Assembly: GCF_002177135.1 (NCBI RefSeq)
Contig: NZ_MWPH01000001.1
Span: 1,116,001 to 1,180,000, forward strand
Direction: 5' to 3'
DNA: 64,000 nucleotides
DNA from: Natronolimnobius baerhuensis
GTDB lineage: Archaea > Halobacteriota > Halobacteria > Halobacteriales > Natrialbaceae
Shown here: piece after piece, positions 1-64,000 of the stretch
Layout: each line of letters opens with the position of its first letter
How positions within the stretch are numbered: position 1 is the stretch's first letter
Position numbers and translations under genes: made by a program
Notes under the pieces: generated by a model
The model's database searches: none
What the model was told of the DNA's origin: nothing
What the model saw: the letters and a program-made list of their open reading frames with translations, nothing else

Positions 1-180
1 TTCGGACGTCGACTCCCGCCGAATGCGAAGCGCCTCGTCGGTGTCGGGGAAGGATCGATGCGGCGCGTCGTAGTACGTATCCGCCTGTACGACTGTATTC
101 TCGTGTTCGGCACCGAGTGCCTCGAGACGCTCGCGAACGGCCTCGAGATCGGCTGGCACCTTGACTTCAACCTCGTACAT
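1..180 (-). CDS. CYTH-domain protein, class IV adenylate cyclase (CyaB)-like, partial
   Basis: The N-terminal 60 residues are present and the gene runs off the left edge. The ATG at 178-180 is followed by MYEVEVKV, which carries the ExExK motif that opens CYTH domains (triphosphate tunnel metalloenzymes). Further on are QADTYYD and a DEALRIRRE stretch, typical of the CyaB branch. Such enzymes bind triphosphates with divalent metal; haloarchaeal members are usually annotated as adenylate cyclase or thiamine triphosphatase, but the substrate is unknown. It is divergent from the FKBP gene, with about 90 bp between the starts. Confidence 0.85.
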   Translation of the reverse strand, partial: MYEVEVKVPADLEAVRERLEALGAEHENTVVQADTYYDAPHRSFPDTDEALRIRRESTSE

Positions 181-242
181 AGACTACTCGAGTGGACGGC
201 GAGGGCGAGTAAGTAACGGTCGTTCTCGGGCCAAAGCGTCGT

Positions 243-250
243 ACTTAAAT
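243..250 (+). promoter_or_regulatory. TATA-like box of the FKBP gene
   Basis: ACTTAAAT is centred about 27 bp upstream of the ATG at 274. This is the spacing expected if the haloarchaeal transcript starts at or next to the start codon (leaderless mRNA). No Shine-Dalgarno sequence is visible before the ATG, which agrees. Confidence 0.5.
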
Positions 251-273
251 GTGGACGGCGGGACGTACAAGGT

Positions 274-1230
274 ATGACCGAGGAACAGGAAGCCGAGCCT
301 GCAGAACAGGCCGATGACGTTGCAGAGGATGTCGATGAAGACGCAGACGGACTCCAGAACGGCGATTTCGTCGAACTGGAGTACACCGCGTACACGAGCG
401 ACGGCGACCAGTTGGTCGACACGACCGACCCAGACGTCGCCGAGGAAGAAGGCGTCGACGATCAGGGCCAGGAGTTCAAGCCCCGAACAATCGTTCTCGG
501 AGAGGGCCACATCTTCGAAGACGTCGAAGAAGCCATCACCGGCTCCGAAGCCGGCGACGAGGGCACCGTGACGGTTGCCGCCGAAGACGCATTCGGCGAG
601 TACGATGCTGACAACGTCCAGACCGTCAGCGCCGAGAAGATCGACGAAGACGACCGCTACCCTGGTGCAAACATCCAGATCGACGGTGAGCAGGGCTACA
701 TCAGCACGATCATCGGCGGTCGCGCACGCGTTGACTTCAACCACCCACTCGCCGGTGAGGACGTCGAGTACGAGTACGAAATCCTCGGCGAAGTTGACGA
801 CCGCGAGCAGAAAGCCGCCGGACTGTTCGAGATGTTCCTCGGGATGGAACCCGACCTCTGGATCGAGACGGACGAGGTCGAAGAGGAAGTTCCAGTCGAA
901 CCCGACGAAGACGACGACGAGGACGCCGAACCCGAGTTCGAAACCGAACTCGTCGAGAAAGAGACGCTCTATCTCGAGGCCACGCCCCAGATGACGATGA
1001 ACCAGCAGTGGATGATGGGCAAACAGCAGATCGCCCAGCAGATTATGGAGAAAGTCGATGTCGACCGCGTCATCGTCCAGGAAGTCATCGACGGCATGGG
1101 TGGCATGGGCATGGGCGGTATGATGGGCGGCATGGGCGGTATGGGCGGCGAGGACATCGAGGAAGCCCTCGAGGACGCCGACGTCGATGCTGACGAGATC
1201 GTCGAAGAACTCGAAGGCGCAGACGAGTAA
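274..1230 (+). CDS. FKBP-type peptidyl-prolyl cis-trans isomerase (SlyD-like)
   Basis: The 318-residue acidic protein probably catalyses prolyl isomerisation and acts as a chaperone in the cytoplasm. After an acidic leader of about 25 residues, an FKBP core begins at GDFVELEYTAYTSDG. It continues through VLGEGHIFEDVEEAITG and an AFGEYD segment, with an insert-in-flap region as in archaeal long FKBPs. A helical region of about 100 residues follows. Near the C-terminus there is a Gly-Met repeat (nt 1093-1149) like the GGM tails of group II chaperonins, then an acidic amphipathic tail. Family and start are clear; the role of the GGM segment is not known. Confidence 0.9.
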   Translation: MTEEQEAEPAEQADDVAEDVDEDADGLQNGDFVELEYTAYTSDGDQLVDTTDPDVAEEEGVDDQGQEFKPRTIVLGEGHIFEDVEEAITGSEAGDEGTVTVAAEDAFGEYDADNVQTVSAEKIDEDDRYPGANIQIDGEQGYISTIIGGRARVDFNHPLAGEDVEYEYEILGEVDDREQKAAGLFEMFLGMEPDLWIETDEVEEEVPVEPDEDDDEDAEPEFETELVEKETLYLEATPQMTMNQQWMMGKQQIAQQIMEKVDVDRVIVQEVIDGMGGMGMGGMMGGMGGMGGEDIEEALEDADVDADEIVEELEGADE

Positions 1231-1396
1231 GACACTCGACTCGCTCGAAACCGACCACAACCGAACGCACAACGACGATTTTCGGTCCGTCTATCGGACC
1301 ATCTCTTACACACTCGAGAGCGCTGCCAGCGAAAAAACAAGCAGTGCTAGACGTGAGTTTACACGTGATCAATCTGAACGAGCGAGAAGCCTCGAG

Positions 1397-2023
1397 TCAG
1401 GCGATATCTCGACTCGTGTCGATCTGGACTTCTTCCGTCAACTCGAGTTTGATCGATTCGGTTGGCTGGCCGCCGTTGCGGAACTTCGGAATCGTCAGGC
1501 GGTTCTCGAGTTCGGTGCCGGTGACTGTGGTTTCGAGGGCGAAGACGGCGTCAGCGGCGTGGTGGGTCCGCGCCCGGTTCTCGGGTTGAGACTCGCTCTC
1601 GAGACAGTGGAGGACGGCAACCGAGCCGGTTTCGATCATTCGCGTTTTGAGATCATTCAGAAAGGAGATGTACTCGTCCATCGGCGCACGCTCTAAGACG
1701 TCTACCGTGTCGATAATCAGGTTTGCACCCTCGGGGAGTGCCTCGACGAGTTGGCGTGCCTCCTCAAGTGGGTCCTCACCGCTGATGTGACGAATCGTTG
1801 GGGTGCCGATGGAGGACGGTGAATTCTCGAGGGCTCGTTTGACGGCTGGCTTGGAGCGTTCGGTTGTGATGTACAGCGTCCCGCGCGCGGCGGTGAGTTC
1901 GTACAACAGCAGTTCGGATTGACTGGCCGGTATCGCCGTATACGAGATAACACAGCCCGGTGGCAAGCCACCGTCGAGTTTCCGGTCGAGGACGTCGATT
2001 CCGGTTTCCAGCCGACTCTCCAT
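1397..2023 (-). CDS. RAD55/RecA-superfamily protein (HTR-like), degenerate P-loop
   Basis: This 208-residue protein belongs to the haloarchaeal RecA/KaiC-like group often called HTR-like or RAD55 family. It starts LETGIDVLDRKLDGGLPPG, the usual opening of these domains, but the following Walker A position reads YTAIPASQSE and lacks the GKT. A Walker B-like LIIDTVDVL and the LHCLES strand are present. ATP hydrolysis is therefore doubtful and a regulatory or scaffold role is more likely. The ATG at 2021-2023 is preferred over an upstream in-frame GTG because the family fold begins there. It is divergent from pyrB, with about 130 bp between. Confidence 0.7.
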   Translation of the reverse strand: MESRLETGIDVLDRKLDGGLPPGCVISYTAIPASQSELLLYELTAARGTLYITTERSKPAVKRALENSPSSIGTPTIRHISGEDPLEEARQLVEALPEGANLIIDTVDVLERAPMDEYISFLNDLKTRMIETGSVAVLHCLESESQPENRARTHHAADAVFALETTVTGTELENRLTIPKFRNGGQPTESIKLELTEEVQIDTSRDIA

Positions 2024-2155
2024 ACGAGGGCGTGTTGCCACAGAGTCTGTATAATTCTTTGCCTTCGTCGGTAGGTCACGCGATCAGGGCTATCGACCGT
2101 CGCGGCGATGTCGAATGGAGGGATTCAAGGGGGTTCCGAGAGCGTACACGAACGA

Positions 2156-3088
2156 ATGCGTCACGATCACCTCATCACGAGTAAACAACTCTCGCGGGCG
2201 GATATCGAGGCCATCCTCGACCGGGCGGCCGAAATCGACGCTGACCGCGCTGCCGTCGCCGACCGCCACGCGGGATCGCTACTCGGCTTGCTCTTTTTCG
2301 AACCGAGTACGCGAACGAAGATGAGCTTCGAAACCGCAATGAAACGCCTCGGCGGCGACGTCGTCGACATGGGCTCTGTCGAATCCTCGAGCGTCAAAAA
2401 GGGCGAGACGCTCGCGGATACCGTCCGCGTCATCGAGGGCTACGCCGACGCGCTCGTACTGCGCCATCCCAAACAGGGGGCAGCGAAGATGGCAAGCGAG
2501 TACGTCGACGTGCCGCTGTTGAACGCCGGCGACGGGGCCGGCCACCATCCGACACAGACGATGCTTGATCTCTATACGATCCGGGAGAACGCGGGGCTGG
2601 ATGACCTCACAATTGGTATCATGGGCGACCTAAAGTACGGTCGCACAGTCCACTCACTGGCACACGCACTGACAAACTTCGACACACGCCAACACTTCAT
2701 CAGCCCTGAGAGTCTGCAACTTCCGCGAGAGGTTATCTACGACCTGCATCAAGCACAGGACGCACAGGTCCGCGAACACGAGACGCTCGAGGACATTCTC
2801 CCCTCGCTCGACGTGCTCTACGTGACGCGAATCCAGCAAGAGCGCTTCCCGGACAAAGACGAGTACCAGAAAGTCGCCGGCGAGTATCAGATCGATAAGA
2901 GAATACTCGAGGCCGCACGCGACGACTTGACGATCATGCACCCGCTTCCTCGAGTCGACGAAATCGCGCCCGAAATAGACGAGACTGAACACGCGGCGTA
3001 CTTCGAGCAGGCACACAACGGCGTCCCGGTGCGGATGGCGCTGCTGGATCTCCTCTTGAGCAAGAACGGAGGTGGCGCCGATGAGTGA
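2156..3088 (+). CDS. pyrB: aspartate carbamoyltransferase, catalytic subunit
   Basis: PyrB joins carbamoyl phosphate and L-aspartate to form N-carbamoyl-aspartate, the committed step of pyrimidine synthesis, in the cytoplasm. The 310-residue length is standard. The carbamoyl-phosphate loop [13 protein letters not shown], the HHPTQTMLD motif and the C-terminal MHPLPRVDE are all present. The ATG at 2156 ([11 protein letters not shown]) is chosen over an in-frame ATG at 2108 because the family starts there. Its stop overlaps the start of pyrI by 8 bases, so the two are translationally coupled. Confidence 0.95.
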
Positions 3089-3572
3089 CGACCACGAACA
3101 TCACGACGGGAACACAGACCACGAACTTCGCGTTAGCAAGATTCGGGACGGCACTGTCATCGACCACGTTCGCGGCGGACAGGCGCTGAACGTCCTCGCA
3201 ATTCTGGGAATCGATGGCAGCAAGGGCGAGGAGGTCTCCGTCGGGATGAACGTCCCCTCGGATCGCTTTGCGCGCAAAGACATCGTCAAGGTCGAGGGCC
3301 GAGAGTTGAGTCAGGACGAAGTCGACGTCCTCACGCTGATCGCACCCGACGCAACGATCAACATCGTTCGCGATTACGAAGTCGTCGAAAAACACCGCGT
3401 CGAACGGCCGGACGTCGTCGTGGGCGTGCTCTCTTGTCCGAACGACGGCTGTATCACGACCGGCAACGAACCTGTCACGTCTCGCTTCGATGTGCTCGAG
3501 GGTGCAGTTCGGTGTTCATACTGTGAGACGATTGTTCGCGAGGAAATTGCCGCGTTGATCGACACTGCCTGA
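3081..3572 (+). CDS. pyrI: aspartate carbamoyltransferase, regulatory subunit
   Basis: PyrI is the 163-residue nucleotide-binding allosteric subunit that assembles with PyrB. The N-terminal nucleotide domain ([14 protein letters not shown]) is followed by the C-terminal zinc domain, with two Cys in LSCPNDGC and two more in RCSYCE, the four ligands expected in this family. The ATG at 3081 has a clear Shine-Dalgarno GGAGGTG (3068-3074) inside the end of pyrB, which decides the start and shows coupled translation. CTP/ATP allostery is known for homologues and is assumed here. Confidence 0.95.
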
Positions 3573-3670
3573 GACGGATTGTGGTACCGATCTGTATTTG
3601 TGACCGTTCTTCATTTCTAGCAGACCATCCAGAATATCTAAGTGTGTGACGACCGAAGTATGACGTGTAC

Positions 3671-3790
3671 ATGTCGCGCACACTCAAGATTGTGGTCGCC
3701 CTGTTCGTCATCGCTGTCCTCTGGAAAGTCTTCGCCGGCGGCTCCGAAGATATCGAGGTCGACGACGTCGAATTCGAACCAGCAGAATAA
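3671..3790 (+). CDS. 39-residue single-span membrane protein
   Basis: This very short gene encodes a basic N-terminus (MSRTLK), one hydrophobic helix (about residues 7-22) and an acidic C-terminal tail of about 17 residues ending in EFEPAE. That topology and charge pattern are typical of small haloarchaeal membrane proteins, which supports its being real. It lies between pyrI and the 3844 gene on the same strand with short gaps. Function is not recognised. The short length makes it less certain than its neighbours. Confidence 0.55.
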   Translation: MSRTLKIVVALFVIAVLWKVFAGGSEDIEVDDVEFEPAE

Positions 3791-3843
3791 CACGGAACAT
3801 CCCGAACCGAACGGCTTACGGGGTCGGCGTCGTACCCTCCACT

Positions 3844-4689
3844 ATGTACGGCGTCGTCACCCGAAACGCCGAGGAAGTCGACTGGCCGGAGTTCGACCGC
3901 GGATTCTACGAGGTCAAAGACGTGACCGGCCGGTCCGCCGAACCACTCGAGAACGCAGTAAATATGGTGTCGTGTTTCGGCGATAATGCCGCTGCCGACG
4001 CAGACCCATCGCTCGTCCCCGTCGACGACATGGGTCGACCCGCAGACAGAGAACAGCCCTATTTCGACTGGGCCTACATCTGTCCGAGTCGCGAAGACTA
4101 CCGCGAGGGTCTGCTCGAGATTATCGACGACTGCGCCGCCGAAAATGGAGACGTTCGCCTCGACGACATCGGCTTCCCTCGAGCGGAGTACTGCCGCTGT
4201 GGAGTCTGCGAACAGCGCTTTGCGAAGAGCGAGTACGACGACCGCCTCGAGTGGCGTGCAGCCGTTATCACTGATTTTCTCGAGGAGGCCGTCGAGCATA
4301 TCCCCGGCCGGGTGTACATGACGCTTTATCCCGATCCGTATCCCGGCCACCTCTACGAACGCGCCGGTATCGACCTCGAGGCACTCGAACCCTTCGTCGA
4401 TGAGTTCGTCGTCCCGCTGTACGATACGGCCTACGAGACGACCTACTGGCTCGAGACGATTGCCAAGGGCTTCGAGAGTGCCCTCGAGACGCCGTTTAGT
4501 ATCGAACTGTACGCGGTCAACGTCGACATCGAAAATCTGCTCCACGCACTCGAGGTGGCAGACGCGTACGGAAACGATGTGTTCTTCGGCTACGACGCCT
4601 CGAACGCGCGGGCGGCGTTGCGTCGACGCCGGGCTGACGACCGCGACGGCGAGTCGTTCGGTGAGCCGGGTTCGGGAGCAGGGAGCTAA
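3844..4689 (+). CDS. conserved haloarchaeal protein, possibly TIM-barrel glycosidase-like
   Basis: This 281-residue protein has no signal peptide. Near residue 105 is LDDIGFPRAEYC, followed by a CRCGVC cluster. The pattern of an Asp-containing strand before FPR recalls the barrel strand of uncharacterised glycoside-hydrolase-like proteins, where a substrate-strand Asp precedes Y/F-P. Later segments (RVYMTLYPDPYPG, FVVPLYDTAYE, DVFFGYDASNA) look like further beta-alpha barrel strands. The Cys trio could bind a metal. The fold is an inference and no enzymatic function is assigned. The C-terminal 25 residues are disordered (RRRRADDRDG...). Confidence 0.65.
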   Translation: MYGVVTRNAEEVDWPEFDRGFYEVKDVTGRSAEPLENAVNMVSCFGDNAAADADPSLVPVDDMGRPADREQPYFDWAYICPSREDYREGLLEIIDDCAAENGDVRLDDIGFPRAEYCRCGVCEQRFAKSEYDDRLEWRAAVITDFLEEAVEHIPGRVYMTLYPDPYPGHLYERAGIDLEALEPFVDEFVVPLYDTAYETTYWLETIAKGFESALETPFSIELYAVNVDIENLLHALEVADAYGNDVFFGYDASNARAALRRRRADDRDGESFGEPGSGAGS

Positions 4690-4804
4690 GTAGCAACTCG
4701 AGTGGTCTCACAAAAGGCTCAATCGTGTCGCCGCGGACCGGAAATTCTGAAGAAACTGAGAGCTGAAAATCTCTTCGACGAGTGTGTACGATGGCAAGCG
4801 GTGG

Positions 4805-5716
4805 TTATCGGGTATCGTCGCCGATGAGGTCGTCATCATCGTCGTCATCATCACCGAGTAACTCATCGTCATCATCGTCGTCGTCCATCAGCCCGCTGTC
4901 GTCATCGTCTCCGATCAGGCCATCATCGTCATCGTGTCGCGTCCCACGGTTATCGTCGTCGTCCATCAGCCCGCTGTCGTCATCGTCTCCGATCAGGCCA
5001 TCATCGTCATCGTGTCGCGTCCCACGGTTATCGTCGTCGTCCATTAGCCCGCCATCGTCATCGTCGTCACCAAGCAATCCATCATCGTCGCCATCGTCGT
5101 CCATCATCCCACCGTCGTCATCATCACCGATCAGGCCATCATCGTCATCGTCGTCACCAAGCAATCCATCGTCGTCATCATCGTCCATCATCCCTGTATC
5201 GTCATCGCGGCGCATCTCGCTATCATCGTCGCCCATCAGATCGTCATCGTCGTCCGCGATCCCGGCTCCACGGCCCGTATCCGTTCCAGCGCCTGCACCT
5301 GCACCGGTGGTTTCGGCCCCGCTTTCGCGGCTCATGTCGGTATCCGTGTCCGTATCGGTATCCATCGCCGAATCAGTCGCTCCCATCCCTGTGTCCGCCG
5401 TTTCGTCACCCATTGAGCCAGCACCCGCACCAGCGCCGGCACCAGCACTTGCCCCAGCATCACTCCCACTTCCCTGCAGGTCACTCTCGAGGTGAACTTC
5501 GTCGTCGGTCACCTGCGAAACGGCTTCGTGCTGCAGCGGATACGCGTCGTCATCGGTGCCACCCCAGCCGAGTTTGGCCTTGATCGTATCCGTAATGCCG
5601 GGGTCCGGTTCGACGTGTGCGGTCCCGTGGTCGACATCTGCAACGATGCCGACGTCCTCGCCATTTGCATTGATAACCGTCTTGCCGATGTCGTCGTCGG
5701 TAAACTCTGGACTCAT
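4805..5716 (-). CDS. PRC-barrel protein with long Asp-rich low-complexity tail
   Basis: The 303-residue protein starts with a PRC-barrel-like domain of about 80 residues (DIGKTVINANGEDVGIVADVDHGT is its first strand pair), as in many haloarchaeal PRC proteins. A Gly/Ala and Asp/Thr repeat region (about residues 95-165) follows. The last half is almost entirely runs of Asp broken by GLIG, GLMD and GMMD. The tail carries a perfect 26-residue tandem duplication. Function is unknown; such polyacid tails may bind cations or hydration water. The ATG at 5716 gives MSPEFTDDDIGK; an in-frame ATG at 5746 would add ten residues. Confidence 0.7.
   Translation of the reverse strand: MSPEFTDDDIGKTVINANGEDVGIVADVDHGTAHVEPDPGITDTIKAKLGWGGTDDDAYPLQHEAVSQVTDDEVHLESDLQGSGSDAGASAGAGAGAGAGSMGDETADTGMGATDSAMDTDTDTDTDMSRESGAETTGAGAGAGTDTGRGAGIADDDDDLMGDDDSEMRRDDDTGMMDDDDDDGLLGDDDDDDGLIGDDDDGGMMDDDGDDDGLLGDDDDDGGLMDDDDNRGTRHDDDDGLIGDDDDSGLMDDDDNRGTRHDDDDGLIGDDDDSGLMDDDDDDDELLGDDDDDDDDLIGDDTR
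4885..5040. repeat. perfect 78-bp tandem duplication in the Asp-rich gene
   Basis: Positions 4885-4962 and 4963-5040 are identical over all 78 bases. The unit is 26 codons, so the frame is kept and the protein gains a second DSGLMDDDDNRGTRH block. The absence of even synonymous differences suggests a recent slippage or unequal-crossover event inside the GTC/ATC/TCG-rich tract. Confidence 0.95.
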
Positions 5717-5806
5717 TACGATGTGAGTGTCAACGGAGTCGTCCATGATGGTGGTGCTTGCGGTAGCTTGCGAGCGAATGACAAGTGACCCACCTGTATC
5801 TCGAGC

Positions 5807-6574
5807 CTAGACATCGAACTCCGGCTGACGACCCTCGAGAAACGCAGTAACGCCTTCCTCGTGAGCGTCAGTGTGGCGTGCTTGGACCTGCAACAGGGTT
5901 TCGTACTCGAGGGCGTCGTCCCAGGGCCGGCCCATGTTCTCGTGGAGTGCCTGTTTCGTCATGCCGAGAACGTCGGTTGGTCGGCGGGCAAGTCGCTCGA
6001 CGGTTTCCGTGACCCGATCCTCGAGGTCAGCTGGTGGCACTGCCTCGTTGATCAGGTCGATCTCGGCGGCGTACTCGGCGTCGAAAAATTCGCCGGTGAA
6101 CGCGAGTTTCTTCGCCGTCCGCAAGCCGACGAGTCGCGGAAGCATGACCGTCCCACCGGTGTCCGGAATCAGGCCAACGCGGACGAACGCACAGGAGAAC
6201 GTGGCATCTGTCGATGCGTACGCGATATCCGAGAGGGCGGCAATCGCCAGCCCCGCGCCGACGGCATCGCCGTTGATCTTCGCGACGATTGGGACCGGAC
6301 ACTCGAGCAGTGCTTCGACGACCCGGCCGAAGCTCTCGGTGATCGCCTCGTACTCGGCGCGTGGCTCATCAGGCCCCGCAGTCATCGCCTCGAGGTCACC
6401 GCCGGCGCTGAACGCCTCGCCCTCGCCGGTGAGGACAATTGCGTCGTACTCCTCGGGCGTGGCGTTGGTCACCTGCTCGACGAGTTGTTCGGCGACGGCT
6501 TTCGAAATCGCGTTTCGGACGCCAGGTCGGTCGAACGTCAACTCGAGAATGCCATCGGTAGACTCGACGTGCAT
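5807..6574 (-). CDS. enoyl-CoA hydratase/isomerase family protein
   Basis: The 255-residue crotonase-fold protein probably acts on acyl-CoA thioesters. The two oxyanion-hole segments are visible: AFSAGGDLEAM near residue 57 and INGDAVGAGLAIAALSDIAYAS near residue 105. The GLIPDTGGTVMLPRLVG active-site region follows. The C-terminal trimerisation helix ends in AFLEGRQPEFDV, a usual end for this family. The exact substrate cannot be read from sequence. It is a single gene with no beta-oxidation partners beside it. Confidence 0.9.
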   Translation of the reverse strand: MHVESTDGILELTFDRPGVRNAISKAVAEQLVEQVTNATPEEYDAIVLTGEGEAFSAGGDLEAMTAGPDEPRAEYEAITESFGRVVEALLECPVPIVAKINGDAVGAGLAIAALSDIAYASTDATFSCAFVRVGLIPDTGGTVMLPRLVGLRTAKKLAFTGEFFDAEYAAEIDLINEAVPPADLEDRVTETVERLARRPTDVLGMTKQALHENMGRPWDDALEYETLLQVQARHTDAHEEGVTAFLEGRQPEFDV

Positions 6575-6678
6575 ACCTAACGCTGCGTCTCGAGGCCCTT
6601 AATACTGCGAGCAGAAACAGCGAGGAATGGAGTGGTGCCGCTGTTTCGCCGAATCGATCACAGGTACAGTAGTCCGTC

Positions 6679-7347
6679 TTAGTCAGAGGGCATCGGCGGC
6701 GCAGTCGTCTCCTCTTCGGCGACGTTGAGTTCTGAGGTGACAAGCGCGCGGTAGGCTCGGCGCAGACGCTCCGACAGGGCCTGATGGGAGATGCCGAGTT
6801 CGTCCGAGAGTTCCTGCATCGAGACTTCACGCGGAATCTCGAAGTAGCCGTGATCGATTGCTGCGACCAGCGTTTCGTACTGTCGAGAGGTTAGCCCACA
6901 CTGCGAATGCGTCTCCTCGGCCATGTCGAACAGTCGGACAATCGTCGGTCCGACGTCGTTGTCGACGAGGCGGTCGTACAGCGTGCTCACGTTCTCGCGG
7001 TCGACAACGCGAACGCTGAGTAGCCACGTGTTATTCGAGGCCGACGCGGACAGCACTGTCCCACCTTCCTCGAGGACGACCGTGAACGGGTCGACCGTTT
7101 CGGGGTCGAATTCGATGTCGTAGAGCCAGCGATCGGTATCCTCACTGACCAGCGCATACGCTTCGATTTCGCTCGAGGTCGCAAGCGCCCGTTCGATTTC
7201 GTCCTGTGTCGCCCCCGAAAGCCACAGGCAGTGCCCGCTCGAGGCGATGACGCGTTCCATCTCACAACTCAGCGAGGGAACGTCCTCGAAGAGGTCGCCC
7301 AGTCCGGTACCTGCGGCCGGAATTTCGATGTCTGCGATCGATGTCAT
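6679..7347 (-). CDS. bacterio-opsin activator (HTH_10) family transcriptional regulator
   Basis: The 222-residue haloarchaeal regulator has a variable N-terminal sensor-like half. The C-terminal HTH_10 domain has the hallmark LTSRQYETLVAAIDHGYFEIPR, then MQELSDELGISHQALSERLRRAYRALV, which is the recognition helix region. The ATG at 7347 (MTSIADIEIP) is chosen; the upstream in-frame extension has no family character. The target is unknown. It is one of three HTH_10 proteins in this window; the other two (14728 and 23740) are close paralogues of each other but not of this one. Confidence 0.85.
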   Translation of the reverse strand: MTSIADIEIPAAGTGLGDLFEDVPSLSCEMERVIASSGHCLWLSGATQDEIERALATSSEIEAYALVSEDTDRWLYDIEFDPETVDPFTVVLEEGGTVLSASASNNTWLLSVRVVDRENVSTLYDRLVDNDVGPTIVRLFDMAEETHSQCGLTSRQYETLVAAIDHGYFEIPREVSMQELSDELGISHQALSERLRRAYRALVTSELNVAEEETTAPPMPSD

Positions 7348-7479
7348 AAGTTCGTCTCTCAGTACAACCGGGACTGCAATAGTCTCACTTCCAAAGCAAT
7401 TAGACGCGCTCAAACCGACTTTCATCATCTCCTATCGCTTCATTCATGGCCAAACACACACTAATGAAAATTGATGTAT

Positions 7480-7497
7480 AGCACCACCGGTAGTGCT
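7480..7497. promoter_or_regulatory. imperfect palindrome between mobB and the HTH gene
   Basis: AGCACCACCGGTAGTGCT matches its own reverse complement at 14 of 18 positions (two mismatched pairs). It lies in an AT-richer gap downstream of mobB and about 130 bp upstream of the HTH_10 gene start. It could be an operator or the mobB transcript end; no T-tract is present, so no choice is made. Confidence 0.3.
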
Positions 7498-7568
7498 GTC
7501 GTACGAGTGACTACTGCGCTATAGCATCATGGCAGTGCCACAACAGTAAAACGGCATTCCTTGCGATT

Positions 7569-8093
7569 TCAGCTGGTGTCACGAACATCCTCGAGTGCCT
7601 GAACGCTCGTGATCAGCGCCTCGAGTCCGTCCTCACGTCGGCCGATCACCGGCCCGCCGACGGCGTCCGGCGACCGATCTCCGACGAGAATCGTCGGCAG
7701 CGGAGCCTCGGTAAAGCCCTCAACGAGAACGATATCGTAGCCGCGGCGCTCGAGGCGTGCAAGCGTGGCAGCGAGTGCTTGTTGTTCAGGGTCATCCTCG
7801 AGCAGCGACGCGAACGATGCAGGTGGCTCCGGCGGATTCCGTTTGCCCTGGCTCGAGATGTCGAACGTGAGTTCGGGCGTAATCCCGACGACGGTTTCGG
7901 CACCGGCCGTGCGATGGCGGTGGGTGTCTGTCCCGGGCGTATCGATCTCGATATCGTGATGAATCGATTTGACGGTCCCAACGCTGGTGTCGTCGTCTAT
8001 GAGCCGCGGGATGAGTTCCTCGACGAGCGTCGTCTTGCCCGAATCACTCGGACCAGCAAGGCAAACGACACGGAACGGGGAGTGTGAAGTCAT
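7569..8093 (-). CDS. mobB: molybdopterin-guanine dinucleotide biosynthesis protein B
   Basis: MobB is a 174-residue P-loop GTP-binding protein that helps attach GMP to molybdopterin, supplying bis-MGD cofactor for molybdoenzymes. The Walker A motif GPSDSGKTTL lies at residues 13-22 and the family VEGFTEAPLPTI segment later. The ATG at 8093 (MTSHSPFRVVCLAG) places the P-loop strand at the N-terminus as usual; upstream in-frame starts add non-homologous sequence. The neighbours do not suggest a specific molybdoenzyme. Confidence 0.9.
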   Translation of the reverse strand: MTSHSPFRVVCLAGPSDSGKTTLVEELIPRLIDDDTSVGTVKSIHHDIEIDTPGTDTHRHRTAGAETVVGITPELTFDISSQGKRNPPEPPASFASLLEDDPEQQALAATLARLERRGYDIVLVEGFTEAPLPTILVGDRSPDAVGGPVIGRREDGLEALITSVQALEDVRDTS

Positions 8094-8407
8094 GGATCGC
8101 ATTCGGACCCCAGATACAAGATGCACTCGAAGAAAAATGATCAGAGTATTCGCCGTCAGTCTGGACGTCCGCGTCATCCCCAGCCTCGAGTATGAACTGT
8201 GCGAACGAAATGCGGTTGTAAACGGTGTGGGGCCGGGCGCGATTATGAACTACGCCGAGACGTTCCTGCTCACTTCGTTGCGCGGTCGTCGGCGCAGAGC
8301 GCCGACTGCTCGAGGGATCGAAGATCCCTCGCTGGCTGCGACTCGTCTACTTCAAATCACGCCGGTTCCGATGCTCGCCGCTCACGAGTTTGTTCGCGGC
8401 GAGAATA
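8094..8407. other. non-coding stretch with tRNA 3' remnant and three hairpins
   Basis: No convincing gene lies in these 314 bases. They hold a partial copy of the tRNA-Lys 3' end (8230-8250) and three perfect 8-bp stem hairpins: 8288-8306 with a 3-base loop, 8312-8330 with a 3-base loop, and 8374-8403 with a 14-base loop. The arrangement looks like the scar of a tRNA-targeted insertion rather than a coding region. Confidence 0.5.
8230..8250 (-). repeat. partial duplicate of the tRNA-Lys 3' end
   Basis: GGGCCGGGCGCGATT at 8230-8244 is identical to 8409-8423, the 3' acceptor arm and T-arm side of the tRNA gene. The match continues for TGAAC after a single inserted A. Direct repeats of a tRNA 3' end are the usual attL/attR footprint of archaeal tyrosine-integrase elements. 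Here they are only about 180 bp apart, so any element has been lost. Confidence 0.6.
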
Positions 8408-8481
8408 CGGGCCGGGCGCGATTTGAACACGCGACCGTCTGATTAAGAGTCAGACGCTCTGCCGAACTGAGCTACCGGCCC
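8408..8481 (-). tRNA. tRNA-Lys (anticodon CTT)
   Basis: The minus strand gives a 74-nt cloverleaf. The acceptor stem GGGCCGG pairs with CCGGCCC and is followed by discriminator G. The D-arm contains TAGCTCAGTTCGGCAGAGC. The anticodon stem TCTGA/TCAGA encloses loop CTCTTAA, so the anticodon is CTT. The T-arm GCGTGTTCAAATCGC closes it. CCA is not encoded, as usual in haloarchaea. No intron is seen. Confidence 0.95.
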
Positions 8482-8656
8482 TATACCCTCGAGTTTCCGG
8501 CGGTCGTTCAAATACGTTTCCCTTGAAGACTGTCGTGACAGACCGGGACACGCACGGAGGCGTCCTCGAGAGGTATCGAGTACTGGATCCGATGACACTA
8601 TCGAAACGTAACAATCTTCGGGACCGTTAAGTGTGGCCGGTCCGACCACACGTGCA

Positions 8657-10105
8657 ATGAGTACGGGGGTTACGATTTCGTCGATCTCTGACTACGCGAT
8701 CTTGGGCTGTGGCAGCGTGGGCTACGCCGTCGCTGAAGAATTGGTCCAGCAGGGCAAAGACGTCCTCATCATCGACCGCGATGAGAGCCGCGTCGAATCG
8801 CTGCGCGACCAGGACCTAGACGCTCGCACCGCCGACATCAGCGAACCCGAGGTTGCCGATCTCGTCAGCGAACGCGGCGTTGTCCTCATCCTCGCGTCCG
8901 ATGTCGAATCGAACAAAGAGGCAGTCAAACACATCCGCGACCAAAACGACGGCCAATTCATCGTCGCGCGCGCGAGCGATCCAGTCTCGGGCGACGAACT
9001 CGAGGAGTTGGGCGCTGACGTCGTTATCAACCCCTCCTCAGTCATCGCCGAATCCGCACTGCGAGCGCTCGAGTCGGGTGAACTCGAGTACAACGCCAGC
9101 AAGCTTGCGGACTTACTCGAGGAGACGTCCTCTCGACTGGCGATCATCACGCAGGACAGTCCCGATCCGGATTCGATTGCGTCTGCGGCCGCACTCCAGG
9201 CGATTGCGGACCATCTCGGCATCGACTCGGATATCGTCTATTTAGGCGATATGGGTCACCAGGAAAATCGTGCGTTCGTCAATCTTCTAGGAATCGAACT
9301 CCTCCAGTGGGACGAACTCGAGGATCGGTCGGTCTATGACACCGTTGCACTGGTCGATCACGCGACCAGCGCGGAAATGGACCTCTCGGTTGATGCGGTG
9401 ATCGACCATCACGAACTCGAGGCCGATTACGAACCTGAATTCGTCGATATTCGGCCGAACATGTCCTCGACGTCGACGATCATCACGAAGTACATTCAGG
9501 AATTCGACATGAACGTCTCGGAGGAAGTCGCGACTGCGCTTCTGTACGGAATCCGCGCGGAGACGCTGGATTTCAAACGCGACACAACCCCCGCAGACCT
9601 CACCGCTGCGGCGTATCTCTATCCGTTCGCGAACCACGATACCCTAGAGCAGGTCGAATCACCGTCGATGTCGCCGGAAACGCTCGACGTGCTCGCCGAA
9701 GCGATCACCAACCGCGACGTCCAAGGCAGCCATCTCGTCTCGAACGCCGGGTTCGTCCGCGACCGCGAGGCACTCACGCAGGCCGCGAGTCACCTCCTCG
9801 ATCTCGAGGGTGTCACCACGACTGCGGTCTTCGGAATCGCCGACGAGACCATCTTCCTCGCCGGCCGGTCGAAGGATATCCGTATCAACATCGGCAAAGT
9901 GCTCGATGACGCCTACGGCGAGATGGGCGAAACCGCCGGCCACTCCACGCAGGCCAGCGCAGAGATCCCGCTCGGCATCTTCACCGGCATCGAAATATCC
10001 GACGACAACCGGAATACGCTCCTCGAGTTGACCGAAGAGGCAGTCACGCGGACGCTGTTCGATACGATGGGCGTCGACGGCACGGAAGGTTCGAACGGGT
10101 CCTAA
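8657..10105 (+). CDS. TrkA_N (RCK)-DHH-DHHA1 phosphoesterase family protein
   Basis: The 482-residue protein has a Rossmann TrkA_N/RCK domain first (GCGSVG at 17-22, an acidic residue ending the second strand at IIDRDE). A DHH phosphoesterase domain follows, with metal-binding motifs DSPDPDS (about 168-173), VDHA and IDHHE (DHH at 250-252). A DHHA1 domain ends with AGHSTQASAEIP, the equivalent of the GGH loop. DHH-DHHA1 enzymes cleave nanoRNA, pAp or cyclic di-AMP. The RCK fusion links a nucleotide-sensing fold to the hydrolase. The substrate is not determined. The ATG at 8657 opens MSTGVTISS. Confidence 0.85.
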   Translation: MSTGVTISSISDYAILGCGSVGYAVAEELVQQGKDVLIIDRDESRVESLRDQDLDARTADISEPEVADLVSERGVVLILASDVESNKEAVKHIRDQNDGQFIVARASDPVSGDELEELGADVVINPSSVIAESALRALESGELEYNASKLADLLEETSSRLAIITQDSPDPDSIASAAALQAIADHLGIDSDIVYLGDMGHQENRAFVNLLGIELLQWDELEDRSVYDTVALVDHATSAEMDLSVDAVIDHHELEADYEPEFVDIRPNMSSTSTIITKYIQEFDMNVSEEVATALLYGIRAETLDFKRDTTPADLTAAAYLYPFANHDTLEQVESPSMSPETLDVLAEAITNRDVQGSHLVSNAGFVRDREALTQAASHLLDLEGVTTTAVFGIADETIFLAGRSKDIRINIGKVLDDAYGEMGETAGHSTQASAEIPLGIFTGIEISDDNRNTLLELTEEAVTRTLFDTMGVDGTEGSNGS

Positions 10106-10263
10106 TGCTCACATCCAGCGCGAAGACGTGCGTGTCTCGCGTGTCGATTCTGCAGTCTCAGATCGTCTCGCCCCAGCCCGAAGAAATCAATGACTTGGTC
10201 ACAGTAGGCATCGCTCCCCTGTTTCAAAGTGCCTCGAGAACAGCGCGCAGATTCATACGGGTT

Positions 10264-10395
10264 ACTGTCCGTCATTTCCGTCGTAACCGCGATTCGGTGG
10301 CGGTTACAGCGGTGGACTCGCTGCACTCCCCCACCGAGACTCGTCTCACACGGTTCGACTCACCGCCGGCAAATCGGTACCGCAATCCGTATCAG
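10264..10395 (-). repeat. 132-bp dispersed element, copy A
   Basis: This stretch aligns without gaps to 20502-20633, with about 17 differences in 132 bases. On the minus strand it begins exactly at the TGA stop of the PRC-barrel gene (10392-10394) and runs downstream of it. A stem AACCGC/GCGGTT is kept in both copies while its 9-base loop differs at several positions. A second hairpin TGCAGCG/CGCTGTA keeps pairing through G-U. It looks like an RNA-level 3' element or small RNA rather than a protein gene. Confidence 0.75.
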
Positions 10396-10706
10396 GCGAG
10401 AATTTCGTCTTCTTCGTCGTCGGGGTCGCGAACGCGTTCGACAACTTCGTTGACCAGAACCACGTCGCCAACGGAGCGAACCCACCGGTATGGGACGATG
10501 ACGCCCTGGCCGGACTGGGCTTCCTGTGAAAACAGTTCGCGATTCAGATTGCCGAGTGCGAGGCCAGTGACGACCTGGCCGTCGATATTCAACTGGAGGT
10601 CCTCGATTTCGCCGACGAAAACGCCGCTGTTCGAGTAAACCTCGCGGCCGACGATTGAGGTGATTTCCTGCGGGGTGTCGTCCATGTCTCCCATGTCTTG
10701 GCTCAT
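10392..10706 (-). CDS. PRC-barrel domain protein
   Basis: The 104-residue protein is one PRC-barrel domain, a small beta-barrel found in RimM and photosynthetic reaction-centre H subunits. The core reads EITSIVGREVYSNSGVFVGEIEDL, then VTGLALGNLN and VIVPYRWVRSVGDVVLV. An acidic tail (DPDDEEDEILA) follows. Haloarchaea carry several such stand-alone proteins of unknown function, likely RNA- or protein-binding adaptors. The 132-bp element starts at its stop codon. Confidence 0.85.
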   Translation of the reverse strand: MSQDMGDMDDTPQEITSIVGREVYSNSGVFVGEIEDLQLNIDGQVVTGLALGNLNRELFSQEAQSGQGVIVPYRWVRSVGDVVLVNEVVERVRDPDDEEDEILA

Positions 10707-10845
10707 GCGCGGCGGACTCTTAATTGTTGGTCAGACAGTGCAGTCACCTCACCCACCGATGGACGGACCAAAAATACAGAAACGGGCTGAAATCGAGCCA
10801 TAGCCACCGTTTCGTCCCACGACAGCCCCGCGATGGTTCCGGCGA

Positions 10846-11994
10846 CTACCTCTCGAGTCCGAGAACGTCCTCGAGTGCGGCGTGGTCCGACAGTAACGCC
10901 TGCATCTGTGCGACGGTGTCGGCGTCTCGAGTGCGTCCGCTTCGGACGACATCTTCTGCGCGCTCGACGGTCGTCACGGTATCCGTCTGGACCGAAAGGA
11001 CGGGAACGCCCTTCTCAGCGGCCTGGCCCAGTATCGCACCGGATGGTCGGTGGCCACCAGTGAGAATTAAACAGCGGATTCCGGGGGCCTCGAGCGCGGC
11101 GGTGTGAATCTCGGCGCGGTCGCCACCGGTGATGACGGCCGCGTCTTTCGTCCGGCGGAAGTGCCGGAGTGCGCTGTCGGCACCCATTGCGCCGACGGCG
11201 AAGCGTTCGACATAGCTGTCTTCGCCCTCGTCGACGAGCACCGACGCGCCGAGTTCGTCCGCGAGTTCGGCGACGGTGACACCTGCGAGCGTCTGTTCGC
11301 TCGGAAGCACGCCGTAAACCGACACGTCTCGGCCCTCGAGGAAGGGAACCACGTCGGTCTCGAGTTGGTCGTAGGCCGCGTCGGGCACGTTGTTGAAGAT
11401 GACGCCAGCAAAGTGGTCACCGAAGGCGTCGGCCGCGGCGAGGACGTCGTCGACGTCGCCGGGCTGTTGATAGGGCGCGACCAGTACGACGCGAGCCTCG
11501 AGCAGTTCCGCGACGTCAACATCAGTAAGGTCGACGATGCCACCAACGGCGTACTCGCCGCCGCCTTCGACGAACATTCGGTCGTGGCCTGCAGCGAGGT
11601 CGTCGAACGCCTCCGTAATGCGTTCGCGCAGTTTTGCTGGGTCTTCGCGCCCGCGGATCGCCTGCTCGATGAACGTCGGCGAGTAGACCACGGGCTCTAA
11701 GTCGTGCATCTCGGCCTCGAGACCGAGCAGTTCGCGTGCGAGCATCGGGTCTTCGTCGACGGTCTTGCCGACGTTACTCTGCAGGCGCGTGCCCTTTGGC
11801 TTCATGTAGCCGACGCTGTCGCCGTCTTCGTGGGCGAGTTCGGCCAGCGCAAGCGTGATCGCAGTCTTGCCGACGCTTTCGGCGAGCGAACTGACGAGGA
11901 TTGTCTCGGTCTCGCCGGCGCTCGAGTCGGGGCTGCGTGTCGGTTCGGTCTGTTGATCGGTGTCGGTGTCAGTATCGGTATCTGTGTCAGTCAT
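10846..11994 (-). CDS. P-loop/DRTGG-domain protein (phosphotransacetylase N-terminal-like)
   Basis: The 382-residue protein has a BioD-like P-loop domain (SSLAESVGKTAITLALAEL near residues 35-53). A DRTGG-type domain covers the C-terminal half (ITGGDRAEIHTAALEAPGIRC, LTGGHRPSG). This is the architecture of the N-terminal regulatory part of long phosphotransacetylases, but the Pta catalytic domain is absent. The N-terminus is a Thr-Asp repeat. It follows the acetyl-CoA synthetase gene on the same strand with a short overlap, so the two are probably co-translated and it may regulate acetyl-CoA/acetate conversion. The role is an inference. Confidence 0.75.
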   Translation of the reverse strand: MTDTDTDTDTDTDQQTEPTRSPDSSAGETETILVSSLAESVGKTAITLALAELAHEDGDSVGYMKPKGTRLQSNVGKTVDEDPMLARELLGLEAEMHDLEPVVYSPTFIEQAIRGREDPAKLRERITEAFDDLAAGHDRMFVEGGGEYAVGGIVDLTDVDVAELLEARVVLVAPYQQPGDVDDVLAAADAFGDHFAGVIFNNVPDAAYDQLETDVVPFLEGRDVSVYGVLPSEQTLAGVTVAELADELGASVLVDEGEDSYVERFAVGAMGADSALRHFRRTKDAAVITGGDRAEIHTAALEAPGIRCLILTGGHRPSGAILGQAAEKGVPVLSVQTDTVTTVERAEDVVRSGRTRDADTVAQMQALLSDHAALEDVLGLER

Positions 11995-14095
11995 CGGTGA
12001 ACGCCTCCGTATCGACAGTCAGTCGCAGGTCAATCGCCTGTACGCCTTCGGGGCCGGCCACGAGCGGGTTCACGTCCAACTCGAGGATCGACGGGAAGTC
12101 CGTCACGAGCTGTGAGAGTCGCTGGATCGTCTCGACAACCGCGTTGACGTCCGCCGGTTCGCGGCCACGCGCGCCGCGCAACAGCGGCGCAGCCTGAATC
12201 TCGTCGACCATCGCGCGGGCTTCGTCCTCACCGATTGGGGCGACTCTGACCGACGTATCCTCGAGAATTTCGACGAAGATCCCGCCGAGGCCGAACAACA
12301 ACAGCGGGCCGAACTGCGGGTCACGGTTCATCCCGACGATGGTTTCGGTCGAGGCCTCGAGATCGAGCATCTCCTGGACCTGCACGCCGATGATGGTCGC
12401 GTCGGGCTGATAGTTACGCGCCCGTGAGACGACATCCTCGTAGGCGTCGTAGACGTTGTCGTCGCTCACGCCGACTTTCACGCCGCCGATGTCGGACTTG
12501 TGTGAGATATCCGGGCTAACAATCTTCATCACGACGTCGCCCTCGATTGACTCGGCGACCTCGTGTGCCCGCGCCGGGTCGTCGACGATTTCGCCCGTCG
12601 GTGTGGGAATCCCGTACGCCTCGAGGAGGTCCATCGACTCGACGCCGAGTCGGTTGTCCTCACGATCCGTTGCTCGCGCGATGATCTCGCGGGCACGCTC
12701 GCGGTCGACATCGAACGCGATGGGGTCGTCTCGAACCTGCGCGCGAACGTCACGATAACGCGTCAGTCCGTCAAGACCCGCAATCGCCCGCGAGGGATCG
12801 AAGTAGTTCGGGATGCCAAACTCCCGGAGCACTTCGTCGGCCGCTCGAGCGCGGCTCCCGCCCATCAGGCAGGTGACGACCGGTTTGTCGTAGGCCTCGC
12901 GTTTTTCGATCACCGTCTCGGCGAGGTTGTCGTAGGTGAGGACGGCCGTTGGCGCGGCGACGACGACGGCACTGCCGACGTTCGGGTCCTCGAGTGCGAT
13001 CTCTAAGGCCTCGCCAAAGCGCTCGGTGTCGGCGTCGCCGATGGCATCGATTGGGTTGTAGATGTTCGCCTCGTCGGGCATCGCCGCGCCGAGTCGGTCG
13101 ATGGTTTCGTCGGTGAAGTTCGCCATGTCGAGCGTCGAGTCACCGACGGCATCGGTTGTCAGGACGCCGGGGCCACCGGCGTTAGTCACGACGGCGACGC
13201 CGTCGGCGTCGGGTTCGGGCAGTCCTGACAGTGCCCGCGCGTAGTCGAACAGTTCCTGGACGGACTCGGCGCGAATTACGCCTGCCTGCTCTAAGCCGGC
13301 CTGATAGGCGCGTTCACTGCCCGCAATTGCACCCGTATGTGAGGACGCAGCCTGTGCCCCCGCGTCAGTTCGCCCTGATTTCACGAGGACGATTGGCGTG
13401 TCGTTAGTCACCTCACGGGCTGTCTCGATGAATCGCTGGCCATCATCGATATCCTCGAGATAGCCGATGATCACGTCCGTCTCAGGGTCTTCGCCCCACT
13501 CCTCGATGAAGTCCGTTTCGTCGAGGACGGACTTGTTGCCCAGTGAGACGACGTCTTTGAATCCGATTCGCTGTTCGTTCGCCCAGTCGAGTACAGCGGT
13601 GATGAACGCACCCGACTGGCTCATAAACGAAATCGAGCCTTCGCGGGCGTTTTCGGGGCCGAACGTGGCGTTCATGCCACTCGGCGTCGACATAACGCCG
13701 AGGCTATTCGGGCCGACAACGTTCAGATCGTATTCAGTGGCGATTTCTCGGAGCCGTCGCTCGCGCGTGGCCCCGTCGCCGCCGGTCTCCGCAAAGCCGG
13801 CTGTGATGACGACGACGTTTTCCGTCCCCGTCTCGCCGAGTTCCCGAACCGCCTCGAGAACGATTGGCGGGGGAACGACGACGACACCCAGCTCTATCGG
13901 CGGCGCACTCGACACGTCTTCATAGCACTCGAGCCCAAGAACCTCCTCGCGAGAGGGGTTTACCGGGACGATCTCACCGTCGAAATCCGACTGTAGATTC
14001 TCGAGGATCGCCCGGCCAACTGCGCCGTCACGGTCGGTTGCACCGACCACGCCGACAGTCTCGGGATCGAAGAGTGTAGCTAGCCGTCCCATCAT
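11987..14095 (-). CDS. acetate-CoA ligase (ADP-forming), fused alpha-beta subunits
   Basis: This single-chain NDP-forming acyl-CoA synthetase of about 702 residues converts acetyl-CoA, ADP and phosphate to acetate, CoA and ATP, the archaeal acetate-forming reaction. The N-terminal CoA-binding Rossmann domain begins LFDPETVGVVGATDRDGAVGR. The CoA-ligase domain has VKSGRTDAGAQAASSHTGA, with the catalytic His in SSHTGA. The C-terminal ATP-grasp half includes VVMKIVSPDISHKSDIGGV and LLLFGLGGIFVE. ATG at 14095 is preferred to an in-frame GTG at 14107. The 3' end overlaps the P-loop/DRTGG gene by 8 bases. Confidence 0.93.
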   Translation of the reverse strand: MMGRLATLFDPETVGVVGATDRDGAVGRAILENLQSDFDGEIVPVNPSREEVLGLECYEDVSSAPPIELGVVVVPPPIVLEAVRELGETGTENVVVITAGFAETGGDGATRERRLREIATEYDLNVVGPNSLGVMSTPSGMNATFGPENAREGSISFMSQSGAFITAVLDWANEQRIGFKDVVSLGNKSVLDETDFIEEWGEDPETDVIIGYLEDIDDGQRFIETAREVTNDTPIVLVKSGRTDAGAQAASSHTGAIAGSERAYQAGLEQAGVIRAESVQELFDYARALSGLPEPDADGVAVVTNAGGPGVLTTDAVGDSTLDMANFTDETIDRLGAAMPDEANIYNPIDAIGDADTERFGEALEIALEDPNVGSAVVVAAPTAVLTYDNLAETVIEKREAYDKPVVTCLMGGSRARAADEVLREFGIPNYFDPSRAIAGLDGLTRYRDVRAQVRDDPIAFDVDRERAREIIARATDREDNRLGVESMDLLEAYGIPTPTGEIVDDPARAHEVAESIEGDVVMKIVSPDISHKSDIGGVKVGVSDDNVYDAYEDVVSRARNYQPDATIIGVQVQEMLDLEASTETIVGMNRDPQFGPLLLFGLGGIFVEILEDTSVRVAPIGEDEARAMVDEIQAAPLLRGARGREPADVNAVVETIQRLSQLVTDFPSILELDVNPLVAGPEGVQAIDLRLTVDTEAFTDD

Positions 14096-14184
14096 CTGAG
14101 ACGTCACTTCGAAGTGAGTTAAAGCCCGCTCTCGTTCCCACGGCGTAGGCAGACAGAAGAATCGAACTGTGACTGCTCGAGCAG

Positions 14185-14433
14185 TTACTCGATAGCCTCG
14201 AGAAATTCGTCCAACGTATCGGTCAATTCATCGACAGGATCGCCATCATCGTCGGCCGAGTAGCGGACGATATACGTGTCCGTCTCGACAGCTTCGCGCG
14301 TCGTATCGACGCCGTTGACACCTTTCCAGATTGCTGAGACCTCGACTGTTCCGTACTGGTCGTGGTCGTACGTTTCCCCCCGTTCAACGACGGTATCCGC
14401 GCCGGAACTGGGGAGATCGGTTGTCTCATCCAT
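14185..14433 (-). CDS. small conserved acidic protein (82 aa), paralogue of a pseudogene at 22982
   Basis: The 82-residue acidic protein has VSAIWKGVNGVDTTREAV, YIVRYSADDDGDPVDELTDTLDEFLEAI and no signal or membrane segment. No named family is recognised. A degraded homologue lies at 22982-23218, also upstream of an HTH_10 regulator paralogous to the one next to this gene. The start overlaps the end of a 54-residue gene by 8 bases, indicating translational coupling. It could be a partner or antagonist of the regulator; that is speculation. Confidence 0.7.
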   Translation of the reverse strand: MDETTDLPSSGADTVVERGETYDHDQYGTVEVSAIWKGVNGVDTTREAVETDTYIVRYSADDDGDPVDELTDTLDEFLEAIE

Positions 14434-14590
14434 TCGCAGTCGACCTCGCTGTTTCGTCTGTGCTCTCGATGGCCGTCACTGTAGGCTCGAGGAGTCGATG
14501 CGCATATGGCTCCGGTTTACTGTCGGACAGAGTGAGAACGTCTCTCGAGTGCTCGATGTCGCGCACACTCTCTCTAATCACGTCGAACAT
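14426..14590 (-). CDS. 54-residue hypothetical protein coupled to the 82-aa gene
   Basis: The frame from ATG 14588-14590 encodes a charged, acidic, probably helical peptide beginning MFDVIRESVRDIEHSRDVL, with no membrane segment. It ends at TGA 14426-14428, 8 bases inside the following gene. The amino-acid composition is haloarchaeal and the overlap is the kind seen between co-translated genes, which is why it is listed despite its size. No family is recognised. Confidence 0.5.
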   Translation of the reverse strand: MFDVIRESVRDIEHSRDVLTLSDSKPEPYAHRLLEPTVTAIESTDETARSTANG

Positions 14591-14727
14591 CTATGGCTGA
14601 CTTTTGCATACGTAACCTCACTATACGTCATCGGGGGTATCGTCGGAGTGTATTGTTTCTCGCTGACAAACCAAGAGACAGCGCTGAAGGCCCGGTTTCA
14701 AGGGCGCTGGGAGGCGACGATACCCCC

Positions 14728-15378
14728 TCAGTCCGTCGCGCCAATGAGTGTACTTGCAATCAAGTTCCGCGTTCCGCGTTGCAATCTGGATGCAACTGCC
14801 TGTCGCGTAATCTCGAGTTCAGCGGCGATATCGTCCTGTGATGCAGTCCGCGGTGAATCGTAGTACCCATGCGAGTACGCAAGCACTAACGCCTCGCGCT
14901 GGGCATCCGTCAAGTCGTACTCACTGCCCGAATGCAACGGCGAAAGTGCGTGCAACTGGACGAGTTCGATGGGGATCCCACACTCACGACAGTACGACTG
15001 AAACTCCGAGACGGCCGCCTGCTCCGTCGCTCGGACGTCGAACGTCCACTTCTCGTGCGTGCCAACTGCCGATACCAGCGCGATATCTGTCTCGAAAATG
15101 GCCGTCAGCACGCTTTCGTAGTCGAAATCCCAGTCGATCCGAACGAACACCTCCGTCTCGAGGGCGTCGATAATCTGGAGGTCGTTGATACCCGGATGGT
15201 CAACACCCTCGAGATCAATCGCTGCTGCATCGACGTCTTGCAACCAGAAGTACGGAACCAACGCGTCGTTTGTCGGGATGACCCGCTCGAGTTCGATACG
15301 GGAAGCGGGAAACTTCGAGAAGACCTCTGCGAGCGGAAACTCTCCTTCCTCGGCGGTGAACGAGGCTTCGATGGCCAT
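14728..15378 (-). CDS. bacterio-opsin activator (HTH_10) family regulator, paralogue 1
   Basis: The 216-residue protein starts MAIEASFTAEEGEFPL and ends in an HTH_10 domain (LTDAQREALVLAYSHGYYDSPR, then DDIAAELEITRQAVASRLQRG). It is clearly paralogous to the protein at 23740-24390 along its whole length; shared segments include VPYFW, VRIDWDFD/NLD, ESVLTAI and LHALSPL. It lies 66 bp downstream of znuB on the same strand, so it may be read from the zinc transcript. The N-terminal half is probably a sensor, but the ligand is unknown. Confidence 0.87.
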   Translation of the reverse strand: MAIEASFTAEEGEFPLAEVFSKFPASRIELERVIPTNDALVPYFWLQDVDAAAIDLEGVDHPGINDLQIIDALETEVFVRIDWDFDYESVLTAIFETDIALVSAVGTHEKWTFDVRATEQAAVSEFQSYCRECGIPIELVQLHALSPLHSGSEYDLTDAQREALVLAYSHGYYDSPRTASQDDIAAELEITRQAVASRLQRGTRNLIASTLIGATD

Positions 15379-15444
15379 ACTGAGTATTCGACTGCAGCGA
15401 CAAAGGATCTGTGAACGGATGGCATACTCGGGCACGCGACCAAA

Positions 15445-16533
15445 TTAATGCATGGAGAGTGCAACACCAGAGCGACTCGAGAGCGCAATTGTTGCGAGAT
15501 AACAACAGATTGCGACGACGATAATCGAACCACCGGGTGGGAGACTCTGACTGAGCGCGAACGCAAAGCCGCCAAGTATCGAGACCTGGCCGAACAGAAT
15601 CGAGAGAAACAGCGTTTCACGGAAGCTATTGGCGATCTGTGAGGCAGCCGCGACGGGAATAACGAGCATCCCGGCGACGAGGATCACACCGAGAATCTGC
15701 ATCGCGCCGACGACGACGACGGCAGTCATAACGACCAGCAGAGTGTTGTAGGCGGTGACGTTGAGTTGGGCGACGCGGGCCGCCTGCTCGTCGAACGTGA
15801 TAAACAGCAGTTGTTTGTACGTCAACGCGATGACGGCGACGACGGACACCGTGAGAACTGCCATCATACGCGCGCCACCGGATGGCACAACCGAGAGGCT
15901 CCCAAAGAGCCAGCCCTCGATATCGATGGCAACCGACATCGTCCCTCGCCCCCAGCTAATCAGCAACGTCCCAACAGCGAAACTCCCGGTGAGCATGATT
16001 GCAATCGGCACGTCACCGAACGTGTTGGTGTGTTCGGTCAGCCACTGGACGCCGAGTGCACCGAGTATGCTGACAATGAGTGCGACGATCAACAGCGAGC
16101 CCTCCCAGCCCGTCACGGCGATGACAAGGAAGCCGACTGCAACGCCCGCGAACGCGGTATGGGCGAGCGTCTCACCGATCAGCGCCATTTGCCGGTGGAC
16201 GAGGTAGGTCCCGATTAGCGGCGCGACGATTCCGATGAGGACGCCAGTGGCGATCATTCGCCACATAAACGCGTGCTGGAAGACGTTTGTCCCAACCGAG
16301 TAGTCAATCCACATGCCAGCGATGAGGAACTGCTCGAAGAGCACCGCCGCACTGCCGTTGAGGTGGCGCAACCAGTCGAGGGCGATAAACGCGATCATCG
16401 CCGTTGCAAGCAGCGCAACGAGGCCGATCCCGACGATCTCGAGGCCGTAGCGAAGATCGAGCCCCTCGTGTGTCTCCGGTTGCTGTGCCTCCGCAGCGTC
16501 GCGTGCTCCTGAGGCGCGTTCGTCCCCGCTCAT
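15445..16533 (-). CDS. znuB: zinc/manganese ABC transporter permease (ZnuB-like)
   Basis: The 362-residue integral membrane protein is of the ABC-3 family. A cytoplasmic N-terminus of about 30 residues is followed by roughly nine hydrophobic helices. The family landmark GETLAHTAFAGVAVG is near residue 120, and AMQILGVILVAGMLVIPVAAA near the C-terminal third. It forms the membrane channel for the ATPase encoded just upstream, whose stop overlaps its start as ATGA at 16533. Zinc is preferred as substrate because of the His-rich partners; manganese cannot be excluded. Confidence 0.9.
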   Translation of the reverse strand: MSGDERASGARDAAEAQQPETHEGLDLRYGLEIVGIGLVALLATAMIAFIALDWLRHLNGSAAVLFEQFLIAGMWIDYSVGTNVFQHAFMWRMIATGVLIGIVAPLIGTYLVHRQMALIGETLAHTAFAGVAVGFLVIAVTGWEGSLLIVALIVSILGALGVQWLTEHTNTFGDVPIAIMLTGSFAVGTLLISWGRGTMSVAIDIEGWLFGSLSVVPSGGARMMAVLTVSVVAVIALTYKQLLFITFDEQAARVAQLNVTAYNTLLVVMTAVVVVGAMQILGVILVAGMLVIPVAAASQIANSFRETLFLSILFGQVSILGGFAFALSQSLPPGGSIIVVAICCYLATIALSSRSGVALSMH

Positions 16534-17273
16534 CAGTGGTGATGGTGGACGACCGTGCCTGTCGCCCCGTAGGCTTCACTTAGTGCATCGCTTTCGACGA
16601 ACGATTCCGTATCGCCGTGGTGATACAGTTGCGTATTGATGCAGGCGATTCGATCCGCCCGATCCGTGACAACGCCGATATCGTGCTCGATCAGAATAAT
16701 CGTGATTCCCGACTCGTTTAACGACTCGAGCAACTGATAGAACGCATCACGCGATTCTGCATCGACACCGACCGTCGGTTCATCCAGTGCGAGCAAGTCG
16801 GCTTCCGAGGCCAGCGCCCGCGCGATATAAGCTCGTTGGCGCTGTCCACCCGACAGTTGGTTCATCTGCTGGTCAGCGAGGTCCGTAATGTCGACCGTCT
16901 CGAGTGCGTCATCTGCAATTTTGCGATCTTCATCGCTGAGTCGACCGTGACCCACGTGAGCAAATCGGCCCATTCGGACACACTCACGAACGGTGACGGG
17001 CATCGTCCCGCCACGATCCGTTGCTTTCTGTGAAACGTAGCCGATGCGCTCGCCCTGATCGAACGAGTCCACGGGCTGGCCGAACAGTTCGACGACGCCG
17101 CTATCGGGGCTGAGAAGCCCGAGAATAATATGGAGAAGCGTCGTTTTCCCCGATCCGTTCGGCCCAATCAATCCCAAGAAGTCCCCGGACTCGATAGTCA
17201 GCGTGACGTCCTCGAGTGCAGGCTGGTCACCGTAAGCGAACGAGACGTTTCGAACGTTGACTGCGTTACTCAC
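16533..17273 (-). CDS. znuC: metal ABC transporter ATP-binding protein (ZnuC-like)
   Basis: The 246-residue ABC ATPase energises metal uptake. It has Walker A GPNGSGKTTLL near residue 37, the LSGGQRQR signature, Walker B LLALDEPTVG and the switch His in IIEHD. The C-terminus ends in four consecutive His (VVHHHH), plausible for a metal-handling protein. The start is GTG at 17273. It sits between znuA (48 bp upstream) and znuB (1-base overlap), an operon order typical of zinc uptake systems. Confidence 0.93.
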   Translation of the reverse strand: MSNAVNVRNVSFAYGDQPALEDVTLTIESGDFLGLIGPNGSGKTTLLHIILGLLSPDSGVVELFGQPVDSFDQGERIGYVSQKATDRGGTMPVTVRECVRMGRFAHVGHGRLSDEDRKIADDALETVDITDLADQQMNQLSGGQRQRAYIARALASEADLLALDEPTVGVDAESRDAFYQLLESLNESGITIILIEHDIGVVTDRADRIACINTQLYHHGDTESFVESDALSEAYGATGTVVHHHH

Positions 17274-17321
17274 TCTCGATTCACCAGCAGTTCGACCGCG
17301 AGGATATGTACATGTTGCATT

Positions 17322-18767
17322 CTACTCAGCTCCAAGTGCTGCCCGCAGTGATGGAATGTTCAACTCCTCCATCTGCTCGACCCAGCCCCAGTCCTGTTCG
17401 TTCCACTCTGCAGTCGTTCCCTCAGTGGGGCTGATCGGGACGGCGTCGGTCGCCATACTGTTCTCGAGTAAGTGTTCAGCTTCTCGAGGCATCTCGCCTT
17501 CGTTCGCGTCGAACGGATCGTACAGAATCGTCTCGATTGCTTCCTCGTCAATCAGTTCGATGGTATCGGCCAGATCACCGGGCGTTAGGTCCGCATCCGG
17601 CGAAATCGGGGACGGCGTATGAACGTCGAACCCGTATCGCTGCTCGAGATACTGGAACGAGTCGTGGCCGGCGAGGACGGCAACGTCGCGTTCAGCTTCT
17701 GCGACGACCGTCTGGAACTGCTCGTGGACGTCCTCGAGACGCTCGCTGTAGGTGTCGGCGTTGTCCTGATACGTTTCGGCGTTGTCCGGGTCGAGTTCGG
17801 CGAGGCCGTCCGCAATTGTCGTGACCATCTCCTGGACGAGCATCGGATCGGTCCAGACGTGTGGATCGTAAAACTCCGGAACCTCACTCTCGTCGAGTTC
17901 GTCGACAACCTCGAGTGTGAGCGTATCGGCGCTCGAATCCCAGACGACGTCGCCGTCTGCGACGAGTTCGAAAATAACGCGCGTTCGGCCCGTCTCGAGG
18001 CCGTGGAACTCGAGGTGGTCGCCATGAGAGTCGATATCGACGAGTCCCTCAGTTGCACCGTCGACGATGCGGGCCTCGAGCGAGAACGGGTCGCCCTCGC
18101 CGAGTGGCAGGACGCGTCCCTCGTCGTCTTCGACGACTGCGCCGACGGCACCGTAGCTGTCGACTGGGACGTCAGGCAGCCCCTGATGCCAGTGGTCGTT
18201 GTGCCAGGAGGCGGCGTCATTGCCCGTCTGGCGATTGATGAGTTGGAACTCCGCAATCGAGACGTCCGCTGGGTCACCGTCGTACTCGTCGTGGTCGTCA
18301 CCATCGTGGTCGTGGTCGTCGTGGTCGTCGTGGTCGTCACCATCGTCGTGGTCGTGGCCATCCCCTCCAGCAGCCGGCAACAGTTCCGACTCGAGGCCGT
18401 CCATCGCGTCAATCAGCGTGATGTGATCGTAATCGCTCTCGAGGTCAGCGGCGACGTTCTGTGCCCACGAGAACTCGGGTGTGTCGAGATAGACGAACAC
18501 TTCCGTGGAAGCGATGTCGGCGATGAGATCGCTCTGTGGATCCCAACCATGTCCCATCTCGCCCGTACTCACAGGGTTCTCGAAGTCCATTTGGTCGCCA
18601 GAAATCTGTTCGGTCCAATCCCAGAGAGCGAAAAATGCTGCATAGCCGCCGTCAGGATCACGTCCAGTATCCGGCTCGCTCAGACACCCCGCGAGCCCGC
18701 CGAGTGCAACGGCACCTGCACCGACGCTCGCACTCGAGCGCAGTACTGAACGGCGTGTTCGGTCCAT
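17322..18767 (-). CDS. znuA: zinc ABC transporter substrate-binding lipoprotein with inserted zinc domain
   Basis: The 481-residue Tat lipoprotein (RRSVLR at 5-10, lipobox Cys 28) is anchored outside the membrane and delivers metal to ZnuBC. Cluster A-I ligands are visible: His73 (GHGWDP), His303 in DPHVWTDP, His in LAGHDSFQYL and Asp in LYDPFD. A His/Asp-rich loop (137-160) sits where zinc-type proteins carry one. Unusually, a domain of about 120 residues (168-288) is inserted after this loop. It is homologous to the two repeats of the neighbouring lipoprotein (HxDHW and DSHGDH motifs). The ATG at 18767 is chosen because it places the Tat motif at residue 5. Confidence 0.92.
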   Translation of the reverse strand: MDRTRRSVLRSSASVGAGAVALGGLAGCLSEPDTGRDPDGGYAAFFALWDWTEQISGDQMDFENPVSTGEMGHGWDPQSDLIADIASTEVFVYLDTPEFSWAQNVAADLESDYDHITLIDAMDGLESELLPAAGGDGHDHDDGDDHDDHDDHDHDGDDHDEYDGDPADVSIAEFQLINRQTGNDAASWHNDHWHQGLPDVPVDSYGAVGAVVEDDEGRVLPLGEGDPFSLEARIVDGATEGLVDIDSHGDHLEFHGLETGRTRVIFELVADGDVVWDSSADTLTLEVVDELDESEVPEFYDPHVWTDPMLVQEMVTTIADGLAELDPDNAETYQDNADTYSERLEDVHEQFQTVVAEAERDVAVLAGHDSFQYLEQRYGFDVHTPSPISPDADLTPGDLADTIELIDEEAIETILYDPFDANEGEMPREAEHLLENSMATDAVPISPTEGTTAEWNEQDWGWVEQMEELNIPSLRAALGAE

Positions 18768-18961
18768 GTACGAGGGTACGCTCTCTCGGGTAAAAGGGTT
18801 GTTATCCAAAATAGCGCAGTTAATAATCGAAGGTAGCTATAGGCCGATTCGCTAGTAACACCGCAGAGGGGATCGAGCGCGAGGCGGGGACCGCGACCGC
18901 AACCAGTTCGGCAGACGGGGTCGCCGGATGCCACGGCGAACCCGACAGTCAGCAGGGTCCG

Positions 18962-19891
18962 TTAGTGGTCTTCGACCGTGATTGCGAGTGGCTCGCTTTC
19001 CCAGTCGGCGTGGTCGTCATGCCAGAGCATGAAGACGACCTCGGTCTCGCCGTCTGCTTCGCCGTGGATGTGGACGTGGTCGCCGTGGAAGTCGTCGGCG
19101 TCGTCAATCTTGACGATATCCTCGTTGGCGTCGTCGGCAACGCGGACACCGAGTTCGTACTCCTCGGACCCACCAATCGGAATCTCGTCACCGTGGTCAT
19201 CGTAGAACTCGCCGCCCAGCGAAACGTGTGCATCGACGTGGACGTGTGGGAGTTCACCGTCCCAGTGGTCGTCGTGATACGCCGCGACCTGCTCGTGGGG
19301 ATCTTCAGCGCGGTCGAGGATCTTCAGTTCCTCAACCTCCGCGTGGCCGTGATCGTCGTGATCGTCGTGATCGTGGTCACCAACGTCGACCTCGAGTTCT
19401 GGCGTTTCGTAGCCAACCTCGCCGTCTTCGACGAGTTGGAACGTAATATCTGCAAAGCCATCGTCCTCGCCGTGAATGTGGACGTGATCGCCGTGGAAGT
19501 CGACGTCGATCACGTCGTCGCCGCTGACGATATCGACCTCGAGATCGATTCCGTCGCCGAGTTCGATCTCATCACCGTCCTCATCTTCGACGGATGCTCC
19601 GAGCGAGAGGTAATCGTCATGGGGGATCTCGAGTGGGTCGTCGTGCCAGTGGTCGCCGTGGATGTAGACGAGGACATCCTCGTCGTGGTCGCGGTCGAGA
19701 ACGTCGAATTCGGCGACGGGGAGATCGTGGTCGTCATCATGATTATCGTCGTGGTCGTCGTCATGGTCGTCGCTGCTTCCATTGCCGTTTCCATCGTCAT
19801 CATCGCTGAGACAGCCGGCAAATGCGAGTGCTGCAAGGGAGCCGGACGTCGCGAGCAATGACCGACGAGACGAGCGTCGTGAATCAGTCAC
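18962..19891 (-). CDS. His-rich Tat lipoprotein with two zinc-associated repeats
   Basis: The 309-residue exported lipoprotein has RRSSRRSLL and lipobox AFAGC (Cys27), then an Asp/His linker (41-55). Two homologous domains follow at about 58-171 and 187-307. Each starts with a HxDHW...LP/IP...SLGA pattern and ends with DFHGDHVHIHG. The same domain is inserted in ZnuA. The gene opens the zinc uptake locus (start GTG at 19891, 194 bp before znuA). It probably captures or buffers zinc and passes it to ZnuA. The domain is not one I can name. Confidence 0.8.
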   Translation of the reverse strand: MTDSRRSSRRSLLATSGSLAALAFAGCLSDDDDGNGNGSSDDHDDDHDDNHDDDHDLPVAEFDVLDRDHDEDVLVYIHGDHWHDDPLEIPHDDYLSLGASVEDEDGDEIELGDGIDLEVDIVSGDDVIDVDFHGDHVHIHGEDDGFADITFQLVEDGEVGYETPELEVDVGDHDHDDHDDHGHAEVEELKILDRAEDPHEQVAAYHDDHWDGELPHVHVDAHVSLGGEFYDDHGDEIPIGGSEEYELGVRVADDANEDIVKIDDADDFHGDHVHIHGEADGETEVVFMLWHDDHADWESEPLAITVEDH

Positions 19892-19920
19892 TAGTAGTCA
19901 CCACTCATCAGTTGCGGGTA

Positions 19921-19951
19921 GTTAGTAATGAACCTAACGATGTTATTAATA
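19921..19951 (-). promoter_or_regulatory. TATA box and candidate zinc-repressor site
   Basis: On the minus strand TATTAATAAC (19942-19951) is followed immediately by a dyad. The dyad reads GTTAG-N8-CTAAC on the plus strand (19921-19938). It lies 30 bp before the GTG start of the His-rich lipoprotein, overlapping the expected transcription start. A metal-dependent repressor (DtxR/SirR or Zur-like) bound there would block the promoter. The assignment of the regulator is an inference from the gene cluster. Confidence 0.45.
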
Positions 19952-20024
19952 GGAGCCAAGGGAGTTCGTGAGGATAGCAATATTGCTCGAGTGAGTCAAA
20001 TCAGCACCCACGAGAACAGCCATC

Positions 20025-20447
20025 CTACTCGAGTGAGACGTCGACTGTCACGCCATCACACCGATGATACGTGGGACTCCGCTCGGGGTCGGAGTCACGC
20101 AACACCTCGAAGGCGTCGAACCGAATCACGAGACGGCCGGGATCAATTGTCGCTCGGACCATCGGCCCGCGACTCGTGACAATAACGTACGGCGGTGCTG
20201 GAACCGGCGACCCCTGACACTCGTAGTCGAGCGCCTCGACGACATCGACTAACAGCGACGCGAGCGTCTCGAGCAATCCGCGCTCCTCGAGTGCGTCACG
20301 AAAGGGGCCGACAACTGCGTCGGGGTTGGTGGTTCGGGCGGTATCCCAGGGAGCAGCGACCTGTATTGCACAGTCATTGATCGCCGCGATAGTCGGGCGA
20401 TGGGCCGTCTGAATCCGCTGGCGTGCCTCCCGGACAGGATACGACAC
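20025..20447 (-). CDS. conserved haloarchaeal protein of unknown function (140 aa)
   Basis: The 140-residue protein starts at GTG 20447. An N-terminal helical part (RIQTAHRPTIAAINDCAIQVAAPWD) is followed by beta segments (PYVIVTSRGPMVRATIDPGRLVIRFDAFEV). No catalytic motif, signal peptide or membrane span is seen. A long conserved-looking reading frame with normal haloarchaeal composition supports it as real. Function unknown. Confidence 0.7.
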   Translation of the reverse strand: MSYPVREARQRIQTAHRPTIAAINDCAIQVAAPWDTARTTNPDAVVGPFRDALEERGLLETLASLLVDVVEALDYECQGSPVPAPPYVIVTSRGPMVRATIDPGRLVIRFDAFEVLRDSDPERSPTYHRCDGVTVDVSLE

Positions 20448-20501
20448 GGCCGAAAGTGCGCGCTCTCAGTACTAAGGTGTCCGGGTTTCGCTCAATGGTT
20501 T

Positions 20502-20633
20502 ACTGTACGTCAGTACCGACGCAACCGCAACCCGGCGGCGGTTGCAGCGGTGGACTCGCTGCACTCCCCCACCGGGACTCGTTTCACACGGTTTGACTCA
20601 CCGCCGGTAGATCGGTACAGCAATCCGTATTAG
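20502..20633 (-). repeat. 132-bp dispersed element, copy B
   Basis: This is the gapless counterpart of 10264-10395. It begins at the TAA stop of the YihY gene (20630-20632) on the minus strand. Hairpin TGCAGCG/CGCTGCA is perfect here and stem AACCGC/GCGGTT is kept with loop CGCCGGGTT. The two hosts (PRC-barrel and YihY) are unrelated, so the element itself is the conserved unit. Confidence 0.75.
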
Positions 20634-21784
20634 TCCTGTTTGGTCGTCCCGATTCGAATCGTCCGGACGTGTGCAAGCGCCTGCCGGGCGACCCAGCGCC
20701 ACCCCGAGGTCTCCTCGGCAACATCGAGTCGCTGTCGCAACCGGACGTTCTCCGCCTCGAGTCGGTCACGCTCGCGCGCTATCGATTCGCGTTCGGTCTC
20801 AAGTCGTTTGAGTCGGTCCTCGAGATGATACCGGCGCTGGCGCTGTGCGCGCAGGTCGTTCTGGAGAAGGTCACGCTCGCGCGTTACAGACTCGAGTGAG
20901 CGCTCGAGACGCTCGTGTGTGCGCCGGGCGTCGTCGACGAACGGTGGGCGATCCGAGTCGGGAATACCGGGCAAGTCGTCGTTGTCATCGTCTGGAATCT
21001 CGATGCGGCCAGCCCCAATTGCGTTGACGACGCCGCCGACGAGCAGGATCATCGACCCGAAGTACAACCAGGTGAGCAAGAGCAAGATGGCTCCAATCGG
21101 GCCTGCAGCCTCGGAGTCTCCGGCAAACGAGACGTAGACGCTAAACAGCGACTGCAGTATCGTCCAGCCGACGGCGGCGACGAGGACACCGGGGATGACT
21201 TCACGTTTGGCAACGCCGACGTCGGGGAAAAAGTAGTACATCGGGAAGAACGCAGCCGAGAGGATGACGACGAGAAAGAGCGGTTGCACAATCCCGATGA
21301 ACGGAATGTCAGGGAAGAACGCGAGCACGAGACTCGCGACAACGGCAGCGATCAGGGCACCGCCAATCGTTCCGAGCACGAGCAGTGCGTCCTGGAGCTG
21401 TGAGACAAACGAGCCCTTGTCGTCGGACTCATAGATCTCTGAAAACGCTGTGTCGAGCCCGCGGAAGATTTTCAGCGACCCCCAGAGCAGGATAACGAGG
21501 CCAATGAGCGTCGACCCCGCAGTCGCGGGCGAGTCTTCGATTGCCTCCTCGATCAGCAACTGCCCGCTTTCGGGCAAGAACCCTTCCGTCGCTGCGGTGG
21601 TCTGGGACGCAAACTGCTCGTCGCCCACAATCGTCACGAGGAAAAAGACCAAGACGAGCAACGGCAGGAGTGAGATAAACGCCTGATACGCGAGACTCGC
21701 AGCCATAAACGGCACCTTCTTCGCTTGAATCCCTGCAACAATCGACTTCCCGAACGAGACGGCGTCTCCGGCGGTCGTGGCCAT
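20630..21784 (-). CDS. YihY/BrkB family membrane protein with C-terminal coiled coil
   Basis: The 384-residue protein has six predicted membrane helices in the first 270 residues (family landmarks FMAASLAYQAFISLLPLLVL and GPIGAILLLLTWLYFGSMILLVGG). A soluble tail follows. Its last 110 residues are a charged coiled coil (RLERSLESVTRERDLLQNDL and following heptads). The family was once called RNase BN, but that activity belongs to another protein; transport or envelope function is unproven. The ATG at 21784 (MATTAGDAVSFG) is chosen over an upstream extension. Confidence 0.88.
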   Translation of the reverse strand: MATTAGDAVSFGKSIVAGIQAKKVPFMAASLAYQAFISLLPLLVLVFFLVTIVGDEQFASQTTAATEGFLPESGQLLIEEAIEDSPATAGSTLIGLVILLWGSLKIFRGLDTAFSEIYESDDKGSFVSQLQDALLVLGTIGGALIAAVVASLVLAFFPDIPFIGIVQPLFLVVILSAAFFPMYYFFPDVGVAKREVIPGVLVAAVGWTILQSLFSVYVSFAGDSEAAGPIGAILLLLTWLYFGSMILLVGGVVNAIGAGRIEIPDDDNDDLPGIPDSDRPPFVDDARRTHERLERSLESVTRERDLLQNDLRAQRQRRYHLEDRLKRLETERESIARERDRLEAENVRLRQRLDVAEETSGWRWVARQALAHVRTIRIGTTKQD

Positions 21785-21914
21785 AGCTGATACACGAGCG
21801 CCACGATGATAGTAATTCGCTTGCAAGTCATACGAAAGCGCCACACGAGCGCCGAAACCGGGTGTGTTCGACCGCTTTCACAACTATTAGGCCGCCGCCG
21901 TCCAACAGCAACCT

Positions 21915-22940
21915 ATGAAAGAGCTGTTCATCAGGGCGGCCCAGGGCGAGCGGACGGAACGCCCCCCGGTGTGGATGATGCGCCAGGCCGGACGCTATCT
22001 CCCCGAGTACCGCGACCTCCGGGAAGACTACTCATTTCTCGAGGCGATTTCAACGCCAGAGGTCGCTGCCGAAATCTCCCTCCAGCCTTGGGAGCGGTTC
22101 CAGCCCGACGGCGTCGTCATGTACTCCGATATTCTGACCGTCCTCGAGCCATTGGGCTTTTCCTATCACCTCGAGTCCGGCGTCGGCCCGGTCGTCGAAA
22201 ACCCGGTCGAGGAACCTGCAGACACGGCCCGCGAACGCGGCGACGTCCGCGAGGAACTGTGGTACGTCGGCGACCTCCTCGAGCGTCTAACGGATGAACT
22301 CGGCTCACAGGCTGCCGTCCTCGGCTTTTCCGGCGGCCCGTTCACGCTTGGTGCGTACGTCTGTGAAGGGACGCCGTCGCGGTCGTTCATGGCGATTCGG
22401 CGACTCCGTGCAGAACACCCCGAGGCGTTCGAACGGCTCCTGCAGGCGTTTACCGACATCATCGTCGAGTACGTCACCTATCAAGTCGAGTCGGGCGCAG
22501 ATGCAATCCAACTATTCGACACCTACGCTGGCCTTCTCTCACCCGCAGACTACCGCGAGTTCTTGCTCCCGCTCCATCAAGAGATCCTCGAGGCTGTCGA
22601 CGTCCCCACGATCATCTTCGCGCGCAACATGAGCGGCAACCTCGAGTTGCTCGCCGAAAGCGGGGCCGACGTGGTCGGCCTCGACTGGACGGTCGATATC
22701 ACGCAGGACCACGACGCACTCGAGGACGTCGCGATTCAGGGCAACCTTGATCCCGCGCTGTTGTACGGCGATCCGGCAGACGTTCGCGAACGCACGCTCG
22801 AGGTGATCGATGCTGCGGGGAGGGACGGACACATTCTCAATCTGGGCCACGGCGTCGACCGGAAGACGCCGGTCGAAAACGTCGAGGCGTTCTTCGAGAC
22901 GGCAACACAGTACGACGCGGACGGCGAAAATAGCTTGTAA
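21915..22940 (+). CDS. hemE: uroporphyrinogen decarboxylase
   Basis: HemE decarboxylates the four acetate side chains of uroporphyrinogen III to give coproporphyrinogen III in heme synthesis. The 341-residue protein has the N-terminal signature PPVWMMRQAGRYLPEYR (Arg and Asp catalytic region), then PWERFQPDGVVMYSDIL, FSGGPFTLGAYV and LGHGVDRKTPVENV. It points toward hemH and hemG, which lie about 5 kb away on the opposite strand. An accessory island separates them. Confidence 0.96.
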   Translation: MKELFIRAAQGERTERPPVWMMRQAGRYLPEYRDLREDYSFLEAISTPEVAAEISLQPWERFQPDGVVMYSDILTVLEPLGFSYHLESGVGPVVENPVEEPADTARERGDVREELWYVGDLLERLTDELGSQAAVLGFSGGPFTLGAYVCEGTPSRSFMAIRRLRAEHPEAFERLLQAFTDIIVEYVTYQVESGADAIQLFDTYAGLLSPADYREFLLPLHQEILEAVDVPTIIFARNMSGNLELLAESGADVVGLDWTVDITQDHDALEDVAIQGNLDPALLYGDPADVRERTLEVIDAAGRDGHILNLGHGVDRKTPVENVEAFFETATQYDADGENSL

Positions 22941-22981
22941 ACTGAGTTATACTGAGCGCAATTCGTTCTGAGAGTGGATTC

Positions 22982-23218
22982 TCATTCCGTGGCTTCGATG
23001 AACTCATCGAGCGGTCCCGTGAGTTCGTCTCCCTGTTCGCTGCCCTCTTCCGTCGAGTACCGAACGATGATGACGTCCCTTTGACCGGTGTGACGTGCTG
23101 AATCGACGTGGTCAATTCCCCGCCATATTCCGGTCATTTCGACGAGACCGAAGTTGTCATGCTCGGATGTTTCGTCCTGTTCGATTACTTAATCCGACTC
23201 GGATCCCGGTAGATCGTC
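22982..23218 (-). pseudogene. degraded paralogue of the 82-aa protein at 14185
   Basis: Read on the minus strand, the frame gives DDLPGSESD, an in-frame TAA (23189-23191), then VIEQDETSEHDNFG and onward to VRYSTEEG, ending LDEFIEATE and TGA. It aligns along its length with the 82-residue protein (TDLPSSGADTVVERGETYDHD, YIVRYSADDDG, LDEFLEAIE). The stop replaces the Thr position and no ATG, GTG or TTG start is seen at the expected place. It therefore looks inactivated in the same neighbourhood as a paralogous HTH_10 gene. Confidence 0.65.
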
Positions 23219-23325
23219 CGCGTTACCCCTCTATAGAAGTATTTGGGAGACAAAACGTCAAAATCTCACAGCCCTTTTTACGTCATCGCTCTCAGACGGT
23301 TGTCGACTTACCCCCACCATTCCGA

Positions 23326-23667
23326 CTACGTGTTCTCCGTGGGTTTGGCCTCAATAACTCCCTCGCTGGATACGGTCACTTCAAATCCTTCGTACAAAAA
23401 TGAGAGGGACCCATTTCTCTGCCCTTCGGAGACTGTTGGAGCGAATAATTTATCGAGCGCTTCGGTATCAATCACATAGTGAAGCGGTGTTAATTCGTGG
23501 GGATTTCGTTGGTCAGCAGCCGCTATCGCCGCGATAATTGCGATACTCAGCTTATCACGACTACTGTCGTACTCCGCTCGGTAGACACCATCATCAACGA
23601 CGAACTCAACGGATTTCATCGACGGAACGATTTCGACGGTATCTACTGCCGTATTAGAGAATTCCAT
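23326..23667 (-). CDS. HalOD1 (haloarchaeal output domain 1) protein
   Basis: The 113-residue protein carries the HalOD1 pattern in its C-terminal half: LTPLHYVIDTEALDKLFAP, then GSLSFLYEGFEVTVSSEGVIE. The domain is found alone or attached to receiver/HTH regulators in haloarchaea and is thought to be a signalling output module. It lies between the pseudogene and the HTH_10 regulator on the same strand, with 72 bp to the latter. The ATG at 23667 is preferred; an upstream TTG would add 17 residues. Confidence 0.75.
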   Translation of the reverse strand: MEFSNTAVDTVEIVPSMKSVEFVVDDGVYRAEYDSSRDKLSIAIIAAIAAADQRNPHELTPLHYVIDTEALDKLFAPTVSEGQRNGSLSFLYEGFEVTVSSEGVIEAKPTENT

Positions 23668-23739
23668 CACCAGAACAAACGGGAGCCACCGGGATGACGA
23701 TGAATTTTGCTCGTGCAATACCTATTTAAGTATCATTTG

Positions 23740-24390
23740 TCACTCTTGAGACGTTATCAATGTACTTGCTACAAGCCGTCGAAGCCCACGTTGTAACCGT
23801 GACGAAACAGCCTGTCGGCTGATATCGAGTTCGTCGGCGAGATCATCTTGTGTGGCGTCACGTGGCGAGTCAAAGTAGCCGCGAGAATACGCCAATACCA
23901 ACGCTTTCCGCTGTCCGTCGGTTAGGTCGTACTCCCGATCCAACTCGAGTGGCGAAAGCGCATGCAATTGAGAGAGTTTGATGGGAACATCGTTCCCGTG
24001 GCAGTACGTCTGGAACGCAGAGACGTTCTTCTGATCGCTGCTTCTGACTTCGAACGTCCAGTTCTCCGCATCACCCAATCCAGAAAGAAGGGTGACGTCG
24101 GTGTTGACGATTGCGGTGAGAACGCTTTCGTGATCGAGGTTCCAGTCGATCCGGACAAGCATCTGATTCTCCAGTTCGTCAACCACTTTGAAATTATCGA
24201 CCCCTTCGTCGCCACTCATATCAGCCGAGAATTCGCTGATGTTCTCCGAATAAATCCAAAAATAGGGAACGACGGCATCCTTGGTCGGGACAACCCGGTC
24301 CAGTTCGATTCTGGCGTCTGGTAACGCCTTGAAAATGGCGTTCAATGGAAATTCGGGTTGATCGATAGTGAATGAGGCTTCGATGGCCAT
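23740..24390 (-). CDS. bacterio-opsin activator (HTH_10) family regulator, paralogue 2
   Basis: The 216-residue protein is paralogous to 14728-15378 from its first residues (MAIEASFTIDQPEFPL) to the HTH (LTDGQRKALVLAYSRGYFDSPR, DDLADELDISRQAVSSRLQRG). Both are next to a gene or pseudogene of the 82-aa family, so the unit seems to have been duplicated or acquired twice. The ATG is at 24390. It was originally divergent from the lrp gene whose start is at 24489, sharing about 100 bp of promoter region. Confidence 0.87.
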   Translation of the reverse strand: MAIEASFTIDQPEFPLNAIFKALPDARIELDRVVPTKDAVVPYFWIYSENISEFSADMSGDEGVDNFKVVDELENQMLVRIDWNLDHESVLTAIVNTDVTLLSGLGDAENWTFEVRSSDQKNVSAFQTYCHGNDVPIKLSQLHALSPLELDREYDLTDGQRKALVLAYSRGYFDSPRDATQDDLADELDISRQAVSSRLQRGLRRLVASTLITSQE

Positions 24391-24488
24391 AGACACGAAT
24401 AGTGATCTGGCCCTTTGAGTGTTGTTCGTTACCTCACTATCTGCTGTACAGGCACAACGCTCTTCGCTCAACCGACGCTAACGGATCT

Positions 24489-24494
24489 ATGACT
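24489..24494 (+). other. displaced 5' codons of the lrp gene (ATG ACT)
   Basis: Directly left of the transposon end is ATG ACT. Directly right of its other end the lrp frame resumes with GAA CTC GAT GAG (25887). Joining them gives MTELDEVDRAILHELQ, a normal Lrp/AsnC N-terminus. This suggests the element inserted after codon 2. The reconstruction is inference; exact element ends were not mapped experimentally. Confidence 0.5.
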
Positions 24495-24506
24495 GGGCGT
24501 CAACTG

Positions 24507-24528
24507 CCCCGCGCACGGTGGCGCGGGG
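24507..24528 (-). repeat. right-end hairpin of the TnpB element, likely reRNA/omegaRNA 3' part
   Basis: CCCCGCGC and GCGCGGGG form an 8-bp stem around ACGGTG, 33 bp beyond the tnpB stop codon. In known TnpB systems the guide RNA covers the tnpB 3' end and the right end. By analogy the guide would be the minus-strand sequence just left of this hairpin. Confidence 0.6.
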
Positions 24529-24560
24529 CTTGTCAGTGAACTCGACCTCTACCGACTAAG

Positions 24561-25787
24561 TTAGTCAGACGGGACAAATCCCCGGTTCGGTGTCACCATT
24601 CCTGACTTCAGGGCGAGTTGACTGTCGCCCGTCCGCCGAGACGACTGTAGGCCCCGACGGACATACCGCCACCCAACATTCTTCGCACCGACGTAATCTG
24701 CATTTTGAGTTGCACCACACGACTCACACTCAAACTCCGCCTGTCGCACCCTATTCCCTTCGCTCGTATGCCCACACTCGGGACACCGCCGACTCGTGTT
24801 CTTCGGGTCTACAAACTCGACACTAATCCCGTGGGCTTCAGCTTTGTACTCTACAAGGTCAACGAGTTGCCGGTGTGCCCACTGGTGGAACTCTTTCACG
24901 GGCGGCGCACGCTCTCGGATGTGCTTTAGATTCTCGAACGCGATGTATTCGCAGTCGTGTGTGCGTGCTTCTTCGAGAATCTGGTTAGCGACTTGATGGA
25001 GTTGGTCACGGAGATACCGTGACTCGCGCCCACTCATCTGCTGAATCGTCCGATGGGCGGATTGTGTCCCGGTCTGCTGAAGGTTTCCGCGAATCCGCTC
25101 GAACTCTCGATGCTGGTGTCGAAGCTCTCTGCCGGATGCGAAGTACGCTGTGCTGGTGGTGGCGATGTTTACGATGCCGAGGTCAACGCCGAGAACTGTC
25201 CTGTCCTCGTCGTCATCCTGTCTTTCGACCTGCTTCTCGGGCTTCGGCTTGCGAAACCCGAGGTGGAGGTAGTATTCACCATCACGCTTTGACAGCGTAG
25301 ACTCTGTTACTTCCCACTCGTCATCGTTGAGGTATTCGTGTTGATACCCGTCTTCTTCGTCGGGAAGGTTCAAGTCACACCGAATCCGGCCATCGACAGT
25401 GGAAAGCGACACAGACCCATCATCGAACAGCGTCATCGTCCGGGTGTCGTATTTCACCGTATTACTGGTGAACTCTGGTCGGGACGTTTTGTAGTGTTCA
25501 TCGAGGTCTTCGATTGCTTCGACACCATCGAGGGCGGCTGCGGCCTGATGGGTGGCGAGAATCGCGTGTTGACTCCCGAGATGTGTTTCCTCCAACACCG
25601 TGTCGTAGGCGAGGTCTTGGAGGTAGGTTTTCCGCGTCTCACCGTTTTCCCATCCGATGCGGCTACTGATGTTACAGGCAGTTTTCCACTCAGTGATGGT
25701 GGCTTCGAGCAAGTCCTGTTGATCGGTGGTGAGGATGGGGCGGGTGATTGCGGTACGTCTCAGGTAGTCGTCTGCCACGGGTTTCAA
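24561..25787 (-). CDS. tnpB: TnpB RNA-guided nuclease / IS1341-type transposon protein
   Basis: The 408-residue protein has an N-terminal OrfB helical domain. A RuvC-like catalytic core follows: Asp202 in GVDLGIVN, Glu285 in IAFENLKHI and Asp364 in NADYVGAKN. A zinc finger lies between (Cys335, Cys338, Cys354, Cys357). All catalytic residues are intact, so it may be active. TnpB homologues are RNA-guided DNA nucleases that cut the excised donor site and favour element retention; activity here is inferred. It lacks a TnpA partner and would depend on one elsewhere. Confidence 0.92.
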   Translation of the reverse strand: MKPVADDYLRRTAITRPILTTDQQDLLEATITEWKTACNISSRIGWENGETRKTYLQDLAYDTVLEETHLGSQHAILATHQAAAALDGVEAIEDLDEHYKTSRPEFTSNTVKYDTRTMTLFDDGSVSLSTVDGRIRCDLNLPDEEDGYQHEYLNDDEWEVTESTLSKRDGEYYLHLGFRKPKPEKQVERQDDDEDRTVLGVDLGIVNIATTSTAYFASGRELRHQHREFERIRGNLQQTGTQSAHRTIQQMSGRESRYLRDQLHQVANQILEEARTHDCEYIAFENLKHIRERAPPVKEFHQWAHRQLVDLVEYKAEAHGISVEFVDPKNTSRRCPECGHTSEGNRVRQAEFECESCGATQNADYVGAKNVGWRYVRRGLQSSRRTGDSQLALKSGMVTPNRGFVPSD

Positions 25788-25820
25788 TAGATGGTATAGA
25801 TACTTAATAGTCCGTGGTTA

Positions 25821-26363
25821 GTGGTAGCGAGTGTCGGCTTCAACCCCGGGCACGGTGGCCCGGGGAATCCGCCTTGGTTTTCTTTTGAACTCGATGAGGT
25901 TGATCGCGCCATCCTCCACGAACTTCAAGCGGACGCACGCACGACCACTGCCGAAGAGATGGGCGAGGAAGCAGGCGTCTCCGCTAGCACCATCCGCAAC
26001 CGAATCGAGCGGTTGGAAGATGTGGGTGTGATCGAAGGATACCACCCGCACATTGATTACGAGGCGGCAAATTACCAACTTCACCTTTTTATCATTTGTC
26101 GAGTGTCGCCTGACGAGCGTGCGAAACTCGCCGAAGAAGCGTTGAAAATCGTCGGCACCGTCACTGTCCGCGAGATGTTGACTGGACCGAGCAATCTTCA
26201 CATCGAGGCTATCGCCGAAGATTCTGCTGCAGTAGATACCGTAACCGGGAAAATAACGGATCTTGGCCTCGAAATCATGAGTACGGAGATTGTGAAGGAA
26301 GAACACGTTCAACCGTTCAATCATTTCGGTCCGGCTCCCAGCACCGACGAGGACGAAGCGTAG
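25821..26363 (+). CDS. Lrp/AsnC family regulator with start displaced by IS insertion
   Basis: From 25887 onward this is an intact Lrp/AsnC protein. The HTH reads ELDEVDRAILHELQADART to SASTIRNRIERLEDVGVI, then a ligand/oligomerisation domain (LFIICRVSPDERAKLAEEAL and following). Its natural start appears to lie at 24489 on the far side of the TnpB element. The frame stays open through the element's left end back to GTG 25821, which would add 22 foreign residues containing the hairpin-encoded PGHGGPG. It is either expressed from that GTG as a fusion or silent. The protein body shows no decay, so the insertion is recent or expression persists. Confidence 0.65.
   Translation: MVASVGFNPGHGGPGNPPWFSFELDEVDRAILHELQADARTTTAEEMGEEAGVSASTIRNRIERLEDVGVIEGYHPHIDYEAANYQLHLFIICRVSPDERAKLAEEALKIVGTVTVREMLTGPSNLHIEAIAEDSAAVDTVTGKITDLGLEIMSTEIVKEEHVQPFNHFGPAPSTDEDEA
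25844..25865 (-). repeat. left-end hairpin of the TnpB element
   Basis: CCCCGGGC and GCCCGGGG form a perfect 8-bp stem around ACGGTG, the same loop as at the right end. It lies about 20 bp inside the inferred element boundary and within the extended lrp reading frame. Confidence 0.6.
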
Positions 26364-26498
26364 TTCTCATCGCCGGTCGATCAAAGGAGGGAGAAACTGT
26401 TGAAATGAGAGCGTTTTCTGCGATACGCTGTGAAAATACTAGTGTTTCCAGTTGCGGTGCCCGTAATACGCTTTCCCATACGGCCCCTTATTGTATCT

Positions 26499-26852
26499 GT
26501 GACTACGAATTCCCCAACTGAGCAAGGCGAGTCGGGCCTCCGACCAGCCAGTCTGTCCCACGATACGATCTTTACTCTACTTTCTCACCGCCACCGTCGT
26601 ACAGTCCTCAATTTGCTTCTCGCTCAGTATCGGGCATTGACTCTCCGGGATCTCCGCAACGAGATCGTCGAACGGAAACACGGCACCGAGATAACGGAAC
26701 TTGACGACGAGCAAGTCAAACAAACAATGGTGTTGCTCCATCACGTCCACATCCCGAAACTGGCCGAGACAGACATCGTCACCTACGATCAAGACCGGAT
26801 GATTGTAGAACCGACAGAAAAGCTTGAGCAGATGGAGCCCTTCCTTTCTTGA
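26499..26852 (+). CDS. DUF7344-like haloarchaeal HTH protein
   Basis: This protein of about 117 residues has LSHDTIFTLLSHRHRRTVLNLLL, then ALTLRDLRNEIVERKHG, then VKQTMVLLHHVHIPKLAETDIVTYD. This is the winged-helix layout of the DUF7344 family that is common in haloarchaeal accessory regions. It is likely DNA-binding, but the target is unknown. The GTG at 26499 (MTTNSPTEQ) is preferred to an upstream GTG at 26430 that would add a hydrophobic, non-haloarchaeal leader. Confidence 0.75.
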   Translation: MTTNSPTEQGESGLRPASLSHDTIFTLLSHRHRRTVLNLLLAQYRALTLRDLRNEIVERKHGTEITELDDEQVKQTMVLLHHVHIPKLAETDIVTYDQDRMIVEPTEKLEQMEPFLS

Positions 26853-26919
26853 GCGTCTGAAACTCGAGTTGCTGTCGAAAAAACATAACTACTATTTGAT
26901 TTTACGCCGAACTATTTGC

Positions 26920-27816
26920 ATGGCGAGTGTTATTTTACCAACTAATAGATGGACGGATGCTGCTGAGTCCGTGATCAAAGATCTCCGAGATTCAGACGAG
27001 TTGCTCATCGTTTGTGATTCGTCTACGGCCCCAGTTGCTGATGAGGCCCCGAATCAGGCAACTGTCGTTATAGCTGGTGAGCCAACTGGCTGTTCAGGAA
27101 AGGCGCACGCGCTTGCAACAGGAATGGAACACGCAACTGATGATATTATCGTCTGGACGGATGATGACGTGCATCGTGAAGCGGGATGGATTGAAACGCT
27201 CACGTCGAAAGTGCAGACTCACGATGCCGCGACAGAAGTGCCCGTGTATACTGGGTCTGGGCTCTGGCAACTGTTTGAACCAGCACTGATTATCGCGGGA
27301 ACGTCCGGGACCGCATCTGGACGGTACGTGTGGGGCGGTGGCGTCGCATTTGATCGGACGAAGCTGGATGAAACAGCGTTTCTTCGGGACCTTCGTCGAA
27401 CGGTCGGCGATGACTCGCTGCTGAGTGAGTACGTAGACGACATCTGGGCAGAGACGGATCACTGTCGACACCTCGAGGTAGATGGATCTCCCGAGGCCGT
27501 CTATCACCGACTCGTTCGATTTGGCAAAACATCCTGGCGCTTTGAGCCACTCCAAACCTCCATCCTTCTGGGGATGTCACTCGCCTTCTCCGCAGGTGCG
27601 CTCATGTTCCCGATTGTCGGCGTGATCGTAGCAACGGTACTTGGAGGGCTTGCATATTGGAAGCTGGGCATTACCCGGGCATCGGTCCTTCTGTCGTACC
27701 CATCCCTGCTTCTCGTCCCCGTTTTTCTCATACTGGCACTCGTTGCGCCGTCGTTCGAGTGGGGTGGCCGAACATACAAGTGGTCCGGAAAGTTTGACGT
27801 GCAGGTCGTCTCGTAA
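26920..27816 (+). CDS. family 2 glycosyltransferase, membrane-anchored
   Basis: The 298-residue protein has a GT-A fold. Strand one is MASVILPTNRW and the nucleotide-sugar metal motif is VWTDDDVHREAGW. A donor/acceptor loop follows with SGRYVWGGGVAFDR and a DSLLSEYVDD segment. Two or three hydrophobic helices end the protein (about 205-285). It probably transfers a sugar to a lipid or polysaccharide at the inner membrane face. Codon use is less GC-biased than in neighbours and it lies in the island between hemE and hemH, both hints of transfer. Confidence 0.82.
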   Translation: MASVILPTNRWTDAAESVIKDLRDSDELLIVCDSSTAPVADEAPNQATVVIAGEPTGCSGKAHALATGMEHATDDIIVWTDDDVHREAGWIETLTSKVQTHDAATEVPVYTGSGLWQLFEPALIIAGTSGTASGRYVWGGGVAFDRTKLDETAFLRDLRRTVGDDSLLSEYVDDIWAETDHCRHLEVDGSPEAVYHRLVRFGKTSWRFEPLQTSILLGMSLAFSAGALMFPIVGVIVATVLGGLAYWKLGITRASVLLSYPSLLLVPVFLILALVAPSFEWGGRTYKWSGKFDVQVVS

Positions 27817-27926
27817 TCAGAGTACCAGATCTGGGTTGAACGTACCAATAAAGGAAGTAGACTGCGATACCGCCACGAGAATTACAATCCAGCCTGCTCG
27901 TCTTCCCAACTGCCGCTCCCCCGCGC

Positions 27927-29012
27927 CTACTGCGGCGGAAGGCCAGCGTTCAGACAGTACGATCCCGGCTCGTCGCGACATTGACACTGCCGGAGGTTGT
28001 AGTACGACGGCTCGAATCCGGAGACGAATGGCTCGAGCAGATCCGAGAGCAACTCAGGGAACCTCGAGTCGTCGTGTGGAACCGGCACCCGATGCAGCTC
28101 GAGCCCAACGTCTTCGGCGTCCTCGCGCAGGTCGATATCGAGTTCGACGAGCGTCTCTGACTGTTCGTGCATGAAACTCATCGGCTCGACGACGACGCGG
28201 TCAGCCTCGTCGTTTCGGCCGAGTTCCTCGACAACGTCTTCAGTTTCGGGTTCGGTCCAGTCGATATCCCGATTCGAGTGGTTCTGATACCCGATTTCGT
28301 ACTCCTCGAGGCCGATGATCCCGGCCAGTGCCTCGGCGTGTTCCTCGACGTACTGATCGTACCGGCTGCCCTCCTCGAGATATCGTGTCGGGGTGCCGTG
28401 TGCCGAAAAGACGAACGCCGTGTCGGGGTCGGTCAGATCAATGCCTTCTGCATTGGCAAACTCCGTGATCGCGTCGGCTCTGATCCGGTTGTATGCCGGC
28501 GCTCGATGCCAGCCAGTCAGTGATGCGACCGTCGGGTCGTAGCCGTCGATCTCCTCGAGTGCGCCCTCGAGCGAGTTGATCGAGGAGACGGTCGTCGAGG
28601 GGCCACAGAGCGGGTAGATCGGAACCGCAAGGACGGACTCGATGCCGTCCGCAGCGAGTTCGCTCGCGAGATCGGGAATCAGTGGCTCCATGAACTGCAT
28701 CGCGCGGTAGACCGTCACGTCGTGGCCGCGATCCGTCAGTTCGGCCTCGAGTGCCTCGGACTGAGCGTCGGCCTGTGCTTGCAGCGGCGAGCCGCCGATA
28801 GCTTCGTACTCCTCCATCAGACTGGGTAGTCGTCGCTTCGCCAGTTCGCGAGAGCGCTCCCACGCCTCATCGTCGGAGTCGGCCTCCTCGAGCGAGGCGT
28901 TGTCGTAGAAAATTCGCGTGAGGTACTCGAGGACGACCTCGCGGTCGGGCGTTGCCGGTTCGCCGAAATTCAACAGGACGATGCCTGTTGCTGACCCAGT
29001 TTCTGTCTCCAT
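27927..29012 (-). CDS. hemH: ferrochelatase
   Basis: HemH inserts ferrous iron into protoporphyrin (or coproporphyrin). The 361-residue protein has GIVLLNFGEPATPDREV at the start, LTRIFYDN, YRAMQFMEPLIPDL, the catalytic-His segment VFSAHGTPTRY and VVEPMSFMHEQSETLVELD. A C-terminal CQCRDEPGSYC cluster could bind a metal or a [2Fe-2S] centre, as seen in some bacterial ferrochelatases. It is followed by hemG upstream on the same strand (71 bp gap). Confidence 0.94.
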   Translation of the reverse strand: METETGSATGIVLLNFGEPATPDREVVLEYLTRIFYDNASLEEADSDDEAWERSRELAKRRLPSLMEEYEAIGGSPLQAQADAQSEALEAELTDRGHDVTVYRAMQFMEPLIPDLASELAADGIESVLAVPIYPLCGPSTTVSSINSLEGALEEIDGYDPTVASLTGWHRAPAYNRIRADAITEFANAEGIDLTDPDTAFVFSAHGTPTRYLEEGSRYDQYVEEHAEALAGIIGLEEYEIGYQNHSNRDIDWTEPETEDVVEELGRNDEADRVVVEPMSFMHEQSETLVELDIDLREDAEDVGLELHRVPVPHDDSRFPELLSDLLEPFVSGFEPSYYNLRQCQCRDEPGSYCLNAGLPPQ

Positions 29013-29083
29013 AGTGGGGCGTCAGGACCCGTTCCGTATAGGTACTTCGGAGGCGGAAGCCCCACACAGCACTCGAGACGAAC

Positions 29084-30352
29084 TTATTCGGCCGTGGCCA
29101 GTTCGTCTGCGAGTCGGTTCGCGTTTCGGACACGTCCGGGAATTCCTGGGCGGCCAACGTAGTTCGAACAAAGGTGGATTCCGTTGGGAAGGTCAATATC
29201 GTCCATCGCCGTCCACGAGCGGTCGTAGGCCGGCATGCCGGGGTCCCAGCGGTGGATTCCGAGTGGCTCTGCGGGCGCGCCAGTGATTCGCTCGAACTCC
29301 GACGCGGCGACAGACTCGAGGTCACTATCGCTGCGCTCGGTCATGTTCGGACATCGGCCGGGGTCGATGTAGCAGGTAAACACCTCATCGCGGTCGAGAA
29401 AGCTCGCGTTCCAGGTGAGACCGCTGATCTGGCTCGGCTCCGTCGAGGGCACGAGCGTCCCGATGCCGTCCCTGTCGAACGGCGACTCGAGGAAGACGAC
29501 GGCAATCGGGTTGTAATTGAACCGGCGCAACGTCTCGGAAAGGTCCGCATCGACCGACTCGAGCAGGTCAGCGCTCGTTCCGGCTGGCGTCGTCACGACG
29601 ACATCGTCGACGACATCGGTCCCGTCGTCGGTGACGAGTTCGTAGCCTTCATCGACGGGATTGATCGCCGTGACCGGCGTCTCGAGTGAGATTACGTCGG
29701 CGTGGCGCTCGTAGAGGGCGTTCGAGAGGACGCCAAGACCGTCGTCGAACGTACAGATCGGCGGCGTCTCCCGGCCCGACAGCAGCTTTCGCAAGACGGC
29801 GACGACGATACTGCCGTCGATGCCGGCGTTCTCGATGGCGCGCCCGAGCGAGTACTCCATGAGCATATCGGTCGTCTCCGTCCCGTACAGACCACTGTAC
29901 AGCGGGCCGAAGAAGCGGCGGGCAGCCTGCGGGCCGAACTTTCGGACGAGGAACTCATCGACGGTTTCGCCCGGCCGTGAACTCTCTGTCAGTGGCTCTT
30001 TGAGCAGTCGCAGTTTGCCACCGACGCTCAACAGATCCGTCGTGAGGAGTTCTCGAGCGGACAGCGGCACGACGCGAAGTTCGCCGTCGTAGAAGATGTA
30101 CAGCGGCTGATCGTCCGCACCGAGTCGAAGCTGTGGGTACAACTCGAGGTCGTCGATCAGCGTCTCGAGACTCGGCGTGAGCCGGAGGCGCTGTGGACCG
30201 AGTTCGACGACGTGTCCGTCGATTTGACGGCTTCGCATGATACCGCCAGGATCTGCGCGTGCTTCGTACGCGCGGACGTCTTTGCCCTGTTTGCGAAGGG
30301 CATGAACGAGCGCCAGCCCGGACATACCGGCACCGACGACGCCGACAGTCAT
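29084..30352 (-). CDS. hemG: protoporphyrinogen oxidase (HemY type)
   Basis: The 422-residue FAD-dependent amine-oxidase-fold enzyme oxidises protoporphyrinogen IX or coproporphyrinogen III. The dinucleotide fold GVVGAGMSGLALVHAL is at the N-terminus and the ELGPQRLRLTPS segment follows. FGPLYSGLYGTETTDMLMEYS is in the middle. The C-terminal FAD contact GIHLCSNYVGRPGIPGRVRNANRLADEL completes it. It is transcribed with hemH. The symbol is the one used for this step in haloarchaea; by sequence it is the oxygen-dependent HemY/PgoX type. Confidence 0.9.
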   Translation of the reverse strand: MTVGVVGAGMSGLALVHALRKQGKDVRAYEARADPGGIMRSRQIDGHVVELGPQRLRLTPSLETLIDDLELYPQLRLGADDQPLYIFYDGELRVVPLSARELLTTDLLSVGGKLRLLKEPLTESSRPGETVDEFLVRKFGPQAARRFFGPLYSGLYGTETTDMLMEYSLGRAIENAGIDGSIVVAVLRKLLSGRETPPICTFDDGLGVLSNALYERHADVISLETPVTAINPVDEGYELVTDDGTDVVDDVVVTTPAGTSADLLESVDADLSETLRRFNYNPIAVVFLESPFDRDGIGTLVPSTEPSQISGLTWNASFLDRDEVFTCYIDPGRCPNMTERSDSDLESVAASEFERITGAPAEPLGIHRWDPGMPAYDRSWTAMDDIDLPNGIHLCSNYVGRPGIPGRVRNANRLADELATAE

Positions 30353-30535
30353 CGCTGCCCCCAGTGTGCTCGTCGTCCAATGGCGTTGCGCGTGCGCGAA
30401 ACGCGATAGCCGTTCGTTCCAGCGATGAGCATCAGTACGCGAAATTCGGATTCCCCTCGCCCTAAAGGAGTCGGATTCGGCTCGTTAGGTGTGGAGACCA
30501 AACATTCAATTAGCTACACAAACGTCATTGTGACT

Positions 30536-31729
30536 ATGCGAACTTCCGTTGGAACGGCACTCGTGACAGACAGCTGCGGTCGGCAAGCGGGTGAACGCGC
30601 TGCCACAGCGGCCCGCGAGCAGTTGTCGGGAACGCAGGTCGATTTCTGCCAGGTCTTCTGTCCGGTCGAATACGACTTCGACGCCGTTCTCGAGGGAATC
30701 AGAGCAGTTGTCGGCCCCGATACGAAGCTCATTGGCTGTTCGGCCAACGGCTCGTTCACACAGGACACCGTCGGCCACGGCGTCGCCGTCGGGCTTGTCG
30801 CGAGCGATACGCTCTCGTTTTACACCGGGCTCGGGACTGGACTCCAAGAGAACGTCTCGAGAGCGGTCCGGGAAGCCGTCAGCGACATTCCGGACGCCCT
30901 CGAAGACCATCCATACGCTGCTGCAATTGCACTCAGCGATGGATTGAGCGGGGTCGGCGAGCAATTAGCACTGACGACACAGCAAAAGCTCGGGCCGGAA
31001 GTGTTCATCGTCGGTGGCTCCGCAGCGGATGACCACCAACTCGAGGCGACGTACGTGTTTCACGACGACGAGGTCGTCGAAGATGGCGTCGTCCTCGGCG
31101 TGATCGGTGCGGACGAACGCCCGGCGATGGCGGTGGCACACGGTCACGAACCGCTCTCGGAGCCGGTCGAAGTGACGCGATCTGATGGCCCGACCGTCTA
31201 CGAGTTCGACGGCAAACCTGCCTTCGAGGTCTGGAAGGATGCCGTCCGTGAGTCCGTTCGAGCGGAGTTCGACGTCGAAATCGACGATCTCGAACCGAGT
31301 GATCAACTCCTCCAGGAGATTCTCTGTGAGTTCGAGTTCGGGATCGATCAGGGGGCCCAGTACAAGATGCGCTGGCCCTGGATCGAAGACGAGGGCGGTG
31401 CGATGCACTTTGCTGTCGACATCCCGGAAGGAACCGTCTTCCGGGTAATGCATGGCCGACCCGACGCACAGATCGAATCGGCCGCAGAGACTGCGCGGCG
31501 CGCACGCGATGACGCTGGTGACGTCGAAATCGCCGGCGGGTTCATCTACGACTGTGCCTGTCGCGGCATCGTCCTCGGCGACGAGTTCGACACCGCCGTC
31601 GAGGCGATGGCAGACGAACTCGAGATTCCATTCGTCGGCTTTGAAACCTACGGCGAGATCTGTATGGGCCCAGGCCAACTCAGTGGCTATCACAATACAA
31701 CGACCGTCGCCTTACTCCTGCCTGCCTAA
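30536..31729 (+). CDS. FIST sensory domain protein
   Basis: The 397-residue protein has FIST_N (MRTSVGTALVTD, LIGCSANGSFTQD, GVAVGLVASD) and FIST_C domains (PTVYEFDGKPAFEVWKDAVRE, GFIYDCACRGIVLG, FVGFETYGEICMG). FIST domains are proposed to bind small ligands such as amino acids. There is no signal peptide, so sensing is in the cytoplasm. The stop overlaps the start of the histidine kinase by one base (TAATG at 31727), pairing sensor and kinase. The ATG at 30536 is chosen by family start. Confidence 0.92.
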   Translation: MRTSVGTALVTDSCGRQAGERAATAAREQLSGTQVDFCQVFCPVEYDFDAVLEGIRAVVGPDTKLIGCSANGSFTQDTVGHGVAVGLVASDTLSFYTGLGTGLQENVSRAVREAVSDIPDALEDHPYAAAIALSDGLSGVGEQLALTTQQKLGPEVFIVGGSAADDHQLEATYVFHDDEVVEDGVVLGVIGADERPAMAVAHGHEPLSEPVEVTRSDGPTVYEFDGKPAFEVWKDAVRESVRAEFDVEIDDLEPSDQLLQEILCEFEFGIDQGAQYKMRWPWIEDEGGAMHFAVDIPEGTVFRVMHGRPDAQIESAAETARRARDDAGDVEIAGGFIYDCACRGIVLGDEFDTAVEAMADELEIPFVGFETYGEICMGPGQLSGYHNTTTVALLLPA

Positions 31730-33009
31730 TGCGCCACGACGACCTCGTTTCAACGTTCGGCCAGACCGTCGGCGTCGAGAAAGCCACAGCACTGGTCACG
31801 GACGCTCTCGAGGAACTCGAGATCGAGCACCAGGACAGCTACTCGAGTCACGAAATCGCTGATATCTGTGAGACGATCAGCCGGCAAAGCGATGGCTACC
31901 TCACTGTCGTCGCAAACGAGGTTCGCGTCCGCGAACAGGCGAAACGCCGCTTCGACGCGCTACTCGAGCGAATTACAGACCCAGTAGTGATGGTAACGTT
32001 CGAGGAGTCAGAACCAGTTGTCAACGCAGTCAACCCTGCGTTTGAGGAGACGTTCGGCTATGGAGACAACGCCGTTGGCCACTCATTGTCGGCACTGATC
32101 GTCCCCGACCCCGCTGACGGCGAGACGGTCGATGAGTGGTTTCGGTCGGATACCGGCGGTGGCACCGAAATCGAACGCGTCACTGCCTCGGGTGACCGTC
32201 GAACCTTCCTCTTTCGGCCAGTCATCGTCTCGGGGTTCGACGGACGCATCGAAGGCTTTGGCATCTATACGGACATCACCGAGCGGAAACGCCGTGAACG
32301 CACGCTCGAGCGCCAGAACGAACAACTCGAGCGCTTCGTCAGTGTTGTCTCACACGACCTGCGCAATCCACTCAGTGTCGCAGACGGCAACGCCAGACTG
32401 GCACTGGAACTTACCTCAGAGCCGGCAGTTGAGGACCGACTCGAGGAGTTGCTGGCGGCACACGAGCGCATGGGGACGCTGATTGATGACCTGCTGACGC
32501 TTGCCAGTCAGGGACAGACCGTCGATGAACCGGTTGCAGTTCGACTGCGTGACGTCGTCGACGCCGCTTGGAACAGCGTCGGAACCACAGCCGCGACACT
32601 CGAGACGGAGTATGGTGAGACACGGATGGTTCGTGCCGACGATGGCCGATTGCGACAGCTGTTCGAGAATCTCTTTCGAAACGCAATCGAACACGGCTCG
32701 ACACTCGAGGTGGGAGAGAAACCGCACTCGAGCAAGCCAGTCGATCCGGCCGTTACGGTCCGTGTCGGCTGGGACGAAGGCACGCTCTGGATCGAAGACG
32801 ACGGGTCGGGTATCCCACCGGAGGAACGCGAAGACGTCTTCGAGCATGGCTATACGTCCTCACCGGAGGGGACCGGCTTCGGGCTGGCAATCGTCGACGC
32901 GATTGTCGATGCCCATGGCTGGGACATCGACGTCACCGACGGCGAAACCGGCGGTGCTCGCTTTCGGGTTCATGACGTTGCCAGCTGGATCGCTGCCAGC
33001 ACCAAGTAA
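31729..33009 (+). CDS. PAS-domain sensor histidine kinase
   Basis: The 426-residue soluble kinase has an N-terminal region of about 70 residues, a PAS domain (about 75-187), a HisKA dimerisation domain with phospho-acceptor His209 (VSHDLRNPL), and an HATPase with N-box NLFRNAIEHG, DDGSGIP and GTGFGLAI. It has no membrane helix. It is translationally coupled to the FIST gene, so the FIST protein is its likely input partner. No response regulator is nearby. Confidence 0.92.
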   Translation: MRHDDLVSTFGQTVGVEKATALVTDALEELEIEHQDSYSSHEIADICETISRQSDGYLTVVANEVRVREQAKRRFDALLERITDPVVMVTFEESEPVVNAVNPAFEETFGYGDNAVGHSLSALIVPDPADGETVDEWFRSDTGGGTEIERVTASGDRRTFLFRPVIVSGFDGRIEGFGIYTDITERKRRERTLERQNEQLERFVSVVSHDLRNPLSVADGNARLALELTSEPAVEDRLEELLAAHERMGTLIDDLLTLASQGQTVDEPVAVRLRDVVDAAWNSVGTTAATLETEYGETRMVRADDGRLRQLFENLFRNAIEHGSTLEVGEKPHSSKPVDPAVTVRVGWDEGTLWIEDDGSGIPPEEREDVFEHGYTSSPEGTGFGLAIVDAIVDAHGWDIDVTDGETGGARFRVHDVASWIAASTK

Positions 33010-33017
33010 TACCCCGA

Positions 33018-33596
33018 CTACCGGTAGTTTTTGAACAGCAACGCTCGGACGTCGTCTTTCGTCTGGACATCCTCCGTCGAGCCGTCGGGGAGAGTCACAG
33101 TGTAGCGATAATCAGCTGAGGAGGACTCTTCCCACTTGCCGTCGTGGGTCTCGAGCAGACTCATCATTTCATCAAGCATGTCATCGTCGGAGGCGCTGCC
33201 GTCGCCGTCGCTATCGTCATCGTCGCCATCATCGCTGTCATCGTCAGCAGCGTCATCGCGTCCGGTGTCGTCTGCATCGGCGTCCGTCTCAGCACTCGAG
33301 TCAGTCGCTGCGTCGTCGCCCTCGTCGAAGGAGACTGATTCGCCAGTTGTCTCCGGTTCCGGCTCGCCCGCGATTGCGGCCTCGACGGAGCCGGCAACGT
33401 CGCTGGTCGCCGAGGACGACCCCTCGCCGTCGAGGTCGATATCGATGTCCTGCTCGCTGTCGATGTTGTCGATCAAAAACTGGACCGCGTCTTGCTCTCG
33501 GACGAAGCCGTACTTGCCGACGACATCCTCGGAAATCTCCTGTCGAAGCCGCTGGATGAACGCGTACTGTTCGTCTGTAATCTCGAGGGTCTGCAT
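33018..33596 (-). CDS. conserved haloarchaeal protein with acidic linker (192 aa)
   Basis: The N-terminal 55 residues (LEITDEQYAFIQRLRQEISEDVVGKYGFVREQDAVQFLIDN) resemble a small helical or ribbon-helix-like module. A central stretch of about 85 residues is almost only Asp, Ser, Ala and Gly. A C-terminal beta domain (YRYTVTLPDGSTEDVQTKDDVRALLFKNYR) completes it. The two-ended layout suggests an adaptor with a flexible acidic spacer. Function unknown. It ends 9 bp from the kinase gene, convergently. Confidence 0.7.
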   Translation of the reverse strand: MQTLEITDEQYAFIQRLRQEISEDVVGKYGFVREQDAVQFLIDNIDSEQDIDIDLDGEGSSSATSDVAGSVEAAIAGEPEPETTGESVSFDEGDDAATDSSAETDADADDTGRDDAADDDSDDGDDDDSDGDGSASDDDMLDEMMSLLETHDGKWEESSSADYRYTVTLPDGSTEDVQTKDDVRALLFKNYR

Positions 33597-33723
33597 AGTT
33601 CACCGATGATGTGGCTGGTACAAATAGGTACGCCGTCGGTCTGGGCGTCTGCTGGCCCGCCACCCAAACGTCGACATCGCCGCGAGCGGGATTCTTAAGG
33701 ATCAATAGGGCAAACAACGCCCC

Positions 33724-34290
33724 ATGGCACTACTTGAATCCGACACGCAACTCGAGGCCGGAGATGCCGCGCCCGCGTTCGAACTCGAGGGTGCAGACGG
33801 CAAGACGTACACTCTCGAGTCCTTTGCCGACAACGACGCGTTGCTCGTCGTGTTTACGTGCAATCACTGCCCCTACGCACAGGCGAAGTTCGACCTCCTC
33901 AACGAAATCGCAGCGGAGTACGACGACGTTGCCGTCGTCGGCATCAACCCGAACGACGCCGAGGAGTACCCCGAAGACTCACTCGAGTCGATGGCGGAGT
34001 TCGTCGAGGACGGCACAGTACAGTACGACGCCTATCTGCGTGATGACACCCAGGAAGTCGCTCAGGCCTACGGTGCAGTCTGTACACCGGATCCGTTCCT
34101 CTTCGAGCGCGCTGACGACGAGGCGTTCGAACTAGCCTATCAGGGCCGTCTCGATGACGCCCTGAATCCGGACGACGACCCCTCCCGCTATCACGTTCGC
34201 GAAGCCATCGATGCGATTCTCGCCGGCGAGAGTGTCGACCTCGAGTGGCAGCCGTCCCAAGGCTGTTCGATCAAGTGGATCGACGAGTAA
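33724..34290 (+). CDS. thioredoxin-fold AhpC/TSA-Redoxin family protein
   Basis: The 188-residue protein has the peroxiredoxin/TlpA-like opening AGDAAPAFELEGADGKTYTLESF and the active-site strand VVFTCNHCPYAQAKF with a CNHC pair. VVGINPNDAEEYPEDS and a cis-Pro-region TPDPFLFE follow. The family is cytoplasmic here (no signal). It probably reduces disulfides or peroxides; the exact partner is unknown. Its start is about 127 bp from the divergent 33018 gene. Confidence 0.85.
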   Translation: MALLESDTQLEAGDAAPAFELEGADGKTYTLESFADNDALLVVFTCNHCPYAQAKFDLLNEIAAEYDDVAVVGINPNDAEEYPEDSLESMAEFVEDGTVQYDAYLRDDTQEVAQAYGAVCTPDPFLFERADDEAFELAYQGRLDDALNPDDDPSRYHVREAIDAILAGESVDLEWQPSQGCSIKWIDE

Positions 34291-34307
34291 TTGTCATCTG
34301 CTGTCTG

Positions 34308-34322
34308 ACCGTCTCGGACGGT
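34308..34322. terminator. short hairpin after the thioredoxin-like gene
   Basis: ACCGTC-TCG-GACGGT is a perfect 6-bp stem 18 bases past the stop codon. No T-tract follows, so a terminator role is tentative. The rest of the 276-bp gap to the blue-copper gene holds no supportable gene. Confidence 0.3.
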
Positions 34323-34566
34323 TGAACACGGCGGCAGTGCACACAAGCGGGCTGGGCGGCTAGGCGCAGTCCCGTTGTGTTCCGTAGTGAGTATCCGATT
34401 TGTGACGGTCTGCTCCGACAGGAAGCGATTTCAGAGCGACAAGACACGTTCGCCGCGACCGACCTTCAAATAGTTTTATCCGGCAGTATGAGAGAGGCTG
34501 CGACTGAACTACTCGAAGAATCGGTGGAGTACACCTGATTGATGCCAGAAACTAGCGCAAAACGAC

Positions 34567-35043
34567 TTACTGGACGTCGATGTCGCCGGCCATCGACCCT
34601 TCGTGTGGGTCACAGACGTACTCGGCCATGTCGGAGCTGGCTTCGAACTCGAGCCACTGGTCGTCGTCGGGGTCGCTGACTTCGTCGGTCTCGAGGTCGT
34701 CGACGACGTCGCCGTTGTCGTCGCGGATCTCGATGTTGTGGTCCTGTCCGTCGCCTTCGGACCAGCCGAGTTCGTAGCTCTCGCCCTCCTCGAGGACGAG
34801 CGTTGGGTTGGTCTCGCCAGCGATGGCGTCGGGGGCAATAGCTTCCCAGCCAGCCGTCTGGCCGTCGAGTTCGATTTCCGTGCCTGGCTCGAGTGCCTCG
34901 GCCTCGCCGCCGTTATCCTCGCCGTTACCGTTCCCGTTTCCATTGCCGTCGTCATCGTCGCTACAACCAGCAACGAGTGTGACTGCGCCTGCGGCACCAG
35001 CAGCTTTCAGGAACGTCCGACGGTCGGTATCATGTTCGGTCAT
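34567..35043 (-). CDS. blue-copper (halocyanin/plastocyanin-like) Tat lipoprotein
   Basis: The 158-residue exported protein has the Tat motif DRRTFLK, lipobox LVAGC, then an Asp/Gly-Asn linker. A cupredoxin domain of about 100 residues follows. Type 1 copper ligands are visible as His in GQDHNIEI and Cys, His and Met in VCDPHEGSM. It is an extracellular, membrane-anchored electron carrier, probably for the respiratory chain. Two ATGs six bases apart are possible; the inner one at 35043 is used. Confidence 0.9.
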   Translation of the reverse strand: MTEHDTDRRTFLKAAGAAGAVTLVAGCSDDDDGNGNGNGNGEDNGGEAEALEPGTEIELDGQTAGWEAIAPDAIAGETNPTLVLEEGESYELGWSEGDGQDHNIEIRDDNGDVVDDLETDEVSDPDDDQWLEFEASSDMAEYVCDPHEGSMAGDIDVQ

Positions 35044-35148
35044 GGTCATCAGACTCTTTCGGGAGAAACCAGTTGAAACGACTGTCCATTCCCGAGCAGT
35101 GGGACGGGGGGCGAATATGTTCGGCTATACAAATACCAGTGTGTGGGA

Positions 35149-36237
35149 CTAGCGGACGGCCCGCCGGTACTGGACTGGCCAGGCTGACGCCTCATCGTCG
35201 GTACACTCGCCGGCAGCCCGAAGACCGAAGTACGGATCACGGAGGAACTCACGCCCAACGAGAACGAGATCCGCTCTCTCATTTTGAACGAGTGCATCGG
35301 CCTGTTCGGGTTCGGTGACGCCACCAACCGCACCGACGGCGATGTCCGTTCCATCGCGAATCGCTTCGGCCAGCGGCACCTGGAAGTTCGGTCCGCCCTC
35401 GACCTGCTGGTCCGGGTGAATCCCACCAGAGCTGACGTCGATCAGGTCGGCACCGAGTTCAGCGAGTGAGTCCGCCAGTCGCACCGACTGCTCGAGGTCC
35501 CAGGACTCGCGGCTCTCGAGCCAGTCCGTTCCCGAAATGCGGACGAACACGGGCTTCTCGTCGGGCCAAACCTCACGGACCGCAGCCGTCACCTCGCGAA
35601 CGAGTCGAGTTCGGTTCTCGAAACTGCCGCCGTACTCGTCTGTCCGGTCGTTCGTCACCGGCGAGAGGAACTCGTGGAGCAAGTAGCCGTGTGCTGCGTG
35701 GACTTCGGCGATCTCGAAGCCAGCCTCGAGCGAGCGCTCGGCGGCGTCGCGGTAGGCGTCGATCACCGCCTGAATATCGCGCTCGTCGGCCCGTTTCATT
35801 TCGGGCCGGTCGCCATCGAACGGCGGATAGGCAGCAGGAGACGGGGACAGAACCTCCCAGCCGCCCTCGTCGGGCGAAAGCGGTGTGTTTCCGTCCCAGG
35901 GCTTTCGCTTGCTCGCTTTGTGACCCGCGTGTGCGAGTTGGATCGCTGGAACCCCGCCCTGGTCGCGGATGAACTCAGTGATCGGCTCGAGTGCTGTTGC
36001 GTGTTCGTCACTCCAGATGCCGAGATCGCCGGGCGTGATCCGACCGCGCGGTTCGACGGCCGTCGCCTCGGTCATGACGATACCGGCACCACCGACGGCC
36101 CGACTCCCGAGATGGACGCGATGCCACTCTGTCGGCAGTCCATCATCCTCACAGGAGTATTGACACATCGGCGAGACGGCGAGTCGATTCGGTAACTCGA
36201 GATCACGCAGCGACAGGTCGGAAAACAGCGCAGGCAT
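35149..36237 (-). CDS. NADH:flavin oxidoreductase, old yellow enzyme family (YqjM-like)
   Basis: This FMN enzyme of about 362 residues reduces activated C=C bonds. The opening LFSDLSLRDLELPNRLAVSPMCQYS is YqjM-like, with Cys near the flavin. IQLAHAGHKAS and the substrate-binding HAAHGYLLHEFLSP follow, then VRISGTDW and the phosphate-binding VGAVGGVTEPEQAD and ADLVLVGREFLRDPYF. The ATG at 36237 is chosen over GTG at 36243. It is a stand-alone gene, divergent from btpA-like. Confidence 0.92.
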   Translation of the reverse strand: MPALFSDLSLRDLELPNRLAVSPMCQYSCEDDGLPTEWHRVHLGSRAVGGAGIVMTEATAVEPRGRITPGDLGIWSDEHATALEPITEFIRDQGGVPAIQLAHAGHKASKRKPWDGNTPLSPDEGGWEVLSPSPAAYPPFDGDRPEMKRADERDIQAVIDAYRDAAERSLEAGFEIAEVHAAHGYLLHEFLSPVTNDRTDEYGGSFENRTRLVREVTAAVREVWPDEKPVFVRISGTDWLESRESWDLEQSVRLADSLAELGADLIDVSSGGIHPDQQVEGGPNFQVPLAEAIRDGTDIAVGAVGGVTEPEQADALVQNERADLVLVGREFLRDPYFGLRAAGECTDDEASAWPVQYRRAVR

Positions 36238-36374
36238 AGTCACTCGTGTGTAGCCACGGACGTCGCAAAACGCCCGCGGACGGCGACGGCTTTGCCGGCT
36301 TGAGTCACGGTGGCGCGTCTCTCACCCGCCAGCGAATCCGCTATGGCTTACCCGCTCGAGGAGTCACCTCAGGT

Positions 36375-37202
36375 ATGCCCGCGATCACACCGCTTCGAGC
36401 GCGCGTCGAGTCGACCGCGCCCGTCTTCGGCATGATTCACCTGCCGGCCCTGCCCGGCGCACCCGCGTTCAACGGCGACCGAACCGCCATCCGAGAGCGT
36501 GCACTCACAGACGCCCGCCGACTCGAGGCTGGCGGCGTCGACGCAGTGATCCTCGAGAACTTCGGCGACGCACCCTTTTATCCCGAGTCGGTTCCGGCAC
36601 ACGTCGTCGCGGAGATGACCACGGTCGCAGCGGCTGTGGCAGACACTGTCGACGTTCCACTGGGGCTTAACGTGCTCCGAAACGACGCCGCAGCCGCGCT
36701 GTCGGTCGCCGCCGCAGTCGGGGCAGACTGCATCCGCGTCAACGTCCACGTCGGCACCGCCGCGACCGACCAGGGCATTCTCGAGGGCCGGGCTCACGAG
36801 ACCCTGCGACTGCGTGAGCGACTCGCCGCCGACGTTGCGATTCTCGCGGACGTCCATGTCAAACACGCCACCCCGATTGGTGAGACGAGCCTCGAGCACG
36901 CAGCCCTCGAAACCGTCGACCGCGGCCGCGCCGACGGCGTTATCGTCTCGGGACCAGGGACAGGAGAGGAAACGCCGCTCGACGACCTCGAGCGCGTCGC
37001 CAGCGCACTCGAGGACGCCCCTGTCCTCGTCGGCAGCGGCGTCACGCCCGACACCGTCGGCGACTGTCTCGAGGCAGGCGCAGACGGCGTGATCGTTGGC
37101 ACCGCGCTCAAAGACGGCGGCGAGACGACGAACCCGGTCTCACAGGAGCGTGTCGACGCAGTCGTAACGGCTGCTCGAGAGAGCGACTCGAGCAGTGACT
37201 GA
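36375..37202 (+). CDS. BtpA/SgcQ family TIM-barrel protein
   Basis: The 275-residue protein starts GMIHLPALPGAP and has VDAVILENFGDAPFYPE, LGLNVLRNDAAAALSVAAAVGADCIRVNVHVG and GVIVSGPGTGEETPLDDLERV. These are the landmarks of the BtpA family. BtpA is needed for photosystem I accumulation in cyanobacteria; archaeal members have no proven activity, although the barrel resembles sugar or nucleoside metabolism enzymes. It converges on the TctA-like gene. Confidence 0.88.
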   Translation: MPAITPLRARVESTAPVFGMIHLPALPGAPAFNGDRTAIRERALTDARRLEAGGVDAVILENFGDAPFYPESVPAHVVAEMTTVAAAVADTVDVPLGLNVLRNDAAAALSVAAAVGADCIRVNVHVGTAATDQGILEGRAHETLRLRERLAADVAILADVHVKHATPIGETSLEHAALETVDRGRADGVIVSGPGTGEETPLDDLERVASALEDAPVLVGSGVTPDTVGDCLEAGADGVIVGTALKDGGETTNPVSQERVDAVVTAARESDSSSD

Positions 37203-37208
37203 GTTGAT

Positions 37209-38450
37209 TCAGACGCCGAGCATCAACGGGCCGATCAGCACACCCATTAGATGCACGCGGCGTGCGCGCAATCGAACCGGAACCATGCCAATTGCGGCTG
37301 CGACGGCGAAGATTGCGATCCCGATGACGCCGGTGAACAGATACGAAAGGATACACAACAGTGTCAGGACGACAGCCGAGATTTTCCAGTAGGTGAGTTG
37401 CCCCACGATCTCGAGATAGGTGTCGCCGACGACGATGACGAGGACAAACCCGAGCACGCCGGCAACGAGGACAGTTCCGATCAGAATCGGCAACTCGAGG
37501 GGTGCGTTGGCGTTTTCGAAGGCGACCATTACGCCGGTTCGGGGCTGGCCGATAGCGACGAGTGCGAACAGGGCAAAAATCATGTTCGACGTATCAACGC
37601 CACTGGTTGCGACAATGTAGCCACGATCACCAGCGCCGCCGGGGACGAATACGAGGACAACGACGGCGGCAATCGCAGCGGAAATACCGGGAATGTAGCC
37701 GACGACGGCACCAGCGAGCGCGCCAGCAACGGCAGTCAGCCCGACGAGTCGACTGGAAATCTCGAGTGTCTCCTCATCCTGTCGTGGAATGCCACTCCCG
37801 AAGATGGCGTCGATCAACACGGGTGCGCCAAAGAGACCGGCAAACAGCGGGGCAAGCGTTCCACCAGCCGTCAGCGGTGCTTCCGGTGAGAGATCAAGGG
37901 TGAGCGCTCCGAGACCGGCAGCCAGCGAAAACGAGAGCATCGCAGCCGCCTTCGTTCGCCACGTTCGCTCCGAGGCGACGAGCGCAACGACGACCATCGC
38001 CAGCACGAGCGAGAGGTTATCCCGTATCGTCGGATACACCGCCGTCACCGCCTCGGTCACTGGAATCGCAAGCGGCACTGCTGCGAGCACGGCCAGCAGG
38101 CTCCCAAGCGCCGACAGCCGAATCGCCTCGTAGCCCCGGCCCTCGAGTACCATCCGATGACCGGGCAATGCAGTCACTGCCATCTCAGCATCGGGGACAC
38201 CAAGCGCCATCGCGGGAACGGCGTTCAGAAAGGTGTGGACGACACCAGCCGCAAGCATCGCACAGCCGACGAACAGCGGCGAGCCGGGAACTGCAGGTGC
38301 GAAGCCGGCCAGCAACAGTGCGAAATTGTTCGCGTGCAGCCCCGGTACGAGCCCACTCAGCGTACCGAGTGTCGCCCCTGCCAGAATCCACGCCAGCAAC
38401 TGCAGCGACAGCGCCGGATCAGCAACGAACTCGAGGGGGCCGATGGCCAT
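37209..38450 (-). CDS. TctA/DUF112 family membrane transporter-like protein
   Basis: The 413-residue protein has about 10-12 hydrophobic helices. The TctA signature is seen in ATLGTLSGLVPGLHANNFALLLAG, ALGVPDAEMAVTALPGHRMVLEGRGYEA and VGYIPGISAAIAAVVV. Classical TctA works with TctB and a periplasmic TctC; neither is present here. Archaeal single-subunit members are widespread and of unknown substrate. The gene end is 6 bp from the convergent btpA-like gene. Confidence 0.85.
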   Translation of the reverse strand: MAIGPLEFVADPALSLQLLAWILAGATLGTLSGLVPGLHANNFALLLAGFAPAVPGSPLFVGCAMLAAGVVHTFLNAVPAMALGVPDAEMAVTALPGHRMVLEGRGYEAIRLSALGSLLAVLAAVPLAIPVTEAVTAVYPTIRDNLSLVLAMVVVALVASERTWRTKAAAMLSFSLAAGLGALTLDLSPEAPLTAGGTLAPLFAGLFGAPVLIDAIFGSGIPRQDEETLEISSRLVGLTAVAGALAGAVVGYIPGISAAIAAVVVLVFVPGGAGDRGYIVATSGVDTSNMIFALFALVAIGQPRTGVMVAFENANAPLELPILIGTVLVAGVLGFVLVIVVGDTYLEIVGQLTYWKISAVVLTLLCILSYLFTGVIGIAIFAVAAAIGMVPVRLRARRVHLMGVLIGPLMLGV

Positions 38451-38601
38451 CGGACGGTTTGGCCGCCTATTCGTACTTAAACCCGCGCTCGAGTGAGCAG
38501 GTGCTGGCGCTGGAATGTGCGGTGGCGGTCGCGTCGCTCGGGGAGTTGCTGCCGAAAGAAAATGTGAGTGCTAACTCGTCGCGTCTCGCGTTGAGACCGA
38601 C

Positions 38602-38949
38602 TTAGCCGAAGAGTTCGCCGAGGCCCTCGCCACCGGCTTCCTCGTCTTCGTCGTCATCGTCATCGTCGTCCGTCGTGTCAGGGACGTCGCTGGTTTCTTC
38701 GTCGTCATCGTCACCGTCGTCAGCAGCAGCGCCGCCTGCAGCGGCTGCGCCGCCTGCGGCTGCAGCAGGTGCAGCAGCGGCCTCGGACACTGCTTCCTCG
38801 ATGTCAACGTCCTCGAGGGCAGCGACGAGCGCTTTGACGCGGGATTCTTCGACGTCGACGCCAGCAGCGTCGAGCACGTCGGTGAGGTTGTCTTCGTTGA
38901 TCTCTTCGTCCGCTTCGTTCAGGATGAGTGCAGCGTAAACGTATTCCAT
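38602..38949 (-). CDS. rpl12: archaeal ribosomal protein P1/L12
   Basis: The 115-residue stalk protein has the N-terminal dimerisation helices ([22 protein letters not shown]), an Ala-rich hinge (about 60-78) and an acidic tail ending [13 protein letters not shown], the factor-binding peptide of archaeal P1. It is last in the L1-L10-L12 operon, 18 bp after the P0 gene. Confidence 0.96.
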
Positions 38950-38967
38950 TGTTGTAGTCTGTGTTGA

Positions 38968-40011
38968 TTATCCGAACATCGCGCCGAGGCCTTCTGCGCC
39001 GTCGTCGTCGTCTTCATCGTCGTCGTCGACGTCAGCGTCGTCGGCCGCAGCATCGTCCTGGTCATCTGCCGATTCGTCATCGTCACTCTCGCCGTCGTCG
39101 GCTGCCGGCTGGGCCGGTGCCTCGACACCCTGCAGTTCCTCAGGCAGGGCCTCCTCGTCGTCGATCTGGGCCGCAAGCGCACGCAGCTGTGCGTCGGCCT
39201 TGCTGACGAGGTCTGGCATGAGTGCTTCGTCCTCGATGGCGGCCTGCAGGCCGAGGCTCTTGGCCTCGCCTGTGGCCTTCGCGATGAGCGTTGGGACCGT
39301 CGTCGCGGTTGGGAAGTTCGCATTGACTGCGAGGTTCTGTGCGCGAGCGGCGGCCGTCTGCACGTCGCTCTCGTAGGCCTCGATGTCGATATCGAGGTCT
39401 TCGGGGTCGAAGAGCACGCCCTCGGCAATGACTGCACGAAGGTCAAGCCCAACTTCCTTGGGCTCGATGCCGAGTTCGTTGAGGACGTTCGACAGGTCTG
39501 CGGAAACCTCCTCGCCGGCCTCTAAGACCGTCGAGTCTTCCATGACCTGAATCGAGCCCTCCTCGATGCGTGCGTTCGCGCCAATGCTCTGGAGTTCGCC
39601 AACGAACGGTCCGGGATCGACACCCGTGTCACCCTCAGGGATGACAATATCGTTCGGGGCGACCTCGCCCTCGTTGATCGGCGCAGGCGTTTTCGACGCC
39701 TCGAGTTCCTTGTAGAGTGCGAACGGGTTGTTGTTCGTGCCGATAATACCGACTTGGCCTTCGACCTGTTCGACGAGGTCGCCGAGGCCAGCACTCTCGA
39801 GCGCACGGACTTGTAGCGTGTTACGACTCACACGCAGTTCAGCGCTACCGTGAAGGTCACGGCGCATGTCCTGAAGCTGCTTGCTTGGAATGCCGGCGAT
39901 GCCGACGATGCCGACGCTCTCGTAGCTGTCGATCAGCGCTTTGAGGTCGTCGACTTCTGCTTGCTTCCACTGGGGAAGGTTTTCGGTTTTGCGTTCAGCC
40001 TGTGCGCTCAT
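38968..40011 (-). CDS. rpl10: archaeal ribosomal protein P0/L10
   Basis: The 347-residue stalk base protein anchors P1 dimers on 23S rRNA. The rRNA-binding part ([42 protein letters not shown]) is followed by an insertion domain and P1-binding helices. The acidic tail of about 60 residues ends EGLGAMFG, matching the P1 tail. It lies one base after the L1 stop region and is transcribed with L1 and L12. Confidence 0.96.
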
Positions 40012-40012
40012 C

Positions 40013-40645
40013 TTAGGCCACCTCCACGGATGGGCCCATCGTCGTCTTTACAAAGACGGCATCGATGTTCTGGGGGCCCTTCTCGAGGTCAGCGTGCAGG
40101 CGACGCAGGATGACGTCGATGTTGTCAGCGACGTCTTCGGACTCCATTGCCTCGGAGCCGACGAGCGTGTGGAACGTTCGTCGGTCACCGGAGCGAAGCT
40201 GCACGGTATTTTTGAGTCGGTTGACGGTCTCGACGACGTCGTCGTCGGGCGAGAGCGGGTCCGGCATTTTCCCGCGGGGACCGAGAATGGTACCCAGATG
40301 CCGGGCGATATCTTGCATCATCGCCTCTTCGGCGATGAAGAAGTCCGTCTCGTCAGCCATATCTTTGGCTTCGTCATCGTCCAGATCGGCCACATCACTG
40401 ACAGAAAGCACGTCGTCCGCAGCGTCTTCGGCGCGGACGGCCGTTTCTCCTTCAGCAATGACGACAATAATCGTTTCCTGGCCGGTTCCGGACGGCAGGA
40501 CGATAGACTCGTCAACACGGTTCGACGGTTCGTTCAGGTCAAGGTCGCGCAGATTAATCGCAAGGTCCACCGTCTCGGTAAAGTTCCGGTCGGGTGACTC
40601 CTCGAGTGCGCGAGCCACAGCGGTTTGAATATCCGTATCTGCCAT
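40013..40645 (-). CDS. rpl1: ribosomal protein L1
   Basis: The 210-residue protein binds the L1 stalk of 23S rRNA. Landmarks are [27 protein letters not shown] at the N-terminus, [28 protein letters not shown] in the middle and a [14 protein letters not shown]-type end. In archaea L1 also binds its own mRNA leader to repress translation. A strong GGAGGTG lies before the ATG, next to a leader hairpin. It is the first gene of the L1-L10-L12 unit. Confidence 0.96.
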
Positions 40646-40654
40646 CGTTCACCT

Positions 40655-40681
40655 CCGTAGTACGCAGGGTTGCTCCTACGG
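40655..40681 (-). promoter_or_regulatory. leader hairpin before L1, candidate autoregulatory site
   Basis: In the L1 mRNA leader CCGTAG and CTACGG pair in a 6-bp stem with a 15-base loop. The stem directly abuts the GGAGGTG ribosome-binding site. A second hairpin ACAGGC-GTA-GCCTGT (40691-40705) lies upstream. Autogenous control by L1 is established for archaeal L1 operons; whether this stem mimics the rRNA site was not tested. Confidence 0.4.
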
Positions 40682-40858
40682 GTCAGTGAAACAGGCTACG
40701 CCTGTCTCCTTTGAACGAAGCGCCATGGCAAACTTAAACCCGTCGAACTGACAGTCCCAGCGCTCGAGCCTCGAGCGAACGGGAATCGAACACATGACAC
40801 ATGGACCAATAATATTTCAATACCATCGAAACTAATATTATAGCACCGGTTGTACGAG

Positions 40859-41458
40859 ATGCGTATGTGGGCTGTGGAGGTACTAGCTACTGGGGGAGAA
40901 TCGACGTATCTGGTCGCGTCCAGCGGTGGACTGGACGCCTACCGAGCACTGGCCCCGCCCATACGCGCGGGCGGACAGTTTCTTGGAACGCTCGTCATTG
41001 CGCTTGTCGTACTAGGCCTGTTACAGGAATCCGGCCCACGGTCGGTCCGAACTGTCCGCCGGAGTCCGATCATTTCCTGCTGTATCGGGCTGCCGGGTGC
41101 ACTGGTCATTGCCGGCCTCGCTCAAACAGGCTCCCTACTGCTGGGTTCAAGTCTCGGGATTTTCTTCGGAATCCCGTTCGTCATCTTCGGCCTGACAGTC
41201 CTGCCACTTCTGACCACGATAGGGGTTGTCGCAATCGGCCAGACGATCACGACTCGAGTCGGTCGAGACGGACTGGGAGCCGGCGTTCTCGCTGGAAGCG
41301 CACTCGCGGGACTTGCGGGCCTCTCACTGGGTGCGACACTCGTCCTCGCCAGCCTCGCGGCAATACTCGGCGTCGGGGCCGGGGCTCGCGTCCTGTTCGC
41401 CGCAGGTGGATCGACACAGCCAGAAGAGCGCACCGTCCCACCAGCGAACAAGATCTGA
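40859..41458 (+). CDS. membrane protein of unknown function (about 199 aa)
   Basis: Four hydrophobic segments are visible (about residues 35-55, 70-92, 98-125 and 138-190), with Gly/Ala-rich helices and the IFFGIPFVIFGLTVLPLLTTIG segment. There is no signal peptide and the C-terminus is polar (TQPEERTVPPANKI). Three in-frame starts occur within 15 bases; ATG 40859 is used. It is first in a plus-strand group pointing away from the L1 operon, with an AT-rich shared promoter (40800-40850). Function unknown. Confidence 0.7.
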   Translation: MRMWAVEVLATGGESTYLVASSGGLDAYRALAPPIRAGGQFLGTLVIALVVLGLLQESGPRSVRTVRRSPIISCCIGLPGALVIAGLAQTGSLLLGSSLGIFFGIPFVIFGLTVLPLLTTIGVVAIGQTITTRVGRDGLGAGVLAGSALAGLAGLSLGATLVLASLAAILGVGAGARVLFAAGGSTQPEERTVPPANKI

Positions 41459-41534
41459 CGCGACGCCACACACTGGCGACTCGAGGCCGTTCCGTCCCAA
41501 ACTGTTTCTCACTCGAGGTCGACAGAACTCGTAG

Positions 41535-41936
41535 ATGCGCGTTGCGACCGAGAACTTGCAGGGAGCGTGGTCGTCGCTTTCGCCGCTCCACTGGCTCGGA
41601 ATCGCCCTCGCAGCCGTCACTGCGCTTGTCCATCTCGTGTTGGGTGTTGACTTTCTTCCACACTGGATGGGCATCGCGTTTCTCGTCGCAACCGCTGGAT
41701 TTCTCCTTGGAATCGCCCTCGTTGTCTTCGACATCCACCGGCGACTCGTCTACCTCGCCGGTATCCCTTTTACCGCCACCCAACTCATCCTCTGGTACGA
41801 TCTCAATCGACCGACCGCAGTCGGCGATCTCTCGGCCCTCGAGGTCATCGACAAAGTTACACAGGCGCTCTTGCTCGCCGTGTTGATCGCACTGTATCGA
41901 CGCGAACGGCCACCGCGTGAGACGAGCAATGAGTGA
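41535..41936 (+). CDS. DUF7475-like small membrane protein
   Basis: The 133-residue protein has four transmembrane helices (LHWLGIALAAVTALVHLVLG, WMGIAFLVATAGFLLGIALVVF, LVYLAGIPFTATQLILWY, VIDKVTQALLLAVLIALY) and short polar ends. The pattern matches a small haloarchaeal membrane family. Its last 8 bases overlap the start of the CDP-alcohol phosphatidyltransferase gene, so the two are translationally coupled and may act together in the membrane. Confidence 0.75.
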   Translation: MRVATENLQGAWSSLSPLHWLGIALAAVTALVHLVLGVDFLPHWMGIAFLVATAGFLLGIALVVFDIHRRLVYLAGIPFTATQLILWYDLNRPTAVGDLSALEVIDKVTQALLLAVLIALYRRERPPRETSNE

Positions 41937-42720
41937 GACGACACTCGAGGACGAGTCGGGAACGCAACCACACCTTCTCCCGCTGTGGGGCCGTGTGACA
42001 CTTGGCCTCTGGCTCAGCGCTGCAGCGCTCGTTCTCAGCCTCGCGTTTGGACTCGCGCTCGAGGATGGCGGGACAGCTGTGATTTCATCCGTCTGGTTCC
42101 TCGCGCTCGTCGGGTTTGTTCTGGTCCTTGAGTCAGGCATCTTCGTTCGGATCGTCTCGGAGACGCGCCGTAGCGCCGGTTCAGAGCCAGTTACACTCGC
42201 GACGTGGGTGACTGTCACACGAGGGGCAGCAAGTGCGGTGCTCGCTGGATTCATCGTCGTTCCGCGGCCGGATGGAGTGCTCGTCTGGGCACCTGCAATA
42301 CTGTTCGCTGCGGGGGCCGCACTCGACGCCGTCGATGGGCTGCTCGCCCGCCGAACTGAGACGACGACGGCGCTCGGCGCTCGAGTCGACGTGGAAACGG
42401 ACGCCCTGATCGTGCTCATCGGGACGCTTGTCGCCATCGCAGCCGATACCGTCCCGCTGGCGTTTCTCGCGGTCGGCCTAGCACGCTACCTGTTCATCTT
42501 TGGCTGCTGGTGGCGACGGCGACGCGGCCGTCCCGTCCTCGAGTTACCAGAGAGTCGACTCCGTCGCCCACTGGGTGCACTCGCGATGGGCACGATCTGG
42601 CTCGCCCTGTTACCGCCTGTCGATCCCGCGCTCTCGCGGACGGTGGCATTCCTCGTCCTAGTCCCGTTCGTCCTCAACTTCACTCGAGACTGGATCGCTG
42701 TCGCAGGCTATCGCCGCTGA
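41929..42720 (+). CDS. CDP-alcohol phosphatidyltransferase family protein
   Basis: The 263-residue integral membrane enzyme is of the class that displaces CMP from a CDP-activated lipid or alcohol. The complete motif DxxDGxxAR(x8)GxxxDxxxD is at residues 133-158 (DAVDGLLAR ... GARVDVETD). About seven hydrophobic helices are present, two of them before the motif, which is more N-terminal membrane sequence than in minimal family members. The substrate is unknown; CDP-archaeol or a CDP-linked polyol are options. It is the second gene of the divergent cluster. Confidence 0.88.
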   Translation: MSETTLEDESGTQPHLLPLWGRVTLGLWLSAAALVLSLAFGLALEDGGTAVISSVWFLALVGFVLVLESGIFVRIVSETRRSAGSEPVTLATWVTVTRGAASAVLAGFIVVPRPDGVLVWAPAILFAAGAALDAVDGLLARRTETTTALGARVDVETDALIVLIGTLVAIAADTVPLAFLAVGLARYLFIFGCWWRRRRGRPVLELPESRLRRPLGALAMGTIWLALLPPVDPALSRTVAFLVLVPFVLNFTRDWIAVAGYRR

Positions 42721-42860
42721 GCGGGGACTACTGCTCGAGTGCGAATTCGACTCTTGAGAAGCAGACAAACGGTAAAGTATCGCCTCGTCAAAATGGTTCG
42801 TAGTGTGACTAATCGCAATCTGGAGAGACTGTCCGTCGTGTTCCAGCGAGGCGAGCACCA

Positions 42861-43874
42861 GTGAGCGCGCGGACACTCTATTTCACTGCGCCGCGCACGG
42901 TTGCCGTTCGACGTCAGCCGGTTCCTGAGCCCGGCCCCAACGAGGTCCGCGTTCGAACGACAGTCTCGGCTATCAGCGCCGGGACTGAGGGGCTGATCTA
43001 CCGCGGAGATGCGCCGGCGAATCTCCCGGCTGATTCCGAACTCGAGGCGCTCACCGGCGATCTCTCCTTTCCACTCTCGTACGGCTACGCCGCCGTCGGC
43101 GAGGTAACTGCGGTCGGCAAGAACGTTTCAGAATCGTGGCTCGAGCGCCGCGTCTTCGCGTACAACCCACACGAGAGTCACTTCTGTGCGCCCACGGACG
43201 ATCTGCTCGTCGTCCCCGAGGACATCTCCAATCGCGAGGCAGCGTTCGTTGCGAACCTCGAGACGGCCGTGACGTTTCTGCTCGACGGCGCGCCACTGCT
43301 CGGCGAGCGCGTCGCCGTCCTCGGACAGGGAGTCGTCGGCCTATTGACGACCGCCGTGCTCGCGGAGATGCCACTCGAGACGCTGGTTACATTCGACGCC
43401 TACGAACGCCGTCGCGAACGTTCAGAGGCACTCAGCGCGGACCGATCACTGGATCCGCTCGAGTTCGAGATTCGCGAGGGCGTCGAAGCCGTCGCCGGTG
43501 AGCGAACGGACCTCACGTACGAACTCTCGGGCAATCCGGACGCACTCGACGGCGCGATTGCAGCGACAGGGTACGATGGCCGCGTCATCGTCGGGTCGTG
43601 GTACGGCACCAAGCCGACAACGCTCGACCTCGGCGGGCACTTCCATCGTGACCGCCTCGAGATCGAGAGCAGCCAGGTGAGCACTATCGCCCCTAGCCTC
43701 CGCGGGCGCTGGTCGCGCGAGCGTCGCCACGAGGTTGTCTGGGACTGGCTTCGCCAACTCGAGGTCGAGTCGCTGCTGACACACGAATTTCCACTCGAGG
43801 ATGCAGGGCGCGCGTACGAACTGCTCGAGGAGCGTCCGGAGGAAGCGATACAGGTGGTGTTGACCTACGAGTGA
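42861..43874 (+). CDS. medium-chain dehydrogenase/reductase (zinc ADH-like)
   Basis: The 337-residue MDR fold protein has a GroES-like N-terminal half (VPEPGPNEVRVRTTVSAISAGTEG, YGYAAVGEVTAVGKNV) and a Rossmann half with LGQGVVGLLTTAVLAEM. YDGRVIVGSWYG follows near the C-terminus. Classical structural zinc Cys residues are missing and the first catalytic ligand Cys is replaced in SAGTEG, as in BchC-like members. It may oxidise a sugar or polyol side chain. The start is GTG 42861, overlapping the TGA of a possible 23-codon leader. Confidence 0.82.
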   Translation: MSARTLYFTAPRTVAVRRQPVPEPGPNEVRVRTTVSAISAGTEGLIYRGDAPANLPADSELEALTGDLSFPLSYGYAAVGEVTAVGKNVSESWLERRVFAYNPHESHFCAPTDDLLVVPEDISNREAAFVANLETAVTFLLDGAPLLGERVAVLGQGVVGLLTTAVLAEMPLETLVTFDAYERRRERSEALSADRSLDPLEFEIREGVEAVAGERTDLTYELSGNPDALDGAIAATGYDGRVIVGSWYGTKPTTLDLGGHFHRDRLEIESSQVSTIAPSLRGRWSRERRHEVVWDWLRQLEVESLLTHEFPLEDAGRAYELLEERPEEAIQVVLTYE

Positions 43875-43949
43875 GGCGGTCCGAACTGCAGTTGCAGCGA
43901 CCGGTGTAAGGGCTGAGATTTACTACCCGTGACCTGTACTGTGTGAGTC

Positions 43950-44351
43950 ATGTACGAGGTTGCCGTGACGCGCTCGCTCGTCGCGCAGCACTACCTGACA
44001 GTGCCCGATCCGGGGCCGGAAGGGGAACTGCACTCACACCAGTTCACGATCACTGCGACGGTACGCGGGCCGGCACTGAACGAATACGCATATCTGGTCG
44101 ATATCGACGCGCTGGCCGACGCGATGACCACTGTCGCTGACTATTATCGAGAGCAGACACTCAACGATCTCCCCGAATTCGAGGGAACCAACCCGAGCGC
44201 GGAGTACTTTGCGACGGTGTTCGCTGACCGGCTGCTCGAGCACGCTGCACTCGAGACCGACGCCATCTCGACGCTGCGCATCGAAATCGAGGAAGACGAC
44301 GTGGCAACAGTTGCCCACCAGCGCGACCTCTCATGCACGTTGGCCTTGTGA
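43950..44351 (+). CDS. 6-pyruvoyl-tetrahydropterin synthase/QueD family protein
   Basis: The 133-residue protein has the family's zinc ligands: His14 in AQHYL and two His in HSHQFTITATVRG near residue 30. LVDIDALADAM, TNPSAEYFATVFADRL and a C-terminal Glu in LRIEIEEDDVATV follow. Family members convert dihydroneopterin triphosphate to pyruvoyl-tetrahydropterin or carboxy-tetrahydropterin. No queC, queE or tRNA-modification gene is near, so a pterin product is possible. Its end overlaps the GT4 gene by 19 bases. Confidence 0.85.
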   Translation: MYEVAVTRSLVAQHYLTVPDPGPEGELHSHQFTITATVRGPALNEYAYLVDIDALADAMTTVADYYREQTLNDLPEFEGTNPSAEYFATVFADRLLEHAALETDAISTLRIEIEEDDVATVAHQRDLSCTLAL

Positions 44352-45448
44352 TCGCTGGCGACCTCGGCCAGACCTCGGGTGGCTACCGTTACGACCGCAG
44401 ACTCCGCACCTATCTCGAGGGACAGGGCGAGACAGTCGACGTGATCTCACTCCCCCGCAGAGAGCACGGACGTCACCGCCAGCGAGCCGATCTGGACGAC
44501 TCGATTCGGACACGATTGAACCAGCCGTTCGACGTGTTGCTCCAGGACGAACTCTGCTATCCGACACTGCTCGAGGTGAATCCACACCTCGAGGCCCCGA
44601 AACGAATCGTCTCGCTCGTCCACCTCCTCGAGTCGGCGGACCCTCACGTCACTGACCCACAGGTGCGAGCGCGCGAGCGACGGTATCTCGAGTCCGTCGA
44701 CGCTGCGATCTGTACGAGCGAGTTTACCCGAACACAAACGACGGCGCTCACGGCGCTTCCGACGGCCGTCGTTCCGCCGGCAGGTCGCCACGAGACAGCA
44801 GCCGTCTCGCCTGCCGCCGTCGAGGCGCGTGCAGATGAGTCTCCCTTGCAACTCGTCTTCGTCGGGAATCTCGTTCCGCGAAAGAACATAGAGACCCTCC
44901 TCGAGGCACTCGAGCGAGTCGGCGAGCAAGCGGAGTGGGAACTAACCATCGTTGGCGACACGGGGGAAGCCCCCGACTACGTGGCCGACCAGCGCGAGCG
45001 CGTCGCCAGCGCCGGGTTGACAGACCGCGTCACGTTCGCTGGCCACGTCAGCGACGACCGCCTCGAGTCCATCCTCGAGCGTGCCCACATCATCGCCGTT
45101 CCCTCTTGCTACGAGGGATTTGGAATGGTCTATCTCGAGGCGATGGAGTACGGCGTGGTTCCAATTGCAAGCACCGTTGGTGGGGCCAACGAGATCGTCA
45201 CGGACGGCCAGAGCGGGTTTTTAGTCGACCCAGCCAATGCCGAACGAATGGCGGAGGTAGTTGAGACACTCGAGCGCAACCGGACCGCTCTCGTTGCGCT
45301 TGGCACGCGGGCGCTCACCACTGCTGACTCTCACCCATCCTGGGACGAATCGATGGGGACGTTCCGAACGGTGCTCCAGGAATGGCTCGCAACCGATGAC
45401 ACACGCCTCGAGTCGGTCCCATCGAAAAACACTCGAGGTGAGCGCTGA
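44333..45448 (+). CDS. family 4 glycosyltransferase
   Basis: The 371-residue GT-B enzyme has an N-terminal domain MHVGLVIAGDLGQTSGGYRYDR. The donor-binding C-terminal domain has LVFVGNLVPRKNIETLLEAL, VTFAGHVSDDRL and PSCYEGFGMVYLEAMEYGVVPIAS with the EX7E motif region. GFLVDPAN follows. It transfers a nucleotide-activated sugar to an unknown acceptor. It overlaps both the pterin-synthase gene (19 bases) and the methyltransferase gene (1 base), so all three are co-translated. Confidence 0.92.
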   Translation: MHVGLVIAGDLGQTSGGYRYDRRLRTYLEGQGETVDVISLPRREHGRHRQRADLDDSIRTRLNQPFDVLLQDELCYPTLLEVNPHLEAPKRIVSLVHLLESADPHVTDPQVRARERRYLESVDAAICTSEFTRTQTTALTALPTAVVPPAGRHETAAVSPAAVEARADESPLQLVFVGNLVPRKNIETLLEALERVGEQAEWELTIVGDTGEAPDYVADQRERVASAGLTDRVTFAGHVSDDRLESILERAHIIAVPSCYEGFGMVYLEAMEYGVVPIASTVGGANEIVTDGQSGFLVDPANAERMAEVVETLERNRTALVALGTRALTTADSHPSWDESMGTFRTVLQEWLATDDTRLESVPSKNTRGER

Positions 45449-46350
45449 TGAAGGCGTATCTCGAGGCCAAACGAACGGTGGACGACCGGGCGTTGAATCG
45501 ACGCGTTCTCGAGCGATTCCAGACCGAACTCCCCGATACTGATCCGGTTCGCATCGTCGAACTCGGAGTTGGCGTGGGGACAATGATCACTCGGCTAGCT
45601 GCGTGGGGACTGCTCCCCGAGCGCGTCAGCTACCGCGCCGTCGATCACGACCGAAAAACAATCGAACGCGCGCAAAGCCTGGTCCCAGCCGAACTCGAGA
45701 CGCTGGGCTACGACGTGTCCCAGTCGACGACAGCGGATGCAAACACGGAGACACTCATCGCCGACCACAGCGAGGACCGAACGCGTCTCGAGATTACCCT
45801 CGAACAGGCAGACGCGCTAACGCTCGAGGCAACAGCGGACGTCGTCATCGCCGCCGCGTTTCTCGACCTCGTCGATGCCGACGCCGCGGTGCCCGCGCTC
45901 GAAGCCATGCTCGAGGATGGCGGGCTGTTGTACGCGCCAATCACCTACGACGGCGGGACCGGGTTCGCGCCACGTGACCCCCTCGATTCCCACCTCGAGC
46001 AAGCGTATCACCGCCACATGGACGAGCACAGAGACGGCGGCCGAAGCGATGCCGGACGGCACCTCCTGACCGAACTGCCAGCACGCGACTGGACTGTCCT
46101 CGAGTCGGGTGGCTCGAACTGGATCGTGCGACCGAGCGCTGATAATGGCTATCCGGACGCCGAACGGGTCGTCGTTGAACACGTTCTCGAGACTATCGAT
46201 GACGCCGTTGCGGAGGTGGTCTCAACGCAGGAGACAGACGCGATTCCGGCGCGTGACCGACAGCGCTGGCTCGAGCGCCGACTGGACGAACTCGAGCGTG
46301 GAGATCTGGTGTATACGGTAACGAATCTGGATGTACTGGCTCGTCGGTGA
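45448..46350 (+). CDS. SAM-dependent methyltransferase
   Basis: The 300-residue class I methyltransferase has motif I VRIVELGVGVGTMITRLAAWGL, acidic loop YRAVDHDRKTIERA, and motif IV-like DVVIAAAFLDLVDADAAVPALEAML. The C-terminus has a long region of about 80 residues with WIVRPSADNGYPDAERVVVEHVLETID. The substrate is unknown. It is the last gene of the co-translated run, suggesting that it modifies the product of the glycosyltransferase. Confidence 0.85.
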   Translation: MKAYLEAKRTVDDRALNRRVLERFQTELPDTDPVRIVELGVGVGTMITRLAAWGLLPERVSYRAVDHDRKTIERAQSLVPAELETLGYDVSQSTTADANTETLIADHSEDRTRLEITLEQADALTLEATADVVIAAAFLDLVDADAAVPALEAMLEDGGLLYAPITYDGGTGFAPRDPLDSHLEQAYHRHMDEHRDGGRSDAGRHLLTELPARDWTVLESGGSNWIVRPSADNGYPDAERVVVEHVLETIDDAVAEVVSTQETDAIPARDRQRWLERRLDELERGDLVYTVTNLDVLARR

Positions 46351-46426
46351 TCGGGGGAGTTGTGACTCGAGCAGGATGGGGAAAATGGGCTGAAAACGAG
46401 CCCGTCAGTTATCGTGTTATCGCGTG

Positions 46427-46909
46427 TTAGGCGTCGGCTGCGAGGATATCGTCGTACTCGCCGTCGTCGACTTTCGCCTTGAACTCGCGAGCATCGTCGC
46501 CTTCGATGGTGACGCCCATCGAGGCGCAGGTGCCGACAACTTCCTTTGCGGCGTTTTTCGCATCGTATGCGAGCAGGTCAGGGTGTTTCTGCTCGGCGAT
46601 CTGTTTGACCTGATCGACGGAGAGGTCAGCGACGAAATCCTTCTGGGGTTCGCCACTGCCAGTGTCGAAGTCAGCCTCGTCTTTGACGAGTTCTGCCGTC
46701 GGTGGGACACCGACGTCAATCGAGAACGACCCGTCGTCGTCGTAATCGACGGTGACAGGCACTTCAGTGCCGTCAAATGCTTCGGTCTGGTCGTTAATTT
46801 CCTGTACAACCGCCTGAACGTCGACGGGCGTCGGTCCGAGCTCGGGACCGAGTGGCGGGCCAGGGTTGGCCTGTCCACCCGGAACGAGCACTTCGATGGT
46901 TCCAGCCAT
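46427..46909 (-). CDS. rpl11: ribosomal protein L11
   Basis: The 160-residue protein binds the GTPase-associated region of 23S rRNA. It starts MAGTIEVLVPGGQANPGPPLGPELGPTPV, the canonical L11 opening, and ends with the RNA-binding domain (AKNAAKEVVGTCASMGVTIEGDDA). ATG 46909 is chosen by homology over GTG 46918. In haloarchaea it normally lies next to L1; here 5.8 kb of plus-strand genes separate them. Confidence 0.96.
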   Translation of the reverse strand: MAGTIEVLVPGGQANPGPPLGPELGPTPVDVQAVVQEINDQTEAFDGTEVPVTVDYDDDGSFSIDVGVPPTAELVKDEADFDTGSGEPQKDFVADLSVDQVKQIAEQKHPDLLAYDAKNAAKEVVGTCASMGVTIEGDDAREFKAKVDDGEYDDILAADA

Positions 46910-47000
46910 ATCTGTCACAACCCGTGCGCGAGTTTTAAGGGTTGCTTTTTCGCGCAGTCACGTCTGTGACCGACTACCGAACGCACAGCCTCGAGAACGG

Positions 47001-47306
47001 TTACGGGTCGACGACCTCGTCTCGCCACGTCGCATACGACTCGAGGACGTGGTCCTCGTCAAATCGTTCGATATAGGGGACGTCGTGTGGATGCAGATCC
47101 GTGACGCGGTCGACCAGCGCGTCGTAGGCCTCGTCGGTCGTTTTCGCGAGCAAAACGACCTCCTCATCGTGGTGAATCTCGCCCTCCCAGCGATAGGTCG
47201 ACGTCGTCGGAACGCGATTGACGCAGGCGGCCAGTTCCGCTTCGACGAGCGCTGTCGCAATCGATTCGGCTTCCGCTGGCGGCGTTGTGATGTAGACTGT
47301 CGGCAT
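47001..47306 (-). CDS. cutA: divalent-cation tolerance protein CutA
   Basis: The 101-residue trimeric protein has PTVYITTPPAEAESIATALVEAELAACVNRVP, YRWEGEIHHDEEVVLLAKTT and HPHDVPYIERFD, all family signatures. CutA1 binds copper and other divalent metals in bacteria; the physiological role is unsettled. It is a single gene between L11 and the HEWD protein. Confidence 0.94.
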   Translation of the reverse strand: MPTVYITTPPAEAESIATALVEAELAACVNRVPTTSTYRWEGEIHHDEEVVLLAKTTDEAYDALVDRVTDLHPHDVPYIERFDEDHVLESYATWRDEVVDP

Positions 47307-47393
47307 GGCTGATCGTATACTCGAGTGTGCAAAAAGCCCAGCGCTGTGCTATAGACGGCGTTCGAACCGCCTCGAGCAGAAGCGTCCTGCAGA

Positions 47394-47579
47394 TTACTCG
47401 TCGGCGACGGGGTTGAACGTGCCGTTGATATCCCACTCGTGAAGGCAATGTGGGCTGCCAACCAGCTTTTTGCCGTCTTTGCGCGCGAGTTGCCACGCGC
47501 CGAGTTCGTCGTCCCACCGTTCTTCACGTCCACAGCGTTCGCAGACGCGGGCCGTTGGAGATCGTACCTGTGCGCTCAT
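47394..47579 (-). CDS. HEWD family zinc-ribbon-like protein
   Basis: The 61-residue protein has the CERCGREERWDDELGAW stretch with one CxxC pair and a second Cys/His site in GSPHCLHEWDINGTFNP, which contains the HEWD tetrapeptide that names the family. It is a likely single zinc-binding module; such small zinc proteins are abundant in haloarchaea, with unknown roles. It is convergent with nothing and divergent from the transducer gene. Confidence 0.85.
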   Translation of the reverse strand: MSAQVRSPTARVCERCGREERWDDELGAWQLARKDGKKLVGSPHCLHEWDINGTFNPVADE

Positions 47580-47885
47580 TATCGGCTGTGTGCACTGAAC
47601 GCATATAACGCTATTTGTGTGCGCCGAAAATCGGCCACCTTCCGTGTGCGGAAACGGCAGATACTGCCGATAGACGCCCTTCTGACACCTGTTTTGAAAG
47701 TCAACGAGACGAGTACGTCACGCAGGTGAATATTTATTATCTATTGTTATAATGTATAGATGAACTGAGTTCTAGACTAGTATGATCAGGAATTCGAGCA
47801 ATAGAAACAGCGGGCACGGGCAGAATAGAACGCAGACAACAGTCTGGGAGCGACCAGGCAGACACCGCACCCGGTGGGGATATTC
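47580..47885. other. 306-bp intergenic promoter region
   Basis: No gene is supported. The stretch is AT-rich around 47725-47760 (AATATTTATTATCTATTG and ATAATGTATAG), likely the TATA/BRE region of the transducer gene, which would give it an untranslated leader of about 100 bases. The rest holds no repeat or hairpin that I can support. Confidence 0.4.
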
Positions 47886-50216
47886 ATGAGTCGTGATGGC
47901 GAAGCAGGTGACACGTCGGCGCAGGCGAACGGATCACTGGTCCCGAACGCACTCAGAAGTCGACTCATCACCAAAGTCGCTCTCGGAATTCTCGTTGTCC
48001 TCGTCCTGACAGCCGGGATCAGTACGGTCTTCTATCTCGGCATCAGCGACCACCTCGAGCACCAGGTCGACGAACAGATCGAACAGACGACGGAACTGCA
48101 CACCAGCGTCGTCGACAACTGGGTTGCCGACCGAGAGCACGACCTCGAGGAACGACAGCGACTGGATGTCCTTCGAAGCAGCGACGAAGACGAGATATCG
48201 AGGGTGCTCGAGACTGAATCCTACTCGAGTGACTTCGATGCCCTCCATCTCGTCGATAGCGAGACGGGAACGATCATCGCGAGTTCGGACGACGATGCAC
48301 TCGAGCGTGATTTCTTCGAGGATGTTGACGCGGAGACGACAACACAATCGACGTTTATCAGTGACGAGCAGTACCGGTCTGCAGTAGGCGAGTCGACGAT
48401 TGCGATTGGCCAGCCACACAGAGACTATCGGCTGAATCGGCTCATCGTCGGCGAGGTCGATGTAGCCGAGGGCGGGCCGGACCTCCCACAGGCAATCGAC
48501 GGCGCGGCGACCGCTGTCGTCACCGCCGATGGCGAACTCGTACTCGGGTCCGCAGACGTCGACACCGCACAGGCTGACGTAGCGGGAGACAGCGTCAACA
48601 CAGCGAGAGACGCCGTCCACATGCACGACGAGGGCGAGCATCGCTACGCTGCCAGCGGACTCGAGTCACATGAGTTTGCCATCGTCACTGAGACGCCCCA
48701 CGAAACGGCCTTTGCGGTGCGAGACGAGGTACTCTGGAGTTTCGCTGCAACGATTGTCCTGAGTGGGGTCGTTCTCACCGCCGCCGGTGTCGCTGGCGGC
48801 CGCAGCGTCTCGAGTGATCTCTCCCGACTCGAGTCGCGTGCACACGCGATGGAAGATGGTGACCTCTCGGTCGAGTTGTCGACCCGGCGCGTCGACGAAA
48901 TCGGCTCGTTGTACGCCAGCTTTGGGGCAATGCGGGACTCGCTTCGCCACCAAATCGAGACGGCACAGTCCGCCCGCGAGGACGCCGACGCCGAGCGCGA
49001 GCGCGTCGAGCAGATCAACGCCGACCTTGAGGCTGCAGCTGAGGAGTACTGTACGGTCATGGAAGCCGCAGCTGGCGGGGAGCTACAGGCACGCGCGGCT
49101 GTCGAGACTGACAACGAGGCGATGCAGACGATTGGGACCGAGTGCAACGAAATGCTTGCTGCAATCGACGCCACAGTCGCTGACTTACAGACGTTCGCCA
49201 CACAGGTCGCACTCGCCAGCGAACAGGTCACCGCCTCGAGCGAGGAGGTTCGGACAGCAAGCGAGCAGATCAGCGACTCCGTCCAGGACATCGCAACGGG
49301 CGCGGAATACCAAAACGATGCGTTACAGACGGTCACGACGGAACTCTCGGATCTCTCGGCGACGACTGAAGAGATCGCAGCCTCCTCGAGTGAGGTCGCA
49401 GCCATTGCTGAACGAACGGCAACCGCCGGACAGACGGGCCACGAGGCTGCCACCGACGCTCTCGACCGAATGAACGAAACCGAATCCGAGGCCGAACAGG
49501 CCGTCACTGAAATCACCGCACTCGAGGACGACGTTAGCCAGATCGACGAGTTGATCGAGCAGATCCAACAGCTTGCAGAGCAGACCAACATGCTCGCGCT
49601 CAACGCGAACATCGAGGCCTCGAGATCCGAGGGTGGAGAGGAGACCGACGGATTCGGAGCCGTTGCAAGCGAGATCAAGACGCTCTCTGCTGATGCGAAA
49701 GCGGCTGCCCAGCAGGTCGAAGATCGACTCGAGCGGATTCGCGAGCAAACGGGTGACTCGGCAGCACAAGTCGAGGCAACGAGTGAGCGGCTGGCGACAG
49801 CGAGCGAGCAGGTCGAGCAGGCAGTTGCTTCACTCGAGGAGATTGCGACGTATGCCGACCGAACGAACGTCGGCGTCCAAGAGATTTCGACGGCGACGCA
49901 GGCTCAGGCAGCGACGACACAGGAGGTCTCGACTATCGTCGACGAGACGGCATCGATTGCAGCCCAGACGACTACCGAAACCGAACACGTCGCGGCGGCG
50001 ACCGAAGAACAGACTGCAGCGCTGACCGACGTGACCGACTCGGCGACGACGCTGTCGACACGGGCAACCGACCTCTCGAACGCGCTCGAGCATTTCGAGA
50101 CGACAACCGAGGCTCCGTCTCGAGACTCCGAGCGAGTGGATCGGAAAGCAGACATCGGGCACCCACCAGCAACCGGCGCGTTCGAGTTCGATGACTCGAG
50201 CGAGACGAACAAGTAA
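47886..50216 (+). CDS. methyl-accepting chemotaxis transducer (haloarchaeal Htr)
   Basis: The 776-residue receptor has TM1 (about 30-52), an extracellular domain of about 230 residues with Cache-like strands (HLVDSETGTIIASSDDD), TM2 (about 278-300) and a HAMP domain (RSVSSDLSRLESRAHAMEDGDLSVELSTRRVDEIGSL). A long coiled-coil signalling domain has its tip near QTNMLALNANIEASRSEG. It senses an extracellular cue and signals to CheA. ATG 47886 is used; GTG 47874 is an alternative. No che gene is adjacent. Confidence 0.94.
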   Translation: MSRDGEAGDTSAQANGSLVPNALRSRLITKVALGILVVLVLTAGISTVFYLGISDHLEHQVDEQIEQTTELHTSVVDNWVADREHDLEERQRLDVLRSSDEDEISRVLETESYSSDFDALHLVDSETGTIIASSDDDALERDFFEDVDAETTTQSTFISDEQYRSAVGESTIAIGQPHRDYRLNRLIVGEVDVAEGGPDLPQAIDGAATAVVTADGELVLGSADVDTAQADVAGDSVNTARDAVHMHDEGEHRYAASGLESHEFAIVTETPHETAFAVRDEVLWSFAATIVLSGVVLTAAGVAGGRSVSSDLSRLESRAHAMEDGDLSVELSTRRVDEIGSLYASFGAMRDSLRHQIETAQSAREDADAERERVEQINADLEAAAEEYCTVMEAAAGGELQARAAVETDNEAMQTIGTECNEMLAAIDATVADLQTFATQVALASEQVTASSEEVRTASEQISDSVQDIATGAEYQNDALQTVTTELSDLSATTEEIAASSSEVAAIAERTATAGQTGHEAATDALDRMNETESEAEQAVTEITALEDDVSQIDELIEQIQQLAEQTNMLALNANIEASRSEGGEETDGFGAVASEIKTLSADAKAAAQQVEDRLERIREQTGDSAAQVEATSERLATASEQVEQAVASLEEIATYADRTNVGVQEISTATQAQAATTQEVSTIVDETASIAAQTTTETEHVAAATEEQTAALTDVTDSATTLSTRATDLSNALEHFETTTEAPSRDSERVDRKADIGHPPATGAFEFDDSSETNK

Positions 50217-50305
50217 CGGTGGACTCGAGCGGATGAGACTGACTGATTTTCACGTCTGGTATTTGGGCACAAAACACCAAGAGGTCGGTCTTAGTTTGTG
50301 TGGGC

Positions 50306-52861
50306 ATGGCATACGGTCTCGATCTCGGCCCGGACGCGGTTCGGGCGGCACGCGATACCGGCAGGGGGATGGAAATCGACACGTCACCGCTCGGTGATGG
50401 TGGTGCGTGCGACACTGGCAGCGCTGGCGCTGTCGAGGGAACTGAACAAACACAGACTGTAGGACAGACGGGGGAGACAGGCGAACCCATCAGCATGGAC
50501 ACGCTCGAGGCTGCTGTTGACTCCGTTCTCACGCTCGAGTCGGGAGCAGAGACGCTCTGTTATGCGATTCCGGACCCGGTCGGGACGAACGACGTGGCAG
50601 CCACGCGCTATCGCGAGGCAGTCGACGCAGCCACTGCAGCTCACGACATCTCGCTGACGGCGATTGATCGCGGGTTCGCGGTGATCTACGACCAGCTTTC
50701 GGCGGACAAGTTCACTGGTCTCGGCGTCTATCTCGGCCGGCAGACGACGACGGTTTCGCTCGCGTATTACGGCGTCCCAGCGCTCTCGTTTTCTCTCCCC
50801 ATCGGCAGTGAGTGGGTACTTGAGCAGGCGACAGCCGAGTGTGGGGCTGCCCGCGAAACAGTCGCCGAGACACTCGAGACGTTTGCACTCGATCCCGACA
50901 CCACAGGCGAGATTGAACAGGCACTGGCCCAGGCCTACGATGCGGTGATCGCCAGCATTCTCGAGGAACTTCTCGAGCGAGCCGATGACGGGACGGTTCA
51001 GGAGAGCGTTGCCGTGCCGGTCGCGGTCGCCGGCTCGGGCGCAGTCGACGGCCTTGAGTTCCTCATTGGCGGCCGATTCGACGCGGCTCCACTCCCATTT
51101 TCGATTCGCGGCGTCCGATTTGCAGAGGCGCCGACTGAAAGCGCCGTTCGTGGGGCAGCCACAGCAGCCGCAGATGGCGTCGACGGGACAATCGAGTGGG
51201 ACGAACTCGAGACGACAGCAGAGCCGGATACTGAAAGCACCAACTCGAGCGCCAGCGGCGGTGACACTGAAACAGCACTCACGTTCGACGACGGGGCCGC
51301 AACCGCAGCCGATCCATCAGACAAGGCGATAGACGACTTATTCGACCGTCTCGGCGACCGCGATGCCGAGCTCGAGGCGCTCAGAGACGACCTCGAGAGC
51401 GTCGATAGCTCACTCACGACGACACTCGAGGGTCTCTCCGACCGAACCGCTGCGGTCGAAGCTGAACTCGAGGAAACCGCCTCGACAGCTGCGAGTGAGA
51501 CGGAACTCAACGCACTCGAGGACGAGGTCAGCACGCTCGAAGAGGCCCTCGACAGGCTCGAGGATGACCTCGAGAGTCGTCAAGAGGCCCATGAGGCGCA
51601 TGTTGGGGCCGTCGATGACCGACTTGCAGAAACTGTGACGACTGACGACCTCGAGACGCTCGAGGATCGACTCGCAGACCTCGCGCAGACTGTTGACGAC
51701 GACACTCTCACAGAAACAGTGGAGACGCTCGAGGACGACCTCGAGACGCTCGACCGTCGCTTCGAGACGCAGTCGAGCCAGTTCGAGAGTCAGGAAGCCC
51801 GTCTCGAGGGTGTTTCGGGTCGACTCGAGGAACTCACGACGCGAATCGACGCCATCGCTGGCGACCTGGACGATGAGCGTGATGCACGAGAAACACAACT
51901 CGAGGAGATCGAACGGGTGGTTGAAACGGGACTCGAGGACGTGGAAGACTCGCTCACAGCGGATCTCGAGTCCGCCGAGACACGTACTGCAGCCCTCGAG
52001 GAAGAACTCGAGGCGACGACAGCCACAGTCTCTGATGTGACAGACGAAATCGAGACCCTCGAGTCGAGCGTCGAGGACCTCGATGAGCGAACTGCGGCTG
52101 CTCCAACCGACGTAGATCTCGAGCGTGTCGAGGCACCCATCGACGCACTCGAGGCTGAAATTTCGGGGCTCGAGACGCGCATCGAGGAAAGACACGACAA
52201 ACATACCGATCTCGCGGAAACGGTGGAGACGCTCGAATCGACGGTCGAGGAATTGCCAGACGAAGGCACTGTTGTCACTGCAACAGCGCACTCCGCGGTT
52301 ACGGATCGGATTGGCGCACTCGAGGACGACGCCGAGACGCGGGCCGAGCGCCTCGAAGAACACGCCGACCAGTTGACTGCGCTCGACGAGACAGCCGACC
52401 GAGTGGCAGCGCTTGCAGAACAGGTCGACACAGTCGCGACGCAGACAGACACCAGCGATATCGAGTCCACACTCACGGACCTCGAGACGCGTCTCGAGTC
52501 GGTTGCCGACCAGCAGCCGTCGGCGGAGACGATCAGCGCGCTCGAGGATCGGGTGTCGACGCTCGAGGAGGGACATGCAGAGACGCCAGCGACGGCTGAC
52601 GTGGCCACACAGACGGAGTTCGAAACGCTGCAGACCGAACTGGAGTCGGTTCGCTCGCGTGTCTCCGAGATGGACGAGGCTGACGACGACGCGCTCGATG
52701 GACCATCGCTCGTGCAGCCAATCGCCGCCGGTGGCGGAAGTGCTGGTCTCGTCGCCGGGTTCGTTGCCATACTTGGCGGCTCAGGAATGGTCGGTGCCGG
52801 TGCACTCATCGGTGGCGCACTGGTGCTCATCGGGGCGATTGCGACTGCTCGCAAGCAGTGA
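50306..52861 (+). CDS. actin-like ATPase domain fused to long coiled coil and C-terminal membrane hairpin
   Basis: The 851-residue protein begins MAYGLDLGPDAVRAARD, a phosphate-1-like loop of the actin/Hsp70/MreB superfamily. At about 145-160 is VYLGRQTTTVSLAYYG (phosphate-2-like) and at about 235 VAVAGSGAVDGLEFLIGG (adenosine-like). A linker of about 60 residues precedes roughly 450 residues of almost continuous coiled coil. Two hydrophobic segments at the C-terminus (LVAGFVAILGGSG, GAGALIGGALVLIGAIA) would anchor it in the membrane. It may be a membrane-tethered cytoskeletal or scaffold protein. It lies 90 bp after the transducer on the same strand. The ATPase fold call rests on motifs only. 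Confidence 0.7.
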   Translation: MAYGLDLGPDAVRAARDTGRGMEIDTSPLGDGGACDTGSAGAVEGTEQTQTVGQTGETGEPISMDTLEAAVDSVLTLESGAETLCYAIPDPVGTNDVAATRYREAVDAATAAHDISLTAIDRGFAVIYDQLSADKFTGLGVYLGRQTTTVSLAYYGVPALSFSLPIGSEWVLEQATAECGAARETVAETLETFALDPDTTGEIEQALAQAYDAVIASILEELLERADDGTVQESVAVPVAVAGSGAVDGLEFLIGGRFDAAPLPFSIRGVRFAEAPTESAVRGAATAAADGVDGTIEWDELETTAEPDTESTNSSASGGDTETALTFDDGAATAADPSDKAIDDLFDRLGDRDAELEALRDDLESVDSSLTTTLEGLSDRTAAVEAELEETASTAASETELNALEDEVSTLEEALDRLEDDLESRQEAHEAHVGAVDDRLAETVTTDDLETLEDRLADLAQTVDDDTLTETVETLEDDLETLDRRFETQSSQFESQEARLEGVSGRLEELTTRIDAIAGDLDDERDARETQLEEIERVVETGLEDVEDSLTADLESAETRTAALEEELEATTATVSDVTDEIETLESSVEDLDERTAAAPTDVDLERVEAPIDALEAEISGLETRIEERHDKHTDLAETVETLESTVEELPDEGTVVTATAHSAVTDRIGALEDDAETRAERLEEHADQLTALDETADRVAALAEQVDTVATQTDTSDIESTLTDLETRLESVADQQPSAETISALEDRVSTLEEGHAETPATADVATQTEFETLQTELESVRSRVSEMDEADDDALDGPSLVQPIAAGGGSAGLVAGFVAILGGSGMVGAGALIGGALVLIGAIATARKQ

Positions 52862-52869
52862 CTCGTCTC

Positions 52870-54087
52870 CTATCGGTCCGTCACCCAGAGGAAGATACTG
52901 AGTACAGTTGCGGCCGCAACCGAGGCGGCCAGGACCGAAAACGCCAGTTGGAAGCTCGCAACTTCGGACAGCACGCCGACAATCGCCGGAGAGATCGCCC
53001 CCGCACCCATGAGCAGCGTTCGAACAACTCCCAGTCCACCACCTGCAACGTCATCCGGGATCGCACTCATGAGATAGGCCCCTCTGACGGGGCGAAAGCC
53101 GTGTGATCCGATTCCGACCGCGACGAGTGCGGCCCCGAGGACGACCGGGCCAGCCGTCTCAGTCAGTGCGATGAGCGTGACGAGTGCGACCGTCGCGAGC
53201 GAGAGTAAAGCGACGATGATCGGCAGTCGACCGAGCCGGTCGCTCAGTTCACCAGTCCCAAGTTGGACCAGACTCGCAAGGAAGAACGCACTGTAGAGCA
53301 CTCCTGCCGTCGCATCCGTCACCCCCGCTTCGGCGGTCAGATACAACGGTGCGAACGCGACGAGGCCGTTGTAGGTAAACGCAAACAACACCGTCAGCAA
53401 GGCGAATATCGAAAATCGCCACTCTCGAAACAGGGTTGCATACTGGCCGAACGCAAACGCCTCGCGAAGTGCCGGTGTGGCATCACCCGCCGTTTCATCC
53501 GGCACTCGAGCCGGAACACGAACCCAGAACGCGACTGCGAGGACGAGTCCGAGAATCCCTGTCCCCAAAAAAATGAGCCGCCAGCTCGCGCCGAACGCGA
53601 AGTGGACGCCTGCGACTGCGACGACAGCCGTTGGCGCGATCACACCGCCGAACGTGCCGAACGTATCGAGGACGCCGAGTGCGCGGCCCGTCCGATGGGG
53701 ATAGGCTCGAGAGAGCAATCGAACGGCGACAGTTTTGTGCGCGCCGGTTCCCGCCCCCATCACGAGCATCGCACCCACGAGCACGAGAAACGGCGAGTCG
53801 ACGATGAGTACCAACGAGCCACTGGCTGCGAGCACCACGCCTGCCGTGACGACGGAGACGGAACCAAGCCGATCAGCGAGCACGCCCGACGGAAACTGCA
53901 TTGCGGCATAGACGAGCATGAAGCCGGTAAACGCCAGCCCGAGGTCGGCGTTCGAGACGCCGTAACTCGCCTGAAACGAGCCAAATAGCGGCGGAAACGC
54001 GTAGCGGAGAAACTTCGCTAGAAACCAGATTGCAGCCGTCAGGACGAGCACGTCGGCTCGAGTGAGACGGCGAAGCGTTCCTCTCAT
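52870..54087 (-). CDS. major facilitator superfamily transporter
   Basis: The protein of about 405 residues has twelve hydrophobic helices. MFS loop motifs are seen in QFPSGVLADRLGSVSVV (motif A-like DRxG) and LGTGELSDRLGRLPIIV in the second half. Gly-rich helices such as LAASGSLVLIVDSPFLVLVGAMLVMGAGTGAHKT resemble sugar-phosphate or nitrate-type carriers. Substrate unknown. ATG 54087 (MRGTLRRLTRADVLV) is chosen, just before TM1; earlier in-frame starts are possible. Confidence 0.88.
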   Translation of the reverse strand: MRGTLRRLTRADVLVLTAAIWFLAKFLRYAFPPLFGSFQASYGVSNADLGLAFTGFMLVYAAMQFPSGVLADRLGSVSVVTAGVVLAASGSLVLIVDSPFLVLVGAMLVMGAGTGAHKTVAVRLLSRAYPHRTGRALGVLDTFGTFGGVIAPTAVVAVAGVHFAFGASWRLIFLGTGILGLVLAVAFWVRVPARVPDETAGDATPALREAFAFGQYATLFREWRFSIFALLTVLFAFTYNGLVAFAPLYLTAEAGVTDATAGVLYSAFFLASLVQLGTGELSDRLGRLPIIVALLSLATVALVTLIALTETAGPVVLGAALVAVGIGSHGFRPVRGAYLMSAIPDDVAGGGLGVVRTLLMGAGAISPAIVGVLSEVASFQLAFSVLAASVAAATVLSIFLWVTDR

Positions 54088-54345
54088 TAGTGGACCCACG
54101 CGCGTTGAAGCGACGAGAAACCACCGATGCTCGCCGGCTGTGAGAGCAGCCATCAAACCAAGCCGTGACGAGCGGGCACTCGAGGTGAGAGTCCGCCTAT
54201 CGTGAACGATGAAAATAGAGATTCAACAGCCATATCCAGATGTAGTAGCTTAAAGAGCAACTAAATACTCATTTTAGAGTACATTCATAATCCAAATAGC
54301 GTGTTTCGAGTTACATTTATGTAGTTGGTCGTTGACGACGTCCAT

Positions 54346-54528
54346 ATGGCAGTGAATGGTACTCGAGAATGGACTGATCCCACAACGTGTCCCTTCTGTG
54401 GGGACCAGTTGTCATCACCCGGCGTGGGGTTTGTTGATCACATAGACGACAGTGGTTCGTGTGAACAGGAGTTCGATCACTGGCGCGAAAACGTGGCTGG
54501 TGACCTCGCTGGAGAGTGGAGTGGCTGA
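54346..54528 (+). CDS. small zinc-finger protein (DUF7501-like)
   Basis: The 60-residue protein has TCPFCGDQL, GVGFVDHIDDSGSC and FDHWRENVAGDL. A CxxC pair plus His and a further Cys could form one zinc site. It resembles a widespread haloarchaeal small-protein family. It follows a 250-bp AT-rich gap with a TATA-like TTACATTTAT about 35 bp before the ATG. Function unknown. Confidence 0.75.
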   Translation: MAVNGTREWTDPTTCPFCGDQLSSPGVGFVDHIDDSGSCEQEFDHWRENVAGDLAGEWSG

Positions 54529-54685
54529 GTCACAGCGAGGACCGCAACGGCAGACGGCCACCGACACACCACCCTTTTAGACGAACGTTCAGTATTAAAC
54601 CACAATAGTAGGGAGAGTATTGTATAGAGTGATACACAAGCATCTCCACAGAACATTCTTTTATGTGGTATGTTCTCACAGTGCT

Positions 54686-54826
54686 ATGGTCTACACGGAC
54701 CCATACACACCAACCCGTTCGCGGTACGAATGCCGGCGTTGTGGCTATCAGGAATCAACCGACTCACTCAGTTCTTGTCCCGAGTGTAACGGACACACAC
54801 AAAACATCGCTGTTGGCAGGGAGTAG
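54686..54826 (+). CDS. 46-residue rubrerythrin-like zinc-ribbon protein
   Basis: It has YECRRCGYQ and SSCPECNGHTQNIAVGRE, two CxxC knuckles in the spacing of a rubredoxin/zinc-ribbon. The ending GHTQNIAVGRE matches the small haloarchaeal proteins annotated as rubrerythrin-like. The ATG at 54686 is used. These proteins are probably zinc-binding regulatory or redox mini-proteins; the actual role is unknown. Confidence 0.75.
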   Translation: MVYTDPYTPTRSRYECRRCGYQESTDSLSSCPECNGHTQNIAVGRE

Positions 54827-54873
54827 GTCCCGACGCCTGCGGCGACTCTCACTGTGGTTCCACGGTTTCGTCG

Positions 54874-55353
54874 TCAGTCGAAATCCGGAAGATCCTCTGG
54901 CGGTTCGTACTCGGCTTCCCAGTCGATATAGTCATCTTTGAGCACCTCAGAGACGATTTGTCCGAACTCCGTCAGTTCGGCATTGATCGCAGAGACCGTG
55001 CCCCAGGTGTCGAGTTCCGGGTGATATTCTCGAGTCTGCCAATCCTCGGGGATTCCCGGCGCGTGATACCCCACGCGGTCGGCGAAATCGTCCCAGAAGA
55101 AGTCGAACTCTGAAAAGAGTTCGAGATCGCGAGCAATGTCGTACTCTCGACGCTCGAGGTCAGTCTCTGCGAGCCACATGTCGAATGCCGCCTCCCAGGC
55201 ACCGGTCTCGAGGAACTCCTGAAGTTCCTCCCGGCGGTAGTCGACGTCGACGCCGTCGTCGGCGCTGATCGTTGCGTCTTCGTACTCGTTTGGATCGACG
55301 AACTCCAGTGCCGGTGGCGCTGGCGGTTCGGGTGCGTCGGCCGCGAGTGTCAT
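54874..55353 (-). CDS. conserved haloarchaeal acidic protein (159 aa)
   Basis: The soluble, very acidic protein has aromatic-rich helices (YRREELQEFLETGAWEAAFDMWLAETDLERREYDIARDL) and FDFFWDDFADRVGYHAPGIPEDWQTREYHP. The central EL-rich helices suggest an all-alpha fold. No known motif is seen. The ATG at 55353 (MTLAADAPEPPAPPALEF) is preferred to an earlier GTG/ATG. Function unknown. Confidence 0.7.
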   Translation of the reverse strand: MTLAADAPEPPAPPALEFVDPNEYEDATISADDGVDVDYRREELQEFLETGAWEAAFDMWLAETDLERREYDIARDLELFSEFDFFWDDFADRVGYHAPGIPEDWQTREYHPELDTWGTVSAINAELTEFGQIVSEVLKDDYIDWEAEYEPPEDLPDFD

Positions 55354-55475
55354 ACCTGTCCGTAGGAGCGGTCGGTGGATAAGAATTCTCACCGACGCCA
55401 CACAGATGGCGGACCCGAAACTGGCGACGAACAGCGAACCATATCGTTATTCCTGTCGACGATATAGACACTCGT

Positions 55476-55844
55476 ATGGCCAGCGATAGCGGTGGGCGAG
55501 ACTACAACCTCACGGAACTGTTCGCCCTCAAGTTCGTCCTCGCGGACGTGGTGATCATCGCGGCGCTGTTATTGGCAGGCCCGTGGGTCGCAGTCGCGAT
55601 CACTGCGCTGTTCGTACTCAGTTTTGTTCTGCTCTGGTATCTCACCCGACCCGCAGACGACACAGACGAGACCGAACAGGCTGTTGATCCGGTCACCCAA
55701 CTTCAGCAACGCTACGCCGCGGGTGAACTCTCCGAAACCGAGTTCGAACGCCGCCTCGATCACCTCGTCGAATCGAACGAACGCGCCGAACGTGCTGGCG
55801 TCGACACCGACGAGTTAGAACTCGAGTACGAGCGCTCGGATTGA
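55476..55844 (+). CDS. membrane protein with SHOCT domain
   Basis: The 122-residue protein has two transmembrane helices (FVLADVVIIAALLLAGPWVAVAITALFVLSFVLLWYL) and a C-terminal SHOCT motif (VTQLQQRYAAGELSETEFERRLDHLV), then an acidic tail. SHOCT is a short helical module at the end of many membrane proteins, thought to promote oligomerisation. A homologue-rich haloarchaeal family; specific role unknown. Confidence 0.85.
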   Translation: MASDSGGRDYNLTELFALKFVLADVVIIAALLLAGPWVAVAITALFVLSFVLLWYLTRPADDTDETEQAVDPVTQLQQRYAAGELSETEFERRLDHLVESNERAERAGVDTDELELEYERSD

Positions 55845-55896
55845 CGCTGCTGGCGGAACCAAACACTCAATCACGCGCCACCCGTAGCACTGAATC

Positions 55897-56676
55897 ATGA
55901 CCGAGTACGAGGCCGTGATCCTCGACATCGACGGGACAATCATTCGCGGCGACGACCTCCTTTCCGGGGCGGCCGCCGGCATCCGAACCCTCGAGGAGGC
56001 GGGCTGTTCGCGGCTGTTATTTTCGAATAACCCGACGCGGGGTAGCGCCCACTACCGCGAGAAACTCGCACCGTACGGACTCGAGGTTGACCCGGAGACC
56101 GTCCTGACCTCGGCGACGGTGACCGCACAGTACCTCGCCGACACCCATCCCGACGAGCGCGTTTTCCTCGTTGGGAGCCCGCGACTCGAGACGATTCTCG
56201 AGGAGGCAGCAATCGAACTGACGACGGCCCCCGACGCGGCCGATGTCGTCCTTGGCTCGTTCGACCGCGAGTTCTCCTACAGCGATCTCACCGACGCCTT
56301 ACAGGCACTCGAGGACGGGAGCGCGTTCTATGGCACCGATCCGGATACGACGATCCCGGTCGACGGGGGCACCATCCCCGGCTCGGGAGCGATTCTCGCG
56401 GCCATGGAGGCGGCCGCGGGACGCGAACCCGATGCCATCCTCGGGAAACCCTCCGCGGTCGCCGCCGAGGCAGCGAACGCGCGACTCGAGGCCCCACCCG
56501 AACGAACGCTCGTCGTCGGCGACCGGCTCGATACCGACATTGCACTCGGCAAGCAGGCTGGCATGGAGACGGCTGTCGTCCTCACGGGCGTGACGGAGCG
56601 GGCGGATCTCGAGGGGGGTAGTCCAGAGCCGGATCACGTCCTCGAGTCGCTCGGCGATATCGAGACGATTCTTTGA
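55897..56676 (+). CDS. HAD-IIA family phosphatase (NagD-like)
   Basis: The 259-residue cytoplasmic phosphatase has the nucleophile motif LDIDGTI (Asp9 and Asp11), LFSNNPTRG (motif II Ser/Thr region), LGKPSA (motif III Lys) and VVGDRLDTDIALG (motif IV). A type IIA cap lies between motifs II and III. Homologues act on sugar phosphates, p-nitrophenyl phosphate or pyridoxal phosphate. No pathway partner is adjacent. Confidence 0.92.
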   Translation: MTEYEAVILDIDGTIIRGDDLLSGAAAGIRTLEEAGCSRLLFSNNPTRGSAHYREKLAPYGLEVDPETVLTSATVTAQYLADTHPDERVFLVGSPRLETILEEAAIELTTAPDAADVVLGSFDREFSYSDLTDALQALEDGSAFYGTDPDTTIPVDGGTIPGSGAILAAMEAAAGREPDAILGKPSAVAAEAANARLEAPPERTLVVGDRLDTDIALGKQAGMETAVVLTGVTERADLEGGSPEPDHVLESLGDIETIL

Positions 56677-56741
56677 GCACTGTGGTTGCGACTCGGAGAC
56701 ATACTTATCCCGCTGAACAACATAGTCACAAGTGATTACAT

Positions 56742-56960
56742 ATGCGAGCGAAGCTCACAACCATCGTTCGACGGGCACGCTACGCTGCCTTCGGGGCCGC
56801 AGTCGGTGCCGCGGTCGGCAGTCTGTTCGGTCGAAACGGAGCAAGCACTGGCGGCGCAATCGGCGGACTGGTCGGCGCGTTCGTCGCCGAAACACGCGAG
56901 ACAGCAGACGAGTACATCGGCGAAGCGAGAGGACGCGTCGACGACGCGAAAACCGAGTAG
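56742..56960 (+). CDS. small glycine-zipper membrane-associated protein (72 aa)
   Basis: It has a basic N-terminus (MRAKLTTIVRRARY), a Gly/Ala zipper (FGAAVGAAVGSLFG, GGAIGGLVGAFV) and an acidic amphipathic tail. The GxxxG-like pattern suggests helix packing in a membrane. It has its own promoter-like gap and is 53 bp from the S66 peptidase gene. Function unknown. Confidence 0.65.
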   Translation: MRAKLTTIVRRARYAAFGAAVGAAVGSLFGRNGASTGGAIGGLVGAFVAETRETADEYIGEARGRVDDAKTE

Positions 56961-57013
56961 CGGCGTCAATCACTCACCTACCACTATTTGTCAGTACGCA
57001 CATAGCATCTGCC

Positions 57014-58066
57014 ATGACAGTCGTCACGACGCCACCGCCACTCGAGCGCGGCGACAATATCGCCGTCATCGCCCCATCATCGAACCCAATCGAGGAGTAC
57101 CCACACGTCTACGACCGCGGCCTCGAGCGCTTGCGCGAGGTGTTCGACCTCGAGCCGGTCGAGTTCCCGACCGTCGCGATGGGCAACGAGGAGTTAGCCG
57201 ACGAGCCCGAAGCGCGCGCTCGAGATATCATGGATGCCTTCGCGGATCCCGAGATCAACGGCGTCATTGCCCTCATCGGCGGTAACGACCAGATTCGCGT
57301 CCTCGAGCATCTCGATCCGAAAGTCCTCCGGGCAAATCCAACCAGGTTCTACGGCTACAGCGACAACACGAACCTTGCGCTGTATCTCTGGAATCTGGGA
57401 ATTGTCTCCTACTACGGCCCCTGCGTCTTCACCGAACTCGCAATGGACGGCGAGATGTTCGAGCACACAATTGCGTACACCGAACGTGCCTTCTTCGCGA
57501 ACTCGTTTGGCGAGATTCAGCCCGCCGAGCGCTTCACCGACGAACCCGGCGACTGGGCAGATCCCGACTCGCTCGAGCAGGCCCGCGACACCGAAGCGAA
57601 TCCGGGTTGGCACTGGGCCGGCGGCGACGACCCCGTCTCGGGACGCGTCTGGGGCGGCTGCCTCGAGATTCTCGACCAGCAGTTCCTCGCGGACCGATAC
57701 CTCCCCGACGAGGACGACCTCGAGGGGACGATCCTCGCGCTCGAGACCTCCGGGGAACTGCCCGATTCCAGGTGGGTCGCTGGCGTCCTCAGAGCCCTCG
57801 GCGAGCGCGGCCTGCTCGAGCGCTTCGCCGGCGTGCTCGTCGGTCGCCCGGCAGCGCGATCACACCTCGATGACCGCCCGCGGGAGCGTCGCGACGCGTA
57901 TCGAGACCAGCAGCGCGAGGCAATCGAGGGCGTCCTCGAGCGGTACAATCCGAGCGCACCGCTCGTCTGCAACGTCGATTTCGGGCACACGTGGCCGACG
58001 ACGCCGATTCCACTCGGCAGCGTCGTCGAGATTGATCCCGAGAGCGAGACGATTCGCTTCGAGTGA
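57014..58066 (+). CDS. S66 family peptidase (LD-carboxypeptidase/MccF-like)
   Basis: The 350-residue serine peptidase fold starts GDNIAVIAPSSNP. The nucleophile Ser is in GYSDNTNLAL (near residue 115). WGGCLEILDQQFLADRYLP, with the Glu of the EGTILALETS region, follows, then catalytic His in FGHTWPTTPIPLG. Relatives cut murein tetrapeptides or inactivate microcin C. This organism is expected to lack murein, so a detoxification or peptide-turnover role is likelier. ATG 57014 is chosen by family start. Confidence 0.9.
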   Translation: MTVVTTPPPLERGDNIAVIAPSSNPIEEYPHVYDRGLERLREVFDLEPVEFPTVAMGNEELADEPEARARDIMDAFADPEINGVIALIGGNDQIRVLEHLDPKVLRANPTRFYGYSDNTNLALYLWNLGIVSYYGPCVFTELAMDGEMFEHTIAYTERAFFANSFGEIQPAERFTDEPGDWADPDSLEQARDTEANPGWHWAGGDDPVSGRVWGGCLEILDQQFLADRYLPDEDDLEGTILALETSGELPDSRWVAGVLRALGERGLLERFAGVLVGRPAARSHLDDRPRERRDAYRDQQREAIEGVLERYNPSAPLVCNVDFGHTWPTTPIPLGSVVEIDPESETIRFE

Positions 58067-58070
58067 GTTG

Positions 58071-58514
58071 TCAGTCGCCGTTTTCGCCTGCAAGCGCCTG
58101 CTGGCGAAGCTGATTCTCCTGCTCGCTCGAGACCGTAAGTTCGGGCACCGGCGTCGGTTCGTTATCTTCGTCAATCGCGACGTAGACGAAGTAGGATTCG
58201 GTCGTCTTCTCGCGTTCGCGCGTCCGGAGGTCTTCGCGCTCGGTGACCAGTCGGACCTTGACGCTCGAGGTGCCGGCGTCGTAGACATAAGCGGTGATGT
58301 AGGCCGTGTCGCCGACTGGAATCGGGCGCTCGAAGTCCATGCGGTTGACGTGGGCGGTGACACAGGTTTCGCCCGCAAACCGCATCGCGCTCATTGCTCC
58401 CACCTCGTCCATCCACTTCATGACGTTGCCACCGTGGGCGACGTCGAGCATGTTGGCGTGATTCGGCTGGACCATCTCGCGGTTCTCGATGACGGTTTCG
58501 ATCAGTGCAGTCAT
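58071..58514 (-). CDS. acyl-CoA thioesterase, hotdog fold
   Basis: The 147-residue protein has the YciA/BACH-type pattern VQPNHANMLDVAHGGNVMKWMDEVGAMSAMRFAG, with catalytic Asn/Asp and His candidates, and TAHVNRMDFERPIPVGD as the second strand block. Such enzymes hydrolyse acyl-CoA to acid and CoA. It converges with the S66 gene, 4 bp between stops. Confidence 0.9.
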   Translation of the reverse strand: MTALIETVIENREMVQPNHANMLDVAHGGNVMKWMDEVGAMSAMRFAGETCVTAHVNRMDFERPIPVGDTAYITAYVYDAGTSSVKVRLVTEREDLRTREREKTTESYFVYVAIDEDNEPTPVPELTVSSEQENQLRQQALAGENGD

Positions 58515-58652
58515 GGTCGTACGTTGTCAGGGAGGCTACTCAGGCCTGTCGTCACAACTCGAGGAGTTCGGCCCGAACAGACCATGTCAGCCTGCGAGAA
58601 CGACTCGCAAGTTCGACACTGGTAAAAGCCCCGACCGAGTTGCATAGTGCTA

Positions 58653-60425
58653 ATGAGCGATGCAGGCGACGCCAATGTCCCGGAACCCCCCGACAGCGAG
58701 ACCGCCGAGCAGGGGTCCGTCGAGGTTCTCGGGACGGCCCACGTTTCCCAGGCCAGCGTCGATGACGTCCACGAAGCAGTCGACAGAGAACAACCCGATA
58801 TCGTCGCCGTCGAACTCGACGAAGGGCGATATCAGCAGATGCAAGGCGGCACACCCGACGACCTCGAGGCCAAAGACCTCCTTTCGGGTAACACCGTCTT
58901 CCAGTTCTTAGCGTACTGGATGCTCTCGTACGTCCAGTCACGACTCGGCGACCAGTTCGACATCGAACCTGGCGCGGACATGAAAGCCGGCATTGACGCC
59001 GCCGAGCGAAACGGCAGCGGCGTCGCGCTGGTCGACCGCGACATTCAGATTACGATCCAGCGGTTCTGGCGGCGGTTATCGTTTACCGAGAAGTTGAAAA
59101 TGGTCGGCGGGCTCGCACTCGGGATTACGAACCCGAAAACCATCGGGCTCGCCTTTGGCGCCGTTGGCGGCGCACTCCTCGGATTCGTCTTCGCCGCGTT
59201 CATCTCGCCGTATCTTGGTCTCGGCGAGACGCTGTTGCTCGGCATCACCGCCACCTCGACGCTGCAGTACGTCGGCGCAGTCGGACTCGGAACTGCTGGT
59301 GGCCTCTTCATCGGCCTCCTGTTTATCCCCTCTATCGAATCCGCCGACAGATACACTGGCGGCCTCCTCGATGGCTTTTCACTCAGTCTCGTCATCGGCG
59401 TGCTTGTCGGAATCGCGGGGAGCCTCGCGTTGGTCGCCACCAGCACGTTCGTCGGCCCGTTCTCCGCAGGCGCACTCGAGAGCGCTGGCATCTACACCAT
59501 CCGTGGCGGCGTTGGACTGCTCGCAGGGCTCGGAATCGGCGTGACGCTCGGAGCCATACTGGGGCTCGTCCTCAGTGCACTCGGCGGTGACGTCGAGGAA
59601 GTCGAGCAGATCGATATCGAGGAGATGACCGACGGCGACGTCGTCGCCGCGATGATGGAGGAGTTCCGCCAGTTCAGCCCCCGCGGTGCAAACGCCCTAA
59701 TCGACGAACGCGACGCCTATATCGCCCACAACCTGCACGCGCTTCGCCAACAGGGGCACGACGTGCTCGCCGTCGTCGGTGCCGGGCACAAAGCCGGCAT
59801 CGAGAACTACCTCCTGAACCCCGACCAACTCCCACCGATGGAGTCGCTCACCGGCACGGCCTCGAGTCGGCGGTTCTCGCCGCTGAAAATCTTCGGCTAC
59901 CTCGTGATGCTCGGCTTCTTCGGGTTTTTCTTCCTGCTGATTATGGCGGGCGTCCAGAACACCTTCCTCCTGCAATTGTTCCTCGCGTGGTTCCTGTTTA
60001 ACGGCATCTTCGCGTTTACGCTCGCCCGGCTCGCAGGTGCACGTTGGACCAGCGCCGGCGTCGGCGGCCTCGTGGCGTGGCTGACGAGTATCAACCCGCT
60101 GATCGCGCCAGGCTGGTTCGCGGGCTACGTCGAACTCAAACACCGACCGGTCAACGTCCGCGACATCCAGACGCTGAACGAAATCGTCGGCGACACCGAG
60201 CGACCAGTTGGCGAGGCGATGGACGACATGTTCAATGTCCCGCTGTTCCGACTCATCATGATCGTCGCGCTGACGAACATTGGAAGTCTCATCGCGACCG
60301 TCCTCTTCCCGCTGGTCGTGTTGCCGTATCTGGCACCCGGTATCGGCGGCGTCGATGCACTGATGGCTGAACTGCTCCAGGGCGCTCAAAACAGCCTCGA
60401 GTTACTCCGTGGCCTCATTCCATGA
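58653..60425 (+). CDS. TraB-family membrane protein
   Basis: The 590-residue protein has the N-terminal TraB strand GSVEVLGTAHVSQASVDDVHEAV and VAVELDEGRYQQM. The second half of the TraB core (VVAAMMEEFRQFSPRGANALIDERDAYIAHNL, VLAVVGAGHKAGIENYL) comes only after an insertion of about 145 residues of hydrophobic Gly-rich helices. Four more helices and a cytoplasmic end follow. TraB/PrgY proteins are putative proteases or pheromone-inhibitor-like; the archaeal role is unknown. Its stop overlaps the M50 gene (ATGA). Confidence 0.88.
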   Translation: MSDAGDANVPEPPDSETAEQGSVEVLGTAHVSQASVDDVHEAVDREQPDIVAVELDEGRYQQMQGGTPDDLEAKDLLSGNTVFQFLAYWMLSYVQSRLGDQFDIEPGADMKAGIDAAERNGSGVALVDRDIQITIQRFWRRLSFTEKLKMVGGLALGITNPKTIGLAFGAVGGALLGFVFAAFISPYLGLGETLLLGITATSTLQYVGAVGLGTAGGLFIGLLFIPSIESADRYTGGLLDGFSLSLVIGVLVGIAGSLALVATSTFVGPFSAGALESAGIYTIRGGVGLLAGLGIGVTLGAILGLVLSALGGDVEEVEQIDIEEMTDGDVVAAMMEEFRQFSPRGANALIDERDAYIAHNLHALRQQGHDVLAVVGAGHKAGIENYLLNPDQLPPMESLTGTASSRRFSPLKIFGYLVMLGFFGFFFLLIMAGVQNTFLLQLFLAWFLFNGIFAFTLARLAGARWTSAGVGGLVAWLTSINPLIAPGWFAGYVELKHRPVNVRDIQTLNEIVGDTERPVGEAMDDMFNVPLFRLIMIVALTNIGSLIATVLFPLVVLPYLAPGIGGVDALMAELLQGAQNSLELLRGLIP

Positions 60426-61057
60426 GCATGCAAACGACTCGCCGGTCGGAGCCGGACCTTACCTTCAGCAGCAAGGAACTGTTCGATCTCGCGGTCGCCT
60501 GGATTGTCCTGAGCGTCGCGTTCGCGCTGTTGTTCGAGCCGATTCACCGCGTTGCTGGCGTCACTGTCGGCTCGTTCGTGACGATGATCGGGCTGAGCTT
60601 CGTCACCGTGGGCGTTGCATTCCTCTTACACGAACTCGCCCACAAGGTCGTCGCAATCGAGTACGGCCAACTCGCGGAGTTTCGCGCGGACTACCAGATG
60701 CTGTTTCTGGCGATCATGAGTGCCCTGATCGGCTTTCTTTTCGCTGCTCCCGGGGCTGTCTACCACCGCGGGCGCATCACGAAACGAGAGAACGCGATGA
60801 TCGCCCTGGCCGGCCCGCTGACGAACCACCTACTCGCCGTGCTCTTCTTACCGCTGATGCTGTTCGGTGGCTACCTCGGGCTGATCGGACACATGGGCGT
60901 TTTGATCAACCTCTTTCTCGCCGCGTTCAACATGATCCCGTTCGGCCCACTTGACGGGAAAACGGTCCTGACGTGGAACAAAGCCGCCTTCGGCGCTGTC
61001 TTCGCCGTGAGCGTAATCCTGCTCGTCGGGTTTGCCCTGACGTTTGGCTTCTGGTGA
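60422..61057 (+). CDS. M50 family site-2-type metalloprotease
   Basis: The 211-residue membrane protein has the zinc motif HELAH (residues 70-74) in the first helices and the second metal ligand region FNMIPFGPLDG in a later helix. About six transmembrane segments are present, with no PDZ domain. It may cut membrane-bound regulators. The start overlaps the stop of traB, so the two membrane proteins are probably made together. Confidence 0.9.
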   Translation: MSMQTTRRSEPDLTFSSKELFDLAVAWIVLSVAFALLFEPIHRVAGVTVGSFVTMIGLSFVTVGVAFLLHELAHKVVAIEYGQLAEFRADYQMLFLAIMSALIGFLFAAPGAVYHRGRITKRENAMIALAGPLTNHLLAVLFLPLMLFGGYLGLIGHMGVLINLFLAAFNMIPFGPLDGKTVLTWNKAAFGAVFAVSVILLVGFALTFGFW

Positions 61058-61118
61058 CCCGCTTGACGCGTCGTGCGGGACCGGTGACCTTTTGCTCACC
61101 CCACGCGGTCGTTCGCAC

Positions 61119-62111
61119 ATGACCGATTCAGCGGACAACGAAGATGACGAACGGCTCACCTACGCCGACTCCGGCGTCGATATCGAAGCCAGCGAGGACG
61201 CAACCGCAGCCCTGCTCGAGGCCTTCGGGAGCGACCTTCGAACCGAGTACGCCGGCTTGATCGACATCGGTGACCGCTATCTCGCGCTCGCGACCGACGG
61301 CGTTGGCACGAAACTACTCGTCGCGGAAGCACTCGAGGACTTCTCGACGATTGGGATCGACTGCATCGCGATGAACGTCAACGACCTCGTCGCCGCGGGC
61401 GTCGAACCCGTCGCGTTCGTTGACTACCTCGCCATCGACGAGCCTGACGAGGAGATCACGAATCAGGTCGGTGAGGGACTCGCAGTCGGCTTAGAGCAGT
61501 CAGACTTGACGATGCTCGGTGGCGAAACCGCTGTCATGCCCGACGTCGTGACAGGCTTCGACCTCGCGGGAACCTGCGTCGGACTGGCCGACAAAGACGA
61601 GATCTTCGAGGGCGAGGCCGCAGTCGGCGACGCGCTCGTGGGCTTCCCGTCGAACGGCATCCACTCGAACGGCCTCACGCTCGCTCGCGAAGCCGCGACC
61701 CGCAACCACGACTACACCGACACCTTCCCACTCGATCCTGAGCGCACTATCGGCGAGGAACTCCTGCGCCCGACTCGGATCTATACAGACCTCCTCGAGT
61801 CGATGCACGACCACGACGTTCGCGCGGCGGCCCACGTCACCGGCGGCGGGTGGACGAACCTGCTGCGGATGGGCAAGCGCAACTACGTCATCGAGAATCC
61901 GCTGCCGGCCCAGCCGATCTTCGAGTTCATCCAGGCGGAAGGGAACGTGACCGACGAGGAGATGCACCGGACGTTCAACATGGGAACCGGATTCGTCGTG
62001 GCTCTGCCCGACGAACAGGCCGAATCGCTCGTCGCTGAAACGGACGGACAGCGCATCGGCCGCGTCGAAGACGGCAAAACAGTCGACATTCGCGGATTGA
62101 GCCTCGAGTAA
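61119..62111 (+). CDS. purM: phosphoribosylformylglycinamidine cyclo-ligase
   Basis: PurM closes the imidazole ring, making AIR from FGAM with ATP in purine synthesis. The 330-residue protein has LTYADSGVDIEASEDA, the ATP/Mg motif ALATDGVGTKLLVAE, GIDCIAMNVNDLVAAGVEPVAFVDYL, MLGGETAVMPDVV and AAHVTGGGWTNLLRM. The ATG at 61119 follows a short gap after the M50 gene, so no overlap exists. Confidence 0.96.
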   Translation: MTDSADNEDDERLTYADSGVDIEASEDATAALLEAFGSDLRTEYAGLIDIGDRYLALATDGVGTKLLVAEALEDFSTIGIDCIAMNVNDLVAAGVEPVAFVDYLAIDEPDEEITNQVGEGLAVGLEQSDLTMLGGETAVMPDVVTGFDLAGTCVGLADKDEIFEGEAAVGDALVGFPSNGIHSNGLTLAREAATRNHDYTDTFPLDPERTIGEELLRPTRIYTDLLESMHDHDVRAAAHVTGGGWTNLLRMGKRNYVIENPLPAQPIFEFIQAEGNVTDEEMHRTFNMGTGFVVALPDEQAESLVAETDGQRIGRVEDGKTVDIRGLSLE

Positions 62112-62202
62112 GTTCCACCGACTCGAGGGCACAGGAAAACCCGCTCGAGTCCCCACCCACTGGGGCTGTTCTTTAAATATGATCACGCGGCCAGAGCGGT
62201 GT

Positions 62203-62586
62203 ATGAAACGACGAACGTTTCTGGCAGTAACAGCAACGACGACGACAGCAACGGTCGCCGGTTGCCTCGGCGGAGAGACGCTTTCGGCCGAACTGGCCGA
62301 TGGCGAGACGGAGACCTTCGAAGCCAGCGAGGGCGACGAGTACGACGTTGCAGTCGAGGTCGAAGATGGCGACAACGCAGTTGTCTACCTCAGATACGAT
62401 ATCGAGAAAACGACCGAAGAAATCGAAGACGAAGACGACGCTGCAGCTGCGATTGGTGGGATGTTTAGCGGCCCACTTATCAGCGACCGCGTCGAGGGCG
62501 AGGAGACCTTCGAGGTCGAAATTGAGGCCGACGGCTACTACACGGTTGGCGTCGAAACCGGCGCGGCATCGATTACCATCAGCTAA
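62203..62586 (+). CDS. small secreted lipoprotein (127 aa)
   Basis: It has MKRRTFLAVTATTTTATVAGC, a Tat/lipobox leader with an RR pair and Cys at residue 21, then a beta-rich domain of about 100 residues (EGDEYDVAVEVEDGDNAVVYLRYD, GEETFEVEIEADGYYTVGVE). It is anchored outside the membrane. No family name is recognised. It ends convergently inside the macrodomain gene by 8 bases. Confidence 0.75.
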   Translation: MKRRTFLAVTATTTTATVAGCLGGETLSAELADGETETFEASEGDEYDVAVEVEDGDNAVVYLRYDIEKTTEEIEDEDDAAAAIGGMFSGPLISDRVEGEETFEVEIEADGYYTVGVETGAASITIS

Positions 62587-63073
62587 TCGCCGTTCGTATC
62601 GTTTCGTACTCCTCGTTGCTGTAGGCGATGAGTCGAACGTCCTCGAGCGTCTCCGGGTCGTAGTCCGAAATTTCCTCGGCGATGATCGTCGCGCCTGTCT
62701 CGAAGTCGAATCCGGCGACGCCACAGCCGAGTGCGGGAATCACGAGCGAGCGACAGCCACGGTCGTCGGCTGCCTCGAGTGCGTTTCGAGTCGCGTCGCG
62801 AATGCTGTCCTCAGTTGCCTGTCCGTCCCCGTAGTGGGGCATTGCAGCCGCGTGGATGACGTACTCGGCCTCGAGGTCGTAGGCGTCGGTGACGGCAACG
62901 TCGCCGAGGTCGACAGGACCCTTTGAGGTTGCCGCTGCATTGATTTCGGGGCCAGCCCGTCGTCGGAGTGCACCTGCGACGCCTGAGCCCATCTCGAGAC
63001 TTGTCCCCGCAGCGTTGACAAGCGCGTCGGCGGACTGTGCGGCGATATCACCCTGGATGACATCGAACTCCAT
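62579..63073 (-). CDS. macrodomain (ADP-ribose-binding) protein
   Basis: The 164-residue single macrodomain has FDVIQGDIAAQSADALVNAAG, the GSGVAGALRRRAG loop, DLEAEYVIHAAA and VIPALGCGVAGFDF. It is likely to bind ADP-ribose or remove O-acetyl-ADP-ribose or ADP-ribose from proteins. ATG 63073 is preferred; the longer frame upstream is not family-like. No toxin partner is nearby. Confidence 0.92.
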   Translation of the reverse strand: MEFDVIQGDIAAQSADALVNAAGTSLEMGSGVAGALRRRAGPEINAAATSKGPVDLGDVAVTDAYDLEAEYVIHAAAMPHYGDGQATEDSIRDATRNALEAADDRGCRSLVIPALGCGVAGFDFETGATIIAEEISDYDPETLEDVRLIAYSNEEYETIRTAIS

Positions 63074-63163
63074 ACAGAAAGCACAGACTCGAAGAGTATG
63101 AAACAACACTCGAGACAACTCACCAGTTCCCAAGGACTTAGGCCGACCAAAACCTTTTTAGAA

Positions 63164-63177
63164 TTAGGCTCGCCTAA
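63164..63177 (+). promoter_or_regulatory. DtxR/IdeR-type metal box
   Basis: TTAGGC-TC-GCCTAA is a perfect 6-bp inverted repeat. It lies just downstream of a TATA-like CCTTTTTA (63153-63160) and 9 bp before the DUF7331 start. TTAGG...CCTAA half-sites are characteristic of DtxR-family iron or manganese repressors. Position over the transcription start suggests repression. The dps gene next to it fits an iron-related regulon. Confidence 0.6.
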
Positions 63178-63186
63178 CTCATAGTA

Positions 63187-63351
63187 ATGGACGTTCCCGT
63201 TCGCAGGCAGGAGACAGAGACCGACGACACTGACGAGCCAGCAGCGGTGGTGAGCAGCCACGAACCGCGCCCTGGAAAATACGTTTTCACCGAGCGCGAC
63301 AACACCGACGGCTGGATCGCGACAGATTTCGCTGTCGACCTCGAGCGCTGA
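63187..63351 (+). CDS. DUF7331-like small protein (54 aa)
   Basis: The 54-residue protein has a central PGKYVFTERDNTDGWIATDF segment preceded by an acidic linker. The sequence matches my recollection of the haloarchaeal DUF7331 group (GKYVxxERDNxDAWIxSDxS-like), whose function is unknown. ATG 63187 is preceded by the metal box. It is too short to be reliable on length alone but the box and family pattern support it. Confidence 0.7.
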   Translation: MDVPVRRQETETDDTDEPAAVVSSHEPRPGKYVFTERDNTDGWIATDFAVDLER

Positions 63352-63517
63352 TCTCGGACCTGATTCGCGCCGCCCTCCACACTGATTTGGCGTCACTGCA
63401 GTTACAACACTCTATCTCACTGCGATACTATCGTACCTTTGTCGACCCTACTGAGCGATTCAGCGAGTTATCCTCGAGAAATAGTGGGAGGCCGCTGGGC
63501 AGCCGTCCGCGGTCAGA

Positions 63518-64000
63518 TTACCGTTCTTTCGTCGCGTCTTCGAGCACGAGCGTGTCGTCCTCGAGGTAATGCTCGAAGTGGTGGCCGTCTTCCTCGAGCG
63601 TCACGAGGATTTCACGCAGGATTTCGGCAGTCGCGTAGTCGCCGAGATTATCCGCGAGTTCGATGCTGTCACGCATCGACTCGATGATATCACCGTACAT
63701 CTCGAGGTCGTGCTGGAACATCGTCCGGGCGTCGTAGACGTCTTCGCCCTCGAACTCGACGGTGGCGCGCTCTTGCTGGTTCGCCGGTCCGGAGACGGGA
63801 ACGCCGCCGAGTGCCTGCGCGCGCTCGGCGATGATGTCTGCACCCTCCTCGACGTGCTCGTAGGCCTCCTCGAGGAACTTGTGGAGCGGGAGGAACTCTG
63901 CGCCCTCGACGACCCAGTGGTGCTTTTTGAGTTGGTGATACAGCACGTACGCGTTCGCAAGTTCCGTGTTCAACGCGTCGACGATCTGTTCGGCCTTATC
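63518..64000 (-). CDS. dpsA: Dps family ferritin-like protein (DpsA), partial
   Basis: The 160 C-terminal residues are in the window; the start lies beyond the right edge. The frame runs through DKAEQIVDALNTELANAYVLYHQLKKHHW, then GAEFLPLHKFLEEAYEHVEEGADIIAERAQALGG, the Dps ferroxidase segment with His (HHW) and acidic ligands. It stores iron and protects DNA from oxidants. An internal TTG at 63973 is not a start. Together with the iron box at 63164 it indicates an iron-responsive neighbourhood. Confidence 0.9.
   Translation of the reverse strand, partial: DKAEQIVDALNTELANAYVLYHQLKKHHWVVEGAEFLPLHKFLEEAYEHVEEGADIIAERAQALGGVPVSGPANQQERATVEFEGEDVYDARTMFQHDLEMYGDIIESMRDSIELADNLGDYATAEILREILVTLEEDGHHFEHYLEDDTLVLEDATKER

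Follow-up and report, generated by a model that had tools for sequence, protein, structure and literature searches.

A histidine-motif domain shared by a lipoprotein and ZnuA in a haloarchaeal zinc uptake locus: a putative zinc-capture module

AdcA of Streptococcus pneumoniae joins a ZnuA-like domain to a C-terminal ZinT-like domain; its accessory regions help zinc recruitment under limitation, and its His-rich loop region lies at the interface with the zinc-recruiting accessory domain (PMC7858048). In the AztABCD system a separate exported protein, the beta-propeller AztD, is encoded with the importer, and AztC depends on a flexible His-containing loop to take over zinc from it (PMC7463823). 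Among haloarchaea, the znuA1-C1-B1 zinc ABC operon of Haloferax volcanii, described as a three-gene operon, has a very short 5′ UTR (PMC8155600). The haloarchaeal zinc ABC operon described here shares with AdcA a cluster A-I zinc-binding protein with an extra module near its His-rich loop, and with AztABCD a separate exported protein encoded next to the importer. However, its extra domain is unrelated in sequence to that of AdcA, sits at the loop instead of the C-terminus and occurs in a separate lipoprotein as well, and it is predicted to be a small all-beta module rather than a propeller. It is best read as an analogue of ZinT and AztD that is related to neither.

The window is a 64,000-nt stretch of Natronolimnobius baerhuensis DNA (GCF_002177135.1, NZ_MWPH01000001.1, positions 1,116,001-1,180,000). 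On its minus strand the genes for the lipoprotein, ZnuA, ZnuC and ZnuB follow one another in the direction of transcription (Table 1). Directly downstream of the ZnuB gene lies a gene for a BAT/HTH_10 regulator (14728-15435, minus), which we rejected as the regulator of the operon because no relative was seen next to the operon in the named loci. Elsewhere in the window, a TnpB-like open reading frame of 408 aa (24561-25787, minus) contains a CxxC zinc-finger-like region (CPECGHTSEGNRVRQAEFECESCG).

Table 1. Features of the zinc uptake locus, in window coordinates.
Feature	Position	Strand	Basis or remark
Exported His/Asp-rich lipoprotein (P0001), two domain copies	18962..19891	-	309 aa, GTG start, twin-arginine signal and lipobox
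Domain copy 1, N-terminal in lipoprotein	19382..19717	-	alignment
Domain copy 2, C-terminal in lipoprotein	18974..19336	-	AlphaFold mean pLDDT 95.5, pTM 0.88
ZnuA, cluster A-I zinc substrate-binding lipoprotein with inserted domain	17322..18767	-	481 aa from ATG at 18767
ZnuA His/Asp-rich loop, directly before inserted domain	18273..18368	-	low pLDDT in model
Domain copy 3, inserted in ZnuA	17907..18257	-	alignment, model
ZnuC/AztA-like ATPase	16533..17273	-	Pfam/NCBIfam
ZnuB/AztB-like permease (PF00950)	15445..16533	-	Pfam/NCBIfam
29-bp direct-repeat promoter element TTAATAAC-N13-TTACTAAC	19921..19949	-	29 bp before lipoprotein start
29-bp direct-repeat promoter element TTATTAAC-N13-ATAACAAC	18798..18826	-	30 bp before ZnuA ATG

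A first-pass annotation of this DNA had proposed that one domain of approximately 115 residues occurs twice in the lipoprotein and once in ZnuA, with an HxDHW motif near its start and D-HGDHxxxHG near its end. Both motifs are present in all three copies, which span residues of about 59-170 and 186-306 of the lipoprotein and residues 171-287 of ZnuA counted from the ATG at 18767 (185-301 from the TTG start of the longer open reading frame). Pairwise Smith-Waterman comparison of the copies gave z-scores of 15.6, 22.8 and 23.4, and of 9.3, 16.9 and 25.6 once D, E and H were masked; none of 1000 shuffles attained any of these scores, masked or unmasked, so that shared acidic and His composition is not the cause of the similarity and the proposed homology is borne out. 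The annotation in fact understated the extent of the domain, which is present in each of the three znuA genes of the N. baerhuensis genome.

The identity of the host protein as ZnuA is certain from its sequence, which scores 151.5 bits against Pfam PF01297 (gathering cut-off 29 bits). Of the three His ligands and acidic fourth ligand expected of such proteins, the alignment shows the three His (MGH, DPH and GHD). The PF01297 profile matches on both sides of the domain, and Bacillus subtilis YcdH aligns up to and after the insertion point, which falls where YcdH has its His-rich loop. The insertion claimed by the first-pass annotation thus held. The gene start calls for a small correction: the 18798-18826 element lies partly inside the TTG open reading frame and 30 bp before the ATG, which makes this ATG the likely start and 17322-18767 the better coordinates. 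In the AlphaFold model, which has the cluster A-I fold, AdcA, YcdH and AztC are structural matches to the protein outside the insertion, with E about 1e-14 to 1e-16 and a TM-score by target of 0.81-0.86. The insertion itself reaches block-mean pLDDT values of 85-97, and the His-rich loop comes out as disordered. In a comparison of 41 genomes, ZnuA proteins with the insertion were mostly 460-530 aa long and those without it mostly 330-380 aa. A subgroup of ZnuA proteins (loci L003, L076, L081 and L082) has DAKFF in place of DPHVW and retains the inserted domain together with extra His-rich stretches; because these divergent paralogs have lost a canonical metal-ligand His, not every host ZnuA need be a functional zinc binder.

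Alignment of 103 nonredundant copies (43 from ZnuA and 60 from other proteins, numbered after the lipoprotein C-terminal copy) revealed W25 in every copy and H21 and H24 in 98 copies each, the two being absent together where lost. In ZnuA copies, H21, H24 and W25 are invariant (43/43) and H26 is present in 42. The second cluster, by contrast, occurs in a minority to just over half of ZnuA copies (H84 18/43, H87 25/43) and in nearly all others (H84 55/60, H87 56/60), a difference that falls short of significance when phylogeny is taken into account, with four independent comparisons only. This pattern suggests two His clusters in lipoprotein copies and a single essential one in ZnuA copies; the first interpretation was incomplete here, as the copies do not look equivalent. 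On a tree of the copies, ZnuA and lipoprotein hosts are reconciled by 6 changes, at least 4 of them forced by strongly supported branches, compared with 33 for shuffled labels. We therefore rejected free exchange of the domain between the two proteins; each host type has for the most part kept its own lines of copies, with a few independent moves.

The arrangement in the window recurs elsewhere. In 27 named haloarchaeal loci the standard order is a lipoprotein gene with one to three copies of the domain, znuA with one more, then znuC and znuB. When no neighbouring gene encodes the lipoprotein, ZnuA often has two copies (L064, L066, L071), or a C-terminal copy in addition to the inserted one (L069, L072). 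At L084, from a soda-lake actinobacterium of the Nitriliruptoria, one protein combines the domain with an AztD-like part (AztD model, E 5.7e-28); its gene adjoins that of an AztB permease, which scores above the cut-off (E 4.3e-89). In three Gemmatimonadota cases checked (L131, L134, L136), distant single-domain relatives adjoin TonB-dependent receptors; the two receptors compared with NCBIfam models are closest to that of the zinc receptor ZnuD, at scores far below its cut-off.

The two window genes also share a promoter element, a 29-bp direct repeat with the consensus TTANTAAC-N13-WTANYAAC that ends 29-30 bp before both start codons; chance alone would put no such site in the window. With up to two mismatches, it lies upstream of 24 of the 32 lipoprotein genes and 28 of the 36 znuA genes examined, compared with under 0.2% of mononucleotide-shuffled upstream regions; the related species behind these counts are not independent, and the sites and their spacing are common to two different genes. 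A pattern search of the N. baerhuensis genome found seven sites within one mismatch (two for a control pattern). Of the five assigned to genes, four precede the lipoprotein gene, this znuA, a second znuA and a COG0523 GTPase gene, and one is some 115 bp upstream of a purU-like gene. At L157 the repeat precedes a COG0523 GTPase gene and, at a distance of about 115 bp, a formyltetrahydrofolate deformylase-like gene (L157:10098-10126 and L157:6431-6459, both minus). In relatives, the repeat further precedes insertion-free znuA, another COG0523 gene and genes for proteins resembling ZIP transporters, whose Zip matches (E 2e-6 to 6e-4) fall short of the Pfam cut-off. One COG0523 subgroup has been linked to zinc limitation, and a DtxR-like ZntR has been predicted only for Methanosarcina (PMC2770081); the literature searched describes no regulator site for zinc in haloarchaea. 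The presence of the repeat before znuA, COG0523 and ZIP-like genes alike points to zinc regulation and makes it a candidate mark of a haloarchaeal zinc regulon.

Gene order, the AztD-like fusion and the shared promoter element thus support the first proposal that the lipoprotein and ZnuA share a module used in zinc uptake. From His conservation and gene context we infer that the domain itself binds zinc, and we consider it probable that it is an extracytoplasmic beta-sandwich module that raises the efficiency of zinc capture by ZnuABC through a relay from lipoprotein to ZnuA. The anchored lipoprotein copies, each with two His clusters, and the His-rich tails would collect zinc at the cell surface; the single copy inserted beside the site of ZnuA itself, with its HxDHWH cluster alone strictly kept, would relay zinc together with the His-rich loop into the ZnuA cleft, from which it would then be imported. 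Hand-over, as the first-pass annotation suggested, may take place between the two proteins.

The domain might instead bind metals more broadly, or metals other than zinc (nickel, cobalt or manganese), and serve several importers, with zinc as just one client. His-rich sites bind several divalent metals, and in Bacillota (L074, L146 and L147, the neighbours in L147 being assigned by eye only) the domain-bearing lipoprotein is encoded within CbiQ-CbiO-CbiM operons (order CbiQ-CbiO-lipoprotein-CbiM), that of L146 including a NikL-like subunit. As these are operons for metal importers, they also speak for a role in metal capture. Because these CbiM-type importers are annotated for cobalt/nickel, zinc specificity may not be universal. 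At the end of the domain-bearing znu operon of L073 lies a Fur-family gene (8732-9151), whose product fits PerR/Fur models better than Zur and so also leans this way; the same locus has a perfect 7-1-7 palindrome, TGCAAACGGTTTGCA, at 4875-4889, about 55 bp before the first gene of the operon. However, most occurrences are in ZnuABC operons, the AztD fusion stands beside AztB, and the promoter element is common to COG0523 and ZIP-like genes, which together make the broader reading unlikely.

As first stated, the domain could not be matched to a named family: no credible match came from Pfam, NCBIfam, PHROGs or PDB sequences, with none above the curated cut-offs of the first three, and a plasmid collection gave no match. 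Pfam found no ZinT/AdcA C-terminal domain in P0001, P0002 or any of the 103 copies, the AztD model NF038015 did not match P0001, and we found no literature on the domain among openly licensed papers. The streptococcal histidine triad proteins (PF04270) are likewise secreted His-motif proteins, and 6 of the 103 copies matched that family weakly (best E 3.7e-4); we did not accept homology, given the few members, weak scores and different motif.

AlphaFold predicted the lipoprotein C-terminal copy as one confident all-beta domain of 121 residues, too small to be an AztD-type beta-propeller. No PDB fold matched this model at E 0.001 or below, and the best matches were Ig-like S-layer and Rib domains, headed by SbsC (E 0.015, TM 0.54). 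Such a fold would suit a structural spacer that holds the lipoprotein and the His-rich linkers at a distance from the membrane, or lets them reach across the S-layer, and leaves any metal work to the linker His, and the domain does occur in some large multi-copy secreted proteins (L018, L070). Yet the invariant core is HxxHW and not a hydrophobic motif, a spacer would not require insertion at the ZnuA His-rich loop, and many ZnuA proteins retain the domain with little or no His-rich linker; we regard this alternative as quite improbable. Least probable of all is a zinc-dependent sensor or docking module, in which zinc bound to both copies drives association of lipoprotein and ZnuA and not transfer: both partners have the same module with its invariant aromatic residue, but their copies lie mostly in different clades with nothing indicating matched interfaces, and several domain proteins have no neighbouring domain-bearing partner. 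The zinc-sensing role once suggested is not supported: the lipoprotein and ZnuA are both exported as lipoproteins, and none of the observations ties the domain to signalling.

A pattern scan of GTDB contigs, with patterns that favour close, acidic relatives, found the domain encoded at 49 loci, 22 of them in assemblies identified as soda-lake metagenomes by record titles and the sample codes in them. All eight non-haloarchaeal loci are soda-lake MAGs by the same reading: two of Thermoplasmata (L069, L072) and, among bacteria, Izimaplasma (L071), Mollicutes (L073), Syntrophomonadaceae (L074), Gemmatimonadetes (L083), Nitriliruptoria (L084) and Myxococcales (L086). The species names at several remaining loci denote alkaliphily (halalkaliphilus, halalkaliphilum, alkaliphilum). 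Most of the other loci belong to haloalkaliphiles, judged by the pH preferences of the named species, with Halorutilus salinus (L065) as an exception. The soda-lake sampling behind these MAGs has been described (PMC6146748). A sensitive profile matched 73 of 392 genomes in the order of the window genome. At the level of phyla it matched 3 of 246 genomes for L084, 1 of 194 for L069, 3 of 249 for L074 and, mostly weakly, 54 of 249 for L083.

In carbonate-rich alkaline brine, scarcity of free zinc would have selected for the domain, and this distribution may reflect such a link. The fuller reading is that the domain is a third and new type of zinc chaperone module, independent of ZinT and AztD, spread between soda-lake archaea and bacteria as an adaptation to zinc scarcity. 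It would act as a relay in two stages, first the lipoprotein and then ZnuA, within a haloarchaeal zinc regulon whose mark is the 29-bp repeat; we put this forward tentatively, at slightly less than even chances. If true, it would add an accessory zinc-capture domain for ABC importers to ZinT and AztD, connect a protein family in a testable way with growth in alkaline brine, and provide a candidate promoter element for haloarchaeal zinc regulation.

A second, unnamed motif region, HACxHxxFDxRxPLxAG...DTH, was noted at L018, L026, L067, L070 and L182, in proteins with or without the domain. The first four carriers are large secreted proteins; that of L182 is a lipoprotein whose gene is preceded by the 29-bp repeat.
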